Shown: piece by piece, positions 1-64,000 of the stretch
Layout: the number at the start of each line of letters is the position of its first letter
How positions within the stretch are numbered: position 1 is the stretch's first letter
Program-made: the position numbers and the translations under genes
DNA from: Marinicauda algicola
GTDB taxonomy: Bacteria; Pseudomonadota; Alphaproteobacteria; Caulobacterales; Maricaulaceae
Assembly (NCBI RefSeq): GCF_017161425.1
Contig: NZ_CP071057.1
Coordinates: 2,109,501-2,173,500 of the forward strand
Direction of reading: 5' to 3'
DNA: 64,000 bases
The notes under the pieces: generated by a model
Databases searched by the model: none
What the model was told of the DNA's origin: nothing
Seen by the model: the letters and a program-made list of their open reading frames with translations, nothing else

Positions 1-1
1 C

Positions 2-748
2 GCGGCCTTCCTCAAGCTGCTGATCCCGCTCATCGTGGTCGTGCCCGGCATCGCGGCGCTGTATCTCGCGCAGGAAGGCCGGCTCGACCCGGCCCTGCTC
101 GCGGCGCGGCCGGATTCCACCTACGGCGTGCTGATGACGCTGGTGCCCGGCGGGCTGCGCGGCCTGGTCTTCGCCGCGCTCATCGCGGCCATCGTCTCCT
201 CGCTGGCCTCGATGATGAACTCGATCTCGACCATCTTCACCATGGACATCTACCGGGCCCTGCGCCCGAACGGGCAGCGGGGCCACTACGTGCTCGTGGG
301 GCGGATCACGGCCTTTGCCGCGATCCTCATCGCCCTGCTGCTCGCCCAGCCCTTCCTCGGCGGGTTCGAGAGCGCCTTCCAGACGATCCAGGAATATACC
401 GGCTTCATCGCGCCCGGCGTGGTGGCGGTCTTCCTGCTCGGCTTCTTCTGGAAGCGCATGAACACGCCGGGCGCGTTCGGCGTCCTGGCCGGATCGGTCG
501 GGCTGTCCTTCGTGTTCTGGCTGATGGCCGGAAACGGCAGCCTGGAGCTGCCCTTCGTGATCCGGATCTGGATCGTCTTCCTGGCGTGCCTGGCCCTGGG
601 CGTGATCGTCTCGCTGATCACTCCGGCCCCGCGCGAGGACCGGCCCGTCGACCTCTCCGGCATCCGCTTCGCCACCACCGGCGGCTTCAACGTCGCCGGC
701 ATCGCGATCATCGCCATCCTCGCCCTCATCTACGGAGTGTTCTGGTGA
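2..748 (+). CDS. Sodium:solute symporter (SSS/SGLT family), C-terminal part
   Basis: The reading frame is open from the window edge, so the N-terminus is missing. About 248 residues remain and contain roughly six hydrophobic helices. The opening stretch AAFLKLLIPLIVVVPG and the later NSISTIFTMDIYR and QEYTGFIAPGVVAVFLLGFFW segments are typical of the core and C-terminal helices of the SGLT branch of the sodium:solute symporters, which bring sugars or similar solutes in with Na+. Its stop codon overlaps the start of zwf (TGATG), so it is co-transcribed with the Entner-Doudoroff genes. A glucose or maltodextrin-derived sugar is therefore the likely substrate; that is inference from context. Confidence 0.85.
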   Translation, partial: AAFLKLLIPLIVVVPGIAALYLAQEGRLDPALLAARPDSTYGVLMTLVPGGLRGLVFAALIAAIVSSLASMMNSISTIFTMDIYRALRPNGQRGHYVLVGRITAFAAILIALLLAQPFLGGFESAFQTIQEYTGFIAPGVVAVFLLGFFWKRMNTPGAFGVLAGSVGLSFVFWLMAGNGSLELPFVIRIWIVFLACLALGVIVSLITPAPREDRPVDLSGIRFATTGGFNVAGIAIIAILALIYGVFW

Positions 749-2223
749 TGGCCGAACTCGTCCCCGTCCAGCCCTTCGACATCGTCATCTTCGGCGCAAC
801 CGGCGATCTGGCGCAGGGCAAGCTCCTGCCCGCGCTGTTCCACCGCTGGTGCGACGGGCAGATCCCGGCCGAGAGCCGGATCGTGGCCGCGGCCCGCGAC
901 GCCATGAGCGCCGAGGAGTTCCGCGCGCTCACCGCGGCGCGCGTCGCCCCCGACGGCACCGTCGCGGAGCGCCGCGAGGCCTTCGCGAAATTCGCCAGGC
1001 TGATCGACTATGTCGCCGTCGACGTCTCCGACGGGGGCAGCGGCTGGGGCGAACTGGAGGCCGCTCTGGCGGGCGGGGAGTCCAAGATCCGGCTGTTCTA
1101 TCTCGCCCTGCCGCCCTCGCTCTACGGTCCGGTGTGCGGCGCGATCGCGAAGCACGGCCTTCGCACGGCAAGCTCGCGCATCGTTCTGGAAAAGCCGATC
1201 GGGCACGATTTCCACTCCGCACGCGAGATAAACCGGCGCGTCGGCGAGGTCTTCCCCGAGGATTCGATCTTCCGGATCGACCATTATCTCGGCAAGGAGA
1301 CGGTCCAGAATCTCCTGATCCTGCGCTTTGCCAACTTCCTGTTCGAGCCGCTGTGGAACGCGAACGGGATCGACCATGTCCAGATCACCGTCGCCGAGAC
1401 GGTCGGAGCCGGCCGGCGCGCCAGCTATTACGACACGGCCGGGGCGCTGCGCGACATGGTGCAGAACCACCTCCTGCAGCTGATGTGCCTGGTCGCGATG
1501 GAGCCGCCCTCGAGCCTCGACGCCGATCCGGTGCGCACCGAGAAGCTGAAGGTGCTGCGCGCGCTCAAGCCGGTCACCCAGGAAAGCGTCGCAAGATCCG
1601 TCGTGCGCGGTCAGTACAGGGGCGGCGTCATCGAGGGCGAGCCGGTCCCCGGCTATTCCGAGGAACTCGGCGCGAAGAGCCGCACCGAGACCTTCGTCGC
1701 CCTGCGCGCCGAGATCGGCAACTGGCGCTGGGCCGGCGTGCCCTTCTACCTGCGCACCGGCAAGCGCATGGCCGAGCGCCGCTCCGAGATCATCGTCCAG
1801 TTCAAGCAGGTTCCGCACGACGTCGTCGCGGCCGATCACGGCCGGCCCCATCCCAACCGCCTCGTCATCCGCCTGCAGCCCGACGAGGGGGTCAAGCTCA
1901 TGCTGATGACCAAGGATCCGGGCCCCGGCGGAGTGCGCCTGCGCTATGTGCCGCTGAACCTCTCCTTCGCGGAGACCTTCACCAAGGACTATCCCGACGC
2001 CTACGAGCGCCTGCTGATGGCCGTCGTGCGCGGCAATCTCGCCCTGTTCATGCGCGGCGACGAGGTGGAGGCGGCGTGGCGCTGGACCGACCGGGTCATC
2101 GCCGCCTGGCAGGACGGCCAGAGCGAGCTCTACCCTTATGCGGCCGGTACGGACGGGCCGACCCAGGCTGCCCTGCTGCTCGAGCGCGACGGACGGGAAT
2201 GGTTCGATGGCTTCGATACTTAG
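748..2223 (+). CDS. zwf: Glucose-6-phosphate 1-dehydrogenase
   Basis: First oxidative step of the Entner-Doudoroff route: glucose 6-phosphate plus NAD(P)+ to 6-phosphogluconolactone. The 491-residue length is normal. The nucleotide-binding motif GATGDLAQGKLLPALF lies at about residues 12-27, and the substrate-binding signature RIDHYLGKE is intact. The start at 748 is chosen because the ATG overlaps the transporter stop and directly precedes the conserved N-terminal strand; an upstream extension in the same frame is arginine/proline-rich and not family-like. The 3' end overlaps pgl by 17 bp. First enzyme of a five-gene translationally coupled operon. Confidence 0.97.
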   Translation: MAELVPVQPFDIVIFGATGDLAQGKLLPALFHRWCDGQIPAESRIVAAARDAMSAEEFRALTAARVAPDGTVAERREAFAKFARLIDYVAVDVSDGGSGWGELEAALAGGESKIRLFYLALPPSLYGPVCGAIAKHGLRTASSRIVLEKPIGHDFHSAREINRRVGEVFPEDSIFRIDHYLGKETVQNLLILRFANFLFEPLWNANGIDHVQITVAETVGAGRRASYYDTAGALRDMVQNHLLQLMCLVAMEPPSSLDADPVRTEKLKVLRALKPVTQESVARSVVRGQYRGGVIEGEPVPGYSEELGAKSRTETFVALRAEIGNWRWAGVPFYLRTGKRMAERRSEIIVQFKQVPHDVVAADHGRPHPNRLVIRLQPDEGVKLMLMTKDPGPGGVRLRYVPLNLSFAETFTKDYPDAYERLLMAVVRGNLALFMRGDEVEAAWRWTDRVIAAWQDGQSELYPYAAGTDGPTQAALLLERDGREWFDGFDT

Positions 2224-2935
2224 CCTCATAGGCCCGTTCACCGCACACGCCGACGCCCGCACGATGACGGCGCAGGTGCGGCAGAGCGTGACCGAGGCCC
2301 TCGCCGCGGCGCTGCGCGAGCGCGGACGTGCGAGCCTCGCCGTCTCGGGCGGCTCGACACCGAAGGCGCTGTACGAGGCCCTGTCGGCCGCGCCGCTGGA
2401 CTGGGCGAGCGTCACGGTCGTCCTCGTCGACGAGCGCTGGGTCGATCCCGGCCTTGCCGGCTCGAACGAGACCTTCGTGAGGAAGACCCTGCTGCAGGGC
2501 CCGGCCGCGGCCGCGCGCTTCGTGGGGCTGAAGACCCCCGATCCCACGCCCCAGGCCGGCCGGGACGAGGCCGAACGCCGCGTCGCGGCCGTGCCACGCC
2601 CGTTCGATCTCGCTATACTGGGGCTCGGCCCCGACGGGCACACCGCCTCCTGGTTCCCGCACGCGGCAGGGCTGCAGGAGGCGATCGCCGCGCGAGGGCC
2701 GCTGACGGCCGCCATCACCGCCCGCCAGAGCGAGGTCACCGGCCCGTTCACCGAGCGCCTCACCCTGACGCGCGCCGCGCTCGCCGATGCCCGGCGCCTC
2801 ATCCTGCTGATCAAGGGCGAGGACAAGCGCCGCGCCTTCGAGACCGCGCAGGGTCCCGGGCGCGTGGAGGACATGCCGGTGCGCGCCCTGATCCGCGACG
2901 AGCGCGCCCGTCTCGAAACCCACTGGTGCCCCTGA
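2207..2935 (+). CDS. pgl: 6-phosphogluconolactonase
   Basis: Hydrolyses 6-phosphogluconolactone to 6-phosphogluconate between Zwf and Edd. At 242 residues it is the size of the DevB/SOL-type enzyme. VSGGSTPKALYEAL and LGLGPDGHTAS are the expected phosphosugar-binding and catalytic motifs. The start ATG at 2207 lies inside the end of zwf in another frame, giving a 17-bp overlap and probable translational coupling. The gene sits between zwf and edd as in many alphaproteobacteria. Confidence 0.95.
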   Translation: MASILSLIGPFTAHADARTMTAQVRQSVTEALAAALRERGRASLAVSGGSTPKALYEALSAAPLDWASVTVVLVDERWVDPGLAGSNETFVRKTLLQGPAAAARFVGLKTPDPTPQAGRDEAERRVAAVPRPFDLAILGLGPDGHTASWFPHAAGLQEAIAARGPLTAAITARQSEVTGPFTERLTLTRAALADARRLILLIKGEDKRRAFETAQGPGRVEDMPVRALIRDERARLETHWCP

Positions 2936-2962
2936 GGCCGCCCGCAAGAGAAAGGACGCTCG

Positions 2963-4828
2963 ATGTCCGCCCCCCTGAACCCGACGATCGAACAGGTCAC
3001 AAATCGAATCGAGAAGCGCAGCGCGAAGACGCGCGCCGCCTATCTCGACCAGATCGAGGCCGCGGCGGCCGAGGGCCCGCACCGCAAGGTGCTCTCCTGC
3101 GGCAATCTCGCCCACGGCTTCGCCGCGAGCGGGGCGGACAAGCCGGCGCTGAAGGACCTGAAATGGCCGAACGTGGCGATCGTGACGGCCTATAACGACA
3201 TGCTCTCCGCCCACCAGCCGCTCGGCGAGTATCCCGACCGGATCAAGGCCGCACTTCGAGAGGTGGTCGCCACCGGCCAGGTCGCGGGCGGGGTGCCGGC
3301 GATGTGCGACGGAGTCACCCAGGGCCAGCCCGGCATGGAGCTGTCGCTGTTCTCGCGCGACGTGATCGCGCTGTCGACGGCGGTCTCGCTGTCGCACAAC
3401 ATGTTCGACGCGGCGATCTGCCTCGGCGTCTGCGACAAGATCGTGCCGGGCCTTCTCATCGGCGCGCTGCGCTTCGGCCATCTGCCGGTGCTCTTCCTGC
3501 CCGCCGGGCCCATGCCCTCGGGGCTTCCCAATGCGGAGAAGGCGCGCATCCGCCAACTCTACGCGGAAGGCAAGATCGGCCGGGACAAGCTGCTCGATGC
3601 CGAAAGCGCGAGCTATCACAGCCCGGGCACCTGCACCTTCTACGGCACGGCGAACTCCAACCAGATGTTCATGGAGGTGATGGGCCTTCACGTGCCCGGC
3701 TCGGCGTTCGTCAATCCCGGAACGCCGCTGCGCGAGGCGATGATCGCGGCGACCGCGCAGCGTGCGGCGAAGATCACCCATCTGGGCAAGGACTACCGCC
3801 CGCTCGGCCGGTCGATCGATGCGCGCGCCATCGTCAACGCGATCGTCGGGCTGCACGCCACCGGCGGGTCGACGAACCACACCATCCATCTCGTCGCCAT
3901 CGCGCGCGCGGCCGGGCTGATCGTGGACTGGGACGATTTCGACGACCTGTCCAGGGCAACCCCGCTGCTTGCGCGCATCTATCCCAACGGCGAGGCGGAC
4001 GTGAACCATTTCCACGCCGCCGGGGGCATGGCCTTCCTGATCCGCGAGCTGCTGGACAACGGCCTGCTGCACGGCGACGTCCTGACGCTCGGATCCGACC
4101 GGCTGTCGGACTACGCCAGGGAGCCGTTCCTCGAAGACGGCACACTCGCCTGGCGCGACGCGCCGCAGGAAAGCGCCGACCTCGACGTGCTGCGCCCGGT
4201 TTCCGACCCGGTCGCGAAGGATGGCGGGATGCGGCTTCTGACCGGCAATATCGGGCGCTGCGTGATCAAGGTGTCCGCGGTCAAGCCGCCCCATCGCGTC
4301 GTCGAGGCCCCGGCCATCGTGTTCGAGAGCCAGGAGGACTTCCTCGCCCGCTTCAAGGCCGGCGAGCTGGAGAGAGACTTCGTGGCCGTGGTCCGCTTCC
4401 AGGGCCCGAAGGCCAACGGCATGCCGGAACTGCACAAGCTGACCCCGCCGCTGGGAAGCCTGCAGGATCGCGGCTTCAAGGTCGCCCTCGTCACCGACGG
4501 GCGCATGTCGGGCGCCTCCGGCAAGGTGCCCGCCGCCATCCATGTCAGCCCGGAGGCGCTCGACGGCGGAGCGCTGGCCAAGGTGCGCGACGGCGACGTC
4601 ATCCGGCTCGACGCGCCCGCCGGCACGCTCGAGGCTCTCGTCGAACCCGCCGAATGGGACGTGCGCGACCTGGCGCGTACCGACCTCACCCACGCCCAGA
4701 CAGGCATGGGCCGCGAACTGTTCGCCGGCTTCAGGAAGCTCGCCACGCCTGCCGAGGAGGGGGCGCTCTTCATGCGCGAACTCGATCGCGCCGAGCGGGC
4801 CGAAGCGCTGGTCGCGGAGGGCGCGTGA
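2963..4828 (+). CDS. edd: 6-phosphogluconate dehydratase
   Basis: Converts 6-phosphogluconate to 2-keto-3-deoxy-6-phosphogluconate (KDPG), the committed Entner-Doudoroff step. The 621-residue protein is of full IlvD/Edd-family length. [20 protein letters not shown] and [11 protein letters not shown] carry the cysteines expected to bind the [4Fe-4S] cluster. An AGAAAGGA ribosome-binding site lies a few bases before the ATG at 2963. The stop overlaps the GTG start of glk. The paralogue ilvD occurs in this same window near 22.9 kb but belongs to another operon. Confidence 0.97.
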
Positions 4829-5799
4829 GCAGGACGGCCTATCTCGTCGCCGATATCGGCGGGACGAATGCGCGCTTCGCCATCGTGACGGGAAGCGCGG
4901 CCAAGGGCTTTGCCGTGGAACAGGCGCGCCGGCTGAAAACTGAGGATTTCGAGGATCTCCGCGACGCCGCGCATGCCTACCTGGAAAGCTGCGAGGGCGC
5001 GCGCCCGCTCCGGGCCTGCTTCGCGGTCGCCGCGCCGATCGCGCCGGGCAAGGTCAAGCTCACCAACTCGACCTGGCGCTTCGACCCGGAAGCGCTCGCA
5101 GCCGATCTCGGTCTGGACAGCCTGCTCGCGGTCAACGACTTCGCCGCCCAGGCCCGCGGCGCGCCGCTGACGCGTCCCGGCGAGCGCGAGACGCTCAATG
5201 CCGGCGAGCCGATGGCCGGCGCGCCGATCGCCGTGCTCGGGCCGGGCACGGGCCTCGGACTGGGGCTCGTCATCCCAGCCGGCGGGCGCATGGTGATCGT
5301 GGCGACCGAGGGCGGCCATGCCGGCTTCGCACCGCGCACCGAGGAGGAGATCGCGGTCGGCCGCTTCATCGCGGACGAGTACGGCTATGTCTCCTGGGAG
5401 CGCCTGCTCTCCGGGCGCGGGCTCGTCAACATCCATCGCGCGCTGTGTCACCTGCGCGGCATTGCCTGGCCCGGCCACAGGCCGGAGGACATCACCGAGG
5501 AAGCCCTCGCCGATGCCGGCTCGGTCAGCCGCGAGGTCGTCTGCCTGTTCTGCGCCGCGCTGGGCGCCTATGCCGGGGACGTTGCAGTCATGACCGGGGC
5601 CCGTGGCGGCGTCTTCATCGCCGGCGGCATCGCGCCGAAAGTCCTGCCCGTCCTGAAGACCAGCGCCTTCCTGGCGCGTTTCCAGCGGCGCGGACCGATG
5701 ACACGCTACGCCGAGGCGGTCCCCGTCCATCTCGTCACGACAGAGACCGCGGCCCTGATCGGGGCGGCGGCCATCGCCGAAGCCGGAGGCCTCGCATGA
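4825..5799 (+). CDS. glk: Glucokinase
   Basis: Phosphorylates glucose with ATP to feed Zwf. The 324-residue sequence starts [19 protein letters not shown], the phosphate-1 motif of the proteobacterial Glk family, and contains EGGHAGFAP near the middle. A GTG start at 4825 is chosen because it forms a GTGA overlap with the edd stop and immediately precedes the conserved first strand. Its 3' end overlaps eda (ATGA). The placement between edd and eda matches the known edd-glk/eda arrangements of alphaproteobacteria. Confidence 0.95.
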
Positions 5800-6416
5800 C
5801 CCTCGAAGAGATATTGAACCTCGCCACGGTCATTCCCGTGCTCACCGTCGAGGACGATGCGCGCGCCGGCGATCTCGCCCGGGCGCTGCATGCCGGCGGG
5901 CTGAAGGTGGTGGAACTGACCCTGCGCACCCCCGCCGCGCTCAAGGCCATGCACGCCATGCAGGATGCGGCGCCCGACCTCGTCGTCGGCATGGGCACGA
6001 TCCGCACGCCGGACCAGGCCCGCCGCGCGACAGAGGAAGGCGCCCACTTCCTCGTCAGCCCCGGCCTCACTCCGGGCCTGGGCGAGGCGCTCGCGAAGAC
6101 CGGCATTCCGGCGCTTCCCGGCGTGGCCACGGCCTCCGAGGCGATGGCCGCACGCGAACAGGGCTTCTGCGCGCTGAAATTCTTCCCCGCCGAGCCCGCA
6201 GGCGGGATCGCCTATCTCAAGGCCCTCCACGGCCCGCTGCCCGACCTCGTCTTCTGCCCGACCGGCGGCATCGGCCGGGAGACGGCACCCGCGTATTTCG
6301 CCCTGCCCAATGTCGCCTGCGTCGGCGGCTCCTGGATCGCGACCGGGGCGATGATCGAGGCCGGCGACTGGGACGCAGTCACCGCCAACGCCCGCGCCGC
6401 GGCGCAGCTGAAATAG
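5796..6416 (+). CDS. eda: KDPG / KHG aldolase
   Basis: Class I aldolase that cleaves KDPG to pyruvate and glyceraldehyde 3-phosphate, the last dedicated Entner-Doudoroff step. It has 206 residues, the usual size. The catalytic glutamate is in VVELTLRT and the Schiff-base lysine in ALKFFPAE; the phosphate-binding PTGGIG motif is also present. The ATG overlaps the glk stop codon by one base-shifted ATGA. The gene is followed after 13 bp by a glycoside hydrolase. Confidence 0.96.
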
Positions 6417-6429
6417 CGCGCGGTCCGGG

Positions 6430-8289
6430 ATGCGGTTCGCGCTCGCCCTCCTCCTCGTCCTCACGGCTTCAGCCGGGGCGCGTGGCCAATCGGTCGAGCG
6501 CATCGATCCGCCCCACTGGTGGACCGGCTTCGAGGCACCGGGCGTGCAGCTGCTGGTCTATGGCCAGGAGGCGGGACGGCTGGAAGCCTCGATCGCGGAC
6601 CCGCGCGTGCGCCTCGTGCGTGCCGAGACGGCCGAAAACGCGAACTATCTCTTCCTCGACCTGGAGATCGCGCAAGGCGCCGGGCCCGGCCCGGTCGTCC
6701 TGCGCTTCACGGCACCGGACGGCTCCACCCTGGAGCGGAGCTGGGAGCTCAAGACGCGCGCACCGGGCTCGGCCGCACGCGAAGGCTTCGACAGCACCGA
6801 CACCGTCTACCTGCTCTATCCCGACCGGTTCGCCAACGGCGATCCGTCCAACGACACGGTCGCGGGCTATGTCGACGGGCTCGACCGGGACGATCCGGGC
6901 GGGCGCCATGGCGGGGACATCCAGGGCATCATCGACCGTCTGGGCTATGTCGAGGCGATGGGCTTCACCCAGCTCTGGCTCAATCCGGTGCTGGAGAACG
7001 CCGAGGCCCGCAATTCCTATCACGGCTATGCCATCACCGATCATTACCGCGTCGATCCGCGCCTGGGGACGAACGCGCTCTATGCCGAGCTTTCCCGCCT
7101 GGCGCGCGAACGCGGCATCGGGCTCGTCAAGGACGTGGTGCTGAACCATGCCGGCTCGAACCATTTCCTGTTCACCGACCCGCCGAGCCCGTCCTGGTTC
7201 AACAATCGCGGCGTGTTCACGCCCTCCACCCACCAGCACACGACGATCCACGACCCGTATGCGGCCGAGGCCGACCGGGCCGATTTCGTCGAGGGCTGGT
7301 TCGCGCCGACCATGCCCGATTTCGACCACAGCGAGCCGCGCCTGGCGCGCTATCTGATCGAGAACACGATCTGGTGGATCGAGGAGGCGGGACTGTCCGG
7401 CCTGCGGCTCGACACCTACGCCTTCTCCGACGGGGCGTTCCTGGAGGACTTCCTCGACCGCATCCTCGCCGAATATCCCGATCTCGGCATCGTCGGCGAG
7501 GAATGGGCGCTCGATCCGGCCGTGATCGCGCCCTTCCAGTCCGGCTCGCCGGTCGCGCCGGACGGCCAGACCGGCGTGGGCAGCCTGATGGACTTCCCCC
7601 TCCAATGGCGCCTGCGCGAGGCGCTGCGCGAGCAGGACGGCTGGGACAGCGGGCTGATCACGCTCTACCAGTTCATGATCAACGACCGGCTCTACGGCGA
7701 TGCGAACGCGCTGATGGTGTTCGCCGACAATCATGATTTCGACCGCATCCACACCCAGCTCGGCGAGGACGAGGCGCTGACGAAGATGGCCCTCGCCGTG
7801 CTGCTGACGACGCGCGGCATCCCGCAGATCCTCTACGGGACCGAGCTGCTCTTCACCAATGCAAGCCCGGGCGACCACGGGGAGATCCGCGCCGACTTCC
7901 CCGGCGGCTGGGCCGGCGATGCGGCGGACGCCTTCACCGGGGAGGGGCTGGCGCGGGAGGCGGCCGCAATGCAGGACTGGCTGCGCCGGCTCCTGACCTG
8001 GCGGCGCACCGCGCGCGCCGTCCACTCCGGCGATCTCATCCATTTCGCGCCGCTTGAGCGGCACGGCACGCAGGCGGTCTATGTCTATGCCCGTCGCCTG
8101 CCCGAGGAAGGCGTGCTCGTCGCGATCAACAAGGCGGGCACCGGTCACACGCTCGACCCGCAGCGCTATCGCGAGGCGCTCGCGGGCTACGCACGCGCCG
8201 TGGACGCGATCACGGGCGCCCCGGTCGATCTCGCCGCGCCGCTCGCCGTGCCGGCCCGCTCGGTCCTGATCCTCGATCTTGCCCGCTGA
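6430..8289 (+). CDS. Exported GH13 cyclomaltodextrinase/neopullulanase (SusA-like)
   Basis: 619 residues beginning with a cleavable signal peptide (MRFALALLLVLTASAGARGQS), so it acts in the periplasm or outside. The mature N-terminus VERIDPPHWWTGF and QLLVYG resemble the N-terminal domain of Bacteroides SusA and cyclomaltodextrinases. The TIM-barrel signatures are all there: DVVLNH, nucleophile Asp in GLRLDTYAF (about 328), acid/base Glu in GEEW (about 358) and FADNHD (about 435). It should release glucose or maltose from alpha-glucans for the adjacent transporter and glucokinase. It lies 13 bp after eda and is probably in the same transcript. The exact substrate cannot be told from sequence. 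Confidence 0.9.
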   Translation: MRFALALLLVLTASAGARGQSVERIDPPHWWTGFEAPGVQLLVYGQEAGRLEASIADPRVRLVRAETAENANYLFLDLEIAQGAGPGPVVLRFTAPDGSTLERSWELKTRAPGSAAREGFDSTDTVYLLYPDRFANGDPSNDTVAGYVDGLDRDDPGGRHGGDIQGIIDRLGYVEAMGFTQLWLNPVLENAEARNSYHGYAITDHYRVDPRLGTNALYAELSRLARERGIGLVKDVVLNHAGSNHFLFTDPPSPSWFNNRGVFTPSTHQHTTIHDPYAAEADRADFVEGWFAPTMPDFDHSEPRLARYLIENTIWWIEEAGLSGLRLDTYAFSDGAFLEDFLDRILAEYPDLGIVGEEWALDPAVIAPFQSGSPVAPDGQTGVGSLMDFPLQWRLREALREQDGWDSGLITLYQFMINDRLYGDANALMVFADNHDFDRIHTQLGEDEALTKMALAVLLTTRGIPQILYGTELLFTNASPGDHGEIRADFPGGWAGDAADAFTGEGLAREAAAMQDWLRRLLTWRRTARAVHSGDLIHFAPLERHGTQAVYVYARRLPEEGVLVAINKAGTGHTLDPQRYREALAGYARAVDAITGAPVDLAAPLAVPARSVLILDLAR

Positions 8290-8300
8290 TCCGAACGCCC

Positions 8301-9416
8301 TCAGCGCAGCGGCGCGGTGCGGTGCAGGCGGATCTTCAGCCCGCCATGATCGACCGGCGGGCCCTGCTCGGCGAAGGGCAGGCCGGTCGCCTTCGCCAGC
8401 GCCGTGTCGCTGGTGACGATCCCCACTCGCCAGCCGGAAAAGCCCGACCGCAGAACCGCGCCGAGCGTGCGGTAGAGCGGCATCAGCGCCTTGCGCTCGC
8501 CAATGCGCGCGCCGTAGGGCGGGTTGACGATGACGAGACCCGGCGGAACATCCGGCGCGCGCAGCGCCCGCAACTCCCCGCGCTCGAAGCGCGTGAACGC
8601 GGCCACGCCCGCGCGCGCGGCATTCTCCCCGCTCATGCGGATCGCGCCAGCATCCCGGTCGAAACCGAAGAAGCGCGCCTGCGGCGTCCTCGCCGGCCTG
8701 CCGCCGGCCTCGCGCATCTGCGCCCAGGCCTCGGCATCGACATTCGCCAGCTGCTCGAACGCGAAGGCGCGCGAGCGGCCCGGCGCGAGGCCGGCAGCGA
8801 TCTCGGCTGCCTCGATCACGAAGGTGCCCGAGCCGCACATCGGGTCGAGGAGGCTCTCGCCGGCCTCGTACCCGCAGGCGCGCAGGAAGAGCGCCGCGAG
8901 GCTCTCGCGCAGGGGCGCCCTGGCGACCGCCTGCTTGTGGCCGCGCCGGTGCAGGAGCTCGCCGGAGGTGTCGAGGCTGAGCGTGACGAGATCGTCCTCG
9001 ATGCGCACCAGGACCCGCAGCGCCGCGTCCGGGCGCACCGGCGCGCCGATCGTCTCTGTGATGGCCGTGGCCACGCGCTCGGCGGCGGCCCCGGAATGGT
9101 AGATCCGCGAGCCCCGGCAGACCGCGTCCACGCGCACCGGCACGTCCGGGCGCAGCACGCCGGCCCAGCCGGCCTTGCGGGCGCGCTTGTCGAGCTGGGC
9201 GAGATGAACCGCGCGGAAGCTGTCCAGGCGCACCAGGACGCGGCTCGCCCCGCGGATCTCTAGATTGGCGCGCCAGACCTCGCGCCAGCCCCCGCGCACC
9301 GTCACCCCGCCTGCCTCCACGCGCGGCCCGGCGAAGCCCGCCTCGGCGAGTTCGCCGGCCAGAAGCGGCTCGAGGCCGGGATGGGTGGCAAGGAAGATGT
9401 CGAGCGCGGCTGTCAT
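8301..9416 (-). CDS. THUMP-domain class I SAM-dependent RNA methyltransferase (RlmL/UPF0020 type)
   Basis: 371 residues with an N-terminal THUMP RNA-binding region (to about 160) followed by a Rossmann-like methyltransferase. The SAM-binding motif DPMCGSGTFVIEAAEIA and the N-methylation catalytic motif NPPYG are clear. Members of this family make m2G in 23S rRNA or tRNA; this protein matches the single-domain form lacking the RlmK half. It converges on the GH13 gene with an 11-bp gap. It lies 97 bp downstream of leuB on the same strand, so readthrough from the branched-chain operon is possible. Confidence 0.9.
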   Translation of the reverse strand: MTAALDIFLATHPGLEPLLAGELAEAGFAGPRVEAGGVTVRGGWREVWRANLEIRGASRVLVRLDSFRAVHLAQLDKRARKAGWAGVLRPDVPVRVDAVCRGSRIYHSGAAAERVATAITETIGAPVRPDAALRVLVRIEDDLVTLSLDTSGELLHRRGHKQAVARAPLRESLAALFLRACGYEAGESLLDPMCGSGTFVIEAAEIAAGLAPGRSRAFAFEQLANVDAEAWAQMREAGGRPARTPQARFFGFDRDAGAIRMSGENAARAGVAAFTRFERGELRALRAPDVPPGLVIVNPPYGARIGERKALMPLYRTLGAVLRSGFSGWRVGIVTSDTALAKATGLPFAEQGPPVDHGGLKIRLHRTAPLR

Positions 9417-9434
9417 GAGACCGCAATACCCTGT

Positions 9435-9455
9435 CGCCTCGCTGGGAGCGAGGCG
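9435..9455. repeat. Short hairpin between leuB and the methyltransferase gene
   Basis: CGCCTCGCT at 9435-9443 pairs perfectly with AGCGAGGCG at 9447-9455 around a three-base loop. It lacks a T-run on either side, so I do not call it a classical terminator. It may end or slow transcription of the branched-chain amino acid operon, or protect its 3' end. Confidence 0.4.
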
Positions 9456-9513
9456 TGATCTGCGTCGGCACGGCGGGAGCGCGCGAGGCTGGTGTGTCGC
9501 CGGCGCGACCGCC

Positions 9514-10614
9514 TTATCCGGTCCAGACCATCCCTGCCTCGACGGCTTTGCGGTCCGCCAGCCGGTCCGCTCGATCCAGCCGCTCGCAGACCGATGCGGC
9601 GAAGCGTGTGCAGCTGGTCACTCCGCCGAGATCGAGAGTGCGCACGCCGGCCCGCAGCGTATCGGCAAGCGCGGCGTCCAATGCCTGCGCGGGTCCCGGC
9701 AAGCCCAGCCCATGGCGCAGCAGCAGGGCCGCACTGGCGATCGCGCCAGCCGGATTGGCGATGTCGCGCCCGGCAAGGTCCGGCGCACTGCCATGGACCG
9801 GTTCGAAGACGCCCGGTCCGCCGGCGCCCAGGCTCGCCGAGCCCAGCAGACCGATCGAGCCGGCGATCACGGCCGCCTCGTCGGACAGGATGTCGCCGAA
9901 CAGATTCTCGGTCAGGACGACGTCGAAACGTGCCGGCTGCGTGACCAGCGTCATGGCGGCCGCATCGACATAGAGATGATCCAGCGCGATCTCCGGCCAT
10001 GCTTGCGCGTGGTCCTCGACGGTACGGCGCCACAGGCGCGAGGTCGCCAGAACGTTGGCCTTGTCCACCGAGGTCACCCGGCCTCGTCGCTGGCCGGCCG
10101 CCTCGAACGCGACGCGCGCAATGCGCTCGACTTCCTCCCTGGTGTAGGCGCATCCGTCGAAGGCCTCGTACTCGCCCTCGCGCTTCTCGCCGAAGTAAAG
10201 CCCGCCGGTCAGCTCGCGCACGATGAGCAGGTCGGCGCCGACCACGCGATCGCGCTTCAACGGCGAGAGATCCTCCAGACCTTCGAACACCTTGACCGGG
10301 CGCAGATTGGCGAACAGGCCGAGCCCCCTGCGCAGGGCGAGCAGGCCGGCCTCCGGGCGCCGGGGCGCGGCATCCCAGGCCGGACCCCCGACCGCGCCGA
10401 GCAGGACCGCATCGCTGGTCCTGGCGCGGTGAAGCGTCTCGGCGGGCAGCGGCTCGCCGCATGCCTCGATCCCGGCGCCGCCGACCGGAGCCTCGTCGAA
10501 GGCGAAGGACAGATCGAAGCCGGCGGCCACGGCCTCCAGACACTGACGCGCCGCGGCGGTCACTTCCGGTCCGATGCCGTCGCCGGGCAAGAGCAGGATG
10601 CGATGGCGCGTCAT
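9514..10614 (-). CDS. leuB: 3-isopropylmalate dehydrogenase
   Basis: Oxidative decarboxylation of 3-isopropylmalate with NAD+ in leucine synthesis. It has 366 residues. LLLPGDGIGPEV opens the protein, and VDKANVL, LFGDILSDEA and EPVHGSAPD are the metal/substrate and NAD-specificity motifs of the IPMDH family. The ATG at 10614 overlaps the leuD stop codon (ATGA). Last gene of the eight-gene ilv-leu operon read leftward. Confidence 0.96.
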   Translation of the reverse strand: MTRHRILLLPGDGIGPEVTAAARQCLEAVAAGFDLSFAFDEAPVGGAGIEACGEPLPAETLHRARTSDAVLLGAVGGPAWDAAPRRPEAGLLALRRGLGLFANLRPVKVFEGLEDLSPLKRDRVVGADLLIVRELTGGLYFGEKREGEYEAFDGCAYTREEVERIARVAFEAAGQRRGRVTSVDKANVLATSRLWRRTVEDHAQAWPEIALDHLYVDAAAMTLVTQPARFDVVLTENLFGDILSDEAAVIAGSIGLLGSASLGAGGPGVFEPVHGSAPDLAGRDIANPAGAIASAALLLRHGLGLPGPAQALDAALADTLRAGVRTLDLGGVTSCTRFAASVCERLDRADRLADRKAVEAGMVWTG

Positions 10615-11186
10615 GATACCCGCACCGCCTCGAAACGGGCGATCGCGTCCTCCTGGCCCAGTATGTGGCCGAGCGCGTCGGTGCCCTCGAGCAGGCAGGT
10701 GCGCGCGAACGGCTCGAGATCGAAGCGGGCCTCGCGCCCGTCCGCGCGGACCGTTCCGCCGGCGACATCGATCTCGATCTCGACATCGTGCGTGCACAGA
10801 TGGGCGTGGAAGGCTTCTTCCACCTCGACCACGAGAAGCGCGTTCTTGAGCGCGTTGGACTTGAAGATGTCGGCCGCGCGCGTGGTTATGACGGCCCTTA
10901 TCCCGAAGTCCAGCAACGCCCAGGCCGCGTGTTCGCGCGACGAGCCGCAGCCGAAATTCTCGCCCGCGACCAGGAATTCACGCCCCTGCTCGCGGCCCCG
11001 GTCGAGCTCGTGACCGACCGGATCGCCGCTGGCGTCGAGCCGCCAGTCGGCGAAACACGCCTGTGCCAGACCGTCGCGATCGACGGTCGTCAGGAAGCGC
11101 GCCGGGATGATCTGGTCGGTGTCGATATTGGGCTCGGCCAGCACGATGGCGCGCGAGCTTGTGGTGCGCCTGGCGTCATTTCGCAT
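10611..11186 (-). CDS. leuD: 3-isopropylmalate dehydratase small subunit
   Basis: Swivel-domain partner of LeuC in isomerising 2- to 3-isopropylmalate. The 191 residues show [13 protein letters not shown] near the N-terminus and the [11 protein letters not shown] substrate-binding loop, both diagnostic. The start overlaps the end of leuC by 11 bp and the stop overlaps leuB, consistent with coupled translation of the heterodimer. Confidence 0.97.
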
Positions 11187-12603
11187 GACAGACCTCCCGC
11201 ACTCCGCGCGGATCGGCGATCGCGCCGGCGATGGCCGAGGCCGCCGCCGTGGCGGGGCTGGCCAGCACGGTACGTACCCCGCGGCCCTGCCGGCCCGCGA
11301 AATTGCGGTTCGAGGTCGACACCACGAGTTCGCCCGGCTGACCGCTGTCGCCGTTCATGGCGATGCACATCGAGCAGCCCGGCTCGCGCCATTGCGCCCC
11401 GGCGGTCCTGAAGACCGCGTCGAGGCCCTCCGCCTCCGCGGCCAGCTTGACCGCCTGCGATCCCGGCACGACGAGCATGCGAACGCCAGGCTTGACGTGG
11501 TGCCCGGCCAGGATCGCCGCCGCCTCGCGCAGGTCTGACAGCCGCGCATTGGTACACGAACCGACGAAGACCACGTCGACCGGCTCGCCCAGCAGCGCTT
11601 CGCCGGGTGAAAACCCCATATAGGCCAGCGCACCCGCGCCGTCCGAGGATTCGCCGCTCGGCGCGGAGGCATGGATCGGCGCGGCCATGTCCGGGGAATC
11701 TCCCCAGGTGATCATCGGCGAGAGCTTCGACGCATCCAGCCGCACCTCGGCATCGAACCGGGCATCGCGATCGGAGCGCAGCGCCCGCCATCGCGCCTTG
11801 GCCGCCTCGAACGCCTCGCCCTTGGGCGCGTGCCTGCGCCCGTCCAGCCAAGCGAAGGTGGTCTCGTCCGGGGCGATGAGGCCGGTTCGCGCGCCGGCCT
11901 CGATCGACATGTTGCACACCGTCATGCGCTGTTCCATCGACAACGCCTCGATGGCCTGACCGGCATATTCGATGACATGACCGGCCGCCCCGCCCGCGCC
12001 GAGTTCGGCGATGATCGCCAGGATCAGGTCCTTGGCCGCGACACCGCGCGGAAGGACCCCGTCGACCGTGACGCGCATCGTCTTGGGCTTGCGCTGCAGC
12101 ACGCACTGGCTGGCCAGCACATGGCCGACCTCGGTGGTGCCGATCCCGAAGGCCAGCGCGCCGAACGCGCCGTGGGTCGAGGTGTGACTGTCGCCGCACA
12201 CGATGGTCATGCCGGGCTGTGTCAGCCCGAGTTCGGGGCCGATGACGTGGACGATACCGCGGTCCGCACTGTCCCAGCCGGCCAGCTCGATACCGTGCCG
12301 CGCGCAATTGTCTTCCAGGCGTTCGACCTGCTTTCTGGCCGCCTCGCTGGCATAGGTCGGCGGCGCTCCGGGCAAGCGCGGCGTTGTCGGCGTGGAATGG
12401 TCGAGCGTGGCGAAGGTGCGATCGGGGCGACGCACTTTCAGGCCGCGCCGTTCGATCTTGGAGAAGGCCTGCGGGCTCGTCACCTCGTGGATCAGATGCA
12501 GATCGACATAGAGAAGGGCCGGGGCCGATCCGGTCTGCGGGGCGACCAGATGGGCGTCCCAGATCTTCTCGAACAGCGTTCTAGACGGCGACGGCGCGGT
12601 CAT
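11176..12603 (-). CDS. leuC: 3-isopropylmalate dehydratase large subunit
   Basis: Aconitase-family [4Fe-4S] subunit of isopropylmalate isomerase. About 475 residues from the ATG at 12603. The N-terminal [11 protein letters not shown] and [20 protein letters not shown] motifs are typical, and cluster cysteines are seen in [12 protein letters not shown] and in [10 protein letters not shown]. The chosen start lies 23 bp inside the end of ilvE in a different frame; a further upstream extension is not family-like. Confidence 0.96.
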
Positions 12604-13558
12604 GGCGGACCTCCTGGGCATCGGTTGATCGGTCGGCGACGGGTTCCAGCCAGCCCCAGTCGTCCTTGGTGCTGCCATCGAACAGGCCGAAGAAGCGGTC
12701 CTGGACGAGGCGGGTGAGCGGCCCGGCTCCGGCTGCGCGCGTCGGCTTGTCGTCGACCGAGCGGATCGGCGTGATTTCCGCGGCGGTGCCCGTGAAGAAG
12801 GCCTCGTCGCACAGGTAGAGCATCTCGCGCGGCAGGGGCTGTTCGATCACCTCGATCCCCTCGCGGCGGGCGAGCTTGATCACGCTGTCGCGCGTGATGC
12901 CCTGCAGGATGGAGGAGGCCGCCGGCGGCGTGATCAGGCGCCCGTCCTTGACCAGGAACAGATTTTCCCCCGCGCCCTCGGACAGGCGGCCGTCGACGTC
13001 CAGCCCGATGCCTTCGGCATATCCGCGCGATTTCGCCTCGCGCGAGATGAGGTAGCTGGACAGGTAATTGCCCCCCGCCTTGGCGCCGGTCGGGGTGGTG
13101 TTCGGGGCAAGCCGGTTCCAGGACGAGACGCAGACATCCACGCCCTTGGCGCGCGCCTCGTCACCGAGATAGGCGCCCCAGGGGAAGGCGGCGATATAGA
13201 CGTCGATCGGCGTACCGGATGCCGGAACCACTCCGATCGACCCGTAGCCGACCAGGGCGATCGGCCTGAGATAGGCCGAGGACAGCGCGTTCGCGCGCAC
13301 CACCTGCTTGCAGGCCTCGATCATTTCCCCGGCCGAGTAGGGCAGGTCGAGACTGTAGATACGTGCCGAATCCGCCATCCGGCCGATATGGTCGGTGAGC
13401 CGGAATGCGGCCGGCCCGTCCGGCGTGTCGTAGACACGGATGCCCTCGAACATCGAGGTGCCGTAGTGCAGGGCATGGGTGAGCACGTGGACCTTGGCGT
13501 CCGCCCATCCGACGAGCCGGCCGTTCGCCCAGATCGTGTCGACTTCTGTTATGGCCAT
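12581..13558 (-). CDS. ilvE: Branched-chain amino acid aminotransferase
   Basis: PLP-dependent fold-type IV transaminase making Ile, Val and Leu from their keto acids. The 325 residues include [12 protein letters not shown] near the N-terminus, the Schiff-base lysine in GAKAGGNYL and the phosphate-binding [12 protein letters not shown] near the C-terminus. It lies 11 bp below leuA and overlaps leuC by 23 bp. Its inclusion means one transcript carries the final step shared by all three branched-chain amino acids. Confidence 0.96.
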
Positions 13559-13568
13559 GACGGGTCTC

Positions 13569-15146
13569 CTATGCGGCAGCCGGTGAGAGAGCCTTGCGCC
13601 GCCGCCTCACGGCACAGGCATTGTTCAGCGCGTCGATGAAAGCGCTGACGCAGGCGGGGATGATGTCGCGCCCGCGCGCTCGTCCCGCGAAGCTGCCGTG
13701 CGCGGCGCTGATCTGGATTTCCACGAGAACATCGGCGCCCTGACCGTCTTCGGCGGGCTCGCCGGGATCGGCGGCGATGTACTGCATCTCGATCGCCTCG
13801 ACGCGCGCGGGCATGTCCATGATCTGGCTGACCGCCTGGAAGGCCGCATCGAGTGCGCCCGGCGCATGGGCCAGGTCGGTGACCCGTCCGCGCTCGCCAT
13901 GGTCCAGTTCGACCCGGGCGATCGGCTGGCCGTTGGCTGCGATGGGTGCGCGTATCTCCAGCCGGGAGAGAGCCCACAGATTGGCCGGCGTACCCTCGGC
14001 TTCGCCCTCCAGGATGGCAATGAGCCGCGCGCTGTCTACCAGCCCGACCTCGTCGGCCACCGCCTTGAAGGCGGCAAAGGCCTGTTCCAGGGCCTCGCCC
14101 TCCAGCGTCCAGCCGAGTTCCCGCGCTCGCGCGGCCAGTGCATGCTTGCCCGAGTGCTTGCCGAGCACGATCGCGTTCGAAGCCAGGCCGACATCCTCGG
14201 GCTTCATGATCTCGTAGGTTTCCCGCTTGGCCAGCACGCCGTGCTGGTGAATGCCCGCCTCGTGGGCGAAGGCATTGGCGCCCACGATCGCCTTGTTGCG
14301 CGGCGGATGGGTATTGGTGACCTGCGACAGGGTCCGGCTTGCTGCCATGATCTGGCGAGTGTCGATGCCCGTCGTCAGGCCGAAGGCGTCACGCCTCGTG
14401 TGCAGCGCCATCACCGCGTCTTCCAGCGCGCAATTGCCTGCCCGCTCGCCGATCCCGTTCACCGCGCACTCGATCTGGCGCGCACCGCCGCGCACCGCGG
14501 CCAGCGAGTTGGCCACCGCCATGCCCAGATCGTCGTGGCAGTGGGCCGAGAAGATCACGCCGCGCGGTCGCTCGACCTGTTTTCTCAGACTGCAGAAGAG
14601 CTCGTATATCTCCTCCGGTGTCGCATAGCCGACGGTGTCGGGTACGTTCAGCGTGGTGGCGCCTGCCCTGGCCGCGATCGAGAGCGCCTCCACCAGGAAG
14701 CCGCGCTCGGTGCGGATCGCGTCCTCGGCGGAGAACTCCACGTCCTCGGCGTGCTCGCGGGCGAAGGCCACCATCGTCCCGATCCGCTCGAGGACAGCTT
14801 GCGGGCTCATGTTCAGCTTGTGCTCGCGATGCAGCGGACTGGTGCCGAGAAACACATGGATGCGCTTTCTCGGCGCAGCCTCGAGCGCGGCCGCGGCAGC
14901 CTCGATGTCGCCGCGCGTGGCGCGGGCGAGCGAGCAGATCACCGGCCCGTCGACCTCCGCGGCGATACGCGCGACGGCGCGGAAATCGCCCGGCGAGGCT
15001 GCGGCGAACCCGGCCTCGACGACGTCCACGTTGAGCCTGGCCAGCGCATGGGCCATGGCCAGCTTGCCCGCTTCGGTCATCGAGAAGCCAGGCGCCTGTT
15101 CGCCATCACGCAGCGTCGTGTCGAAGATTCTGACGGTGCCGGTCAT
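13569..15146 (-). CDS. leuA: 2-isopropylmalate synthase
   Basis: Condenses acetyl-CoA with 2-ketoisovalerate, the first committed leucine step. The 525-residue protein opens with the HMGL-like barrel motif FDTTLRDGEQAPGFSM. The metal/active-site region AHCHDDLGMAVANSLAAV and NGIGERAGNCALE are intact. The C-terminal regulatory domain (about 390 onward), which normally binds leucine for feedback inhibition, is present, ending in an arginine-rich tail. The ATG overlaps the ilvM stop (ATGA). Confidence 0.96.
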   Translation of the reverse strand: MTGTVRIFDTTLRDGEQAPGFSMTEAGKLAMAHALARLNVDVVEAGFAAASPGDFRAVARIAAEVDGPVICSLARATRGDIEAAAAALEAAPRKRIHVFLGTSPLHREHKLNMSPQAVLERIGTMVAFAREHAEDVEFSAEDAIRTERGFLVEALSIAARAGATTLNVPDTVGYATPEEIYELFCSLRKQVERPRGVIFSAHCHDDLGMAVANSLAAVRGGARQIECAVNGIGERAGNCALEDAVMALHTRRDAFGLTTGIDTRQIMAASRTLSQVTNTHPPRNKAIVGANAFAHEAGIHQHGVLAKRETYEIMKPEDVGLASNAIVLGKHSGKHALAARARELGWTLEGEALEQAFAAFKAVADEVGLVDSARLIAILEGEAEGTPANLWALSRLEIRAPIAANGQPIARVELDHGERGRVTDLAHAPGALDAAFQAVSQIMDMPARVEAIEMQYIAADPGEPAEDGQGADVLVEIQISAAHGSFAGRARGRDIIPACVSAFIDALNNACAVRRRRKALSPAAA

Positions 15147-15409
15147 GACGCGCCCTCCGCGATCGCTTGCGCGGGGCGGGTCTGGACGCCGATCACGCCA
15201 TGGGTCCTGGCGATCTGGGCGCCCAGGGTCTCCAGGCTCCGGCCCGGTTCGCGTGAGCGCACCGACAGCTTCAGGCGTGCGTCGGCGTCCGGCCGCATGG
15301 CCGGCAGGTCGAGACCGCGCACCTCGAAGCCGCGGCGCTCGACGAGCCCGATGAGGCGAAGCACGCTGCCCTCGGCGGGGCGAAAGGCGATTTCGATCGT
15401 GTCGGTCAT
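15143..15409 (-). CDS. ilvM: Acetolactate synthase small subunit, IlvM type
   Basis: Only 88 residues with a single ACT-like fold: EIAFRPAEGSVLRLIGLVERRGFEVRGL is the usual beta-alpha-beta start of the IlvM regulatory chain. This is the short enterobacterial AHAS II type (IlvM is 87 residues in E. coli), not the two-domain ~160-residue IlvN/IlvH usual in alphaproteobacteria. AHAS II enzymes are typically valine-resistant, so control may rest on transcription attenuation. The start lies 2 bp after the ilvG stop. Confidence 0.88.
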   Translation of the reverse strand: MTDTIEIAFRPAEGSVLRLIGLVERRGFEVRGLDLPAMRPDADARLKLSVRSREPGRSLETLGAQIARTHGVIGVQTRPAQAIAEGAS

Positions 15410-15411
15410 GG

Positions 15412-17106
15412 TCACGCCTCCATCATTTCGGCATTGGACTTGCCCGGCGGCACCAGCGGCCAGACGTTTTCGCGCGGGTCGATACGCACGTGGCAAAGGA
15501 TCGGCCCGGATGTGACGAGCAGGCGCTCGATCGCGGCGGGCACGTCGGCGCGCCGGTCCAGGGTGAAGGCCTCGATCCCGAAGGCGCGAGCGATCTCGGC
15601 GAAATCGGGATTGTCGTAGAGATCCACCTCGGAGAAGTTTTCCTCGTAGAAGAGTTCCTGCCACTGGCGCACCAGGCCGAGCTGGGAATTGTCGAGCAGG
15701 ACGATCTTGAGCGGCAGCCGGTAGCGTCGCAGCGTCGCCAGCTCCTGGATATTCATCATGACAGAGCCGTCGCCGGTCACCGTGATCACGGTGGCGTCCG
15801 GCTCGGCGAAGAGCGCGCCGACACCGGCCGGGATGCCGTAGCCCATGGCGCCCAGCCCGGCGCTGGTCAGATGGGCCTGCGGGCGCACGAAGCGGCAGTG
15901 CTGGGCGACCCACATCTGGTGCTGGCCGACATCGCAGCTGACGATCAGATCGTCTCCGGCCCGTTCGGACAATGCCTTCAACAGCGCCGGCGCGAACACG
16001 CCGGTGCCGGGCGCGTCGTAGCGCATGGCGTGCAGGCCAGCATTGTGCGCACATTGCTCGCGCCAGGGGTCGATATCGGGCCGGGCCGGATGCAGCGCCT
16101 CGAGGATCGCGCCGACATCGCCGGCCAGCGCGCAATCGGCCCGGCGCAGCTTGGAGATCTCGGCCGGATCGCCGTCGATGTGGATCACATTCGCCCTCGA
16201 GGCGAAGCTGTCCAGGCGACCGGTCGCGCGGTCGTCGAACCGCGCTCCGGCGCAGATCAGCAGATCGCAGCCGTCCACCGCAAGATTGGCGGCACGCGTG
16301 CCGTGCATGCCCAGCATGCCCAGATAGCCGGGCGTATCGGTCGCCAGCGCGCCGATTCCTTTCAGCGTGGCCACGGCGGGCAGCCCCGTGCGTGCGTGGA
16401 AGGCGCGCAGCTGCGCCTCGGCCCCGGCAATCGCGATGCCGCCGCCGATATACAGGACCGGGCGTTCGGCCGCCTCGATCATCGCCTCGGCAGCGCGCAG
16501 CGCCGCCGCTGCGGGCATCGCGGGGCTTTCCGGCACGGCCGGTGGCCCGGCCGGCGGGAGCGCAGCCTCGGCCTGGGTGACATCCTTGGGCAGATCGATC
16601 AGGACGGGGCCCGGGCGCCCGCTCTTGGCCAGCGCGAAGGCCTCGGCGAAAATGCCGGGAATCTCCTCAGGCGAACGCGCCAGGAAGGAATGCTTCACGA
16701 TGGGCAGTGTCAGGCCGAATACGTCCAGCTCCTGGAAGGCATCGGTACCCATCAGGCTGCGCGGGACCTGACCGGTGATCGCCACCATCGGCACGCAGTC
16801 CATGAACGCATTGGCGATGCCGGTTATCAGGTTGGACGCGCCCGGACCGGACGTGGCCAGGCAGACGCCCGGTTCGCCGGTCACCCTTGCATAGGCATCC
16901 GCGGCGAAGGCCGCGGCCTGCTCGTGACGCACCAGGATGTGCTGCAGGCTGGAGCCCGGCAGGGCATCGTAGACCGGCATGATCGCACCGCCGGGATAGC
17001 CGAAGACGTGGCGCACGCCCTCGCGCTCCAGCGCTTCGACGACGAGGCGCGCACCGGTCTTGGCCGGAGCGGTCCCTGTCTGGGCGGCGGTCGCGAAAGC
17101 GGTCAT
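15412..17106 (-). CDS. ilvG: Acetolactate synthase large subunit (IlvG type)
   Basis: ThDP- and FAD-dependent synthesis of acetolactate/acetohydroxybutyrate. 564 residues; the catalytic Glu lies in VRHEQAAAFAADAYAR, and the ThDP-Mg2+ motif GDGSVMMNIQELATL is in the C-terminal domain. The start at 17106 follows the ilvC stop by 28 bp with a GGAAGAGAG-like ribosome-binding site. Called ilvG rather than ilvB because its partner gene is the short ilvM; the large subunits alone are hard to separate by eye. Confidence 0.93.
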   Translation of the reverse strand: MTAFATAAQTGTAPAKTGARLVVEALEREGVRHVFGYPGGAIMPVYDALPGSSLQHILVRHEQAAAFAADAYARVTGEPGVCLATSGPGASNLITGIANAFMDCVPMVAITGQVPRSLMGTDAFQELDVFGLTLPIVKHSFLARSPEEIPGIFAEAFALAKSGRPGPVLIDLPKDVTQAEAALPPAGPPAVPESPAMPAAAALRAAEAMIEAAERPVLYIGGGIAIAGAEAQLRAFHARTGLPAVATLKGIGALATDTPGYLGMLGMHGTRAANLAVDGCDLLICAGARFDDRATGRLDSFASRANVIHIDGDPAEISKLRRADCALAGDVGAILEALHPARPDIDPWREQCAHNAGLHAMRYDAPGTGVFAPALLKALSERAGDDLIVSCDVGQHQMWVAQHCRFVRPQAHLTSAGLGAMGYGIPAGVGALFAEPDATVITVTGDGSVMMNIQELATLRRYRLPLKIVLLDNSQLGLVRQWQELFYEENFSEVDLYDNPDFAEIARAFGIEAFTLDRRADVPAAIERLLVTSGPILCHVRIDPRENVWPLVPPGKSNAEMMEA

Positions 17107-17134
17107 GGTGTGGGTCTCTCTTCCGGCTTGAGGA

Positions 17135-18142
17135 TCAGGCCTGGCCGGCATTGGCGCCCGGCTGCAGCCAGGCCATGCGTTCACGCAGGCGTGCCCCGGT
17201 TTTCTCGATGGGCTGTTCCAGGTCACGGCGCAGCAGGGCGTCGTATTTCGGCTTGCCTGCCTGGTTCTCGAGCACCCAGTCGCGCGCGAACGCGCCTGAC
17301 TGGATGTCGGCGAGAACCTCGCGCATGCGCTGGCGGGTCTCGGCGTTGATCACGCGCGGCCCGGAGACCAGGTCGCCATACTTGGCAGTCTCCGAGATGA
17401 AGTCGTGCATGCGCGAAAGCCCGCCCTCATACATCAGGTCGACGATCAACTTGAGCTCGTGCATGCATTCGAAGTAGGCGATCTCAGGCTGGTATCCGGC
17501 CTCGACGAGCGTCTCGTAGCCGGCGGTGACCAGCTCGCTCGCCCCGCCGCACAGGACCGCCTGCTCGCCGAACAGGTCGGTCTCGGTCTCCTCGGCGAAG
17601 CTGGTCTCGATCGTGCCACCGGCCGTGCCGCCATTGGCCCGGCAATAGGCCAGCGCCTTCTGGCGTGCCGTACCGCTTTGATCCTGGTGGACGGCGAACA
17701 GGCTGGGAACGCCGCGTCCGATCTCGTATTCGCGGCGCACAAGGTCGCCCGGCCCCTTGGGTGCGACGAGGACCACGTCCAGGTCCGCGCGCGGCCGGAT
17801 CTGGCCATAGTGAACCGAGAAGCCGTGTGCGACCATCAAGGCGTCGCCGGGCGAGAGCTCCGGCTCGATCGCGGCGTAGACCTCCCTGTGCGTCATGTCC
17901 GGGGTGAGCAGCGCGACGAAGCGCGCCCGGCGCGCCGCCCCGGGCGGGCTGACCGTCTCGAAACCGTCCCGAGCCGCGCCCTCGGCGGCGCGGCCTTCGG
18001 GGCGGGCGCCGACGATGACCTCGTAGCCGGAATCACGCAGGTTGCGCGCATGGGCCCGCCCCTGGCTGCCATAGCCGATGATCGCGACCGGCCCCTCCAG
18101 GGCGCGGGGATCGGCGTCGTCGTCGGTGTAGATGCGGGTCAT
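17135..18142 (-). CDS. ilvC: Ketol-acid reductoisomerase, class I
   Basis: Isomerises and reduces acetolactate or acetohydroxybutyrate with NADPH. At 335 residues it is a class I enzyme with one knotted C-terminal domain. [17 protein letters not shown] is the Rossmann motif; [29 protein letters not shown] and [13 protein letters not shown] form the Mg2+/substrate site. First structural gene of the leftward ilv-leu operon, beginning just below the attenuator terminator. Confidence 0.97.
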
Positions 18143-18177
18143 GGGTATGGTCCTTCGCGGGTTTGGCTTCGAGACAA

Positions 18178-18211
18178 AGAAAAACCCCCGCTCCGGGTGG
18201 AGCGGGGGTCC
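18178..18211 (-). terminator. Attenuator terminator of the ilv-leu operon
   Basis: On the minus strand ACCCCCGCTCC (18209-18199) pairs with GGAGCGGGGGT (18194-18184): a perfect 11-bp stem with an ACCC tetraloop, followed by a T-rich run TTTTTCTTTG. It sits between the leader peptide stop and ilvC. The upstream 5' arm can pair alternatively with GGAGCGGCGG at 18257-18248 inside the leader peptide gene (9 of 10 bases), a ready-made antiterminator. Together these features are the classic transcription attenuator. Confidence 0.92.
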
Positions 18212-18236
18212 TGTGTGTCTGGTTTGATCGTTTCCG

Positions 18237-18359
18237 TCAGACAGGGGCCGCCGCTCCGGTTATGGAGGTAATAAGCACGACAAGAAGGACGAGCGTCGCC
18301 AGCGCGACGGCGGCGAGCCGTTCGCTGGGGTCGATCGCAAGAGTCTTCGTGTCGCGCAT
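18237..18359 (-). CDS. ilv-leu operon leader peptide
   Basis: A 40-residue open frame from the ATG at 18359, ending 26 bp before the attenuator stem. Its core [17 protein letters not shown] (about residues 19-35) holds five Leu, four Val counting Val18, and two Ile, so a ribosome translating it would pause when any branched-chain aminoacyl-tRNA is short. The run includes CTT, ATT and ATA codons that are uncommon in such a GC-rich genome, which should sharpen the stall. An AGGA sequence 11 bp upstream is a weak ribosome-binding site. The last codons (GGA GCG GCG) overlap the predicted antiterminator. No independent protein function is expected. Confidence 0.9.
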
Positions 18360-18419
18360 GGCGGTGTCGGTCCTGAACTCGTCGTCCTTCGCGCCCGAGG
18401 GGCCGCGAACGAAATGCGG

Positions 18420-18625
18420 TCTTGCTGCGCTTGCGAGCAAAACCGATCTGTTGAAAACCGTATGTCGGAAAGCGGATTGGCGGCAACAGGGAAAATGCAA
18501 GATTTGGAGAAAAAATTTTTCTCTTATTGGTTACAGTATGTTGTACTGCATGAGATGCTTTCGCGATGGACGAATGTTGCATTTTTACAACAGGACGCTG
18601 GTTGACGTATCCTGGAAAAGAGCCG
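18420..18625. promoter_or_regulatory. AT-rich divergent promoter region between the ilv-leu and thr leaders
   Basis: This is the only strongly AT-rich stretch in the surrounding 15 kb and separates the two divergently read leader regions. It contains two compact inverted repeats: GAGAAAAA-A-TTTTTCTC at 18507-18523 and CAGTA-TGTTG-TACTG at 18534-18548. Either could be an operator, for example for an Lrp-like factor, or simply a bent AT tract; that is inference. A confident leftward promoter was not found by eye. Confidence 0.5.
18585..18613 (+). promoter_or_regulatory. Candidate sigma-70 promoter for the thr operon leader
   Basis: TTACAA at 18585-18590 and TATCCT at 18608-18613 are separated by exactly 17 bp and lie about 62 bp before the thr leader ATG. 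Transcription would begin near 18620. Both hexamers match the consensus only moderately, so this is a prediction. Confidence 0.45.
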
Positions 18626-18674
18626 CAGTTTTTGCGGGTGCGCTGCGCAGGTGCAGCGTGAACGGGAGACGATC

Positions 18675-18821
18675 ATGACGGCGATGTCGCCGCTCGATCT
18701 CTGCGGAATTCACGGCGCCGGTGATCCGGCCCCGGCGCTCCCGTGCGCGCAGCGTGTCGCCACCATTACCGTGACGATCACCACCCTTCTCCCGAACGGG
18801 GGGCGGTACGGCACGGGCTGA
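18675..18821 (+). CDS. thrL: thr operon leader peptide
   Basis: A 48-residue frame preceded by a GGGAGA ribosome-binding site five bases before the ATG. Residues 29-37 read ATITVTITT: five Thr, two Ile and one Val in nine codons (18762-18785 for the core), closely like the Thr/Ile run of enterobacterial ThrL. It ends 30 bp before a terminator stem. A ribosome stalled on these codons would leave GGGGGGCGG (18798-18806) free to pair with the 5' arm of the terminator. The peptide itself is unlikely to have a function. Confidence 0.92.
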   Translation: MTAMSPLDLCGIHGAGDPAPALPCAQRVATITVTITTLLPNGGRYGTG

Positions 18822-18851
18822 GTTCACACTCGAAAGACAAACCCGATCCAG

Positions 18852-18884
18852 ACCCGCTCCCCGACCCCGGCGAGCGGGTTTTTT
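18852..18884 (+). terminator. Attenuator terminator of the thr operon
   Basis: ACCCGCTC (18852-18859) pairs with GAGCGGGT (18872-18879); the loop can add a three-pair inner stem, and six T residues follow (18879-18884). An alternative ten-base pairing, CGGGGGGCGG at 18797-18806 with CCGCTCCCCG at 18854-18863 (one T-G wobble), would destroy the terminator. Location between thrL and thrA completes a standard attenuation module. Confidence 0.92.
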
Positions 18885-18938
18885 CATGTCCGGCAACCCG
18901 CCGGCGAAACCAGACAGGAAGACGAAAGGACATTCGTC

Positions 18939-20690
18939 ATGGCTTCCGCCCTTGCAGACCCCGAAAAGGCATCGCGCCTTAGCGTCATCAAATTCGGAGG
19001 TTCGGTGCTGACGTGCGAGACCGATTTCCGCGCCGCAGGCGCGGAGACCTATCGCCATATCCGTACCGGGGAGAAGGCCATCATCATCGTCTCCGCTATC
19101 GCAGGCGAGACCGACGCGCTGCTGCGCCAGGCCGAGGCGCTCGGCGGAAGCGCGGCCGACACCGCCCGCCTCGTGCGGCTCGGCGAATACCGCTCGGCCG
19201 CCCTGATGGGGCTGGAGCTGGCCCGGCTCGGCGTGCGTACCCGCGTGCTCGACCCCCACGAAATCGGTCTCGTGGCACAGGGCGATCCGCTCGACGCCGA
19301 CCTCAGCGCTCTCGATGAAGCCGCGCTCGAGAGAGCGCTGGACGATGCGGATGCGCTCGTCGTGCCGGGTTTCACCGCAGGGCACGCGGTCCACGGGGCG
19401 GCGACGCTGGGGCGCGGCGGCACCGATCTGACCGCGGTCTTCTTCGCCGCGCGCACCGGGGCCGACCGGGTGCGGCTGATCAAGGATGTCGATGGCGTGT
19501 ACAGCGAGGATCCGGCCGTCAATCCGAAGGCTGCCCGCTATGACGCGCTCGATTACGACGCGGCGCTCCAGGCCAGCCGCGGCCTGATCCAGCCCAAGGC
19601 GATCGAGGCTGCCCGCGCGGGCGGAGTCGTCATCGAGGTCGCAGCCATGGGAGCGGGCGCGGCGACGCGGATCGCACCGGGCCCGGCGAGCCCGGGCCGG
19701 CTGCGCCATCGCGGGCCGATGCGCGTCGCTCTGCTGGGCTGCGGCGCCGTGGGGTCGGGCGTGCTCGATTACCTGCGCGGCCATCCGGAGCTGTTCGAGC
19801 TGAACCCGGTGCTTGTGCGCACCCCTTCCAGGCGGCGCGACGATCCGCGGGCCGCCTTCACGGCCCTGATCGGCGAGGCCCTCGATGGCGGGCCCGACCT
19901 CGTCGTGGAATTGCTCGGCGGGGCCGATGGCCCGGCCGCCATCATGCAGGGCGCGCTGTCGGCCGGCGCCCGCGTCGTCACCGCCAACAAGGCCGCGGTC
20001 GCGCGCCATTACGACGCCCTGCACGCCGGCGGCGAGTCCGGCCGCCTGGCCTATTCGGCCGCGGTCGGCGGCGGGGTCCCGGTGATCGAGCACGTCGCGG
20101 CACTGAAATCGGCAGGCCTCGCCTCGATCGAGGGCGTCATGAACGGGACGGCGAACTTCATCCTGGACAGGCTCGCCGCCGGTAGCGAATTCGGCGATGC
20201 GCTCGCCGAGGCCCAGCGCCTGGGCTTCGCCGAAGCCGATCCAAGCGCGGATGTGGAGGGCCACGACGCCGCCGACAAGCTGTCCATCCTGATCCGCGAG
20301 GCCTTCGGCGTCGCGCTGCCGCCCGATGACATCACCAAACAGTCCCTGAGCGAGGTCTCTGCCGACAAAGCCGCCGAGGCGGCCGCCAGGGGGCTCGTCT
20401 ACAAGCAGATCGGCCGCTGCCGCCTCGCAGGCGGCCGCGTCGAGGCGTCGGTGAGCGTCGAAACGGTTCCCGCCGGTCATCCCCTTGCCGGTGCGCGAAA
20501 CGAGGAGAACCGCTTCGTGCTCACCGATGCCGCCGGCCGGACCCGCGCGCTCTACGGCAAGGGCGCCGGACGCTGGCCGACGGCCGCCGCGGTATTCGCC
20601 GATATCATGGACATGCGCCGGGCCTGGTCGGGCGACGAGCGCGTCCAGGGGCGCGCAACCGTACGCGCCGCAGCGCTGAAATCGGCCTGA
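18939..20690 (+). CDS. thrA: Bifunctional aspartokinase / homoserine dehydrogenase lacking ACT domains
   Basis: 583 residues, against about 820 for E. coli ThrA. Residues about 10-225 are an aspartokinase catalytic domain: KFGGSVLT at the start, GEYRSAALM, then GRGGTDLTAVFFAARTGADR and DVDGVYSEDP. The chain then runs almost directly into homoserine dehydrogenase (MRVALLGCGAVGSGV at about 234), with NKAA, SAAVGGGVPVIEH, GVMNGTANFILDRL and the catalytic-lysine region EGHDAADKLSIL. The two ACT domains that bind threonine in ordinary ThrA are missing. The enzyme would therefore be expected to be insensitive to threonine, leaving control to the attenuator just upstream. No frameshift is visible. 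A second aspartokinase for lysine/methionine probably lies elsewhere. Confidence 0.93.
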   Translation: MASALADPEKASRLSVIKFGGSVLTCETDFRAAGAETYRHIRTGEKAIIIVSAIAGETDALLRQAEALGGSAADTARLVRLGEYRSAALMGLELARLGVRTRVLDPHEIGLVAQGDPLDADLSALDEAALERALDDADALVVPGFTAGHAVHGAATLGRGGTDLTAVFFAARTGADRVRLIKDVDGVYSEDPAVNPKAARYDALDYDAALQASRGLIQPKAIEAARAGGVVIEVAAMGAGAATRIAPGPASPGRLRHRGPMRVALLGCGAVGSGVLDYLRGHPELFELNPVLVRTPSRRRDDPRAAFTALIGEALDGGPDLVVELLGGADGPAAIMQGALSAGARVVTANKAAVARHYDALHAGGESGRLAYSAAVGGGVPVIEHVAALKSAGLASIEGVMNGTANFILDRLAAGSEFGDALAEAQRLGFAEADPSADVEGHDAADKLSILIREAFGVALPPDDITKQSLSEVSADKAAEAAARGLVYKQIGRCRLAGGRVEASVSVETVPAGHPLAGARNEENRFVLTDAAGRTRALYGKGAGRWPTAAAVFADIMDMRRAWSGDERVQGRATVRAAALKSA

Positions 20691-20701
20691 GGGAGAAGAC
20701 A

Positions 20702-21646
20702 ATGATGCAGGCCCGAGCCAGCGCCCCGGCGAGTATCGGCAATGTAGCCGTGGGCTTCGATGTCCTTGGCCAGGCGTTCGACGCGGTGCGCGACACCGTC
20801 ACCGCAACCCGCGAAGACGCGCCGGGCGTGAGGCTGGGCACTGTGACCGGCCTGGTCGCCACGCTGCCCGCCGAGCCCGGCCGCAATACCGCGCTCGCCG
20901 CCGCGCAGGCCCTGCTGAATGCGGCCGGAGCCCGGTTTGGCGTCCGCCTGTCGATCCAGAAAGGCGTGCCGCTGAGCGCGGGTATGGGCGGATCTGCCTC
21001 CTCGGCCGTGGCCGCCGCCGCTGCGGTCAATGCCCTGCTGGACCCCCCGTTCGCAACACAGGACCTGCTCGGCTTCGCGCTCGAGGGCGAGCGCGCCTCG
21101 GCCGATCCCCCACCCTGGGACAATGTCATGGCGAGCCTTCTTGGCGGGCTCGTCATCGCGGCCCGCACCGAGCCCGCCCTGGTGCAGCGCATGCCCGTTC
21201 CGAAAGGCCTCGTCGCGGTGCTGCTCCATCCCGATGCCCGCATCGAGACGCGCCATGCGCGCGGTGTCCTGAAACCCAGCGTCGCGATGAACATCGCCGT
21301 CGAACACGCCCGAGCGATCAGCGCGTTCACGCTGGGCTGCGCCACCAATGACCGCGCTCTGATCCGGGCCGGCATGGAGGACCGGCTGGTCGAGCCGCAG
21401 CGTCGTTTCCTCTTGCCCGAGCTTGCCGCGGTAAAACGCGCCGCAGTCGGTGCCGGAGCGCTGGGTTGTTCGTTTTCCGGTTCCGGTCCCTCGGTTTTTG
21501 CGTGGACCGAAGCGGGCGATGCCGACAGGGTACAGGCCGCGATGGGCTCGGCGTTCACCGCCGCGGGCCGCGCCTTCACGCCCTATCGCGCCGCGCTCGA
21601 CAGCCCGGGCGTTCGGCTCGAGCCGATCGAGGAGGTGGTGGCGTGA
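20702..21646 (+). CDS. thrB: Homoserine kinase
   Basis: GHMP-superfamily kinase making O-phosphohomoserine. 314 residues; the ATP-binding loop is VPLSAGMGGSASSAVAAAAA, and the C-terminal GALGCSFSGSGPSVFA motif is also typical. It starts 11 bp after thrA with GGGAGAAG as ribosome-binding site and overlaps thrC by GTGA. This is the GHMP form, not the choline-kinase-like ThrB2 form common in alphaproteobacteria. Confidence 0.95.
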   Translation: MMQARASAPASIGNVAVGFDVLGQAFDAVRDTVTATREDAPGVRLGTVTGLVATLPAEPGRNTALAAAQALLNAAGARFGVRLSIQKGVPLSAGMGGSASSAVAAAAAVNALLDPPFATQDLLGFALEGERASADPPPWDNVMASLLGGLVIAARTEPALVQRMPVPKGLVAVLLHPDARIETRHARGVLKPSVAMNIAVEHARAISAFTLGCATNDRALIRAGMEDRLVEPQRRFLLPELAAVKRAAVGAGALGCSFSGSGPSVFAWTEAGDADRVQAAMGSAFTAAGRAFTPYRAALDSPGVRLEPIEEVVA

Positions 21647-22944
21647 AGTTCGTATCGACGCGAGGAGGATGCAGCCCCGCCTCGCTCAGCGACGCGATCC
21701 GTGCCGGACAGGCGCCCGATGGCGGGCTTTATATGCCCGAACGGATGCCCGAAGACCCGCTGGGCGGTCTTGCCGGCGAGGCCGGGCTGGTCAATGTCGC
21801 GGAGCGTCTGCTCGCACCCTTCTTCGCCGGAGACCGGCTGGAGGCGGAACTCGCCGACCTCTGCTCGCAGGCGTATGACTTCGATGTCCCGCTTTCGCGG
21901 CCCGATCCGGCACGCGGCGGGCTTCACGTGCTTGAGCTGTTTCACGGCCCGACCGGCGCATTCAAGGATTTCGGCGCCCGCTTCCTGATGGCCTGTCTCG
22001 ATCTTCTGGCCGAACCAGGAGCCCCGCTTACCGTACTCGCGGCGACCTCCGGGGATACGGGGGGCGCGGCGGGCGGCGCGGCGCAGGGCCGGCCCGGCGT
22101 GCGTGCGGTGATCCTGTTCGCCAAGGACCGCGTTTCCCCGTTCCAGCGTCATCAACTGACCTGCTGGGACGAGCCTGTAGCCGCGCTCGAGATCGAGGGC
22201 GATTTCGACGCCTGCCAGGCCCTGGTCAAGCAAGCCTTCGCCGACCGGGCCCTGAGCCAGCGCCACCGGCTGACGAGCGCGAACTCGATCAACCTGGCAA
22301 GATTATTGCCCCAGAGCGCCTATCTGGCCTGGGCCGCGCGGCGGGTTTTCGCAGAGACCGGCATGGCGCCGGGCCTGATCCTTCCCACCGGCAATCTCGG
22401 CCACGGCGTGGCGGCCCTGTTCGCGCGTGCCATGGGCGCGCCGCTCGGACCCCTGATCCTGGCCACCAACGCCAATGCGACGCTCTCCGACTGGATGGCC
22501 ACGGGCGCGTATCGCCCGCGCGCCTCGGTGCAGACTCTGGCCAACGCGATGGATGTCGGCGCGCCGAGCAATTTCGAACGGCTGACCCGTTTCGCCCCGC
22601 ATGGACGCCAGGTGCGCGTCGAACGCGTCGACGACGACGCGATCAGGGCGCGTATCAGAGCTGATTTCGAACGCTTCGGCCAGGTCTGGTGCCCCCACTC
22701 GGCTACCGCGGCCGAGGCGCATGCCCGCCTCTCGCCGCGCGAGCGCGAGACCCGGCCTTGGATTCTCGCCGCCACCGCTCACCCCTTCAAGTTTGCAGAA
22801 ACGGTCGAGCCGCTCATCGGCCGGGCGGTCGAGCCAAGCCCCGCGCTTGCGGCAATCGCCGACCGGACGAGCCGGGCGTTCACCTGCCCGGCCGATCTCG
22901 ACGCCCTGGCCGGCTATCTCGACACACTGACGGAGACTGTCTGA
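21643..22944 (+). CDS. thrC: Threonine synthase
   Basis: PLP enzyme converting O-phosphohomoserine to threonine. 433 residues from a GTG at 21643 that overlaps the thrB stop; the mature start KFVSTRGG and PDGGLYMPE are typical. The PLP-lysine is in [13 protein letters not shown], and the glycine loop is [10 protein letters not shown]. The stop overlaps the ilvD ATG (TGATG), which couples threonine synthesis to the isoleucine/valine pathway. Confidence 0.95.
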
Positions 22945-24632
22945 TGGCGAACACGACTCGTCCCTCCCACGCCCTGATCCGCGGCAATGCCCGCGCCCCG
23001 GCGCGCGCCATGCTCCGTGCAGCGGGCTTCGACGACGCGGCCATGGCCCGCCCTATGGTCGCGGTGGTGAACACCTGGACCGACGTGACACCCTGTAACA
23101 TGCATCTGCGCGGGCTCGCCGAGCACGCGCGGGACGGGATCGAGGAGGCGGGAGGCACGCCGGTCGAGTTCAACACGATCGTGGTCACCGACGGCATCGC
23201 CATGGGCACAGAGGGCATGCGCGCCTCGCTGATGAGCCGCGAGACGATCGCCGATTCCGCCGAGCTGGCCGTGCGCGGCCATAGCCTGGACGCGGTGCTC
23301 TTCCTGGTCGGATGCGACAAGACGCTGCCCGGAGCGGCGATGGCTGCGGCGCGGCTCAACCTGCCCAGCGTCATCCTCTATGGCGGGTCGATCATGCCGG
23401 GCCGGCGAGGACAGAGAGACCTGACCGTGCAGGATGTGTTCGAGGCCGTCGGGGCCTGCGCGGCCGGGCGGATTTCCCGGGACGAGCTCGCCGAGGTGGA
23501 AAAGGCCGCCTGTCCGGGGGCCGGCGCGTGCGGCGGCCAGTTCACCGCAAACACCATGGCTCTGGCGCTGACCGTGCTCGGCCTGTCGCCGATGGGTCTG
23601 AACGATGTGCCGGCGGTCCATCCGGGCAAGCCGGACGCCGCCAAGGCGGCCGGGCGCGCGGTGATGGCGGCGCTGCAGGCCGATTGCCGGCCGCGCGCCC
23701 TGATCACGGCGCAGGCGCTGAAGAACGCCGCGGCGGCCGTTACGGCGACGGCCGGATCGACCAATGCGGTGCTGCACCTGCTCGCCATCGCGCGCGAAGC
23801 CGGGGTCGCGGACAGCGAGTTCGACATCGACCAGTTCGACGCGATTTCGCGCGCCACGCCGGTGATCGCCGACCTCAAGCCGGGCGGGCGCTACATGGCC
23901 CCGGACATGAGCGCGGCCGGCGGTACGCGCCTGCTGGTCGAACGCATGCGCGAAGGCGGGCTTCTGGGCGACGCACCCACAGTCACCGGCAAATCGCTCT
24001 TCGAGGAAGCCGGCACGGCCGAGGAGGCGGCGGGCCAGGGCGTGATCCGCCCGCTCGACAGGCCGGTCAAGGCGCGCGGCGGATTCGGCGTGCTGTACGG
24101 CGATCTCGCGCCCGAAGGCTGCGTGGCCAAGCTGGCCGGCCACGACCGCCTCGCCTTCGAGGGACCGGCCCGCGTATTCGACAGCGAGGAGGCGGCCTTC
24201 GAGGCGATCACCCGGGGAAAGATCGAGAAGGGCGATGTCGTCGTGATCCGCCATGAAGGTCCCGCCGGCGGACCCGGCATGCGGGAAATGCTGGCCGTGA
24301 CCGCGGCCATCCAGGGCGCCGGTCTCGGCGACGATGTCGCGCTGGTCACCGATGGGCGCTTCTCCGGGGCGACCTATGGCTTCATGGTCGGCCACATCGC
24401 ACCCGAGGCCGCACGCGGCGGCCCGATCGCCTTCCTGCGGTCGGGCGACCGCGTGAGGATCGATGTCGAGGCCCGGCGCATCGACACCGATGCCGATCTC
24501 GCCGCGCGCGCCGCGGAGGGGTTCACCGCGCCGGCGCCGAAATACACCCACGGTGCGTACGCAAAATACGCCGCCCTGGTCGGTTCGGCCTCGCACGGCG
24601 CATTGACCTCCTTTCCGTTCGAGGTGCGGTGA
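22944..24632 (+). CDS. ilvD: Dihydroxy-acid dehydratase
   Basis: Third step of Ile/Val synthesis, and so a partner of IlvGMCE encoded on the opposite arm. 562 residues. Cluster-ligand cysteines appear in [20 protein letters not shown] and [15 protein letters not shown]; the C-terminal [20 protein letters not shown] is intact. It belongs to the short (about 560 residue) IlvD branch. Translation is coupled to thrC and to the following kinase by overlapping start/stop codons. Because it sits in the thr transcript, it would respond to the Thr/Ile attenuator and not the ilv-leu one. Confidence 0.96.
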
Positions 24633-25483
24633 TGACGACACAGCCGCTGCGCGGCGCGCAGATGTTCCGGGCCGCGCTCGACCGGACCGCGCGTCTGGTG
24701 ATCAAGATCGGGTCGAACCAGCTGGTCGATCCGGCAAACGGTCTGCCCAGAGCGAACATTTTCGAATCCCTTGCCGCCGATATCGCCGCTCTTCGCCAGC
24801 GTGGGGCAAAATGCGTTCTGGTCACCTCGGGCGCCGTGGCGTTCGGGCGACACAGGCTCGGCCTGCCGATGTGCCGCGCCCTGGCGCTCGACGAGAAGCA
24901 GGCCGCTGCCGCGGTGGGTCAGCTACTGCTGGCCGAGGCTTGGGCCCGCGCATTCTCGCAGCACGACATCCTGACCGGCCAGGCCCTGCTTTGTCCCGAG
25001 GACACCGAGCATCCCGTCCGGTTACGCAATGCGAGCAACACGTTCGAGCGATTGTTCCAGCTCGGCGTCCTGCCGCTCGTCAACGAGAACGATACCGTTG
25101 CCACCGAAGAGCTGCGGTATGGCGACAATGACTGTCTGGCCGCGCGGCTCACATCGCTGGTCCGCGCCGAGGGGCTGATCCTCCTGTCGGACATAGACGG
25201 GCTCTACACCAAGGATCCGTCGGTCTCACCCGACGCCAGCCCGATCGAGCACGTTCCATTTTCCGCGCTGGCCGGGCTGGATTGCGGCGGACCGCCCAGA
25301 GCCGGCGGGCCTGGCACCGGAGGGATGGCGAGCAAGCTCGATGCGGCACGAATCGCCGTGGCGTCAGGGTGCTGGGCCGTCATTGCGCGGGCCAGTGACC
25401 GGCCGCTCGGCGCGCCTCGCCAGACCATGCGCCTGACTTTCTTCGCACCCGATGCGGCGATCGCCAACGCGGGGCGCATCTAG
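24632..25483 (+). CDS. proB: Glutamate 5-kinase-like protein without PUA domain
   Basis: 283 residues consisting only of the amino-acid-kinase fold: VIKIGSNQLV, VTSGAVAFGRHRLGL, EKQAAAAVGQ, NENDTVATEELRYGDND, LLSDIDGLYTKDP and GTGGMASKLDAARIA all match ProB. The C-terminal PUA domain of ordinary ProB (about 370 residues) is absent. ProB makes glutamyl-5-phosphate for proline; its place at the end of a threonine/isoleucine operon is odd. Start chosen at 24632 (TGATG overlap with ilvD). It might be the only ProB or a paralogue with another substrate; no proA is next to it. Confidence 0.8.
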   Translation: MTTQPLRGAQMFRAALDRTARLVIKIGSNQLVDPANGLPRANIFESLAADIAALRQRGAKCVLVTSGAVAFGRHRLGLPMCRALALDEKQAAAAVGQLLLAEAWARAFSQHDILTGQALLCPEDTEHPVRLRNASNTFERLFQLGVLPLVNENDTVATEELRYGDNDCLAARLTSLVRAEGLILLSDIDGLYTKDPSVSPDASPIEHVPFSALAGLDCGGPPRAGGPGTGGMASKLDAARIAVASGCWAVIARASDRPLGAPRQTMRLTFFAPDAAIANAGRI

Positions 25484-26206
25484 CCTTTGCCAGCGGGGGG
25501 CGGCACCTCGCGCGCCTCGCCTCGTGCTGCGCGGCAATTTCCCGCCGCAAGATCGGCGCAAGACTGTTGTTGCAGCGCAACACATCTGCTGTCGATTAAG
25601 CATTTCAAGAACCGCCTGGACAGAGGCCAGCCCCGTCCCGGCCTCCTGTTCGCCATCAGCTGAAGTTGACAATATTGAATATAGATCCAGAAACTTAACC
25701 TACCAACGCGGAGCGCTCGACCCGCGCATTCATCATACCGACGACGGCGGCACGCCTTATTCGCAGGTGCAAAATTCTCCATTGCTGCAGGCTGCCGGGT
25801 ATGGAAGCGTCCATTCGCGGCCCAACGGTCGTGTTTGGAAACTCTGGCAGCTTCGGCTGCCAGTTTTTTAATAGAAACAGCTACTTGCATATTGATTTCG
25901 TCCGAATGCGGCCTTTCTTCCTGTTCGGCAGGCTTGTCAAAAAATTGTTGCGACGCAGCATGATTCCTGCCTTACTTCGACTCAGAACACAGCGCGGCCT
26001 GAACCGCGCGTAGTCCGGACACGAGCTGACGGCCGTCTAACCGCGCAACGGAGACGGTCATGACACGACAGCCCCATCCAGGCCACCGAGCCCTCGGTGA
26101 TCCGTCGGCTAGCCTCTCCCGCCCGCACACATCCAATGATCCCGGACGCAGTCAGGCAGCCTGCCGCAGGCCGCGAGACCGGGATGGCGAATCCCGGGAA
26201 ACGATC
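25484..26206. other. Intergenic region between proB and amtB, 723 bp, no convincing gene
   Basis: The base composition is visibly more AT-rich than neighbouring genes. Open frames on either strand here have no recognisable sequence. A TTGACA hexamer occurs near 25667 but no well-spaced -10 box follows. A strong terminator ends at 25869. A small hairpin, GCGCGG/CCGCGC, is at 25992-26009. An ATG at 26060 has a good GGAG ribosome-binding site and is in frame with amtB, but would add 49 charged residues before the signal peptide. The region therefore probably holds a small RNA or long untranslated leader and the amtB promoter. Confidence 0.5.
25844..25869 (+). terminator. Strong Rho-independent terminator with UUCG loop
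   Basis: CTGGCAGC (25844-25851) and GCTGCCAG (25856-25863) form a perfect 8-bp stem closed by the extra-stable TTCG tetraloop, followed by six T residues. It lies 360 bp past proB, which is far for a simple operon terminator, and points at an RNA ending here. Confidence 0.9.
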
Positions 26207-27574
26207 ATGAAACAGAGCCTCAACCTTGCGCCCGGCCGGCCCGGTTTGCGCACGCCCGCACTTCTGCGCGTCGGCGCCGTCTCGGCCGGTCTCGCCCTGC
26301 TCGCGGCGCCGGCCCATGCGGCCGTCACCGCCGAAGTCGCCTATGTGTTCAACACCCTGCTCTTCCTGATCGGGGGCTTCCTCGTGATGTGGATGGCGGC
26401 CGGGTTCGCCATGCTCGAAGCCGGTATGGTGCGCTCCAAGCATGCCGCGGTAATCTGTCTGAAGAATATCGGGCTCTACTCGATCGCCGGCCTGATGTTC
26501 TTCGCGGTCGGCTACAATCTCATGTACATGAACGTCGACGCCTCGGGCGGCTTCTTCGGCGTTGCCCTACCCTGGTCGCCGAGCGAGTTGGCCGGCGACG
26601 AGGCCATCGACCTGAGCACCGGCTATGCCAGCGCGTCCGACTGGTTCTTCCAGATGGTGTTCGTGGCCACGGCGGCCTCCATCGTGTCCGGGGCGGTGGC
26701 CGAGCGCGTGCGTATCGCGCCCTTCTTCATTTTCGTCGCGGTCCTGACCGGATTCATCTACCCCATCCAGGGCTCGTGGGAATGGGGCGCGGGCTGGCTG
26801 GATTCCCGGTTCGGCTTTTCCGACTTCGCCGGCTCGACCCTCGTCCACTCCACGGGAGGCTGGGCCGCACTTACCGGAGTGATGCTGCTGGGCGCGCGCA
26901 CCGGACGCTTCGTGGATGGCAAGCCGGTACCGATGCATGGCTCCAGCCTGCCGCTGACCACGCTGGGCGTCTTCATACTCTGGTTCGGCTGGTTCGGGTT
27001 CAACGGCGCATCCCAGCTGGCGCTCGGCAGCGTGGCCGATGCCACGGCGGTCGCGCAGATCTTCGCCAATACCAACATGGCCGCGGCCGCCGGCGTGGTG
27101 ACGGCCTACCTAGTCTCCATGGTGGTCAACAAGGGCAAGCCCAACCTCGTCATGACCCTGAACGGCGCCCTCGCCGGACTGGTGTCGATCACCGCAGAGC
27201 CGCTCACCCCGACCATTGCCCAAGCGATCGTCATCGGAGCGGTCGGCGCGGTGATCGCCACGTACGGAACCCTGCTGCTGGAGCGCCTGCGTCTCGACGA
27301 CGTGGTCGGCGCCATTCCGGTCCACCTGTTCGCGGGTATCTGGGGCACGATGGTCGTGCCCGTCACCAACGAGTCCGCGAGCTATTTCGGTCAGCTGGCC
27401 GGCGTGGTGGCGACCGGAGGCTTCGTCTTCGCGGCAAGCTTCGCGGTCTGGCTCCTGTTGAAACTGACGATGGGGATCCGCCTCGACAGGGCCGGTGAAG
27501 CGGCGGGCGGCGATCTCAGCGAGCTGGGCCACCCGGCCTATCCCGAATTCGTCGCCCCGAAGCCGGCCGAATAG
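26207..27574 (+). CDS. amtB: Ammonium transporter
   Basis: Amt/MEP channel for NH4+/NH3 in the inner membrane. From the ATG at 26207, 455 residues start with a signal peptide ending near LLAAPAHAA. About eleven membrane helices follow. Family motifs WMAAGFAMLEAGMVR, SGAVAERVR, and the pore region STGGWAALTG and FNGASQL are present. The cytoplasmic C-terminal tail ends EFVAPKPAE. A glnK gene, usually next to amtB, is not upstream here. The neighbour downstream is a TorF-type porin, a pairing common in alphaproteobacteria. Confidence 0.95.
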   Translation: MKQSLNLAPGRPGLRTPALLRVGAVSAGLALLAAPAHAAVTAEVAYVFNTLLFLIGGFLVMWMAAGFAMLEAGMVRSKHAAVICLKNIGLYSIAGLMFFAVGYNLMYMNVDASGGFFGVALPWSPSELAGDEAIDLSTGYASASDWFFQMVFVATAASIVSGAVAERVRIAPFFIFVAVLTGFIYPIQGSWEWGAGWLDSRFGFSDFAGSTLVHSTGGWAALTGVMLLGARTGRFVDGKPVPMHGSSLPLTTLGVFILWFGWFGFNGASQLALGSVADATAVAQIFANTNMAAAAGVVTAYLVSMVVNKGKPNLVMTLNGALAGLVSITAEPLTPTIAQAIVIGAVGAVIATYGTLLLERLRLDDVVGAIPVHLFAGIWGTMVVPVTNESASYFGQLAGVVATGGFVFAASFAVWLLLKLTMGIRLDRAGEAAGGDLSELGHPAYPEFVAPKPAE

Positions 27575-27668
27575 GCCACCTGCGGGCGCAAGCGCGAACG
27601 CCCGCTGCTCGTTTCTGCGCCTCCACCCCAACCACAACCTTGAAACCATTCATCAAAGGAGACTCAAC

Positions 27669-28361
27669 ATGGCCTTCAAGATCGCATTCTCAGCAGCCTT
27701 CATCACCGTATCCCTCGCCACCGCCGCCCACGGGCAGACTGCACCCTCGGTCGAGGGCAATGTCAGCCTCGTGTCAGACTATCGCTTCCGGGGGATCTCG
27801 CTCAGCGACGAGACGCTGGCCCTCCAGGGCGGCCTCGACGCGAGCTGGCAGAGCGGATTCTACGTCGGGGCCTGGGGTTCGAGCATCGAGCCGGTCGGAG
27901 GCTCCGAACTCGAACTCGATCTCTATGCCGGCTATGGCGGCGAGATCGCCGAGGGCGTCTCCTTCGATGCTGGCGTGCTGGTCTATACCTATCCCGGCCA
28001 GGACGATTCCGCCTACGTGGAGCCCTACGCCTCGGTCACCGCCATGACCGGTCCTGCGCAGTCGACCCTGGGCATCGCCTATGCACCCGAGCAGGACAAT
28101 ATCGGCGATGACGACAATCTTTACGTCTACTATGCCGGCGAAGTCCCGCTCACCGGCGCAATCGGCCTCAGCTTCGGTGCCGGATACGAGAAGGGCGCGT
28201 TCGGCGATCCGGACGGCGATGGCGACGACAAGCTCAACTGGACGCTGGGCCTCAGCCTCGCCGCTGCCGGCCTCGACTGGGGCCTGGCCTATGTCGACAC
28301 GAGCGAGGATGTCGATACCGGGGACGCCCAGCTTGTCGTATCCGCAGGCCGGGCTTTCTGA
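27669..28361 (+). CDS. TorF family outer-membrane porin-like protein
   Basis: 230 residues with an N-terminal signal peptide cleaved after TAAHG. The mature start SVEGNVSLVSDYRFRGISLSD is the hallmark of the TorF/Gcw_chp family, followed by alternating beta strands rich in Gly, Tyr and acidic residues (AGYGGEI, SFDAGVLVYTYPG, SFGAGYEKGAFG). The C-terminus VVSAGRAF ends in phenylalanine as in outer-membrane barrels. It probably helps nitrogen compounds cross the outer membrane for AmtB. An AAGGAG ribosome-binding site precedes the ATG. A GCGGGCG/CGCCCGC hairpin at 27582-27605 lies between the two genes. Confidence 0.85.
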   Translation: MAFKIAFSAAFITVSLATAAHGQTAPSVEGNVSLVSDYRFRGISLSDETLALQGGLDASWQSGFYVGAWGSSIEPVGGSELELDLYAGYGGEIAEGVSFDAGVLVYTYPGQDDSAYVEPYASVTAMTGPAQSTLGIAYAPEQDNIGDDDNLYVYYAGEVPLTGAIGLSFGAGYEKGAFGDPDGDGDDKLNWTLGLSLAAAGLDWGLAYVDTSEDVDTGDAQLVVSAGRAF

Positions 28362-28393
28362 ACCCCGCGACAGCGCCGCATACGCAGGAGAGG

Positions 28394-28421
28394 AGCGCGC
28401 GCCATCGGCCGCGCTTCTTTT
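28394..28421 (+). terminator. Terminator after the amtB-torF unit
   Basis: AGCGCG (28394-28399) pairs with CGCGCT (28410-28415), with an inner GCC/GGC stem and a short loop, followed by TCTTTTC. The position just 33 bp past the porin stop supports termination of that operon. Confidence 0.65.
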
Positions 28422-28694
28422 CGTCAGGAGCCTCTCAGAGCGGCGAGGAAGGCCTGATCGTCGACGTCACCCCCGATCTTGAAGACGACGCCCTGCGCCC
28501 TCTTCTAGTGGAGATCCGGCCGTCTTTATCGGGAAGCTTGCGGTGGTATCGGACAAGCGCGAACCGGTCTTCAGAGTCACGGCGCGTCGCCTCGGGCGGC
28601 CCGCAGCCGACGCCGCTCGGAAGGCGTCGCGCTCCATAGGTCTTTGGAGGCATTCTTGAAGAATTTCAGGCGCCGTGGAGCCGGGCCGCGCCGC
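28422..28694. other. Intergenic region with no confident gene
   Basis: Between the porin terminator and the 3' end of the leftward helical protein. Short frames on the minus strand contain protein-like pieces (KFFKNASKDLW, DRFALVRYHRKLPDKDG) but in different frames and without a start, and an opposite-strand piece reads EEGLIVDVTPDLEDDALRPLL. This might be a decayed gene; nothing can be named. Confidence 0.3.
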
Positions 28695-29267
28695 TCAAGC
28701 GGTTTTCCTGTCACATCCTCCCTCGGCCTGCTCGCCGGCCGCGACGGCGATCTCGCAACGCCGAATATTGCGCCGGGTGAGCTGCTCGATCGTGTCCTGT
28801 CCAGGCGTGTCCAGACGATCCAGGGAGGCCTCATACGCCCTGATCGCGTGCCGGAAGGCGGCCGCGTCGCCATCGAGGTCGGCGATTTCCGCGTAGCTAT
28901 GGGCCATGATCCTCAAAAGGCTTGCGATATCGGCCGCCGAAAGGGTCAAGATGCCGGACGCAAGCACGCTCCTTACACGCTCGATACACTCAAACAGCGC
29001 CTGCCGATCGAGATGCGCCGAGCCAAGCTCATAGAACATCGCCGCCTCGGATCCTCGGGCCGCCAGCTGGATATCGGCGTGCCCGGCCGAGCATGCGCGC
29101 TCGGCGATGCGGCGGTACCCCGTCTGGATGGTCCTCAGACGGACCGGATCATCGGCTTCGATCGCGGCCTGGACGGCCTGGTCGAGGGTTTGCTTGGCCC
29201 GAGCGAGCGCGGCCCGTTCGCGGGCGCGGCTCCAGTCGTCCAGTCGTGAGACGATGGCGGCGATCAT
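28695..29267 (-). CDS. Helical (TPR-like) protein of unknown function
   Basis: 190 residues, all predicted alpha-helical, rich in Ala, Arg, Glu and Leu, with paired helices such as RTIQTGYRRIAERACSAGH, ALFECIERVRSVLASG and ADIASLLRIMAHSYAEIADL that suggest tetratricopeptide-like repeats. No signal peptide or membrane segment. The ATG at 29267 overlaps the stop of the upstream EF-hand gene (ATGA), so the two are translated together and may interact. I do not recognise the family. Confidence 0.7.
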   Translation of the reverse strand: MIAAIVSRLDDWSRARERAALARAKQTLDQAVQAAIEADDPVRLRTIQTGYRRIAERACSAGHADIQLAARGSEAAMFYELGSAHLDRQALFECIERVRSVLASGILTLSAADIASLLRIMAHSYAEIADLDGDAAAFRHAIRAYEASLDRLDTPGQDTIEQLTRRNIRRCEIAVAAGEQAEGGCDRKTA

Positions 29268-29788
29268 CGGCGCGCCTCCCCGTCGAGGGCCGCGTTCAGC
29301 TCCGCCTCGGTCAGGCGGCAATCGGCGTCGCGATCGACCTGATCGAAGCGCACCAGCGGCGCCGCGGCCAGCTCCGGGCGCGTGATGCGGCCGTCCTGGT
29401 CCGCGTCGAGGCGGGCGAACGCGATCCGCGCCGAAAGCCAGTTGAACTCGCCGGCCGCCGCCGCGCGGAATTCTGCGGGCTCAAGGCTCGCGTCCGCGTT
29501 TCGATCCTGCGCCCACAAAAGCGTCTGGCGCGCCTCGCGCGCCTCGTCGCAGGTGATGACGCCGTCACCGTCGAGATCGGCCCGGGCCGACGACAGCTCG
29601 ACCTGCGCCTGGGCCGGAACGGCCAGCGCCGCGCCCGTCAGGAAGCCGAGAACCAGGCATGCGATCGTGTACAGCGCCGCCAGGCGGGCGCTGGCGCGCT
29701 CGACCTCGAGGATCGACGCCGCGCGTCGATACGCGAAGGCGACGTGGTTGCCCGCCGCGCCTGGGCGAGCAAGGGTCTCAAGGCTCAT
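29264..29788 (-). CDS. Membrane-anchored EF-hand protein
   Basis: 174 residues from the ATG at 29788, chosen because GGAG lies six bases upstream; an ATG at 29800 has no such site. A basic N-terminal stretch of about 35 residues precedes one hydrophobic segment (LAALYTIACLVLGFLTGAAL) ending in an AQA-like cleavage site, so the rest is probably periplasmic. Four EF-hand-like loops follow: DLDGDGVITCDE, DRNADASLEPAE, DADQDGRITRPE and DRDADCRLTEAE. The first and third keep the ligands best. Two cysteines lie in the first and last loops. It diverges from the response regulator gene. Confidence 0.82.
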   Translation of the reverse strand: MSLETLARPGAAGNHVAFAYRRAASILEVERASARLAALYTIACLVLGFLTGAALAVPAQAQVELSSARADLDGDGVITCDEAREARQTLLWAQDRNADASLEPAEFRAAAAGEFNWLSARIAFARLDADQDGRITRPELAAAPLVRFDQVDRDADCRLTEAELNAALDGEARR

Positions 29789-29908
29789 CTCCAACTCCAT
29801 TCACCACAACGCCGGTCCATCCGGCACGGTGGGAGTGAAGCAGGTCGAGTTTGCCGCAAATCGATCCGGAGGAGGTTTTTTATCGCCGTCGGTGACCGGC
29901 GCGCCCGC

Positions 29909-29926
29909 CCGTTACAAATCGTCAAA
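29909..29926. promoter_or_regulatory. Direct-repeat operator, copy A
   Basis: CCGTTACAAATCGTCAAA on the plus strand, 44 bp before the response regulator ATG. It is two half sites, CGTTACA and CGTCAAA, whose starts are exactly 10 bp apart, the spacing used by OmpR-family regulators. The same element with one substitution occurs at 33951-33968 upstream of the EF-hand operon. It lies between divergent genes and could serve both. Confidence 0.65.
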
Positions 29927-29970
29927 ATTTCCCGGCTAGACAGGGCGAAGCGGGGGGACGCCATATCGTG

Positions 29971-30696
29971 ATGATGGCCAGACCGAACATACTGATCGTC
30001 GATGACGACGCTGAGATCCGCCAGCTCGTGAGCGAGCTGGTGAAACGCCACGGCATGCAGGCGTTCCAGGCCCGCGACGTGGCTCAGGCCGACATGCTGT
30101 TCGACAGCGCGTCGATCGATCTGGTGATCCTCGACGTGATGATGCCGGGCGAGGACGGGACATCCTTCTGCCGCCGGCTCCGATCGCAATCGGGCGTGCC
30201 GATCATCATGCTCACCGCCCTTGGAGAAGAGGTGGACCGGATCGTCGGGCTGGAGATGGGCGCGGATGATTACCTGCCGAAGCCGTTCAGCCCGCGCGAA
30301 CTCATGGCCCGCATCAAGAACATCCTGCGCCGCGCGCCGCCGGCGCTGCCGGGCGAGGCCCGGCGCCTGGTCAACAGTTACCGGTTCGAGGGACTGCAGC
30401 TCGATCCCGACGCGCGAACGCTGTTTCGCGCCGACGGCAGCGATGTGGGGCTGACCTCCGGGGAGTTCGCGCTCCTGCTCACCCTGGTGGAGCGCGCGCC
30501 GCGAGTCCTGAGCCGCGATCAGCTGCTCGATCTGACCCGCGGCGCGGCCGCCAATCCGTTCGACCGCAGCATCGACGCGCAGGTCAGCCGCCTGCGGCGC
30601 AAGCTGAAGGCCGAGACCGGCGACGTCGATTTCATCAAGACGGTGCGCAATATCGGCTACGCATTCTCCGCCAAGGTGGAAAGCCGCAAGACATGA
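29971..30696 (+). CDS. OmpR/PhoB-family response regulator
   Basis: About 241 residues. The receiver domain has the acidic pocket VDDD, phosphoacceptor Asp in LVILDVMMPGEDG (about residue 55), the conserved Thr in IIMLTAL and Lys in DYLPKPF. The C-terminal winged helix contains LTSGEFALLLTLVERAPRVLSRDQLLDL and RSIDAQVSRLRRKL, with VRNIGYAFSA at the end. GTG at 29968, ATG at 29971 and ATG at 29974 are all possible starts. Its stop overlaps the histidine kinase ATG. It probably binds the direct repeats at 29909 and 33951, thereby controlling itself and the EF-hand genes; that is inference. Confidence 0.93.
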   Translation: MMARPNILIVDDDAEIRQLVSELVKRHGMQAFQARDVAQADMLFDSASIDLVILDVMMPGEDGTSFCRRLRSQSGVPIIMLTALGEEVDRIVGLEMGADDYLPKPFSPRELMARIKNILRRAPPALPGEARRLVNSYRFEGLQLDPDARTLFRADGSDVGLTSGEFALLLTLVERAPRVLSRDQLLDLTRGAAANPFDRSIDAQVSRLRRKLKAETGDVDFIKTVRNIGYAFSAKVESRKT

Positions 30697-32054
30697 CCGG
30701 TGCGGCGAGGCTTGCGCGCGCGCCGGCATTCCATGTCGTGCTGGTTTCGGTGTCGGCGATCGCCTGGTTCGTGATCGGCGCCGCCCTGCTGTCCCAATTC
30801 CCGCTTGTCTTTCACCTTGTTCCCGGCGCGGTTGAAGAGACGACCGCCGACATCGCAGAGTTGGTCGAACTGATGGAGGCGATCCCGGCCGACGCGCGGC
30901 CGCTGGCCGCCCGGGCGTTCTCAAGTCCCACCCGCGACGCGCGTCTGGCGGACGGCTTCCCCGACCGGTCGGACGACGACCAGTCGATGGTCCGGATGCT
31001 GCGCGGCGCACGGCCCGGATCGCTTCTGTCGGCGCGGGAGATGCAGGTGCGCAGGGTCGAGTACCGTGAACTCCTGCCCCGCTCCCGTGAGGCGGACGGT
31101 CTGCGGGTGTTCGCGCTCGCCGCCAACGAATTGTCGATCCGCCTGAAGGATGGCGAAGTCCTCGTGATCTGGATCAGCCCGCTGGGCCTTGTGGGCGGCA
31201 GGGGCCTGCCGATGCTCGCCATCGCGGTCCTGGCGCTGCTTGTCTTCAGCGTGGCCGGCACGCTGGGATTCCGCTATGCGCTGGGAAGCCTTCGCAAGCT
31301 GGAGGCGTCCGCGGCGGGGTTTCAGCCGGGCAGAGGCGCAAGCGTGGTCGAGGAGGCCGGCCCGTCGCAGGTGCGCCAGCTGACCAAGGCGCTCAACGCC
31401 ATGCAGCTGCGCATCGACCAGCTGACCCGGGAACGGTCCTTCCTAGTCGCCGGGGTGGCGCATGACATCCGCACCCATATCACCCGCATGCGCCTGCGGA
31501 TCGATCAGCTCCGCTCGCCGAAGAAGGCGGCCCTCGAGACCGATCTCAGCCGGACCGAGCAGCTGCTCGACGATCTGATGGTCTACGCCCGCGCCGATCG
31601 CCATGACGGGGTCGCCGAACTCATCGATCTGGGCGAGCTGCTCGACGCGCTCGCCGCCGAACAGGCGTTCGACCTGCCGCGCTCGGGCTGCGGGGCCGGC
31701 TTCGTCATCGCCGCCGATCGCGCGGCGCTGGAGCGGGCGTTCTCCAATCTGATCAGCAACGCCTGGAAGTATGGCGAGGCCGCGCGTGTGCGCTGCAGGC
31801 GGGACGGCGCCGGTTTCGAAGTCAGCATCGAGGATGACGGCCCCGGTATACCCGAAGGCCATCTTCACCGCGTCATGGATCCGTTCTACCGGGTGGAACC
31901 GTCGCGAAACCCGGACACGGGCGGTACGGGTCTGGGCCTGACCATCGCGCGCGATCTCCTCTCCGCGCAGGGCGCAGCCCTGCGGCTCGAGAACCGGCTG
32001 GAGGGGGGCTTGCGCGCCGTGGTCACCTTCCCGCCGGAAAGCCGGATCGACTAG
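30693..32054 (+). CDS. Sensor histidine kinase
   Basis: 453 residues. Two membrane helices (about 13-33 and 172-195) bracket a roughly 135-residue periplasmic sensor region with no recognised domain. A HAMP-like linker follows. The H-box is AGVAHDIRTHITRMRLRID (His about 255), N-box NLISNAWKYG, G1 EDDGPGIP and G2 GTGLGLTIA, so autokinase activity should be intact. Translationally coupled to the response regulator (ATGA). Its 3' end overlaps the convergent desaturase gene by 32 bp. The neighbouring periplasmic EF-hand proteins suggest Ca2+ or envelope stress as the signal; this is unproven. Confidence 0.92.
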   Translation: MTGAARLARAPAFHVVLVSVSAIAWFVIGAALLSQFPLVFHLVPGAVEETTADIAELVELMEAIPADARPLAARAFSSPTRDARLADGFPDRSDDDQSMVRMLRGARPGSLLSAREMQVRRVEYRELLPRSREADGLRVFALAANELSIRLKDGEVLVIWISPLGLVGGRGLPMLAIAVLALLVFSVAGTLGFRYALGSLRKLEASAAGFQPGRGASVVEEAGPSQVRQLTKALNAMQLRIDQLTRERSFLVAGVAHDIRTHITRMRLRIDQLRSPKKAALETDLSRTEQLLDDLMVYARADRHDGVAELIDLGELLDALAAEQAFDLPRSGCGAGFVIAADRAALERAFSNLISNAWKYGEAARVRCRRDGAGFEVSIEDDGPGIPEGHLHRVMDPFYRVEPSRNPDTGGTGLGLTIARDLLSAQGAALRLENRLEGGLRAVVTFPPESRID

Positions 32055-32823
32055 GCGCGTCACGCGTCTGCAGCGTCCGCGGCGGTTTGAACGTCCCGAA
32101 CAGCCGATCCCAGATCAGCGTGTAGAGCCCGTAGTTCCCGCGATAGGTCCGGTGATGGTGATTGTGCACGGTGGCCGAGTTGAGGGCTCCAAGGATCGGG
32201 TGCGTCAGCCACCAGCGCGGGTACACCTCCACGCCCAGGTGGCCGATCACGTTCAGGACAACCGAGATGAACGTGAAGATCAGCACCATGGTGGCGCTGA
32301 CCGGAACGATGCAGATCAGGAGCACCACGCCGGCGAGCTCCACGACCGCTTCAAGGGGATGGAAGCTGAAGGCCGCAAGAGGAGTGGGATTGGTCGAGCG
32401 GTGATGCACAGCGTGCACGCGCTCATATACGCCCGGCGCATGCATCAGCCGGTGAGCGGCGTAGAAGTACGCGTCGTGCCCGAAGAACAAGATCGCCAGC
32501 GCGACGAACTCCCACGCCAGGCCATGCTTGCCGAACTCGGGATAGAGCTTGAAGATCGGCCAGACCTGGTGGACGGCGATGAGCCCCGCCAGCACGACCG
32601 AGAAGATCATCAGCGAAACCACTGACCAGAAAAGCTCCCTGCGGATCTGCGCGCCGGAGATCGGGATCTTCTGCAGGCGGACCGGATCGACCCGGCGTCT
32701 GAAGAGCGCCAGCAGCGCCGTCGCCCCGCCTGCGATCAGCGTGTAGCGCAAGATCAGGGAGGCGAAGAGGACCGCCGGCAGCCAGATCGCGGGCAGTCCA
32801 ACGAGAAACTCATGAGGGGTCAT
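32023..32823 (-). CDS. Sterol desaturase / fatty acid hydroxylase family protein
   Basis: 266 residues, about four to five membrane helices, with the full set of di-iron histidine motifs: HDAYFYAAHRLMH, HAVHHRS and HNHHH. The family hydroxylates or desaturates lipids in the membrane; the substrate here (hopanoid, carotenoid, fatty acid or ornithine lipid) cannot be assigned. It is the third gene of a leftward operon after two EF-hand genes, starting 60 bp below the second one. Its last 32 bp overlap the end of the kinase gene on the other strand. Confidence 0.9.
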   Translation of the reverse strand: MTPHEFLVGLPAIWLPAVLFASLILRYTLIAGGATALLALFRRRVDPVRLQKIPISGAQIRRELFWSVVSLMIFSVVLAGLIAVHQVWPIFKLYPEFGKHGLAWEFVALAILFFGHDAYFYAAHRLMHAPGVYERVHAVHHRSTNPTPLAAFSFHPLEAVVELAGVVLLICIVPVSATMVLIFTFISVVLNVIGHLGVEVYPRWWLTHPILGALNSATVHNHHHRTYRGNYGLYTLIWDRLFGTFKPPRTLQTRDAPSRSGFPAGR

Positions 32824-32883
32824 GGGAGTGCACCGTGTCGAAGAGACAGCGGCGGCGGCGCAAGGCGCCGCCGCCGCTCACGC

Positions 32884-33360
32884 TCATGGGGTCTGACGAA
32901 GCCGGCGGGCGGGGCGATCCTGGATCGCCGCAAGCTCCTCGGCCGAAAGCACCCCGTCGGCGTTCCGGTCGGCCCGGTCGAAGCCCGGCGTCGGCGTGGC
33001 CAGAAACTCCGCTTCGGAGATCAGGCCGTCGCCGTCGGCGTCAGCGGGAGGGCGCGAGCGCTCCCGGCCCTGCTCGAGGGCCGTCAGCGCCGCGCGGACG
33101 CGGGGATCGGGCGCCTGGCCCGGCCGTTGGGGCGACGGCGCGGCGGCGCAGTCGGACTCATCCAGAAAGCCGTCCGCGTTCTGGTCCATGCGGTCGAACG
33201 CCCGCGAGCGGGCGAGGTCGTACTCCTCACGCGTGACGGCGCCGTCGCCGTCGAGATCGGCCTGCGCCAGAAGCGCGTCGAGCCGCTCGCCGGAGGGCTG
33301 GACCGGCTGGGCGGAGGGCAGCAGCGCCAACGCCGCGAGTGCGGAGATCAGGGCGGACAT
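32884..33360 (-). CDS. Secreted EF-hand protein
   Basis: 158 residues with a signal peptide (MSALISALAALALLPSAQP). Four EF-hand-like loops: DLDGDGAVTREE, DQNADGFLDESD, DADGDGLISEAE and DRNADGVLSAEE, the first and third near-perfect Ca2+ ligands. Pro/Gln-rich linkers separate two pairs. A likely periplasmic calcium buffer or sensor. Lies 32 bp below another EF-hand gene and is read with it. Confidence 0.88.
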   Translation of the reverse strand: MSALISALAALALLPSAQPVQPSGERLDALLAQADLDGDGAVTREEYDLARSRAFDRMDQNADGFLDESDCAAAPSPQRPGQAPDPRVRAALTALEQGRERSRPPADADGDGLISEAEFLATPTPGFDRADRNADGVLSAEELAAIQDRPARRLRQTP

Positions 33361-33392
33361 GGTCAGCCTCCTCTTCGTGCTGGAGCCCGGGC

Positions 33393-33857
33393 TCAGAGCG
33401 GGGCGAGATTGCGCGCTTCGCCGCGATCCACGGCGCCGTCGCCATTGCGGTCGGCGGCGTCGAAAGCCGCGCTGGCGGCGCCCAGATAGGCCGACTGGCT
33501 GATGGTCCCGTCTTCGGCGAGCTGGTTGAAGCGGATGCGCACGCCCTCCTCGAACTCGGAGCGGTGCAGGGAGACGCCGCTGACCGGCTCGGGGAACTGG
33601 CGGACTTCGCCGCGGGTCAGCTCGCCGTCGCCGTTGCGGTCGGCGAGGTCGAACTCCTGGAGGCGGACGGACACGTACTCCGCCTCATCGATGGCGAGGC
33701 TGGAATCGGCATCGATATAGGCGAAGCGCGCTTCGGCGATCGCCATGAACGCGTCCTTGTTGGCGGCGCCGTCGCCGAGGGTCGGCGCGGAGCTTTGGGC
33801 CAGGGCTGCGGCCGGGGCCGCGAGGACCAGCGCGGCGGCGAGGGTGATCTTCAGCAT
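33393..33857 (-). CDS. Secreted EF-hand protein
   Basis: 154 residues, signal peptide MLKITLAAALVLAAPAAALA followed by QSSAP. Loops DADSSLAIDEAE, DRNGDGELTRGE, a degenerate LAEDGTISQSA and DRNGDGAVDRGE match EF-hands; two are canonical. First gene of the EF-hand/EF-hand/desaturase operon. The 18-bp direct repeat shared with the response regulator promoter lies about 94 bp upstream. Confidence 0.88.
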   Translation of the reverse strand: MLKITLAAALVLAAPAAALAQSSAPTLGDGAANKDAFMAIAEARFAYIDADSSLAIDEAEYVSVRLQEFDLADRNGDGELTRGEVRQFPEPVSGVSLHRSEFEEGVRIRFNQLAEDGTISQSAYLGAASAAFDAADRNGDGAVDRGEARNLAPL

Positions 33858-33950
33858 TTCAAGTCTCCATCAAGACATTGGAGCACGAAGGCCTGTCCCC
33901 CGTGCATGATGGGACTTTCGGCTGCGGGATTGACCGAGAGTTCGGCGCAA

Positions 33951-33968
33951 TTTGACGGTTTGTAACGG
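33951..33968. promoter_or_regulatory. Direct-repeat operator, copy B
   Basis: TTTGACGGTTTGTAACGG on the plus strand; its complement CCGTTACAAACCGTCAAA matches copy A at 29909-29926 in 17 of 18 bases and in the same orientation relative to the controlled gene. Half sites again start 10 bp apart. It is placed to act on the leftward EF-hand operon starting at 33857. Confidence 0.65.
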
Positions 33969-34130
33969 TCGCCAAGGAGAAGCAGGATCAGGGCTTCCTG
34001 CGGAAATGCCGTGTGGAATTGCCCGATCAGCCGGCCGCAGCTCTCGGCGCCGCCGGCGGTTTCAAAACAGGCGGCGAGGACGCTGCTATTCCGCGCCTCT
34101 CGGGACGGAGACGGACTTCCGGGAAAATCA

Positions 34131-34220
34131 TGGCGGTGAGGGTGGGATTCGAACCCACGAGACGGTTGCCCGCCTACACGCGTTCCAGGCGTGCGCCTTC
34201 GACCACTCGGCCACCTCACC
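34131..34220 (-). tRNA. tRNA-Ser (anticodon GGA)
   Basis: The minus strand reads GGTGAGGTGGCCGAGTGG at the 5' end and finishes with GGTTCGAATCCCACC, CCTCACC, discriminator G and an encoded CCA. The acceptor arms GGTGAGG/CCTCACC pair fully. The anticodon loop is CTGGAAC, giving GGA. The long variable arm expected for serine tRNA is present; total 90 bases with CCA. Confidence 0.97.
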
Positions 34221-34406
34221 TCGCGAGGGGCGATACGTAATCGAACCTCGCGGCCAGTCAAGCAAGCAGAGCCGCACCCCGCGCGCCCGCGTGCAGGCGC
34301 GGGGCCGCGCGGGCGTCCGGCGAGGCCCGGCCGGGGGCTTGCCGGGTCCGGGCGCAGGCCCCTAAACTCGCCCCCGGTCCGGCACGCGGTGCTCCAGGAG
34401 TTGGCC

Positions 34407-34745
34407 ATGGTCGTGGACACCGAAATCCCGCTTCGCAGGGGCGAGCCCGAAGGGCTGCGCCGCCTGATCCTAATCGTCTCCTTCATCCTCGGCCCGCTGA
34501 CGGTGTTCGCCGTCTCCGAATACGTCACGGGCGGATATTATCTGCGCCTGCTCGCCTCGTTCGGCGCGCTGTCCTTCGACCCGCCCGGCGCCGGCCTCGT
34601 CGCGCTCGGGCGCAAGATGTTCACCGCCTTCCTCTGGCTGCCGAGCCTCTACATCGCGACCGGGGCCTCGTGCGCCTACGCCATCCTGACCCTGCTGGTC
34701 CTGAAGCCGGTCACCTGGTGGCGCGCGGCGCGGTCGAGGGCCTGA
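34407..34745 (+). CDS. Small membrane protein of unknown function
   Basis: 112 residues from an ATG with AGGAG eight bases upstream. Two hydrophobic segments: LILIVSFILGPLTVFAVSEYV and, later, LYIATGASCAYAILTLLVL, separated by a loop rich in Gly, Phe and Leu. The ends are charged. I do not recognise a family. It converges on the antiporter gene with an 8-bp gap. Confidence 0.65.
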   Translation: MVVDTEIPLRRGEPEGLRRLILIVSFILGPLTVFAVSEYVTGGYYLRLLASFGALSFDPPGAGLVALGRKMFTAFLWLPSLYIATGASCAYAILTLLVLKPVTWWRAARSRA

Positions 34746-34753
34746 GCCGCGCC

Positions 34754-35710
34754 TCAGACCGCCCCGCTCCAGGCGAGCCAGGCGATATAGGCCGCGTAGA
34801 GCACCAGCAATATCCCGCCCTCGCGCCGGTCGATCTTCGCCCCGGTGGTGGCGAAGGCGATCAGCAGGCCGCTCGCGGCGAGCATGACCAGGAGGTCGAG
34901 GCCGGCCAGGCGCGCGGGCACCTCGAACGGGGTCACCAGCGCGGCGACGCCGAGAATCCCCAGCCCGTTGAAGATGTTCGAGCCGATGATGTTGCCGAAG
35001 GCGAGATCGCCCTCGCCCTTGCGCGCCGCGCTGATCGAGGCGGCGAGTTCGGGCAGCGAGGTGCCGACCGCGACGATGGTCAGCCCGATCACGGCCTCCG
35101 ACACGCCGAGCGCGGTGGCGATGTCGACCGCGCCGGACACCAGCCGGTTCGCCCCGATCAGGAGCAGCACGAGCCCGCCGAGCGTGAAGACCAGGGCCAG
35201 GGCCACGCCGTCGGCCGGGCTCACCATGCCCGCCTCGCGCTCGTGCAGCGCGGCGGCGGCGTCACGGGTTCTCCGGTCGAGCCAGTAGGTCAGGCCGATA
35301 TAGACGAAGAGGGCGAGCACGAGCCCGGCGCCCGTGACCCGGTTCATCGGCAGGAAGGCGAGCGCGCCGGCCATGACCAGCATGGCGAGCGCCAGCGAGG
35401 TGCCGTCGCGCCGGAAGGCGGCCGGATCGACGATCACCGGGGCGAGCGCGGCCGAGGCGCCGAGGATCAGCAGGATGTTGGCGATGTTCGATCCCACCAC
35501 ATTGCCCACGGCCACTCCCGGCGAGCCGGAGAGCGCGGCCTGGACCGAGGTGATGAGCTCGGGCGCGGAGGTGCCGAAGCCGACGATGACCGCGCCGATG
35601 ACGAGCGGGGACACGCCGAAGCGGCGCGCGAGCCCGGTCGCCCCGCGCACCAGGATTTCCCCGCCGACGAACAGCAGGACGAGACCGATCAGCACATAGA
35701 GGTAGGACAT
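34754..35710 (-). CDS. Calcium/sodium antiporter (CaCA family, YrbG type)
   Basis: 318 residues with about ten membrane helices in two inverted halves. Each half has the alpha-repeat motif: VGFGTSAPELITSVQAAL with VGNVVGSNIANILLILG, and VAVGTSLPELAASISAA with GNIIGSNIFNGLGILG. These carry the ion-binding Glu and Asn/Asp. Start at 35710 precedes MSYLYVLIGLVLLFVGGEILV; further upstream sequence is not membrane-like. Exports Ca2+ in exchange for Na+ or H+. It lies close to the EF-hand gene group, which may be meaningful. Confidence 0.93.
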   Translation of the reverse strand: MSYLYVLIGLVLLFVGGEILVRGATGLARRFGVSPLVIGAVIVGFGTSAPELITSVQAALSGSPGVAVGNVVGSNIANILLILGASAALAPVIVDPAAFRRDGTSLALAMLVMAGALAFLPMNRVTGAGLVLALFVYIGLTYWLDRRTRDAAAALHEREAGMVSPADGVALALVFTLGGLVLLLIGANRLVSGAVDIATALGVSEAVIGLTIVAVGTSLPELAASISAARKGEGDLAFGNIIGSNIFNGLGILGVAALVTPFEVPARLAGLDLLVMLAASGLLIAFATTGAKIDRREGGILLVLYAAYIAWLAWSGAV

Positions 35711-35892
35711 GCGTTCCCCGCTGGAAGACTGCGACGCGCCGGCACCCGGCCGGCACGAGCTATGGAGAAAATCTCGCGCTTGTGAAGAGGGTTCCGCGCA
35801 TCCCCGCTGACGAACGCGTTCCGGCGCACTATGTAGACGCCGACGCGCGCACATCCCCACCTGCCGCCGCGCGCCCGACTGGAGGTTAAGCC

Positions 35893-36555
35893 ATGGCCCT
35901 GTTCTCCGATCCGCGCTGGAAATCCGAGCTCGTCCCTGCCGACCAGGCCCTGCCCGGCCGTCTGCAGGCGGTGCCCACCGCCTCGACCCATTTCGTCACC
36001 GGCCGGCCGATGAAGGGCGAGATCCCCGAGGGCCTGGAAGAGATCCAGCTGGGGATGGGCTGCTTCTGGGGCGTGGAACGCAAGTTCTGGCAGCTGCCCG
36101 GCGTGTATCTCACCGCGGCCGGCTATGCCGGGGGCATCACCCCGAACCCGACCTACGAGGAGGTCTGCTCGGGCAAGACCGGCCATGCCGAGGTCGTGCG
36201 CGTGGTCTACGACCCCAGGCAGCTCCCGGTCGAGGACCTGCTGAAGGTCTTCTGGGAGAATCACGACCCCACCCAGGGCATGCGCCAGGGCGGCGATGTC
36301 GGCACGCAGTACCGCTCGGCGATCTACTATACGAGCGAGGCCCAGAAGACGGCCGCCGAGCTGACGCGCGAAGCCTATCAGAATGCGCTCACGGCCGCCG
36401 GCAAGGGCAGGATCACGACGGAGATCCGCGAGGCCGGCCCGTTCTACTACGCCGAGGAGTATCACCAGCAATATCTCGCCAAGAACCCGGGCGGGTATTG
36501 CGGCATCGGCGGCACCGGCGTCGCCTGCCCGATCGGCACGGGCGTCTCGGCCTGA
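35893..36555 (+). CDS. msrA: Peptide methionine sulfoxide reductase A
   Basis: Reduces methionine-S-sulfoxide in proteins. 220 residues; the catalytic cysteine is in [23 protein letters not shown] is conserved, and a C-terminal cysteine pair candidate is in [14 protein letters not shown] for resolving the disulfide. An N-terminal extension of about 50 residues precedes the core, as in E. coli MsrA. GGAGG upstream of the ATG is a good ribosome-binding site. Confidence 0.96.
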
Positions 36556-36591
36556 CGCCCTGTCCCCGGCGGGGATAGCGGGAAAACCGAC

Positions 36592-36660
36592 TCCTACAAC
36601 GACTACCGCCCTCGCCGCGCCCTTGCAGGGCTGAAAGCCCGGGCGGTAGTCGTGGGAGGA
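36592..36660. repeat. Long imperfect inverted repeat (REPIN-like) after msrA
   Basis: Arms 36592-36611 and 36641-36660 pair at 18 of 20 positions, including 13 perfect pairs adjoining the loop (ACGACTACCGCCC with GGGCGGTAGTCGT). The 29-base loop holds its own GCCC-TTGCA-GGGC hairpin. There is no T-run for termination. The arrangement resembles mobile palindromic (REP/REPIN) elements or a structured RNA. Confidence 0.6.
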
Positions 36661-36992
36661 TCTGTCTCGCCGGAGCGCCATGCGTGAGAGTCCCCTCCCC
36701 CGGTTTTTCCGCGGCCGCGGGATGCGGCGCGGGCGCGGGGAGGCGGCATTATAGGGGCGGATGAGGGACAGGCGGATTAAGTGTCCCCGCGGCGACAGGT
36801 GAGTGCTAGCGTCTTCGCACCGCTCAGGAAACGCGCCGCCTCCCGCCCTCCGCGCCTCCGCGCCGAAAGGCGGGCTCCAGGGAGCGAGGAATGGCATCGT
36901 CTGATGCCGGCGCCCCGGCTCTGGGGCCCGGCACAAGGCCGGGCAGGCCGATCATCATGATGGCTCCGGGCGGCGGCGCCACATCCTGCCCC
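36661..36992. other. Intergenic region before the amidase gene end
   Basis: No gene seen. It contains GC-rich palindromes: GCCCCGG-CT-CTGGGGC-like pairing near 36912 and GCCCGGC-ACAAG-GCCGGGC at 36926-36944. The AT-poor sequence has no obvious promoter. The frame open across this region on the plus strand is antisense to the amidase and not coding-like. Confidence 0.5.
36926..36944. repeat. Small palindromic repeat (CCCGGC/GCCGGG type)
   Basis: Seven-base-pair stem GCCCGGC (36926-36932) with GCCGGGC (36938-36944) and five-base loop. A similar stem occurs at 40437-40455, suggesting a dispersed family of intergenic palindromes common in alphaproteobacteria. Confidence 0.5.
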
Positions 36993-37919
36993 CTAATCCA
37001 GCCGCCCCAGCGGAAAGCTGAACGCCACCGTCCAGTTCGGCGCGTCCACGATCTGGGCGACGCGCAAGTCGCCGCAGACGCTGCACAGCAGGTAGGCGGC
37101 CTCGGGGCTGATGTTGCGCCTTCCGGTGAGCTCGTCGATCATCTGGCGTACCGCCGCACGGGCGGCTTCGGTGAGATCCGGGCCGATGCCGGTGGTGGTC
37201 ACACGCGGCTCAGCGGCCGGCGGCAGGGTCTCGCCGGGCCGTTCGACGATGGGGAAGGCCGGGGCGGCGCCCTTGAGGAGTTCCACGGTGAAGCTGGCGC
37301 GCATCTCGGTCTCCACCGCCGTGCCGCACACCTCCCCGTCGCCCTGGGCGGCGTGGCCGTCGCCGAGGGACAGCAGGCCGCCCGGCGCCTCGACGGGAAG
37401 GATCACGCGAGACCCGGCGACGAGATCGCGGCAGTCCATGTTGCCCCCGGTGCGCCAGGGCGGGATCACCGGATGCGGGCCGGGCGTCCCGGGCGCGAGG
37501 CCGAGCGTGCCCATGAAGGGGTGGACCGGGGTCCAGGCGAGCCCGCCCGGCGCCTCGGCCCGGCTCGTGCCGCGCTCGATGGACCAGCGCCAGAACACCG
37601 GATCGGGAAAATCGTCGGCCAGAAGGCCGAAGCCGGGAATGTTCGCCGTCCAGCCCCAGCTGCCGGTGAGCAATTCCCTGATCGTCACCACGAGCGCGTC
37701 GCCGGGCTCGGCGCCGTCCACGGCAATGGGCCCGTTCATCGGATTGGCACGGCCGGGATCGAGCGCGGCGACGTCTTCCGGCGTGGAGTCCGGTTTCAGC
37801 TGGCCGTCGGCGGCATCCAGCGTCTGCGCGGTGACGCGCGCGCCGGGCGCGAGGGTGAGCGCGGGTTCGCGGCCGCGGTTCCAGTCGTGATGGCGGTGGT
37901 CGTGCAGGGTGTGGCGCAT
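36993..37919 (-). CDS. Acetamidase/formamidase family protein
   Basis: 308 residues with the FmdA/AmdA pattern: N-terminal HDWNRGREPALTLAPG, DGAEPGDALVVTI, PHPVIPPWRTGGNMDCRDL, the metal/active site LGDGHAAQGDGEVCGTAVE, and C-terminal YLLCSVCGDLRVAQIVD. These enzymes hydrolyse short amides to ammonia and a carboxylic acid. No transporter or regulator is adjacent, so the substrate is unknown. No signal peptide. Confidence 0.92.
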   Translation of the reverse strand: MRHTLHDHRHHDWNRGREPALTLAPGARVTAQTLDAADGQLKPDSTPEDVAALDPGRANPMNGPIAVDGAEPGDALVVTIRELLTGSWGWTANIPGFGLLADDFPDPVFWRWSIERGTSRAEAPGGLAWTPVHPFMGTLGLAPGTPGPHPVIPPWRTGGNMDCRDLVAGSRVILPVEAPGGLLSLGDGHAAQGDGEVCGTAVETEMRASFTVELLKGAAPAFPIVERPGETLPPAAEPRVTTTGIGPDLTEAARAAVRQMIDELTGRRNISPEAAYLLCSVCGDLRVAQIVDAPNWTVAFSFPLGRLD

Positions 37920-38024
37920 GCGTCCCGCCCTCCGGCCCGTTTGCAGCGGTCACGATCCGAACAGGCTGGCCCCCCGTTTCGATCCGCGTTAAGCCGTCCG
38001 CCCGCCGCCCGGAAGGAGCGCCCC

Positions 38025-38693
38025 GTGTCGCGTCTCGTCGTCCTCGATGTCGATTCCACCCTGCTCGCGGTCGAAAGCCTCGACTTCGCGGTCGAGCGCG
38101 CGCTGAAGGACGCCGAGGACGGGGCCGAGCGGGCCCGGCGCCTGTCGCAGATCACCGACCGGGGCATGGCCGGGGAACTCGATTTCCGCCAGTCGCTGGA
38201 AAAGCGCCTGGAGCTCGCCCGGCTCACCCGCGGCCAGGTCGAGGACGCGGCGCAGGCCTTGCGCGGCAAGGCAACGGACGGCATGGCCGAGCTGGTGGAG
38301 AAGCTGCGCGCGCGCGGGCGCGAGGTCTATGCGGTCTCGGGCGGGTTCCTGGACCTCGTCGGACCCGCGCTCGCCGAACTCGGCTTCTCCCACGGCGAGA
38401 TGCGGGCGAACCGCTTCGTCTACGAGGGCGAGCGCGTGGCCGGCTTCGACCGCGACAACCCGCTTTCGCGCAATGGCGGCAAGGCTCATGTCGTGGCCGC
38501 GCTGAAGGCCCTGACCGGGCGCGACAGCGCGGTGATGGTCGGCGACGGCATCACCGATTACGAGGCCTTCGCGGGCGGGGCAGCCGACGCCTTCATCGGC
38601 TTCGGCGGCGTGGTCCACCGCGAGGCGGTGGCGGCGAAGGCCCCGGCCTATGCGCGCGACGTGAAGGAGCTGGAGCGCCAGCTCCTGGGCTAG
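38025..38693 (+). CDS. HAD-IB family phosphatase (SerB-like)
   Basis: 222 residues from a GTG start with GGAAGGAG upstream. HAD motifs: LDVDSTLLAVES (motif I with catalytic Asp pair), AVSGGF (motif II), GGKAHVV lysine, and GDGITDYEAF (motif III). This matches phosphoserine phosphatase and relatives; the N-terminal ACT domain of E. coli SerB is absent. Substrate phosphoserine is likely but not proven. Confidence 0.85.
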   Translation: MSRLVVLDVDSTLLAVESLDFAVERALKDAEDGAERARRLSQITDRGMAGELDFRQSLEKRLELARLTRGQVEDAAQALRGKATDGMAELVEKLRARGREVYAVSGGFLDLVGPALAELGFSHGEMRANRFVYEGERVAGFDRDNPLSRNGGKAHVVAALKALTGRDSAVMVGDGITDYEAFAGGAADAFIGFGGVVHREAVAAKAPAYARDVKELERQLLG

Positions 38694-38782
38694 GGCGAAA
38701 GCGCTTGCGCGCCGGCCACGCGCACCCTAAATGCGCGCTCCTGCCGGCCGGCGATCGCGCCGGCCCCCAGGAGCATCCGGCC

Positions 38783-39529
38783 ATGGCGCTGGCGACCCTC
38801 CCGCCCTTCTTCGGCGAGAACCTCACCCTCGATCTGCTGGCCCGGCTGGAAAGCCGCGGATGGGCCCATGCGCCGGGCGCGCTCGATGCGGGCCTCGTCG
38901 GCGAGCTTCGCGCCGAATGCGTCGCGATGGCCGCGGCCGGCGCGTTGAAGACCGCCCGCATCGGGCGAGGCGAGGCGCTGGCGAAGGATACCGGCTTCCG
39001 CAAGACGCAGATCGCCTGGCTCGACGGGTCCACCCCGGCCCAGCGCGCCTTCCTCGACGGCGCCGAGGCGCTGCGCCTGCAGATCAACCGCGCCCTCTAT
39101 GCCGGCCTGTTCGAGTTCGAGGCCCATTTCGCGGCCTACCCCGAGGGCGGGTTCTACAAGCGCCATCTGGACGCATTCACCGCGCCGGTGAAGGGCTCGA
39201 CGCCGGCGGCCGTGCTCGGCCGGCGCGCGGAACGCTCGCGCATCGTCTCGCTCGTCGCCTATCTCGACGACGCCTGGACGCCGGGCGATGGCGGCGAGCT
39301 CGCGGTGTGGGAGCACGTGCCGCTGGACGCCGACGGGCGGCCCGATCTCGACCGTCTGGACGGCGTGCCGCCCGCGGCGATACTGGAACCGCGCGCAGGC
39401 AGCCTCGTTCTGATGATGAGCGAGCAGATCCCGCACGAGGTGCGCCCGGCCTTCGCCCCGCGCCACGCGATCGCGGGCTGGTGGCGGGTCAATGCGAGCC
39501 TGGGCGGGATCGTCGACCCGGGACGCTGA
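38783..39529 (+). CDS. 2-oxoglutarate/Fe(II)-dependent dioxygenase family protein
   Basis: 248 residues of the SM-20/PKHD type. The metal ligands fit His-X-Asp in FYKRHLDAF and a distal His in EQIPHEVRPAF, with the 2OG-binding Arg in the C-terminal AIAGWWRVN. YLDDAWTPGDGGEL is also typical of the jelly-roll. Start chosen at 38783, just before MALATLPPFF. Substrate unknown; related proteins hydroxylate ribosomal or other proteins. Confidence 0.82.
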   Translation: MALATLPPFFGENLTLDLLARLESRGWAHAPGALDAGLVGELRAECVAMAAAGALKTARIGRGEALAKDTGFRKTQIAWLDGSTPAQRAFLDGAEALRLQINRALYAGLFEFEAHFAAYPEGGFYKRHLDAFTAPVKGSTPAAVLGRRAERSRIVSLVAYLDDAWTPGDGGELAVWEHVPLDADGRPDLDRLDGVPPAAILEPRAGSLVLMMSEQIPHEVRPAFAPRHAIAGWWRVNASLGGIVDPGR

Positions 39530-39559
39530 ACGTTCACGGCGAGCGGAAGGGGAGGCCGC

Positions 39560-40417
39560 GTGACGCAGACGCTTCGAAAAGGCGAGGACCTCAACGCGAT
39601 CGGCGCGCTGATGCGGGCCGAGATCGCGAACGCGCGCGACGCGCTGGCCCTCGTGGAGCACGATTCCGTCCTCGCCATCCACGAGGCGCGGAAGGCGATC
39701 AAGAAGGCCCGCTCGAACGCGCGCCTCATCCGCAAGGGCGACAAGAGCGCCTCCAAGCGCATCAACGCGGCGGGACGGCGCGCCGCGCGCGTGCTCGCCG
39801 AAGCGCGCGATGCCGACAGCCTGGAACAGATCGCGCGGGCGGCCGCGATCAGGTGCGGGAACGAAAAGCTCGCGCAGGTGCTGCGCGAGGAGGCCGAGCG
39901 GGCCCGCGCGGAGGGGCGGCGGATCGACCGGCTCGCGGCCGCCGCGCAGTGCCGCGAGGCGCTCGACGCGATGGAGGCCGAAATCGCCCGGCTCGGCAAG
40001 GCGCCGTTCGAGGATCCCGATGCGGTGATGGCCGAGGGGCTGGCGCGCACCTACGCCTGTGCCCTGCAGCGCCTCGACGAGGCCCGGGAAAATCCGACCG
40101 GCCACACCCTGCACGAGCTTAGAAAGCGGGTGAAGGACTGGCGCTATCACGCGGTGGCCTGCAAGCACGTCTGGCCGGGCGGGGTGAAGCGCAGGAAGAA
40201 GAAGGCGAAAGAGCTCGCCGACACGCTCGGCGACCACCACGATCTCTGCCGCCTCATAGACCGCCTCGACGACCGCCGGGACGAAGGCCACGACGCGGCC
40301 ATCGCCGAGCTGAAGACCGCCTGCGACGCGCTCGCCGAGACGGCGCTGAAACAGGCCGAAGAGGTGTTCACCAAAGGCAAGTCCGACGCGAGGGACGCGC
40401 TGAAGGACGCGGTGTAG
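39560..40417 (+). CDS. CHAD domain protein
   Basis: 285 residues, highly charged and helical. CHAD signatures: IHEARKAIKKARSNARLIRKG near the N-terminus, ARDADSLEQ, LHELRKRVKDWRYH and LGDHHDLCRLIDRL. The family binds inorganic polyphosphate through conserved basic residues and His. GTG start with AAGGGGAGG five bases upstream. It follows the dioxygenase by 30 bp. No CYTH triphosphatase domain is attached or adjacent. Confidence 0.9.
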   Translation: MTQTLRKGEDLNAIGALMRAEIANARDALALVEHDSVLAIHEARKAIKKARSNARLIRKGDKSASKRINAAGRRAARVLAEARDADSLEQIARAAAIRCGNEKLAQVLREEAERARAEGRRIDRLAAAAQCREALDAMEAEIARLGKAPFEDPDAVMAEGLARTYACALQRLDEARENPTGHTLHELRKRVKDWRYHAVACKHVWPGGVKRRKKKAKELADTLGDHHDLCRLIDRLDDRRDEGHDAAIAELKTACDALAETALKQAEEVFTKGKSDARDALKDAV

Positions 40418-40436
40418 GGGCGAAATCCCCTGTCAT

Positions 40437-40455
40437 GGCCCGGCTTGACCGGGCC
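40437..40455. repeat. Palindromic intergenic repeat
   Basis: GGCCCGG (40437-40443) pairs with CCGGGCC (40449-40455) around CTTGA. This GGCCCGGCTTGACCGGGCC core is a frequent intergenic palindrome in alphaproteobacterial genomes, from general knowledge. Confidence 0.6.
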
Positions 40456-40506
40456 GCCCATGCCTCTCCGGGGATAAGGTGTGCCGCGTCGAAGTTACGA
40501 CCTGGG

Positions 40507-40538
40507 TCCCCCGGCCGATGCTGCGCATCGCCGGGGGA
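40507..40538. repeat. Palindromic intergenic hairpin downstream of acnA
   Basis: TCCCCCGG (40507-40514) pairs with CCGGGGGA (40531-40538), and CGATGC (40516-40521) pairs with GCATCG (40525-40530), leaving one bulged C and a three-base loop. No T-run follows on the minus strand, so terminator activity for acnA is uncertain. Confidence 0.55.
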
Positions 40539-40553
40539 TGACAGGGCCGTGGA

Positions 40554-43232
<2,679 letters not shown>

Positions 43233-43590
43233 GATCGGTCCTTGTCCTTGCCTGGTGCGCGAGGGCGCGGCGGGGGTGCCGCGTCTCGCGCGTGACAGAT
43301 ACGCCGGAGCGACGCGGTGTCCATCCGGCCTTGGTCGTAACGGTTCGCGCGCGTTTTAGCGCCACAGCGGGCCTGCCGCAATGCGCCGCGCGTCCCATGA
43401 TCAGGCTGTGATTGCGGATGAATGTCATTCTCGGAAGAAGGGCGCCGGCACAGGAGACCGGCAGGCTGGCCAGCGGCGTCCGGCAGCGGCTTTCCGGTAC
43501 AGGCACCCCCGGCGCAAGCGGCAGGCGAAGCGCCGGCGGTAGGCCGTGGACCGTTTGCCCTTTCGGGAACAATCGCGTAATCGCTCGGCC
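43233..43590. other. Divergent intergenic region between acnA and ccmA
   Basis: 358 bp with no supported gene. It should hold the leftward acnA promoter and the rightward ccm promoter. No confident -35/-10 pair or operator was recognised. The ccmA start lacks an obvious ribosome-binding site. Confidence 0.5.
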
Positions 43591-44190
43591 ATGACGACCG
43601 CGCCCGCCCCTGCCCTGATCTCCGCCGCCGGCGTGTCGCTGGAGCGCGGCGGTCGCACGCTGCTGACGGGCATCGGTCTCGCGGTCGCGCCCGGCGAGGC
43701 GCTGATCGTTCACGGGCCCAACGGGTCGGGCAAGACCACGCTCCTGCGCGCGCTCGCCGGTCTGGTGCGCCCGGCGGCCGGGTCGATCACCCGCGTGGAG
43801 GCAGGCGAGGTCGCGTTCCTGGGCCATGCCGACGGGCTGAAACCCGCCGAGACGGTCGGGGAGGCACTGGGCTTCTGGGCGAAGCTGTTCGGCGCGGACG
43901 CGATGGCGGTCGAGGACGCGATGGCGAGCTATGCCATCGCCCATCTTTCCCGCCGCGGCTGCGACCGGCTCTCGGCCGGCCAGCGCCGGCGCGTCGCGCT
44001 CGCCCGCGTCCTGCTGTCCGGGCGCAGGCTCTGGCTGCTCGACGAGCCCGCCGCTCCGCTCGATGCGCGCGGACGGACCCTCTTGGCGCGCGCCGTGGAG
44101 CGCCACTGCGCGCAAGGCGGGGCGGTGGTCTCCGCGACCCATGTCGATCTCGGCTGGACCCGGGCGCAGGTGCTGGAGCTCGGCGCATGA
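43591..44190 (+). CDS. ccmA: Heme exporter ATP-binding protein CcmA
   Basis: ABC ATPase of the CcmABCD complex, which releases holo-CcmE during cytochrome c maturation. 199 residues: Walker A VHGPNGSGKTTLLRAL, signature LSAGQRRRVALARV, Walker B LWLLDEP, switch His in SATH. The ATG at 43591 precedes the conserved ALISAAGVSLERGG strand. Overlaps ccmB by ATGA. Confidence 0.95.
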   Translation: MTTAPAPALISAAGVSLERGGRTLLTGIGLAVAPGEALIVHGPNGSGKTTLLRALAGLVRPAAGSITRVEAGEVAFLGHADGLKPAETVGEALGFWAKLFGADAMAVEDAMASYAIAHLSRRGCDRLSAGQRRRVALARVLLSGRRLWLLDEPAAPLDARGRTLLARAVERHCAQGGAVVSATHVDLGWTRAQVLELGA

Positions 44191-44855
44191 ACCCGCTGCT
44201 GGCCCTCTTCGCGCGCGAAATGCGCCTCGCCTGGGCGGGCGGGGGCGGCGCGGCCGGGCCGGCCGCGTTCAATCTCGCCGCCCTCAGCCTCGCCCCGCTC
44301 GCCATCGGTCCGGCGCCGGAGATCCTCACCGCCGCGGCGCCCGGCATCATCGCGTTCGCCATGCTGCTCTCCACCCTGCAGAGCTCGGAGCGCCTGTTCG
44401 GGGAGGACGCCGCCGACGGCACGCTGGAGCTCTACCTGCTCTCCGGACAGGGCTTCACCCTGGTGTGCCTGGCCAAGACACTCGCCTTCGCCCTGGCCGT
44501 ATTCTGGCCCGCCCCGGTCATCGCGGCGCTCGCCGGAATCGCCTACGGCATGAGCGTGGAGGCGAGCCTCGTGCTCGCGCTCGGGCTCGCGCTGGCCGCG
44601 CCGGGCCTCGCCCTGCTCGCCGGCTTCGCCGGGGCGCTCGCGGCCGGGGTGAAGCGGGCCGGCCTGCTCATCGCGCTCATCGCCGCCCCGCTGCAGGTGC
44701 CGCTGCTCGTGTTCGCCGCCGGGGCCGGGCGCGCCGCGCTCGACCAGACCGGAACGGCCGGGGCGAACCTGATGCTCGCCGCCGCGGTCTCCCTTGCCGC
44801 CCTCGTCCTCGCCCCGGCGGGAATCGCCGCGGCTCTGAAGGCGCGCCTGGAATAG
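44187..44855 (+). CDS. ccmB: Heme exporter membrane protein CcmB
   Basis: 222 residues, six predicted membrane helices. LFAREMRLAWAGGG at the start, LSTLQSSERLFGEDAADGTLELYLLSG and GFAGALAAGVKRAG are CcmB hallmarks. Works with CcmA and CcmC. Translationally coupled to ccmA; ccmC follows after 55 bp. Confidence 0.95.
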   Translation: MNPLLALFAREMRLAWAGGGGAAGPAAFNLAALSLAPLAIGPAPEILTAAAPGIIAFAMLLSTLQSSERLFGEDAADGTLELYLLSGQGFTLVCLAKTLAFALAVFWPAPVIAALAGIAYGMSVEASLVLALGLALAAPGLALLAGFAGALAAGVKRAGLLIALIAAPLQVPLLVFAAGAGRAALDQTGTAGANLMLAAAVSLAALVLAPAGIAAALKARLE

Positions 44856-44910
44856 CTGCGGCCGCATGACGCTTGCCCTCGCCGTGCCGCGGTCTTAAGT
44901 CGGCGGACAG

Positions 44911-45663
44911 ATGATCAGCTATCTCGCCAATCCCGAACGCTTCGACCGGCTCGCCCGCGCGCTCATCCCGTGGGGCTGGAGCCTGACCGTGCTGCTGTTC
45001 GCGGCCGGCCTGCCCTGGGCGCTCGCGTTCAGCCCGCCCGACTACCAGCAGTCGGAGACGGTGCGCATCATGTATGTCCACGTGCCGGCCGCCTGGCTCG
45101 GGCTCGCCGCCTATGCCGGCCTCGGCGTGGCGAGCTTCGTCTATTTCGTCTGGCGCCATAACCTCGCCGATCTCGCCGCGCGCGCCATCGCCCCGGTCGG
45201 GGCGGTGTTCACCGCGCTCTGCCTCGTCACCGGCGCGCTGTGGGGAAAGCCGACCTGGGGGGCCTGGTGGGTGTGGGATGCACGCCTGACCTCGATGCTG
45301 GTGCTGCTGCTGCTCTATCTCGGCTACATGGCCCTGCGCGCGGCGCTGGAGGACGAGCGCCTCGCCGCGCGCGCCGGAGCGATCCTCGCGATGGCGGGGC
45401 TGATCAACCTGCCGGTCATCAAGTTCTCCGTGGACTGGTGGAACACGCTGCACCAGCCGGCCAGCGTGTTCCGCCTCGACGGGCCGACGATCCATGCCAG
45501 CAAGCTCTGGCCGCTCTCGGTGATGGCGCTCGCCTTCACGATGCTGCTGGCCACGCTGATCCTCGTCCGCATGCGGACCCTGCTGCTGACGCGCCGCGCC
45601 GAGGCGCTGGAGCGCGCGCGCGAGCGCAGGCTCGAGGCGGTCGCGCGGGAGGCCGGGGCATGA
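44911..45663 (+). CDS. ccmC: Heme handling protein CcmC
   Basis: 250 residues with six membrane helices. The tryptophan-rich heme-binding motif WGAWWVWDARLTSML is intact, with axial-histidine candidates in MYVHVPAAW and VDWWNTLHQPASV. Presents heme to CcmE. Overlaps ccmD (ATGA-type). Confidence 0.96.
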   Translation: MISYLANPERFDRLARALIPWGWSLTVLLFAAGLPWALAFSPPDYQQSETVRIMYVHVPAAWLGLAAYAGLGVASFVYFVWRHNLADLAARAIAPVGAVFTALCLVTGALWGKPTWGAWWVWDARLTSMLVLLLLYLGYMALRAALEDERLAARAGAILAMAGLINLPVIKFSVDWWNTLHQPASVFRLDGPTIHASKLWPLSVMALAFTMLLATLILVRMRTLLLTRRAEALERARERRLEAVAREAGA

Positions 45664-45890
45664 TCGAGTTTCTCGCCATGGACGGCTATGCCGGTTTCGT
45701 CTGGACGAGCTATGGCCTGACCGCGCTCGCCGCGGGCGGGCTCGTCTGGTGGGCGCTCTCCGGGCGCGCGCGGGCACGGGCGCGGCTTGCGCGCATCCAG
45801 GCCAGCGCGGCGCGGGACTCCCTCGGGGGCGAAGATCCGCTCGCCCGGGGCGATGCGCCCGACAGCGGCAAGACGGGGCATGCGCCATGA
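45660..45890 (+). CDS. ccmD: CcmD-like small membrane protein
   Basis: 76 residues: MDGYAGFVWTSYGLTALAAGGLVWWAL is one membrane helix (written here only in part as the motif GYAGFVWTSYG), followed by a basic ARARARLARIQ stretch, which is the standard CcmD layout. CcmD aids release of holo-CcmE. The family is normally about 45-70 residues; the C-terminal tail here is slightly long. Start overlaps ccmC and stop overlaps ccmG. Confidence 0.88.
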   Translation: MIEFLAMDGYAGFVWTSYGLTALAAGGLVWWALSGRARARARLARIQASAARDSLGGEDPLARGDAPDSGKTGHAP

Positions 45891-46429
45891 GCCGGGTCCT
45901 GCTGTGGGCGCCTCTGGGCTCGATCGCCCTGCTGGTCGCGATCTTCGCGATCGCCCTGCTCGCGCCGGCCCCCGAGGCGTCCGATCCGCTCAAGGACGAA
46001 CCCCTGCCGGCCCTGCCCCTGCAGGACTTCGCCGGCCCCTATCCCGGCTTCGAGCCGGAGGACATCGAGGGGCCATACCTGCTCAATGTGTGGGCAAGCT
46101 GGTGCCCGCCCTGCCGGGTCGAGCATCCCTTCCTGATGCAGCTCGATGCGGAGGGAAAGCCGATCTACGGCATCGTCTACAAGGACGATCCGGTCGACGC
46201 GATCGGGTTTCTCGACGAGCTCGGCAATCCGTTCACGGCGCTGATGGCCGACCCCGAGGGCCGGGCCGGGCTGGAACTCGGCCTGACCGGCGCGCCGGAA
46301 ACCTTCCTGGTGGACGAGGCCGGAGTCGTGCGCGCGCGCTGGCGCGGGGCGCTGTCCGAACCGGTCTGGATCCGGCATTTCGAGGATGAGTGGCAGGCGG
46401 CGCTGGCACGCGCGGCCGCGGCCGGCTGA
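45887..46429 (+). CDS. ccmG: Thiol:disulfide interchange protein CcmG/DsbE
   Basis: 180 residues; N-terminal membrane anchor (VLLWAPLGSIALLVAIFAIAL) then a periplasmic thioredoxin fold with the active site NVWASWCPPCRVEHP and the GAPETFLVD cis-Pro loop. Keeps apocytochrome c CXXCH thiols reduced. Last gene of the block; ccmE, ccmF and ccmH are not in the window. Confidence 0.95.
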   Translation: MSRVLLWAPLGSIALLVAIFAIALLAPAPEASDPLKDEPLPALPLQDFAGPYPGFEPEDIEGPYLLNVWASWCPPCRVEHPFLMQLDAEGKPIYGIVYKDDPVDAIGFLDELGNPFTALMADPEGRAGLELGLTGAPETFLVDEAGVVRARWRGALSEPVWIRHFEDEWQAALARAAAAG

Positions 46430-46432
46430 AAC

Positions 46433-46972
46433 CTATTTCTTCTTTTTCTTCTTGTCCTTGGACTTCTTCTTCTTGTCCTTGGCCTCGGCCTTCTTCCTGG
46501 CCTTCTTGGCCTCGGCCTTCAGCGCTTCCTCGTCGAGTTCGATCGTGCGGGCGATGCGTGTCAGGCTCTCGACGAAATTCGCGCGCTTGCCCTTGGGCAG
46601 GGCAGAGAGAATCGCCTCGTCGGCCGCCTTCGCCCCGGCGAGCGCCGTCTCGTAGAGCTTGCGGCCCTCGTCGGTGAAGCGCACCGAATTGGCCCGCGCA
46701 TCGCCGGGCGCGCGCTCGCGCAGCAGCAGGCCCTTGGCGGCCATGCGCGCGACGAGTTCGGCGAGTGTCGAGCGGTCGATGCCGGTCGCCCGCACGAGCT
46801 GGGTCTGCGTCAGGCCTTCCTCCTCGGCGACCGCGGTGAGCACCGCGAACTGGCGCTGGGTGATCTGCACCCCGCCGGTGGCCTCGTTGAAGCGGTCCGC
46901 GGCGAATTGCTGGGCCCTGTGCAGCAGGTGGCCCGGCGAGGCCGACAGGTCGAAACGGGCTTCATCGGACAT
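46433..46972 (-). CDS. MarR-family regulator with lysine-rich tail
   Basis: 179 residues. The winged helix-turn-helix is TQTQLVRATGIDRSTLAELVARM with the wing ERAPGDARANSVRFTDEG. After about residue 140 the chain becomes a highly basic tail, KKARKKAEAK then KDKKKKSKDKKKKKK, unlike normal MarR proteins and suggesting nonspecific DNA binding or a nucleoid role. The start at 46972 is chosen as the first ATG before the conserved region. Reads away from the NUDIX gene across a short AT-rich operator region. Confidence 0.9.
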   Translation of the reverse strand: MSDEARFDLSASPGHLLHRAQQFAADRFNEATGGVQITQRQFAVLTAVAEEEGLTQTQLVRATGIDRSTLAELVARMAAKGLLLRERAPGDARANSVRFTDEGRKLYETALAGAKAADEAILSALPKGKRANFVESLTRIARTIELDEEALKAEAKKARKKAEAKDKKKKSKDKKKKKK

Positions 46973-47026
46973 AGTTTTCCCCACTGTCCGGTGACGGAAT
47001 GACGGGTACGCTAGCTGGGAATTGTC

Positions 47027-47047
47027 ACAAATCAATGTCAAATTTGT
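47027..47047. promoter_or_regulatory. Candidate MarR operator
   Basis: ACAAAT at 47027-47032 and ATTTGT at 47042-47047 form an inverted repeat with nine bases between, in an AT-rich stretch 55 bp from the marR start and 49 bp from the NUDIX start. MarR regulators commonly bind such 16-22 bp palindromes in their own divergent promoters. Confidence 0.5.
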
Positions 47048-47095
47048 CTGCGCACGGAAAATGGCGGAGCGGCGCGAAGGACGGCAGGACGGGCC

Positions 47096-47635
47096 ATGAC
47101 CGACCACTCGATTGATTTCAAAAGCGAAGTCCCCGAGGGCGACGACCGCATACGGCGCATCTGCCGCACCTGCGGCTTCATCGACTATGTCAATCCCAAG
47201 CTCGTCGCCGGCGCGGTGGTGAGCGACGGGCAGGGCCGCATCCTGATGGCGCGCCGGGCGATCGAGCCGCGCTCCGGCTTCTGGACGCTTCCGGCCGGCT
47301 ACATGGAAGAAGGCGAGACGGTCGAGGAGGCCGCGCGGCGCGAGGCCTTCGAGGAGACGCGCGCCAGGATCGAGATCGTCGACCTGCTGGGCATCTATTC
47401 CGTCCCGCGCATCAGCCAGGTGCAGATTTTCTTCCGGGCCAGGCTCGCCGAGCCGGGCATCGCCGCCGGGCCGGAGAGCGAGGCGGTCGGCTTCTTCGGC
47501 TTCGAGGACATTCCCTACGACCGGCTCGCCTTCCCCAGCGTCCGCTGGGCGATCGAGGACTTCCGTGAACGGATCGGGCAGCGCGTCTGCGTGCCGGCGA
47601 TGAGAAGCCAGAGCGCCGATCTGAAACCGTATTGA
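47096..47635 (+). CDS. NUDIX hydrolase with N-terminal zinc-finger remnant
   Basis: 179 residues. The NUDIX box GYMEEGETVEEAARREAFEE is complete. A CRTCG pair lies near residue 23; a second cysteine pair of a zinc ribbon is not seen, followed by DYVNPKLVAGAVV. Similar proteins act on NADH or ADP-ribose. Possibly controlled by the divergent MarR protein. Confidence 0.9.
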   Translation: MTDHSIDFKSEVPEGDDRIRRICRTCGFIDYVNPKLVAGAVVSDGQGRILMARRAIEPRSGFWTLPAGYMEEGETVEEAARREAFEETRARIEIVDLLGIYSVPRISQVQIFFRARLAEPGIAAGPESEAVGFFGFEDIPYDRLAFPSVRWAIEDFRERIGQRVCVPAMRSQSADLKPY

Positions 47636-47682
47636 GCCGATTTTCCTGGCGCCTCAGGTGGCGACAGCGCTAGATTGAGCGC

Positions 47683-48459
47683 ATGAGGCGAATGCGCAGA
47701 CGGATCAGGCGGCGCGAGGCCGGGGCGTTCTTCGAATCCGCGGTCGACGGGGCGTTTCTCGGTTTCCTGGTGATCTTCGCGCTGCTCTGGCGGCTGCTCC
47801 ACATCTTCATCGACGCGAGCTTCACCTGCGGCGCGCGCCAGCGCTTCTGGATGCACGGCTATCAGTGGGGCACTTCGCTGCTGGAGATGTTCGGCTGGGC
47901 CTTCCTCCTGCTCACCCTTGCCTGGGTCGGGGTCTTCCTGGTGCCGCGGCGGCGCCCTCGGCTCGGCTGGCGGATCACGGAAGCCGCGCTGCTGTTCTTC
48001 GTCTGGCTGAGCTGGGGGCTGAACTGGAGCGGCTATTTCCCCTACGGCACGGTGGCGCAGATCACCCAGCCGGTGATGGCCGTGCTCTATCGCACGCCGT
48101 TGTTCGCGACGGCCTTCCTCGCGGAGGAGGAGACACCCTATTTCCTCGGCGCCGACGGTGAGTTGCATACCTATGATCTTCCACCCTCCCCGCCCCTGCC
48201 GGAGGCCGGCCATATGCTCGGCACGCGGTTGCCGGGCAATGTCTTCTACGGGTTCGGCTGCTCGTGTCTCAGCGTTGGCGAACTGGACATCAACCAGGCC
48301 CATCGGCGGCGCGATGCCATCCTCGCGACCGGCATAGAGCCGCACCCGGAGTATTTCGCACGCTGGGCAGAGCTTCCGCCCCTGGCGCAGGAACCCGCCT
48401 GGTGCCCCCTGCCCGGCGACCCGATCGGCGGCTGGCCGGACGGGCACACGCGCCCATAA
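47683..48459 (+). CDS. Membrane protein of unknown function
   Basis: 258 residues. A strongly basic start (MRRMRRRIRRREAG) precedes three hydrophobic segments in the first 130 residues. The C-terminal part, from LGADGELHTYDLPPSPP, is soluble and ends with Pro/Trp-rich sequence; it contains GFGCSCLSVGELD. I do not recognise the family. Confidence 0.65.
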   Translation: MRRMRRRIRRREAGAFFESAVDGAFLGFLVIFALLWRLLHIFIDASFTCGARQRFWMHGYQWGTSLLEMFGWAFLLLTLAWVGVFLVPRRRPRLGWRITEAALLFFVWLSWGLNWSGYFPYGTVAQITQPVMAVLYRTPLFATAFLAEEETPYFLGADGELHTYDLPPSPPLPEAGHMLGTRLPGNVFYGFGCSCLSVGELDINQAHRRRDAILATGIEPHPEYFARWAELPPLAQEPAWCPLPGDPIGGWPDGHTRP

Positions 48460-48506
48460 CGCCTGTGTGATTTCCAAACGCGGCGCGGCGCGCTTAAATA
48501 AGAACC

Positions 48507-49229
48507 ATGTTCGCATGGCCCCTGATCCTCGCCGCGCTCGCGCTGGCCCAGCATCCGCCCGCCGGTCCCGCCCCGGCGCGCGGGCCGGTGGTGGTGGAGC
48601 TGTTCACCAGCCAGGGCTGCGGCATGTGCCCGGACGCCAACCGCCTGCTCGCCGATCTCGCCTCAGAAAACCAGGACGTGCTCGCGCTCGCCTGGGGCGT
48701 CAGCTACTGGGACATGTATGGCTGGGAAGACCGCTATGCCCGGCCCGAATTCAACGCGCGCCAGGAGGCCTATGTCGCCGCCGGCGAGGCGCACCGGGTC
48801 TATACCCCGCACTTCGTGATCAACGGCGCGCCGAAGAAGTTCCGCTTCCGCCCGGAAACCATCCGCGAAGCGGTGGAGGCGGAGACCGGCGTGCCGCTCG
48901 CCCCCCGGGTCGCGCGCGTCTCGCCGTCCTCGGTCAGCGTCGCCTTCACCGGCCCGGACCGCGAGAGCCCGGCGGAAGTCTGGCTCGCGGCCTACGAGCC
49001 GGGCCTCGTCACCATGCGCATTGAGGGCGGCAACAATGCCGGGACGGAGATGCCGCATTTCAACATGGTCCGCGCGCTGACCGAGCTGCCGGCCTGGGAC
49101 GGGGGCGAGTACCGGGTGCTCGACGAGACCGCCTGCCCGGCAGATCTCGCCTGCGCCGTGCTGATCCAGGCCTTCTCCGGGGGGCCGATCCTGGGCGCGG
49201 CGTCTATTCCTGCGGCAGCGGCGGATTAG
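48507..49229 (+). CDS. DUF1223 thioredoxin-like secreted protein
   Basis: 240 residues with a short hydrophobic export signal. VVVELFTSQGCGMCPDANRLLADLA has the DUF1223 active-site-like CXXC, and VSYWDMYGWEDRYARPEFNARQ and YTPHFVINGAP are family motifs. Role unknown, proposed redox. Its last 26 bp overlap the end of the convergent DUF4340 gene. Confidence 0.88.
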   Translation: MFAWPLILAALALAQHPPAGPAPARGPVVVELFTSQGCGMCPDANRLLADLASENQDVLALAWGVSYWDMYGWEDRYARPEFNARQEAYVAAGEAHRVYTPHFVINGAPKKFRFRPETIREAVEAETGVPLAPRVARVSPSSVSVAFTGPDRESPAEVWLAAYEPGLVTMRIEGGNNAGTEMPHFNMVRALTELPAWDGGEYRVLDETACPADLACAVLIQAFSGGPILGAASIPAAAAD

Positions 49230-50238
49230 GCTCGGCGAGCCCGGTCAGCGGCCGGGTCATGCGCTCGTAGGCGTCCGCGCTCACCTCGAAGGCCCAACCC
49301 TCAGCCCTTGCGTCGAAATGGGCGGCGCGCTCGGCGGCATCGTCGGCGGCCGCACTGACCTCGAGCCGCGCCCAGCGCGCGTCTGCGTCCGCGTGGAAGG
49401 TGTAGGCATAGGCGAGCCCGCCGAACGTGACGGCGGCATGGGCCGCGACCGGAGCGCCTTCGAGCGTGTCGGCCGGGCGCACGTCGCGGAAGCGCACCCG
49501 CGCGCCGGCGACCGCCACGCCGTTGCCGGCACCGGAGGTCACGAGCCGCCAGCCGCGCGGCTCGCGCAGCTCGAAATTGCGCGCGCTGAGCCCCGGCTTG
49601 GCGAGCGCATAGGCCGGACCGGTCTCGGGCTGGACGCGCGCGCGCGCGACCCCGGCCGGGTCGAGATCGAAGAAGTCGAGCCCGAGCCAGCGGTCGACCG
49701 CGTCGAGATCGGGCAGGCTGCCGGCGGCGGCGAAGGCGCGCTCGGAAAAGGCGGGACGCAGGTACAGCCCGTCCTCGCCGCGCTCGTCCCCGATCAGCAG
49801 ATCGGCCAGCACGCGTCCCTCGGCGTCGGCGATGGTCAGGCGCACCGCCTCTCCGCCCTCGCCGGGCGCCACCAGGCCGAGCCGGGCGAACTTGTCCGGA
49901 TCGCGCGTCATCGCGGCGGAGAAGCGCAGGCCGGACAGCGCCGCGTCGAGCTCGGCGATGCGGTCGGGGCGCACCGGATAGCCGCCGCGGCTCGGCATCA
50001 CCCAGCCCTGGTCGGTGCGCAGCAGGCTGAACTGGACGTCGCGGGCGACGATCTCGATGCGGCTCGCCAGGGCCGCCTGCTCGCGCCAGTCCGGCAGGAC
50101 CGGCCCGGAGACCCCGGGACGCTCGGTGAGGCTCGCATCGCGCCACACCGCGCCGATGCCGAGCAGCAGGGCGGCGACACCCGCCGCGGCGAGGGCGAGC
50201 GCGATGCGCAGGCGTTTGCGGGCCGGTGTGATACTCAT
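49204..50238 (-). CDS. DUF4340 domain protein of Gld-type ABC system
   Basis: 344 residues with one N-terminal membrane anchor (about 10-30) and a large periplasmic part of repeated beta-rich units such as EIVARDVQFSLLRTDQGWVMPSRGGYPV, characteristic of DUF4340 (shown only in part). It is the last gene of a four-gene operon, overlapping the GldG-like gene by ATGA. Function in the transporter is unknown. Confidence 0.8.
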   Translation of the reverse strand: MSITPARKRLRIALALAAAGVAALLLGIGAVWRDASLTERPGVSGPVLPDWREQAALASRIEIVARDVQFSLLRTDQGWVMPSRGGYPVRPDRIAELDAALSGLRFSAAMTRDPDKFARLGLVAPGEGGEAVRLTIADAEGRVLADLLIGDERGEDGLYLRPAFSERAFAAAGSLPDLDAVDRWLGLDFFDLDPAGVARARVQPETGPAYALAKPGLSARNFELREPRGWRLVTSGAGNGVAVAGARVRFRDVRPADTLEGAPVAAHAAVTFGGLAYAYTFHADADARWARLEVSAAADDAAERAAHFDARAEGWAFEVSADAYERMTRPLTGLAEPNPPLPQE

Positions 50239-52079
50239 CGCGGCCTCCGGCGGCGTAGCAGCAGAAAGACGAACCCGGCGAGCAGCACGAGCACGGGCGG
50301 AACCCAGACCGTCCAGAACAGGAGGGCGCGCTCGAGGGCGTCGATCTCGACGCGGAAGCCGCGCTCGATGTCCCTCAGGCGTTCGCGGGCCTCCAGGATG
50401 CGGGCACGCAGGGCCTCGGCCTGCCCGGTCTCGGCGGCCGCCGCGCCGGACAGGGCGGAGCCCGCGCCGGTCCGGTTCAGGGCCTCGAGCTCGGCCTCGG
50501 CGGCGGCAAGCTCGGCGCTGAGTTCCTCCTGCAGGGCGAGATAGCGCGCCTCGGCCTCGGCCCTGAGGTCTTCGACCCGGACCATCGGGCGGGCCGAGCT
50601 GGACCGCGATCTCAGCGAGACGAGGGCCGGATCGCCGGCGAGCGCATCGGCGAGATTGAGGATCAGGGCCAGATTGTCGGCGACGATCCGGTCGCCCTGG
50701 ACCGGATCGGGATTGATGAAGAAGGCCGGATCGAACAGGTCGGCATCGGCGATCAGTATGATCTCCGCCGCGCCGTCGCTTCGAGCGCGATGGGCCGCCG
50801 GGTCGAGGGCGAGCTCACCGGCCGGCGGACCGTCCGGAAAGGCACTGGCGAGCGGGCCGGACAGCCGCGCGGCGAGCGCGAGCGGGGCGTCGGGCGCGAT
50901 CTGGTAGATCGCGGCCAGCTCGTCCGGCGAGGGCGAGCCCGCGGCGAGGTCCGCGTCGAGGCGCGCGCCCTCCGGGCTCGTCGCGAGGATGGCGGAGAAC
51001 GCCGTCGCGGCGCCCTCGAGCGGGCGCAGGACGCCGGGCGAGCCGACATTCACCCCGCGCGAGAGCGCGGCGACGGGCGGGAAGCCCGTGCTCATCCCGC
51101 CTGGCGGCACGGAGAACCAGAGCGGATAGGCCCGCATGCGGGTGCGCCCGCCCTCGTTGATCTGGACGGGCAGCCCGTGGCGGCGGTCCATCGCCACGAC
51201 GGTGGGATCGTAGGCCGCGCCCCAGGCAGGCAGGAGGCGGGGCAGAGCGCTGTCGCGCTCGGCACGCAGCGGCGGCAGCCCGTCCGGGCCGGGCTTGAGC
51301 GCGACATGGGCCATCGGATCGAGCGCGGCGAGCACCCGGCCGGTGCGCAGCGCGAACTGGTCGACGAGATAGGTCTGCGCCTCGGTGAGCGCGGGCGGGT
51401 GCAGCAGGAAGAGCGCGTCGGCCTCGGGGATCGCCTCGAAGGTCTCGTCCAGCCAGACGAGGTCGTAGGCCGCGGCGAGCTCGTCGATCACCGGGTTCGG
51501 GGATGCGCCCTGCGCATCCGGGGCGAAGGGCAGCGAGGAGATCACCGCGATCACCGGCGTGCGCGCGCGGTCGAGTTCGGCGATGAGCCTGACGATCTCG
51601 TATTCCAGGCGGGCCTCCTCGGCCGGGTCGAAGAAGGCCACGGTGCGCCGGTCGTCGACCGCGTTGTGCCCGATGAGGCCGAAGAAGAGCTGGCCGCCCT
51701 CCTCGGTCGGGACGGGCTCGAGCCCGGCCGCGATGGCGCGGTCCTCGGCGGGCGAGAACGGTTCCGGATCGACCTCGTCGAGACGCACCATGCCGTCCGA
51801 ACGCGCCGCGATGGTACGCAGCATCTCGCGCACCCGGGCCGCATAGGCGCGGATCGCGGGATAGCGCGCCGCCTCCTCGCGCGAGTAGACGAAATCGAGC
51901 TGTACCGGCTCCTCGATGCGTTCCAGAACCTCCAGCGTGCCCGGGCTCAACCGGTAGAGGCCGCGCTCGGTGAGGTCGAGGCGCACCGAATCCAGCACCA
52001 CGCCGGTGAACAGGTTGAACCCGGCGAACAGGGCGATCAGCCCGGCGAGGACGAGGGCGAGGAAGCGCGGCGCACTCAT
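50235..52079 (-). CDS. GldG-like auxiliary component of ABC transporter
   Basis: 614 residues. N-terminal helix, then LDLTERGLYRLSPGTLEVL, a typical GldG start, a large extracytoplasmic domain, a long coiled-coil-like Ala/Glu/Leu-rich region (about 540-590) and a C-terminal helix followed by RRRRPR. The start at 52079 overlaps the permease stop. In gliding bacteria GldG works with GldA and GldF; here the role is unknown. Confidence 0.85.
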   Translation of the reverse strand: MSAPRFLALVLAGLIALFAGFNLFTGVVLDSVRLDLTERGLYRLSPGTLEVLERIEEPVQLDFVYSREEAARYPAIRAYAARVREMLRTIAARSDGMVRLDEVDPEPFSPAEDRAIAAGLEPVPTEEGGQLFFGLIGHNAVDDRRTVAFFDPAEEARLEYEIVRLIAELDRARTPVIAVISSLPFAPDAQGASPNPVIDELAAAYDLVWLDETFEAIPEADALFLLHPPALTEAQTYLVDQFALRTGRVLAALDPMAHVALKPGPDGLPPLRAERDSALPRLLPAWGAAYDPTVVAMDRRHGLPVQINEGGRTRMRAYPLWFSVPPGGMSTGFPPVAALSRGVNVGSPGVLRPLEGAATAFSAILATSPEGARLDADLAAGSPSPDELAAIYQIAPDAPLALAARLSGPLASAFPDGPPAGELALDPAAHRARSDGAAEIILIADADLFDPAFFINPDPVQGDRIVADNLALILNLADALAGDPALVSLRSRSSSARPMVRVEDLRAEAEARYLALQEELSAELAAAEAELEALNRTGAGSALSGAAAAETGQAEALRARILEARERLRDIERGFRVEIDALERALLFWTVWVPPVLVLLAGFVFLLLRRRRPR

Positions 52080-52816
52080 CGGCCCGCTCCCCGGCGCGCA
52101 TCGATCAGGGTGATGGCGAGAGCGAGGCCGAGCGCCATGAGGCTGATGAAGTAGACGAGGTCGGCGAGCGAGAGCACGCCTCGGCGCAGCGACTCGTAGC
52201 GCGCCAGGGCGGACAGCTCGGCAAGCGCCTCGGCGAACGCGCCGGGCAGTCGCGCCGACAGCGCGTCGAGCACGAAGGGCAGGCCCGCCACGGTGATGAG
52301 GAAGCACGCCCCGACGCCGAGCACGAAGGCGACGACCTGGTTTCCCGTGACCGCCGAGAGCGCCTGGCCGAGCGCGAGATAGCCGCCGGCGATGAGCAGC
52401 GTGCCGATATAGGCCGTCGCGATCGCGGCATTGTCCGGATTGCCGAGATAGTTCATCGCGATCCACATCGGGGCGGTGAGCGCGATCGCGCAGGCCGCGA
52501 CGGTCCAGGCGGCGAAAAACTTGCCCCCGGCCGCCGCCCAGAGCGGGATCGGCGCGGCGAGCAGCATTTCCAGCGTGCCGTGATCGCGTTCTTCCGCCCA
52601 AGCGCGCATCGCGAGCGCGGGCATCAGCACCAGCAGGAGCCAGGGCATGTAGTCGAAGAGCGGGGCGAGATCGGCGCGCCCGGTCTCGAACAGGCGCCCG
52701 ACCTGCCAGGCGAAGCTTGGCGCGGCGAAGGCGAACACCACGAGGAAGACATAGGCGAGCGGGGTCTCGAAATAGGCCGCCAGCTCGCGCCGGTAGACGG
52801 CGTAGAGCGCCCTCAC
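52076..52816 (-). CDS. ABC-2 type permease (GldF-like)
   Basis: 246 residues, about six membrane helices. The start ALYAVYRRELAAYFETPLAYVFLVVF is diagnostic (only the motif RRELAAYFETPLAY is quoted), with WAEERDHGTLEMLLAAPI in the middle. It begins with GTG overlapping the ATPase stop (GTGA). Pairs with the adjacent ATPase as an exporter. Confidence 0.9.
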   Translation of the reverse strand: MRALYAVYRRELAAYFETPLAYVFLVVFAFAAPSFAWQVGRLFETGRADLAPLFDYMPWLLLVLMPALAMRAWAEERDHGTLEMLLAAPIPLWAAAGGKFFAAWTVAACAIALTAPMWIAMNYLGNPDNAAIATAYIGTLLIAGGYLALGQALSAVTGNQVVAFVLGVGACFLITVAGLPFVLDALSARLPGAFAEALAELSALARYESLRRGVLSLADLVYFISLMALGLALAITLIDARRGAGR

Positions 52817-53586
52817 GCGGCCGCCTCCTTCCGCCCGATGGCGGAGGTGTCCTTCGCCCTGATGCTTTCGTGGGCGGCGCGGGTGAGGGCGCGGAAGGCC
52901 GAGCCGATCGTGCCGTCCTCGCCGATCTCGGCGAGCTTCTGCGGCGTGTCGTCGGCGAGGATGCGCCCGTCGGCGATCACCGCGGCGCGCGTGCAGATGG
53001 CGTCGACCTCGTCGAGCAGGTGGGTGGAGATGATGATCGCCTTGTGCGCGGCCATCTCGCGGATCAGCGAGCGCACCCCGTCCTTCTGGTTCGGATCGAG
53101 CCCGTCGGTCGGCTCGTCGAGGATGAGGATGGGCGGATCGTGGGCGATCGCGGCGGCGAGCGCGGCGCGCCGCTTGTAGCCCTTCGAGAGCGTGGCGATC
53201 GCCTTGTCGGCGGCGGCCCCGACGCGGGCGCGGTCGAGGGCGAGCGTCTCGGCACGCTTCAGCCCGGCGCCGGAGAAGCCGCGCGCGCGCAGGTGGAAGC
53301 GGACGAAGCCGCGCGGCGTCATCGCCGGGTAGGCCGGGGCGCCTTCCGGCAGATAGCCGAGGAAGCGCTGCGCCTCGCGCCGCTTCAGGCTGGAATCGTA
53401 GCCGTTGAGACTCGCCGCCCCGTCATCGGGCTCCAGGCATCCTGCCAGCATGCGCATGGTGGTGGACTTGCCCGCCCCGTTGGGCCCGAGAAATCCCAGA
53501 ACCTCGCCGCGCCCCACGCTGAAGGAGACGTGGTCGACGGCCAGGTGGTGGCCGAAACGTTTGACGAGCCTGTCTGCGACGATCAT
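52813..53586 (-). CDS. ABC transporter ATP-binding protein (GldA-like)
   Basis: 257 residues: Walker A LGPNGAGKSTTMRML, signature LSKGYKRRAAL, Walker B ILILDEPTDGLDPNQ and switch STHLLDE. MIVADRLVKRFGHHLAVD gives a clear N-terminus, so the start at 53586 is preferred over upstream codons. First gene of the four-gene leftward export operon. Confidence 0.92.
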   Translation of the reverse strand: MIVADRLVKRFGHHLAVDHVSFSVGRGEVLGFLGPNGAGKSTTMRMLAGCLEPDDGAASLNGYDSSLKRREAQRFLGYLPEGAPAYPAMTPRGFVRFHLRARGFSGAGLKRAETLALDRARVGAAADKAIATLSKGYKRRAALAAAIAHDPPILILDEPTDGLDPNQKDGVRSLIREMAAHKAIIISTHLLDEVDAICTRAAVIADGRILADDTPQKLAEIGEDGTIGSAFRALTRAAHESIRAKDTSAIGRKEAAA

Positions 53587-54002
53587 GGCGGTCTGGCCGA
53601 TCCCTCTCTGCCGAACTCTGCCCGTCCCCCGCGCGGCTCTAGCGATAGCGGGAAACGCGCCAGTGCGCCACCGGTCTAGCAGGCAGACTCTCGCCAAATC
53701 CTGAAAGGCACGCAAAAGGGGAAGGCGCGCCCGGGGAAGCAGGCGCGCCTTCGTGAGGGGATATCGTGAGCGAATAGGAGCGTCGGCCGATCCAGCCGCT
53801 CGATCCGGGGGGCTGGGGGGGCTGTGAAACCAGGATCGGAGCGTTTGGGTTACCGAACCGGCCGACAGGTGCCAGACTGCTGCTTGCGTTTGGCACGTCA
53901 GGGGCCAGAATGTGTCGACAATGGGGCGCTGCATGAAATGTTGGTAACCTGACCGCGAGCAGGCAGGATACCACCGTGCAGAGCTCACCAGCGGGAGGCG
54001 TC
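53587..54002. other. Intergenic region between ABC operon and DUF2794 gene
   Basis: 416 bp without a supported gene. An 11-bp inverted repeat, GAAGGCGCGCC at 53721-53731 and GGCGCGCCTTC at 53742-53752, flanks a ten-base loop. G-rich runs occur near 53805-53822. Promoters of both flanking genes are expected here; none is confidently identified. Confidence 0.5.
53721..53752. repeat. 11-bp inverted repeat
   Basis: Perfect pairing GAAGGCGCGCC/GGCGCGCCTTC with loop CGGGGAAGCA. Read leftward it is followed by CCCTTTTGCG, a weak T-run, so a leftward terminator is possible although no leftward gene ends there. Confidence 0.5.
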
Positions 54003-54338
54003 ATGATCCCAACGATGGCCGGCCGGCGCGAGGACGGCGTCATGTTCGACAGGCCCGAGCTGGATGCGATCCTGAGGGTCTACGGCTTCATGGTCGCCGC
54101 CGGGGAATGGCGCGACTACGCGATCGACGGGCTGAAGGACCGCGCCGAGTTCGCCGTCTTCCGCCATGCCAGCGAAGTGCCGATCTACCGAATCGTGAAG
54201 ACCCCCGACGAGGCCCGCCGCCAGGGCGCCTACAAGGTGGTCGCGGCCTCGGGCCAGATCCTGAAGCGCGGCCAGGATCTCAAGCAGGTCCTGAAGGTCT
54301 TCGACCGCCAGCTGGTGCGCCTGGCGGCGAACGATTGA
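54003..54338 (+). CDS. DUF2794 domain protein
   Basis: 111 residues. FDRPELDAILRVYGFMVAAGEWRDYAID followed by RASEVP-like HASEVPIYRIVKTP and GQILKRGQDLKQVLKVFDR is the alphaproteobacteria-specific DUF2794 pattern (quoted in pieces: VAAGEWRDYAID, QGAYKVVAASG). GGGAGG lies seven bases before the ATG at 54003, favouring it over a GTG at 53976. Function unknown. Confidence 0.9.
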   Translation: MIPTMAGRREDGVMFDRPELDAILRVYGFMVAAGEWRDYAIDGLKDRAEFAVFRHASEVPIYRIVKTPDEARRQGAYKVVAASGQILKRGQDLKQVLKVFDRQLVRLAAND

Positions 54339-54350
54339 AGGGGTCCCGTC

Positions 54351-54390
54351 AAAGAAAAACGCCCCGGCGCGAGCCGGGGCGTCTTCGTTT
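54351..54390. terminator. Bidirectional terminator
   Basis: CGCCCCGGC (54360-54368) pairs with GCCGGGGCG (54373-54381), GCGA loop. On the minus strand a strong T-run (GTTTTTCTTT) follows, so it ends the Bax-inhibitor gene; rightward the weaker TCTTCGTTT may end the DUF2794 gene. Confidence 0.9.
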
Positions 54391-54410
54391 CGGGTCCGAT
54401 GAGCGGCGCG

Positions 54411-55172
54411 CTATTCGCGGTTGCCGAGCATCATCAGGATGACCTGGAACATGTTGATGAAGGCGATGTAGAGGTTCAGCGCGCCGTAATAGGTCATCAC
54501 GGCCATCGAGCGCTCGTCGCCCGCGATCTCGTTGTACATCAGCTTCAGCGATTGCGTCTGCCAGGCGACCACGCCGGCCATCAGGCCGAGAATGGCGAAC
54601 TGGATCAGCCACTGCAGGCCGGAGCTTTCCAGGAAGAAGACGTTGATCAGGCTGATCAGCACCACGCCGATGATGCCCATCACCAGGAAGGCGCCGATCG
54701 GCTGCAGGTTGGTCTTCGTGGTGTAGCCCCACAGCGACAGGCCGAAGAAGGCCGCCGCGGTGATCGCGAAGGCCTGCGCGATCGTGCCGAAGGTGACCGA
54801 GACCGCACCGGTCAGGGTCTGGGCCACCTGGCCGCCCGTGGCCATCATCACCCACACGCCGAGGCCCATGCCGATCAGGGAGACGACGGCCCAGTAGAGC
54901 ACCGCCGCCCCGAGCGGGGAGGGATTGCGCATGAAGAACATCGAGCCGAACAGCAGGACGAGCGGGCCGAACTGGACGACGTAGAGCAGCGGCGTGCCGA
55001 ACACGAGCTGGGTGACGGGCGTCACCGTGCCGACCACGTAGGCGAGGACCGCCGACAACAGCAGGCCCAGGCCCATCTTGTTGTAGACCCCGAGCATGAA
55101 GCTGCGCAGGCCTTCGTCACGCGAGGTGTCGAGCGTCTGCGCGCCATAGGTCGTGCGCGAATACTGGTTCAT
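54411..55172 (-). CDS. Bax inhibitor-1 / YccA family membrane protein
   Basis: 253 residues, seven membrane helices. MNQYSRTTYGAQTLDTSRDEGLR start (motif RTTYGAQ), FGSMFFMRNPSP and the C-terminal TYYGALNLYIAFINMFQVIL are family features. The alphaproteobacterial members are linked to FtsH-type proteolysis control or Ca2+ leak. ATG at 55172 or 55184 possible; the former is chosen for its family-like N-terminus. Confidence 0.92.
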   Translation of the reverse strand: MNQYSRTTYGAQTLDTSRDEGLRSFMLGVYNKMGLGLLLSAVLAYVVGTVTPVTQLVFGTPLLYVVQFGPLVLLFGSMFFMRNPSPLGAAVLYWAVVSLIGMGLGVWVMMATGGQVAQTLTGAVSVTFGTIAQAFAITAAAFFGLSLWGYTTKTNLQPIGAFLVMGIIGVVLISLINVFFLESSGLQWLIQFAILGLMAGVVAWQTQSLKLMYNEIAGDERSMAVMTYYGALNLYIAFINMFQVILMMLGNRE

Positions 55173-55368
55173 GTTCGTTCTCATACCCACTTGTTGGGCC
55201 CGCCGGTCCGAGGCGAGCATCGCCCATGAATATCAGGTGCCGCGCGGGCAAATTCAAGGAAAACCGGCTGCGACACGCGCGTCTATTCCCTTGTCCGGCT
55301 AGGGATTTCGCCGCGCCGGGCGCGCCGGGCGCTTGACTTCGCAGTCCGCGCCGCGAGGTTTGGGGGTC

Positions 55369-55938
55369 ATGAGCCTTCGCGTCTTCACCGCCCTGCCCAT
55401 CCCCGAAGAGGTCGCCGACCTCGTCGAGCCGCTGTGCAAGGGCGTGCCCGGCGCGAAATGGCGCCCGCGGGAGAATTTCCACATCACGCTCGCCTTCTAC
55501 GGCGAGCTCGACGAGCCCGTGATCGAGGAACTCGACCACGAGCTCGCGCGCATCGAGATCGCCCCCTTCGCCCTGAAGCTGAAGGGCGCGAACCATTTCG
55601 GGAAGGACGAGCCGAGCTCGCTCTGGCTCGGCGTGGAGGCGCCCGGGCAGCTCGACGATCTCGCGCGCGAGTGCCGCAAGGCGGCCCGGCGCGTGGGTGT
55701 CGGCGTGGAAAAGCGGAACTACCTGCCGCACATGACCATCGCCTATATCGATCGCGAGGAGCTCGATCTCGGCAAGCTGCGCGGTTTCGAGCAGCGCCTG
55801 AACCTCTTCGAGACCGAGCCCTTCATCGCCGACCGCTTCTATCTCCACTCCAGCTATCAGCGTAAGCGCGGACCGAATGACTACCCGGTCGAGGCCGAAT
55901 ACCCGCTCGAGCACCCGACGCGGCGCGAGGTCGGCTGA
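55369..55938 (+). CDS. thpR: RNA 2',3'-cyclic phosphodiesterase
   Basis: 189 residues of the LigT/2H family. Two His-X-Thr motifs: NFHITLAFYGEL and PHMTIAYIDR. SLRVFTALPIPEEV at the start is typical. Hydrolyses 2',3'-cyclic phosphate RNA ends; also shows ligase activity in vitro in some members. Confidence 0.93.
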   Translation: MSLRVFTALPIPEEVADLVEPLCKGVPGAKWRPRENFHITLAFYGELDEPVIEELDHELARIEIAPFALKLKGANHFGKDEPSSLWLGVEAPGQLDDLARECRKAARRVGVGVEKRNYLPHMTIAYIDREELDLGKLRGFEQRLNLFETEPFIADRFYLHSSYQRKRGPNDYPVEAEYPLEHPTRREVG

Positions 55939-56011
55939 AGGCAACGGGACTTGGCGCGCGGCGCCGCGGCGTGTTTGATGGTGCGATATCGTCCACCGGG
56001 GAGACCAGACC

Positions 56012-58219
56012 ATGCGCCATGCGCGCCGATTCCTGACCGCTTCGGCGGCCCTTCTCGCCCTCGCCGCGTGCGAGCAGCCAGAAACCGACACCGAGACCGA
56101 GACCGCCGAGACGGAGCAAGCCGGCATGACACAGGACCCGCCCGCCGAAGGCGTGGCGCTGAACACCGCGATCCAGAACGGCGAGACACCGCTGACCTTC
56201 CTGGAAGAGGTCGAGGGCGAGGCCGCCCTCACCTTCGCGCGCGAGGCAAACGAGAAGTCGCTCGGCCGGCTGCAGGCCGATCCGCGCTACGACACGCTGT
56301 TCAACGAGGCGCTGGAAATCCTGCAGAGCGACGCGCGCATCCCCTATGTCAGCGTGCGCGGCGGCGCGCTGTACAATTTCTGGCAGGATAGCGAGCACAC
56401 GCACGGCCTGTGGCGCAGGACGACGCTGGAGAGCTATCTCACCGACAGCCCGCAATGGGAGGTCGTCCTCGATCTCGACGCGCTCGCCGAGGAAGAGGGC
56501 AGGAACTGGGTCTGGCGCGGGGCGGACTGCCTGCCGCCCGCCTACGATCGCTGCATCCTGACCCTGTCGGACGGCGGCTCGGACGCGGCGGTGCGCCGCG
56601 AGTTCGACGTCGCCACGCAGAGCTTCGTGGACGGCGGCTTCGTCGTCGAGGAGACCAAGGGGTCGACCACCTGGATCGACGAGGACACGCTGATGATCGC
56701 GACCGCGCTCGATCCGGCGGAGACGACGAGCTCGGGCTATCCCTTCGTGGTCAAGCGCTGGAGCCGCGGCACGCCCATCGAGGCGGCCGAGACGATCCTC
56801 TCCGGCGATGCGAGCGATGTCGGGGTCTGGCCCGCCCGCCTGCAGCACGGCGACGGCCCGGCCTGGTTCATGGCGGTGGAGGCCGAGACCTTCTTCGAGA
56901 GCACCTACTGGCTGCTGTCCGGCGAGACCCGCGGCGAGCCGATCCGCCTGCCGGTGCCCGCCAAGTCGAGCCCGCAGGCCCTGTTCGGCGAGCAGCTGGT
57001 GATGAGCCTCGAGGAATCCTGGACGCCGGTCGAGGGCGGCGAGACCTATCCGGCCGGGGCCGTGGTCTCCTTCTCCCTGCCCGAGTTCGCGGCCACCGGG
57101 GAGCTTCCGGCCGTGCACGTGCTGCACGCGCCCGGCCCGCGCCAGTCGATCGGCGGGATCGGCACCACGGCGGACCGGCTGTTCATGGTGATCAACGAGA
57201 ACGTCACCGGCAGTCTTGCCGCCTTCACCTTCGGCGAGGACGGCTGGACGAGCGAGGCGGTGGAAACCCCGCAGAACCTCGCCATCAACATGGCCGCCAC
57301 GGACGATCATTCCGACATCGCCTTCGTCCAGGCCGAGGGCTTCACCACGCCGGACACGCTGTATCTCGTCGACAGCGAGAGCCTGTCGCTCGAGCCGGTC
57401 AAATCCCTGCCGCACTGGTTCGATGCCGAAGGCATAACCGTCGAGCAGCGCGAGGCCGAGAGCGCGGACGGCACGATGATCCCCTACTTCATCGTGCGCC
57501 CCGAGGGGCAGGACGAGCCGGGACCGACCCTGCTTTACGCCTATGGCGGCTTCCAGGTCAGCCTGACGCCGAACTATTCCGGCGTTGCCGGCAAGCTGTG
57601 GTACGAGCGCGGCGGCACCTATGTGCTCGCCAACATCCGCGGCGGCGGCGAGTTCGGCCCGGCCTGGCACCAGGCGGGGCTTCGCACCAACCGCCAGCGC
57701 ATCTATGACGACCTGATCGCGGTCGCCGAGGCGCTGATCGAGGACGGCATCACCACGAGCGACCAGCTCGGCGTGATGGGCGGCTCCAATGGCGGCCTGC
57801 TGACCGGGGTGATGTACACCCAGCGCCCCGACCTGTGGGGGGCGGTGATCAGCCAGGTGCCGCTGCTCGACATGCTGCGCTTCCACCTGCTGCTCGCCGG
57901 GGCGAGCTGGCAGGACGAGTACGGCTTCCCCGACCAGAGCCCGGCCGAGCGCGATTTCCTGCGCTCGATCTCGCCGCTGCACAATGTCGATCCGGAAACG
58001 GACTATCCCCCGCTCTTCCTCCTGACCTCGACCAAGGACGACCGGGTCCATCCCGCCCATGCGCGCAAGATGGCCTACCTGCTCGAGGTGCTCGGCAAGG
58101 ACGTGCTGTATTACGAGAACATCGAGGGCGGCCACTCGGCGGCCGCGAACCTGGAAGAGACCGCCCGGCGCAACGCGCTGGAATACACCTTCCTGATGCA
58201 GGAGCTGATGGACGGGTAG
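56012..58219 (+). CDS. Prolyl oligopeptidase (S9 family), lipoprotein
   Basis: 735 residues. A lipobox LLALAAC at about residues 14-20 is followed by a Thr/Glu linker (TDTETETAETE), so it is probably anchored in the envelope. A beta-propeller domain comes next, then the alpha/beta hydrolase: nucleophile Ser in GVMGGSNGGLLTG, Asp in TSTKDDRVHP, His in EGGHSAA. NIRGGGEFGPAWHQAGL is the classic S9A motif. Cleaves proline-containing or small peptides. No neighbouring uptake system. Confidence 0.93.
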   Translation: MRHARRFLTASAALLALAACEQPETDTETETAETEQAGMTQDPPAEGVALNTAIQNGETPLTFLEEVEGEAALTFAREANEKSLGRLQADPRYDTLFNEALEILQSDARIPYVSVRGGALYNFWQDSEHTHGLWRRTTLESYLTDSPQWEVVLDLDALAEEEGRNWVWRGADCLPPAYDRCILTLSDGGSDAAVRREFDVATQSFVDGGFVVEETKGSTTWIDEDTLMIATALDPAETTSSGYPFVVKRWSRGTPIEAAETILSGDASDVGVWPARLQHGDGPAWFMAVEAETFFESTYWLLSGETRGEPIRLPVPAKSSPQALFGEQLVMSLEESWTPVEGGETYPAGAVVSFSLPEFAATGELPAVHVLHAPGPRQSIGGIGTTADRLFMVINENVTGSLAAFTFGEDGWTSEAVETPQNLAINMAATDDHSDIAFVQAEGFTTPDTLYLVDSESLSLEPVKSLPHWFDAEGITVEQREAESADGTMIPYFIVRPEGQDEPGPTLLYAYGGFQVSLTPNYSGVAGKLWYERGGTYVLANIRGGGEFGPAWHQAGLRTNRQRIYDDLIAVAEALIEDGITTSDQLGVMGGSNGGLLTGVMYTQRPDLWGAVISQVPLLDMLRFHLLLAGASWQDEYGFPDQSPAERDFLRSISPLHNVDPETDYPPLFLLTSTKDDRVHPAHARKMAYLLEVLGKDVLYYENIEGGHSAAANLEETARRNALEYTFLMQELMDG

Positions 58220-58247
58220 GCCGTCCGCCCCGCCGCTGACGAGCGAG

Positions 58248-58280
58248 ATCCCGGGCCGCCCGCGCGGTCCGGGATTTCTT
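58248..58280. terminator. Terminator after the S9 peptidase gene
   Basis: ATCCCGGGCCG (58248-58258) pairs with CGGTCCGGGAT (58265-58275; one G-T wobble), loop CCCGCG, then TTTCTT. It lies between two convergent genes and may serve mainly the rightward one. Confidence 0.7.
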
Positions 58281-59311
58281 CACGAGCGCACCGCGAACTC
58301 GCACCAGAGCGGAAGGTGGTCGCTGACGCGCCAGCTCATCGATTGCGGCTTCAGCTTCGGATCGGCCTGGAACAGCAGGTCCTTGAAATTGAAGCCGCCG
58401 GCAGTGATGAACTCCATGCCCAGCGCGAAGCCGCTGTTCTGCCTGAACCAGGCGATCTGGTCGTAATATTTCGGCGGCTTGCCGTCGGCGGTGAAGGAGA
58501 CCGTGCGCGGCGCGCCGTCGAGTTCCTCCGGGACATACAGCCCGGTGGACCTGAAGGCCTCGTCGTTCACATCGCCCTTATTGTCGATGTTGAAATCGCC
58601 GAGCAGCATGAGCGAGTGGCCCCAGCGCGCGGTATCCTTCGCCCAGTCCTTCATCCAGGCCGCGATGGCCTTCAGCTCCGGGGTGCGGTCCGCGTAGTCG
58701 TCCCCGTAGAGCACGTGCATGGTGACGAGGATGAAGGTCTCCCGGCCCGACCGGAAGCTGACTGCGTAGGGGCTGCGGGCGAACTGGCGGAACTGCGAGC
58801 CCGGCTCCACGCCCAGCTGTTCCAGCACGCGCGGATCGTCGGGCACGGTGAGCTCGCCGGCGAGGCCGGACAGCTGCACGCGCGAGGCGTCGAAGACGTA
58901 GGCCATGCGCTCGTCGTTTCCCGCCGAGCCGCGATTGACGTCGGTCATCAGGAACTGCCAGCCCGGGCCGAGCGTCTTCATCAGCTCGCGCAGCGCCTTG
59001 AAGTCGCCGCGCACCTCCTGCAGGGCGACGACGTCGAACCGGGAGATGATCTCGGCGATGTAGGCAAGGCCGCGCCAGTTGCGCTTCGGGCTGTCGTCCT
59101 CGCCCGAGCGCCAGGCTGGCGTCAGCCCGCCGAAGGCGCGCACGTTCCACGTCGCGACCAGGAGATTGCGCCCGACCGCGCGCTTGGCCGGAAGCTGCAC
59201 GTCCAGCGCCTGCCGCAGGGCCTGGAGCTCGGCCCGCATCGCCTTGATGGCGGCCGCTTCAACGCCATCCTCGGACGCCGCCTTGCGCCAGTCCGGAAGC
59301 CCGCCGCTCAT
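58280..59311 (-). CDS. Endonuclease/exonuclease/phosphatase family protein
   Basis: 343 residues. Core motifs LLVATWNVRAFGG, VVALQEVRGD, MLLGDFNID and VSDHLPLWCEF are those of the DNase I-like EEP fold with Mg2+-binding and catalytic residues. No signal peptide, so cytoplasmic. ATG at 59311 has GGGGAGA upstream. Substrate (nucleic acid or phospholipid) unknown. Confidence 0.9.
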   Translation of the reverse strand: MSGGLPDWRKAASEDGVEAAAIKAMRAELQALRQALDVQLPAKRAVGRNLLVATWNVRAFGGLTPAWRSGEDDSPKRNWRGLAYIAEIISRFDVVALQEVRGDFKALRELMKTLGPGWQFLMTDVNRGSAGNDERMAYVFDASRVQLSGLAGELTVPDDPRVLEQLGVEPGSQFRQFARSPYAVSFRSGRETFILVTMHVLYGDDYADRTPELKAIAAWMKDWAKDTARWGHSLMLLGDFNIDNKGDVNDEAFRSTGLYVPEELDGAPRTVSFTADGKPPKYYDQIAWFRQNSGFALGMEFITAGGFNFKDLLFQADPKLKPQSMSWRVSDHLPLWCEFAVRS

Positions 59312-59402
59312 GAGAGTCTCTCCCCAGCCGTGAGGCGAACAGACTACATCCAAAAGCTGCAGCTTGCGAGAGAAATCGCGCGGCCCGCGTGGCCCGGCGC
59401 GC

Positions 59403-60161
59403 CTATTTCAGGAAGCCGCCGATGCGGGCGAGCGTGTCGGTGATGTCCGGGAATTCCGCCTCGATCTCCGCGCGGATGCCGGCCGGGACGTCGCGGGTCT
59501 CGGCGATGGCGTGGAGATGCTTGTAGGCGGCCACGGTCGCGCGGTCGTTGGCCGCGATCGCCGCGGCGATGTCGGCGACAGCCCTGTCGAGCGCGTCTTT
59601 GTCCTCGTGCGCGGCGTTGGCGAGGCCCCAGTCGGCGGCCTGTTTCCCGGTGAAGGTCTTCGCGGTGTAGGACAGCTCCCTGGCACGCCGCAGGCCCACG
59701 GCGCCGGGCAGGGTCTGGCTCATCCCCCAGGTCGGGCGGATCGCGAACTTGGCGTGGGTATCGCCGAACTTCGCGTCGGCGGTGGCGTGAATGAAGTCGC
59801 AGTGCAACGCGAACTCCAGCGCGCCGGTGAAGCACGCCCCATGCACCTTGGCGATGACGGGCCGCGTGGCGGCACGCACCGCCGTCATCAGCCGGCCCGC
59901 CGGCTCGTCGAAGACGGGACCCACCCGGCCCGCCTTCGGCTCGGCGCCGGAGAGCACCTTCAGATCGACGCCCGCACAGAAGGCCCGGCCCGCGCCTTCC
60001 ACGACGATGACCGCCGCCCCGTCCTCGCGCTCGGCGTCCGCGAAGGCCGAGATGAGCTCCTCCAGCATGGCCGGGGTGAAGGCGTTCAGCGCCTCGGGCC
60101 GGTTCAGCGTGATCGTGAGCACGCCCTCGGCCTCGTTCGTGAGGATGTTCTCCCAGGCCAT
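59403..60161 (-). CDS. Enoyl-CoA hydratase/isomerase family protein
   Basis: 252 residues of the crotonase fold: NRPEALNAFTPAMLEEL, AGRAFCAGVDLKVL oxyanion loop, CFTGALEFALHCDFI with the first catalytic Glu. At the position of the second catalytic Glu of hydratases (FGxPE), this protein has FGDTHAKF, so ordinary hydration activity is doubtful. Two bases after HMG-CoA reductase in the same operon. Confidence 0.85.
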   Translation of the reverse strand: MAWENILTNEAEGVLTITLNRPEALNAFTPAMLEELISAFADAEREDGAAVIVVEGAGRAFCAGVDLKVLSGAEPKAGRVGPVFDEPAGRLMTAVRAATRPVIAKVHGACFTGALEFALHCDFIHATADAKFGDTHAKFAIRPTWGMSQTLPGAVGLRRARELSYTAKTFTGKQAADWGLANAAHEDKDALDRAVADIAAAIAANDRATVAAYKHLHAIAETRDVPAGIRAEIEAEFPDITDTLARIGGFLK

Positions 60162-60163
60162 TT

Positions 60164-61357
60164 CTAACCCCTGTTGCGTCCGAGCTTCTCGTGGCTCTCC
60201 ACCCAGTCACCCGCGACCACGGCGCCGGCAAGGCTCACCTCGCCGGCCAGCACGGTCGCGGCGCAGATCTCGATGAAGCGGCGCACCTTGCCCTTGCCGC
60301 GGCAGCCCAGGATGTCGAGGCACTCGGCCTGCGTCGGCAGGCCCGTGCCGCCGCCGAAGGTCGCCACGATCAGGGCGGGAAGCGTGATGGACCAGTAATA
60401 GGTCTCGCCGCCGTCCTCCAGGCGCACATAGGTCATCGCGGCATGGCTCTCGGCCACGTTCGCCGCGTCCTGGCCGCAGGCGATGAACAGGGCGGCCAGC
60501 GCATTGGCCGCATGCATGCCGTTGTTTGCCGAGCCCGCCATCACCGAGCCGGCGAAGGAATTCAGCCGCGCCCGGAACAGGTCCTCGGCCGCCACCCCGA
60601 CCCGCTCGCGCAGCAGCGAGGAGGGGATGCGCGCCTCCGCGATCACCCGCGCGCCGCGCGAATGCAGCACGTTCAGTTGCGAGTGCTTCTTGTCGGTGTC
60701 CATCGCGCCGGACAGCGTGTAGCGCGCGCCGCCGGGATAGCTTTTCGCGATCCACTCGCAGGCGGCGAACGTCGCCTTGCCGGCCATGTTCTGGCCGGCC
60801 GCGTCGCCGGTCTCGTAGTTGAAGCGCAGGTGCAGCATCGGCCCGACGGCATAGCGCTCGACATGGGAGAGCTTCGCGATCGAGGAGCTGGCCTCGGCGG
60901 CCATGCGGATCTGTTCGAGATTGCTTTCCACCCAGCCGGCGAACTCGCGCGCCCCGCGCGCATCATTGAAATGGAAGACCGGGGCGCGCTGCATGAAGCG
61001 CTCGTGGATGGTGGTCTTCACCCCGCCCGCCTCGGTCAGGATGCGCATGCCGCGATTATAGCTCGCGACCAGCGTGCCCTCGGTGGTGGCGAGCGGGACA
61101 TAGACGTCCTCGCTGACATGCTCGCCCTCGATCCTCAGCGGCCCGGCAAGGCCGACCGGCACCTGCGCCACGCCGATGAAATTCTCGATATTGCCGCGCG
61201 TGACCGCCGGGTCGAAGGAGAAGGACCCGGTATGGGACAGGTCCGCGCCGGTGCGCCCTGAGACGAACTCGCGGCGCATCCTGGCGGCCTCGGGCGTGTA
61301 GTCGTTGTCCCTGTCGCGCGGGACGGAGAGGCGGGTGTCGTTGGGGCGCTGGGTCAT
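60164..61357 (-). CDS. Hydroxymethylglutaryl-CoA reductase, class I type
   Basis: 397 residues. ENFIGVAQVPVGLAGPL, PLATTEGTLVASYNRG (catalytic Glu), DTDKKHSQLN (catalytic Lys), MAGSANNGMHAAN with IACGQDAANV (Asp), GGGTGLPTQ and C-terminal ESHEKLGRNR (His) match class I HMG-CoA reductase. The N-terminal membrane domain of eukaryotes is absent. It normally makes mevalonate; most alphaproteobacteria use the MEP route, and no other mevalonate gene is in this window. Confidence 0.92.
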   Translation of the reverse strand: MTQRPNDTRLSVPRDRDNDYTPEAARMRREFVSGRTGADLSHTGSFSFDPAVTRGNIENFIGVAQVPVGLAGPLRIEGEHVSEDVYVPLATTEGTLVASYNRGMRILTEAGGVKTTIHERFMQRAPVFHFNDARGAREFAGWVESNLEQIRMAAEASSSIAKLSHVERYAVGPMLHLRFNYETGDAAGQNMAGKATFAACEWIAKSYPGGARYTLSGAMDTDKKHSQLNVLHSRGARVIAEARIPSSLLRERVGVAAEDLFRARLNSFAGSVMAGSANNGMHAANALAALFIACGQDAANVAESHAAMTYVRLEDGGETYYWSITLPALIVATFGGGTGLPTQAECLDILGCRGKGKVRRFIEICAATVLAGEVSLAGAVVAGDWVESHEKLGRNRG

Positions 61358-61399
61358 GGCAGCGAGATTAAGGTGCTGGCGCGCGCTGGCAATACGCCT

Positions 61400-62524
61400 C
61401 TAGTCGCCGGCGAGTTCGCTCCTGACCTGGAGATGGTCGAGCAGGTCCTTCAGCGTGATCAGGCCCTTCAGCGCCCCGTCCTGCACCACCAGGAAGCGCG
61501 AGCGCTCGCTCTTCTGCATCATCTGGAGCGCCTCCATCGCGTCGCAGCCGGCTCTCAGCGTGGGAGACTCCGCCAGCGGCGTCATCGCCTCGCCGACGGT
61601 GAGCTGCCTGCGCGTGTCTTGCGACTTCTCCCGGATCTCGTCGATGCCGATCGTGCCGGCGAGACGGCCGTCCCGCATCACCGGATAGAGCCGGTGGTGG
61701 CTGGTGAAGAGATGATCGCGGATGAAGTCCTCCAGCGTGATCGCGGCGTCCACCGTCTCGACCTCGCGCGTCATCAGCTCGTCCAGCGTCCGGCCCTCGA
61801 AGATGCGCTTCATCTCGCTCTGCTGGAAGGCGCCGAGCGCGGCCATGCGGATGAACTGCCCGATCAGGATCCACCACAGCCCGCCGACGAAGGCCCCGGC
61901 GAGGATCAGCAGGAGTCCCAGGCCCGACAGGATCCAGCCGAAGATGCTGCCCGCGCGCGAGGCGATGCCGGTCGCCTTCCGCAGATTGCCGGTGACCTGC
62001 CAGATCGCTCCGCGCAGCACGCGCCCGCCGTCCATCGGGAAGGCGGGGATGAGGTTGAAGATGGCGAGCACGAGATTGAGCAAAGCGAGATAGCCCAGCA
62101 CCGCCGACATCGGCTCGGACATGCCGGCGGTGGCGCGCGAGGCGAACTCGAAGGCGGCCGCGAGCACCAGGCTCATCGCCGGGCCGGCCGCGGCCATGAT
62201 CATCTCCGCCTTCGGCTCGGTCGGTTCCTCGGTCATCTGCGCGGCGCCGCCGAACATGAAGAGGGTGATGGTCTCCACCTCGATGCCGAACAGGCGTCCG
62301 ACGAGGGAGTGGGACAGCTCGTGCAGGAGGATGGAGACGGCGAGGCCGATCACGCCGGCGATCGCCATCCACCAGTAGAGCTGTTCGGGAAGCCCCTCGT
62401 AGAGGGTCGGGAAAGCGCCGGTCGCGAGCGACCAGGCGATCAGCAGCGCGATCAGCGCCCAGCCGATATTGACGCGGATGGCGATGCCGAAGACACGGCC
62501 GAGCGTTAGGGTCATGGGGGGCAT
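61400..62524 (-). CDS. Site-2 protease family membrane metalloprotease with CBS domains
   Basis: 374 residues. Zinc site HELSH in the second helix and NLIPAFPMDGGR in the later helix; about six membrane segments, then two CBS domains (about 235-365). M50B, Rip/SpoIVFB-like. The CBS pair may sense adenylate nucleotides. Cleaves transmembrane proteins; substrate unknown. Confidence 0.92.
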   Translation of the reverse strand: MPPMTLTLGRVFGIAIRVNIGWALIALLIAWSLATGAFPTLYEGLPEQLYWWMAIAGVIGLAVSILLHELSHSLVGRLFGIEVETITLFMFGGAAQMTEEPTEPKAEMIMAAAGPAMSLVLAAAFEFASRATAGMSEPMSAVLGYLALLNLVLAIFNLIPAFPMDGGRVLRGAIWQVTGNLRKATGIASRAGSIFGWILSGLGLLLILAGAFVGGLWWILIGQFIRMAALGAFQQSEMKRIFEGRTLDELMTREVETVDAAITLEDFIRDHLFTSHHRLYPVMRDGRLAGTIGIDEIREKSQDTRRQLTVGEAMTPLAESPTLRAGCDAMEALQMMQKSERSRFLVVQDGALKGLITLKDLLDHLQVRSELAGD

Positions 62525-62706
62525 GGCGGTCTCGTCTCACTGCAATGGATTTACGCGAAGGCCAAGTTGGGCGGCGGGAGCCGGTCTTGCAAGCGAGCGC
62601 GCCGCGTGCGCGAAGGTTCCTGCCCTCGCCTTTTGCACTGCGGAAAAATCGTCTAAGACCGCCGTCCTCCCTTCGCTCCACAGACCGATAGCGCCCGAAA
62701 GTTCCG

Positions 62707-64000
62707 ATGAAAGAGTTTCCCGACAAGTACAAGCCGGCCGAAGCCGAAGCCGAATGCACGCAGCGCTGGGCGAAGGACGAGGCATTCAAGTGGGACCCGC
62801 AGGCTCCCGCGGAGACCGACTATGTCATCGACACCCCGCCCCCGACCGTGTCGGGCGCGCTGCACGTGGGCCATGTCTATTCCTATACCCAGGCCGACAT
62901 CGTCGCGCGCTATTTCCGGATGAGCGGGCGCAACGTGCTCTATCCGATCGGCTGGGACGACAACGGCCTGCCGACCGAGCGCCTGGTGGAGAAGGTCAGG
63001 AAGGTGCGTGGCGGGACGATGTCGCGCGAGGACTTCGTGGCGCTCTGCAAGGAGGTCATCCCGCCCTACGAGCAGCAGTTCCGCGACCTGTTCACCCGGC
63101 TCGCGCTGTCGGTCGACTGGAGCCGGGAGTACCAGACGATCTCCGACGACAGCCGGACGATCTCGCAGATGTCCTTCCTCGATCTCTACAGGAAGGGCCT
63201 GCTCGAGCGGCGTCTGGAACCGGCCCTGTGGGACCCGGCCGACCGGACCGCCATCGCCCAGGCCGAGGTCGAGGAGATCGAGCGCGAGGGCAAGCTCAAC
63301 CAGATCCCGTTCGCCATCGAGGGCGGCGGCGAGCCCGCGGTGATCGCGACGACGCGCCCCGAGCTGATCGGCGGCTGCGGCGCGCTGATGATCCATCCCG
63401 GCCATCCGCGTGCGAAGGAACTCGTCGGCAGGCGCGCGATCACGCCGCTCTATCATGTCCCGGTGCCGATCATCGCCGACGAGGCCGTCGATCCGGAAAA
63501 GGGCACCGGCATCGTGATGTGCTGCACCTTCGGGGACGTGCAGGACATCAACTGGTGGCGCGCGCACCGCCTGCCGCTGCGCATCGTCATCGACCGCGCC
63601 GGCAAGATGAAGGACGAGCTGGAGATCGGGTCGGACGACTGGCCGAGCCTCGATCCCGACAGCGCGAAGGCGACGATCGAACTCCTGGCCGGCCTGAAGG
63701 CGGAGAAGGCCAAGGAGAAGACCCTCGAACTCCTCAAGGAAAAGAACCTGCTCCTGAAGCAGGAAACGACCCGGCAGGTCGTGCCGGTCGCGGAGCGTTC
63801 CGGCGCGCCGCTGGAAATCATCGTCACCCCGCAATGGTTCATCAAGACGCTCGAGTTCAAGGAGCAGATCCTGGAGAAGGGGCGCGAGATCACCTGGCGG
63901 CCCGAATACATGCGCCAGCGCTTCGAGAGCTGGGTGGAAGGGCTGAAATGGGACTGGCTCATCTCGCGCCAGCGCCATTTCGGCGTGCCGCTTCCCGTGT
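62707..64000 (+). CDS. valS: Valyl-tRNA synthetase, type 2 (archaeal/Rickettsia-like), N-terminal part
   Basis: 431 residues to the window edge. SGALHVGHVYSYTQADIVARY holds the HIGH-like motif HVGH, and GWDDNGLPTERLVEKV is the hallmark of the archaeal, actinobacterial and Rickettsia ValRS branch; the usual bacterial branch has GTDHAGIATQ here. The editing domain (TTRPELIGGCGAL) is present; the zinc cysteines seen in the other branch are missing near PVAERSGAPLEII. C-terminus lies outside. Confidence 0.94.
   Translation, partial: MKEFPDKYKPAEAEAECTQRWAKDEAFKWDPQAPAETDYVIDTPPPTVSGALHVGHVYSYTQADIVARYFRMSGRNVLYPIGWDDNGLPTERLVEKVRKVRGGTMSREDFVALCKEVIPPYEQQFRDLFTRLALSVDWSREYQTISDDSRTISQMSFLDLYRKGLLERRLEPALWDPADRTAIAQAEVEEIEREGKLNQIPFAIEGGGEPAVIATTRPELIGGCGALMIHPGHPRAKELVGRRAITPLYHVPVPIIADEAVDPEKGTGIVMCCTFGDVQDINWWRAHRLPLRIVIDRAGKMKDELEIGSDDWPSLDPDSAKATIELLAGLKAEKAKEKTLELLKEKNLLLKQETTRQVVPVAERSGAPLEIIVTPQWFIKTLEFKEQILEKGREITWRPEYMRQRFESWVEGLKWDWLISRQRHFGVPLPV

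Follow-up and report, generated by a model that had tools for sequence, protein, structure and literature searches.

Predicted threonine attenuator with a hairpin at the leader stop codon upstream of the thrABC-ilvD operon of Marinicauda algicola

Is the threonine operon of Marinicauda algicola (genome size, 3.42 Mb) governed by translation of a short leader peptide? In the window, by which we mean the whole stretch of 64,000 nucleotides analyzed here, a Thr-rich open reading frame (ORF) and a terminator lie directly 5' of an operon with the gene order thrA-thrB-thrC-ilvD, followed by a proB-like gene, and the genes ilvC, ilvB, leuA, and ilvE are arranged divergently on the upstream side of the leader. 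We put at about 0.9 the probability that the region is a classic ribosome-mediated transcription attenuator of the thrABC-ilvD operon. This reading draws on the sequence, its conservation, the placement of codons, and the modelled energetics of alternative folds, from which we predict that ribosomes stall in the cell and that transcription is terminated there or released from termination.

Organization of the locus

The features of the thr leader and its operon are as follows:

18584..18613, + strand: candidate sigma-70-type promoter, TTTACA, 18 bases, TATCCT (low confidence)
18675..18821, + strand: leader peptide ORF of 48 codons, ATG 18675 to TGA 18819-18821, MTAMSPLDLCGIHGAGDPAPALPCAQRVATITVTITTLLPNGGRYGTG
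18797..18806, + strand: segment 2, antiterminator 5' arm, CGGGGGGCGG, within the leader ORF
18819..18832, + strand: stop-codon hairpin, TGAGT/ACTCG, in the antiterminator loop
18852..18859, + strand: segment 3, terminator 5' arm, ACCCGCTC
18854..18863, + strand: antiterminator 3' arm, CCGCTCCCCG, ten pairs with segment 2, one of them G·U
18872..18884, + strand: segment 4, terminator 3' arm GAGCGGGT (18872-18879) and T tract
18939..20690, + strand: thrA, aspartokinase-homoserine dehydrogenase fusion, 583 aa
20702..21646, + strand: thrB, homoserine kinase (GHMP type)
21643..22944, + strand: thrC, threonine synthase, start inferred at GTG 21643
22944..24632, + strand: ilvD, dihydroxy-acid dehydratase, start inferred at ATG 22944

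The leader ORF is present where an earlier note on this DNA had placed it, and thrA-thrB-thrC-ilvD follow directly; its product ends in ATITVTITTLLPNGGRYGTG immediately before the stop, and GGGAG stands six or seven bases 5' of its ATG. The Thr/Ile block occupies positions 18762-18785 (ACC ATT ACC GTG ACG ATC ACC ACC). The ten-pair antiterminator and the eight-pair terminator proposed by the same note were both recovered, the former with its one G·U pair and the latter with six T (T18879-T18884), the first of which is also counted in the stem. The distance from the Thr codons to segment 2, which had been put at about 12-35 bases, comes close to that range: 11 bases from the last Thr codon (18783-18785) and 32 from the first of the block (18762-18764). 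The antiterminator duplex has an energy of −19.8, compared with −13.2 ± 2.4 for shuffled sequences, and only 2 of 200 shuffles were as low; since, in addition, the whole layout recurs in relatives (see below), the arrangement exceeds chance. With their inferred starts, thrC overlaps thrB, and ilvD overlaps thrC. The proB-like gene (glutamate 5-kinase-like; 24629-25483, 284 aa) overlaps the end of ilvD. A promoter search of the region, confined to the window, returned 1 consensus match where 0.1 was expected.

According to the mechanism that we propose, with threonine (and isoleucine) plentiful the ribosome would pass the Thr/Ile codons and reach the stop codon, where it would cover part of segment 2 together with the stop-codon hairpin, so that segments 3 and 4 would form the terminator and RNA polymerase would leave. 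With charged tRNA-Thr (or tRNA-Ile) scarce, the ribosome would stall at codons 11-14 before the stop, and segment 2, lying just ahead of it, would pair with segment 3, allowing transcription to proceed into the enzyme genes. The stop-codon hairpin would help the pairing of segments 2 and 3 by shortening the antiterminator loop.

Conservation of the leader among relatives

A ThrA scan of the genomes of 84,980 species yielded 80 loci, 52 of which (L036-L087) carry the fusion or most of it. The ThrA relatives, with 33-74% identity, come from Maricaulaceae, Sphingomonas, and some others. A strong terminator with CCCGCT in its 5' arm stands shortly 5' of thrA at 42 of the 52 fused-thrA loci and is absent from the other ten (L075, L077-L084, and L086), which include Parvularculaceae/Marinicaulis-like and Phycisphaerae loci with 38-42% identity. 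An in-frame Thr-rich leader, ending 50-63 bases 5' of the T tract, was found at 40 of the 42 terminator-bearing loci, which gives 41 leaders counting the window; the bearers belong to Maricaulis, Oceanicaulis, Glycocaulis, Marinicauda, Alkalicaulis, Woodsholea, Sphingomonas, and unclassified MAGs. Two loci were dropped before the counts of 41, L076 with its leader off register and L073 with no leader in the required frame, and near-identical leaders (e.g., L053/L054, L061/L066, and L069/L070) were kept, so that the counts refer to sequences rather than events. At L073 (7783-7910), from Sphingomonas rhizophila, the terminator is kept and a Thr/Met-rich stretch is out of frame with the conserved stop codon; this leader may have decayed or may be read differently.

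All 41 leaders contain an in-frame ATG and appear to be translatable ORFs in which codons for the end product cluster; a simple test recognized no Shine-Dalgarno-like start in 15 of them. An intrinsic terminator separates the leader from the first gene, and the downstream genes make the amino acid for which the leader codes. The earlier note's interpretation as a thr attenuator is supported by the thr genes downstream, by recurrence in 41 sequences, and by modelling, in which stalling at the Thr codons favors the antiterminator and a ribosome at the stop codon the terminator. Pairing of segment 2 with the terminator 5' arm was matched in strength by at most 10 of 200 shuffles in 25 of 43 sequences, where about 2 would be expected. 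The terminator 5' arm hardly varies among the leaders, and true covariation in the antiterminator is therefore slight.

The control codons are placed with regularity. At codon −11, counted back from the stop, 37 of the 41 leaders have Thr, 34 of them with ACC; Thr is likewise frequent at −12 (29 leaders) and −13 (26) but drops to 9 leaders at −10. Overall, Thr fills 41% of codons 1-16 in the aligned leader stretch, with ACC used 207 times, ACG 38, ACA 18, and ACT 7. The leader Ile codons are mostly ATT (45 ATT and 25 ATC in the 41 leaders), as against 22 ATC and 0 ATT in thrA of the window.

These codons bear on what the switch senses. Several end products of homoserine might set it jointly, making it a multivalent Thr/Ile (in some clades Met) attenuator, a proposal to which we give slightly less than even odds. 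Ile and Met are frequent at codons −19 to −11 of the 41 leaders (Ile at −14 in 15, Met at −14 in 4, and Met at −13 in 8), the Sphingomonadales leader L085 (7774-7900) has the Met-rich block STMTAMMMMMTAM, and ilvD belongs to the operon in the window; yet the predominance of Thr at −11 noted above, and blocks consisting almost only of Thr in some leaders (L043 and L052), argue against it. Met codons are common in the leaders of Maricaulis and Sphingomonas, and such Met-rich leaders suggest a methionine input to the switch.

Modelled ribosome stalling

We modelled attenuation by moving a ribosome, assumed to mask 12 bases starting with the first of the A-site codon, codon by codon along the 41 leaders and folding the RNA ahead of it at equilibrium. 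The mean probability of the terminator, P(terminator), was 0.55 at −15, 0.41 at −14, 0.36 at −13, 0.33 at −12, and 0.35 at −11, and then rose to 0.84 at −10, 0.97 at −9, and 0.99 at the stop. Because Thr becomes scarce after −11 just as P(terminator) rises, the control codons end where the modelled switch flips. Shuffling the spacer raised the average P(terminator) at −11 from 0.35 to 0.90, and values below 0.5 at this codon were obtained for 27 of the 41 real leaders compared with 9.6% of shuffled spacers. For 30 leaders, P(terminator) fell below 0.5 at some codon between −19 and −7, as predicted for a mutually exclusive antiterminator; in the remaining 11, no codon in this range gave such a value. 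In the window, P(terminator) was 0.0 at the last two Thr codons and the following Leu codon and 1.0 from the next codon onward.

Folded without a ribosome, 38 of the 41 leaders favored the terminator. In nascent RNA, before synthesis of the terminator 3' arm, the 5' arm was mostly paired upstream in all 41 leaders with the ribosome stalled at −11 and in just 1 of them once it had reached the stop. It was mostly paired in the shuffled control as well (0.70 versus 0.83 for the real sequences), as expected from the high G+C content. The thr leader of Escherichia coli is a proven attenuator; in the same equilibrium model it gave a P(terminator) of 1.0 at every codon, so the model is insensitive and not decisive: it can miss a real switch, and its negatives mean little.

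A hairpin at the leader stop codon

In 38 of the 41 leaders, the region separating the leader stop from the terminator folds into a small hairpin, beginning 0-4 bases from the stop codon's first base. Its stability was reached by at most 10 of 200 shuffles in 19 of the 41, and the stems vary among clades (TGAGG/CCTCG or CCTCA, GCGC/GCGC, GTTC/GAAC, GAGG/CCTC, GCGGTT/AACCGC, and GGAAT/ATTCC). When pairs within the hairpin stretch were forbidden, mean P(terminator) at −11 climbed to 0.73 (0.35 with the pairs allowed), and only 9 of the 41 leaders, down from 27, stayed below 0.5; when the stretch was shuffled instead, P(terminator) was 0.82, the real value being lower in 35 of the 41 leaders and higher by more than 0.1 in none. 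In the window itself, the hairpin is weak (−2.9 kcal/mol, a value reached by 60 of 200 shuffles), and forbidding it changes P(terminator) only slightly (0.00 to 0.13). Judging from these energetics, the stop-codon hairpin probably aids the antiterminator, and we consider it the most interesting new feature of the system. The earlier note had overlooked both this hairpin and the divergent ilv attenuator described below.

The position of the hairpin, at which an arriving ribosome would melt it, would also suit an RNA polymerase pause hairpin, serving to synchronize polymerase with the ribosome more than to aid the antiterminator; we think this unlikely, given that the energetics alone explain the antiterminator role (forbidding the hairpin adds more than 0.1 to P(terminator) in 26 of the 41 leaders). 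The 41 aligned leaders form a set whose control codons lie at the predicted switching point, and the stop-codon hairpin lends itself to testing by simple mutations.

Covariance-model searches

In the genome of the window, the best match of the covariance model R1 is the thr leader (74.7 bits), and the only other match reported at E 0.01 is the ilv attenuator (41.5 bits). Within the family, R1 scored at least 56 bits in 28 of 99 genomes, and in all eight of these 28 for which a thrA position was available (G000, G001, G010, G011, G015, G026, G029, and G033) the match lies just 5' of thrA. The class-wide search gave a match at E 0.01 in 67 of 385 genomes. Thirty loci from it (L122-L151) have the terminator in most cases and the leader peptide only in the window's own L122; the others, showing no such leader peptide, were read as ordinary terminators. 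R1 is dominated by the terminator, and this search consequently does not show the reach of the element. Searches of plasmid and viral sequences revealed no close relative, the best plasmid match having 37% identity.

Such matches also bear on whether the terminator might be ordinary, or the target of another regulator, and the Thr-rich ORF a by-product of ACC-rich sequence: R1 matches apparently ordinary terminators in other Alphaproteobacteria at 28-40 bits, so that the terminator alone is not specific, and little Thr is encoded in the two remaining frames of the stretch, one of which is Pro-rich, as an ACC-rich stretch would yield, which makes an origin in base composition compatible with the codon counts alone, but we regard this explanation as highly improbable because the Thr codons vary (ACC, ACG, ACA, and ACT), are interspersed with Ile and Met codons, and form, 5' of threonine genes, a block that keeps a constant distance to the stop and lies close to segment 2 in 41 leaders.

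The divergent ilv attenuator and ThrA

Two features on the opposite strand point to a second attenuator, that of the divergent ilvC operon:

18237..18358, − strand: Leu/Val/Ile-rich leader ORF of the divergent ilvC operon, encoding a Leu/Val/Ile leader peptide
18181..18212, − strand: terminator of the ilv attenuator

The thr and ilv attenuators thus stand back to back, divergently, within 800 bases. A Leu/Val/Ile-rich leader with a terminator occurs at the equivalent site in all 13 loci scanned, the window included. Among eight lesser R1 matches from genomes of the family, four (L181-L184) lie 5' of ilvD with a Leu/Val/Ile leader, two (L187 and L188) also lie 5' of ilvD with less clear leaders, one (L185) lies 5' of another thrA, and at one (L186) none of the ten query proteins from the window matched. 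In 17 ilv leaders, the stop hairpin is placed alike in most, and only 2 of the 17 fall below 5% of shuffles. Comparison of the post-stop stretches of thr and ilv leaders gave a mean similarity of 6.67, above all 100 shuffles (maximum, 6.49); despite this higher mean, the best pair was no better than shuffles (23 of 100 reached it), and a common origin of the two is accordingly offered as a hypothesis.

ThrA of the window and two relatives match AA_kinase, NAD_binding_3, and Homoserine_dh, and none of the three matches an ACT domain at E 0.001, whereas the other aspartokinase of the genome matches two ACT families; this difference suggests that ThrA may have lost its feedback control. The thr operon was also considered as the sole threonine pathway and rejected. 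Besides another aspartokinase (the one with the ACT domains), the genome encodes another homoserine dehydrogenase, a second thrB that scores over the cut-off, and a further thrC-like gene that falls short of it.

Taken together, two divergent attenuators and a ThrA lacking a recognizable feedback domain would make a compact model for the division of control over the aspartate pathway between attenuation and allostery. More tentatively, the Maricaulaceae may possess a distinct attenuator design common to the thr and ilv operons, with a hairpin nucleated at the stop codon and nested in the antiterminator, in which a ribosome at the stop would turn the operon off by melting the hairpin and covering segment 2. 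The back-to-back pair might stem from one inverted duplication, and thr attenuation might have replaced a feedback inhibition lost with the ACT domains of ThrA.

Relation to known systems

A 2004 study by Vitreschak et al. is reported to treat attenuation of thr operons in Gammaproteobacteria and of ilv operons in Alphaproteobacteria. The present system would extend threonine attenuation beyond the Gammaproteobacteria to the Alphaproteobacteria. In the papers searched, which included few subscription titles, no thr attenuator was described for Maricaulaceae or Sphingomonas. An alphaproteobacterial ilvB leader peptide is mentioned in one report (PMC1273637). The ilv leader in the window is of the alphaproteobacterial kind, with a leader peptide and a terminator, which the thr leader shares while differing in its Thr-rich codons and the thrABC genes that follow. 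A further alphaproteobacterial Thr-rich candidate is SEP5 of Sinorhizobium meliloti, which its report (PMC10117765) presents as a small ORF that is translated and has six Thr codons toward its end, located in the 5' UTR of an aspartate-pathway gene, conserved in Sinorhizobium only, and proposed as a possible leader peptide; unlike the leader described here, SEP5, as portrayed there, also has Lys codons and precedes another gene.

At the locus, Rfam 15 gave no match over threshold, and the window scored 13.5 bits against the Thr_leader family (RF00506), for which the gathering cut-off is 55. The E. coli thr attenuator (thrL; RF00506) shares with the present one a Thr/Ile-rich leader, an antiterminator opposed to a T-tract terminator, and a position 5' of a fused thrA. 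The earlier note's comparison of the ATITVTITT stretch with ThrL holds as a functional likeness. It does not extend to the placement of segment 2, which falls 1 base short of the stop-codon end in E. coli and usually 9-15 bases short of it here. Furthermore, the fold of the E. coli leader has no hairpin between the stop and the terminator, whereas the leaders described here carry the stop-codon hairpin within the antiterminator loop.

Follow-up and report, generated by a model that had tools for sequence, protein, structure and literature searches.

Allosteric feedback is classically illustrated by aspartokinase-homoserine dehydrogenase (AK-HSD). The 64,000 nt stretch of the Marinicauda algicola genome that we analyzed (NZ_CP071057.1, positions 2,109,501 to 2,173,500; hereafter the window) contains a thrA-thrB-thrC-ilvD operon whose first gene encodes a compact AK-HSD, raising the questions of whether the enzyme lacks the regulatory ACT domains, where it came from and how the pathway would respond to its end products. 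The original prediction, made from the sequence alone, was of a ThrA that has lost both ACT domains, with attenuation taking over control. The reading we favor, at a probability of roughly 0.7, is that the protein is an active ACT-less AK-HSD derived from an independent fusion, in an operon governed mainly by Thr/Ile attenuation.

Domain architecture of the compact AK-HSD

Features of the thr operon and its leader in the window (positions are those of the window)
Feature	Position	Strand	Details
thr leader peptide	18675..18821	+	48 aa, MTAMSPLDLCGIHGAGDPAPALPCAQRVATITVTITTLLPNGGRYGTG; 7 T/I in 12 residues, shuffle p 0.005
Leader control codons	18762..18785	+	T I T V T I T T
Predicted antiterminator	18797..18863	+	Base pairing of 18797-18806 with the 5´ arm of the terminator (18854-18863)
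Intrinsic terminator (attenuator)	18851..18884	+	Hairpin GACCCGCTC...GAGCGGGTTTTTT; dG about -21 kcal/mol
Compact bifunctional AK-HSD	18939..20690	+	583 aa, ACT-less
Aspartokinase (AK) half	18966..19685	+	About residues 10-249; Pfam, structural alignment to 5yei
AK/HSD junction	19686..19712	+	About residues 250-258, ~8 residues; model, structural alignment, relatives
Homoserine dehydrogenase (HSD) half	19713..20627	+	About residues 258-563; Pfam, PRK06349 match, 6dzs alignment
thrB, homoserine kinase (GHMP family)	20702..21646	+	11 nt downstream of the AK-HSD gene
thrC, threonine synthase	21643..22944	+	4-nt overlap with thrB
ilvD, dihydroxy-acid dehydratase (isoleucine/valine)	22941..24632	+	Overlaps thrC; assigned by sequence and conserved position

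The gene is intact, running in a single frame from ATG to stop. A Pfam search of the 583 aa protein returned AA_kinase at residues 15-232 (E 1.5e-33), NAD_binding_3 at 267-363 and Homoserine_dh at 382-557 (E 7.2e-49), with no match to any ACT model down to E = 1. Extending the domain search to the homologues gave the same picture: kinase and HSD domains were present in 46/46 family members scanned (the window protein and 45 relatives), and ACT was found in none. The search itself works, since E. coli ThrA and LysC, as well as the LysC and AK-LysA fusion of the same genome, all gave ACT matches. E. coli MetL, however, gave no ACT match despite having ~180 residues in that region (285-464), so a negative Pfam result is insufficient by itself and the structure has to decide.

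An AlphaFold model built with the 46 sequences was of high confidence (pLDDT 92.7, pTM 0.91), and its structural matches to solved enzymes span residues 10-249 and 258-563. In the alignment with the P. aeruginosa AK 5yei, residues 13-252 are superimposed (Z 33.4, rmsd 1.7, 237 aligned) and the match ends at residue 255 of 5yei, ahead of its ACT domains; in the alignment with the HSD 6dzs, residues 259-567 are superimposed (Z 37.9, rmsd 1.8, 307 aligned) and the match ends at residue 332 of 6dzs, again ahead of ACT. Both the model and the alignments leave ~8 residues between the halves, too short for an ACT fold, and none of the relatives carries an insertion at this point. A cryptic ACT fold in the linker (residues 220-240 in the original prediction) can accordingly be ruled out. 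The C-terminal ACT domain typical of PRK06349-type HSDs is also missing, as the match stops at profile position 323/430. These results confirm an AK-HSD without ACT on either enzyme, in which an AK half is joined directly to HSD to give 583 residues in place of the 820 of E. coli ThrA, as had been predicted. We also considered a separate ACT subunit encoded in the thr operon and saw none; the sole ACT protein nearby is the IlvN-like subunit of a divergent operon. In AKs generally, dimerization usually involves the ACT domains.

Given that neither enzyme of the fusion carries ACT, the usual allosteric route is closed to threonine, and the compact AK-HSD is predicted to be feedback-resistant. 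The genome encodes two HSDs in total, neither with a Pfam ACT match, and threonine thus cannot act on the HSD step via ACT. The second HSD (locus L009, G000:C1:1966830-1970363) is short and ACT-less and overlaps a metX-like gene; no Rfam riboswitch was found at that locus. Two other AKs are present, LysC and AK-LysA, both of which are ACT-bearing, and LysC may still respond to an end product. It is conceivable, though unlikely, that threonine or some other end product still inhibits the ACT-less enzyme by binding within the HSD half, at the active site or at a subunit interface. Two-domain HSDs can bind inhibitors without ACT, as illustrated by the cysteine-bound 5x9d among the structural matches, and inhibition of ThrB or of the ACT-bearing LysC could preserve some end-product control of flux elsewhere. 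Inhibition of the fusion itself is disfavored by the predicted structure, which contains no recognizable regulatory domain, and by the MetL enzymes, which give no ACT match and are reported to be uninhibited (PMC12925634).

Catalytic motifs, distribution and origin of the fusion

The claim that the catalytic motifs of both halves are intact held up. The AK half retains K18 (in KFGG), S52, T58, E83, and R159 and D163 (in LGRGGTD), residues that align to those of the active sites of the AKs from C. glutamicum and P. aeruginosa, and it has the kinase domain with AK active-site motifs that marks the LysC class (PRK06635/TIGR00656). The HSD half retains N350 and K351, G377-379, N402, G403 and T404, E432, D434, D443 and K447; the roles of these conserved residues are presumably those known for the two families in general. 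Within the clade of the window protein, dN/dS of the AK half was 0.08-0.34 among the closest pairs, ratios that are rough because many dS values are high, and dN was lower for the AK half than for the HSD half in 32/36 pairs. On the strength of this conservation and purifying selection, the two halves both seem to be functional enzymes: the AK half would phosphorylate aspartate, the HSD half would reduce aspartate semialdehyde to homoserine, and the bifunctional enzyme would feed threonine and isoleucine synthesis.

A related lineage shows what a degenerate AK half looks like. In other genera of the same family (loci L108-L113 and L153-L171), NFGHS replaces KFGGS in 25/25 sampled proteins, with loss of the catalytic lysine, and the LGRGG arginine is lost in 24/25. 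These proteins keep intact HSD motifs and a strongly constrained AK half (dN/dS of about 0.02-0.09 for the closest pairs); the arrangement resembles a working HSD to which a conserved pseudo-aspartokinase is fused. By analogy, the AK half in the window could be structural or vestigial, with HSD alone active and aspartyl phosphate supplied by LysC and AK-LysA. Such a loss of function would fit with the presence of two other AKs in the genome and with the sister lineage, where the AK half is conserved despite the missing lysine and arginine. We judge it very unlikely for the window protein, given that its clade has kept all six of the AK motif residues listed above and constrains the AK half more tightly than the HSD half.

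The architecture, which had seemed unusual, is no one-off. Among 398 genomes of the order, 119 gave a match at E <= 1e-58, and removing two that are HSD only (G469 and G479) leaves the fusion in about 117, isolates and metagenome-assembled genomes (MAGs) alike. In a separate scan, the matches were from Oceanicaulis, Marinicauda, Glycocaulis, Maricaulis, Woodsholea, Sphingomonas, Parvularculaceae and two Phycisphaerae MAGs. In a class-wide even sample of 385 genomes, the window's own genome was the only one with a full-length match among the matches listed, and in a plasmid search the best match had 37% identity, spread over two separate genes. One Oceanicaulis MAG contig (JANQMI010000031.1) carries two different fused AK-HSD genes (L025 and L058), one near thrBC and the other from the divergent group. 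That the compact gene is a sequencing or assembly artefact has a practically negligible probability, as the same architecture recurs across the order and relatives 69-73% identical to the window protein have the same length; these relatives, the distribution and the purifying selection likewise rule out a pseudogene.

How the fusion arose is a separate question. The best family models were those of a LysC-class AK (PRK06635) for the kinase half and of an unfused HSD (PRK06349) for the HSD half. The HSD model scored above its cut-off (244.9 bits vs 205), whereas the ThrA (NF006959/PRK09436; 195.1 bits vs 726) and MetL (NF007003/PRK09466; 137 bits vs 582) models fell far below theirs; the LysC-class models PRK06635 and TIGR00656 also missed their full-length cut-offs (129 bits vs 376 and 127 vs 402). 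Kinase length points the same way, the domain being ~225 residues in the fusion and in the LysC class vs ~270 in the E. coli ThrA/MetL/LysC group; the ThrA/MetL/LysC-III kinases carry an extra ~45 residues that are missing from the AK half of the fusion. The AK tree united E. coli ThrA, MetL and LysC with AK-LysA in one group (100/100) that leaves the compact fusion family outside, although several long branches meet in this tree and the independent fusion is thus supported but unproven. The HSD half is nearest to unfused two-domain HSDs, and unfused short HSDs ahead of metX fall among the fused ones in the HSD tree; this tree has no outgroup, so that E. coli ThrA is not placeable and closeness to ThrA vs ACT-bearing HSDs cannot be read from it.

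These sequence comparisons bear on the original prediction that the protein is a ThrA with lost ACT domains. A shortened E. coli-type ThrA would account for the domain order and the position ahead of thrBC, for a Thr/Ile leader like that of E. coli, and is compatible with the HSD tree. We nonetheless regard a deletion of the ACT region as highly improbable, since the AK tree places ThrA and MetL beside E. coli LysC and AK-LysA and apart from the fusion, since those kinases are longer, and since the ThrA model scores so poorly. Because the sequence models, kinase length and AK tree all favor an independent fusion, the protein is probably not an E. coli-type ThrA stripped of its ACT domains; instead, the family looks like an uncatalogued fusion that arose independently from a LysC-class kinase domain and a two-domain HSD.

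The thr leader and the proposed allocation of the fusion to a pathway

The original prediction that attenuation takes over control is supported to the extent that a conserved putative Thr/Ile attenuator precedes the gene. The 48-codon leader, which contains the run …ATITVTITT… and terminates in ATITVTITTLLPNGGRYGTG, is followed by an intrinsic terminator. For 46 fused loci, we compared leaders with dinucleotide shuffles (threshold p <= 0.015), defining thrBC-linked loci as those where thrB and thrC follow the fusion gene. A leader richer in Thr/Ile than the shuffles was found in 24/25 thrBC-linked loci vs 2/21 others (Mann-Whitney p 9e-8, with loci that are related and hence non-independent). 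The leader peptides vary in sequence and length across loci but retain the Thr/Ile run. The terminator was present in 28/28 loci examined, and an alternative antiterminator was predicted in 25/28, modestly above shuffles at individual loci; in the window, 11 bases of the arm are paired upstream and 6/100 shuffles were equally good. The Rfam thr-leader model had no match upstream of the gene, only sub-threshold chance matches.

These features suggest a mechanism in which end-product control is exerted mainly at transcription. A shortage of charged tRNA-Thr or tRNA-Ile would stall the ribosome at the TITVTITT codons of the leader, and the antiterminator would then form and the operon be transcribed; when both charged tRNAs are plentiful, the terminator would form instead.

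We also noted other features around the operon. A 40 aa leader peptide rich in Leu/Val/Ile (18237-18359, minus strand) belongs to the divergent ilvC-ilvB-ilvN-leuA operon; together with a minus-strand GC-rich hairpin and its T run at about 18185-18215, it probably forms a branched-chain attenuator. At the other end, a gene for a 284 aa ProB-like glutamate 5-kinase (24629-25483, plus strand), with AA_kinase as the sole Pfam domain, ends the thr-ilvD operon; a second ProB-like gene, a 402 aa frame, is located elsewhere in the genome (L002).

Other members of the family are associated with methionine genes. In a Sphingomonadales MAG (L059:4800-7700), metX lies downstream of the AK-HSD gene, and the next gene, read from its start, is likely of the cystathionine gamma-synthase type. 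The leader of this AK-HSD gene, MTAMMMMMTAM, has 7 Met in 12 residues (p 0.002), and its terminator is near-identical to the thr terminator of the window. SAM riboswitches (RF00162 or RF00521) accompany metX genes located close to many other family members. This Met leader and the metX and SAM-riboswitch neighbors suggest that the branch is allotted by RNA and neighbors: whether this AK-HSD type serves Thr/Ile or Met seems to depend on the upstream RNA and gene context, with one clear Met case. At two loci (L100 and L103), the fused genes are away from thrBC yet have Thr/Ile leaders, and are divergent from a metX gene bearing a SAM riboswitch. A broader proposal, which we put forward only tentatively, is of an order-level lineage with an independent, sensor-less AK-HSD whose pathway is set by the upstream RNA, and of a sister lineage whose kinase half is a conserved pseudo-aspartokinase, probably with a newly acquired non-catalytic role.

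The locus thus offers a natural, widespread AK-HSD without the allosteric modules, in a genome without any ACT-bearing HSD. The system would allow a direct test of whether attenuation alone can balance an amino-acid pathway, and the enzyme is a candidate feedback-resistant AK-HSD for amino-acid production.

Comparison with known systems

Several components of this arrangement were known beforehand: HSDs with two domains and no ACT (PMC9728202), and both LysC2 of V. natriegens, an AK reported to lack ACT, and uninhibited MetL enzymes (PMC12925634). For a compact AK-HSD lacking both ACT and the linker region, we found no description in the open-access literature searched, which covers part of the journals, in agreement with the original prediction that no such architecture is well described. 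The protein also exposes an annotation gap, as the architecture is covered by none of the NCBIfam models, and the sole one scoring above its cut-off names the protein homoserine dehydrogenase.

The nearest relatives of each half are found among monofunctional enzymes. The LysC-class AKs (PRK06635, TIGR00656) have the same kinase length and supply the best AK models, and the AK half is 32% identical to the LysC of the same genome, but LysC has a C-terminal ACT pair where the compact fusion has HSD. Two-domain HSDs, such as that of Thermus thermophilus (2ejw, Z 37.4 against the HSD half) and that of the genome's own Hom-MetX pair (46% identical to the HSD half), have the same fold and the same end point but are unfused, whereas in the compact protein HSD is fused to a kinase. 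The stand-alone AKs of Elusimicrobiota (L082-L089) are about 245-250 aa and, like the AK half of the fusion, without ACT (AA_kinase was the only Pfam domain of L084, with no ACT). Here the AK is a separate gene, adjoining an HSD gene in L082, and its grouping with the compact fusion family in the AK tree is weakly supported (78/69).

Among bifunctional enzymes, MetL of E. coli and Vibrio is also an AK-HSD without recognizable ACT. MetL of E. coli and V. natriegens has been reported not to be inhibited by end products and to be controlled at expression (PMC12925634). MetL keeps about 180 residues between kinase and HSD (285-464), a region that the compact fusion lacks, and has a kinase of the ThrA/LysC-III group, whereas the AK half of the compact fusion falls outside.

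With E. coli ThrA, the compact protein has in common the order of AK then HSD in one chain and the position as first gene of a thrABC operon. The E. coli thr operon likewise has a Thr/Ile leader peptide and attenuator. The fusion differs in having no ACT pair between the halves, in its length (583 vs 820 aa), in its shorter kinase domain and in the placement of its AK half elsewhere in the AK tree, where the long branches keep the position from being beyond doubt. The compact fusion suggests that AK-HSD fusions have arisen more than once.
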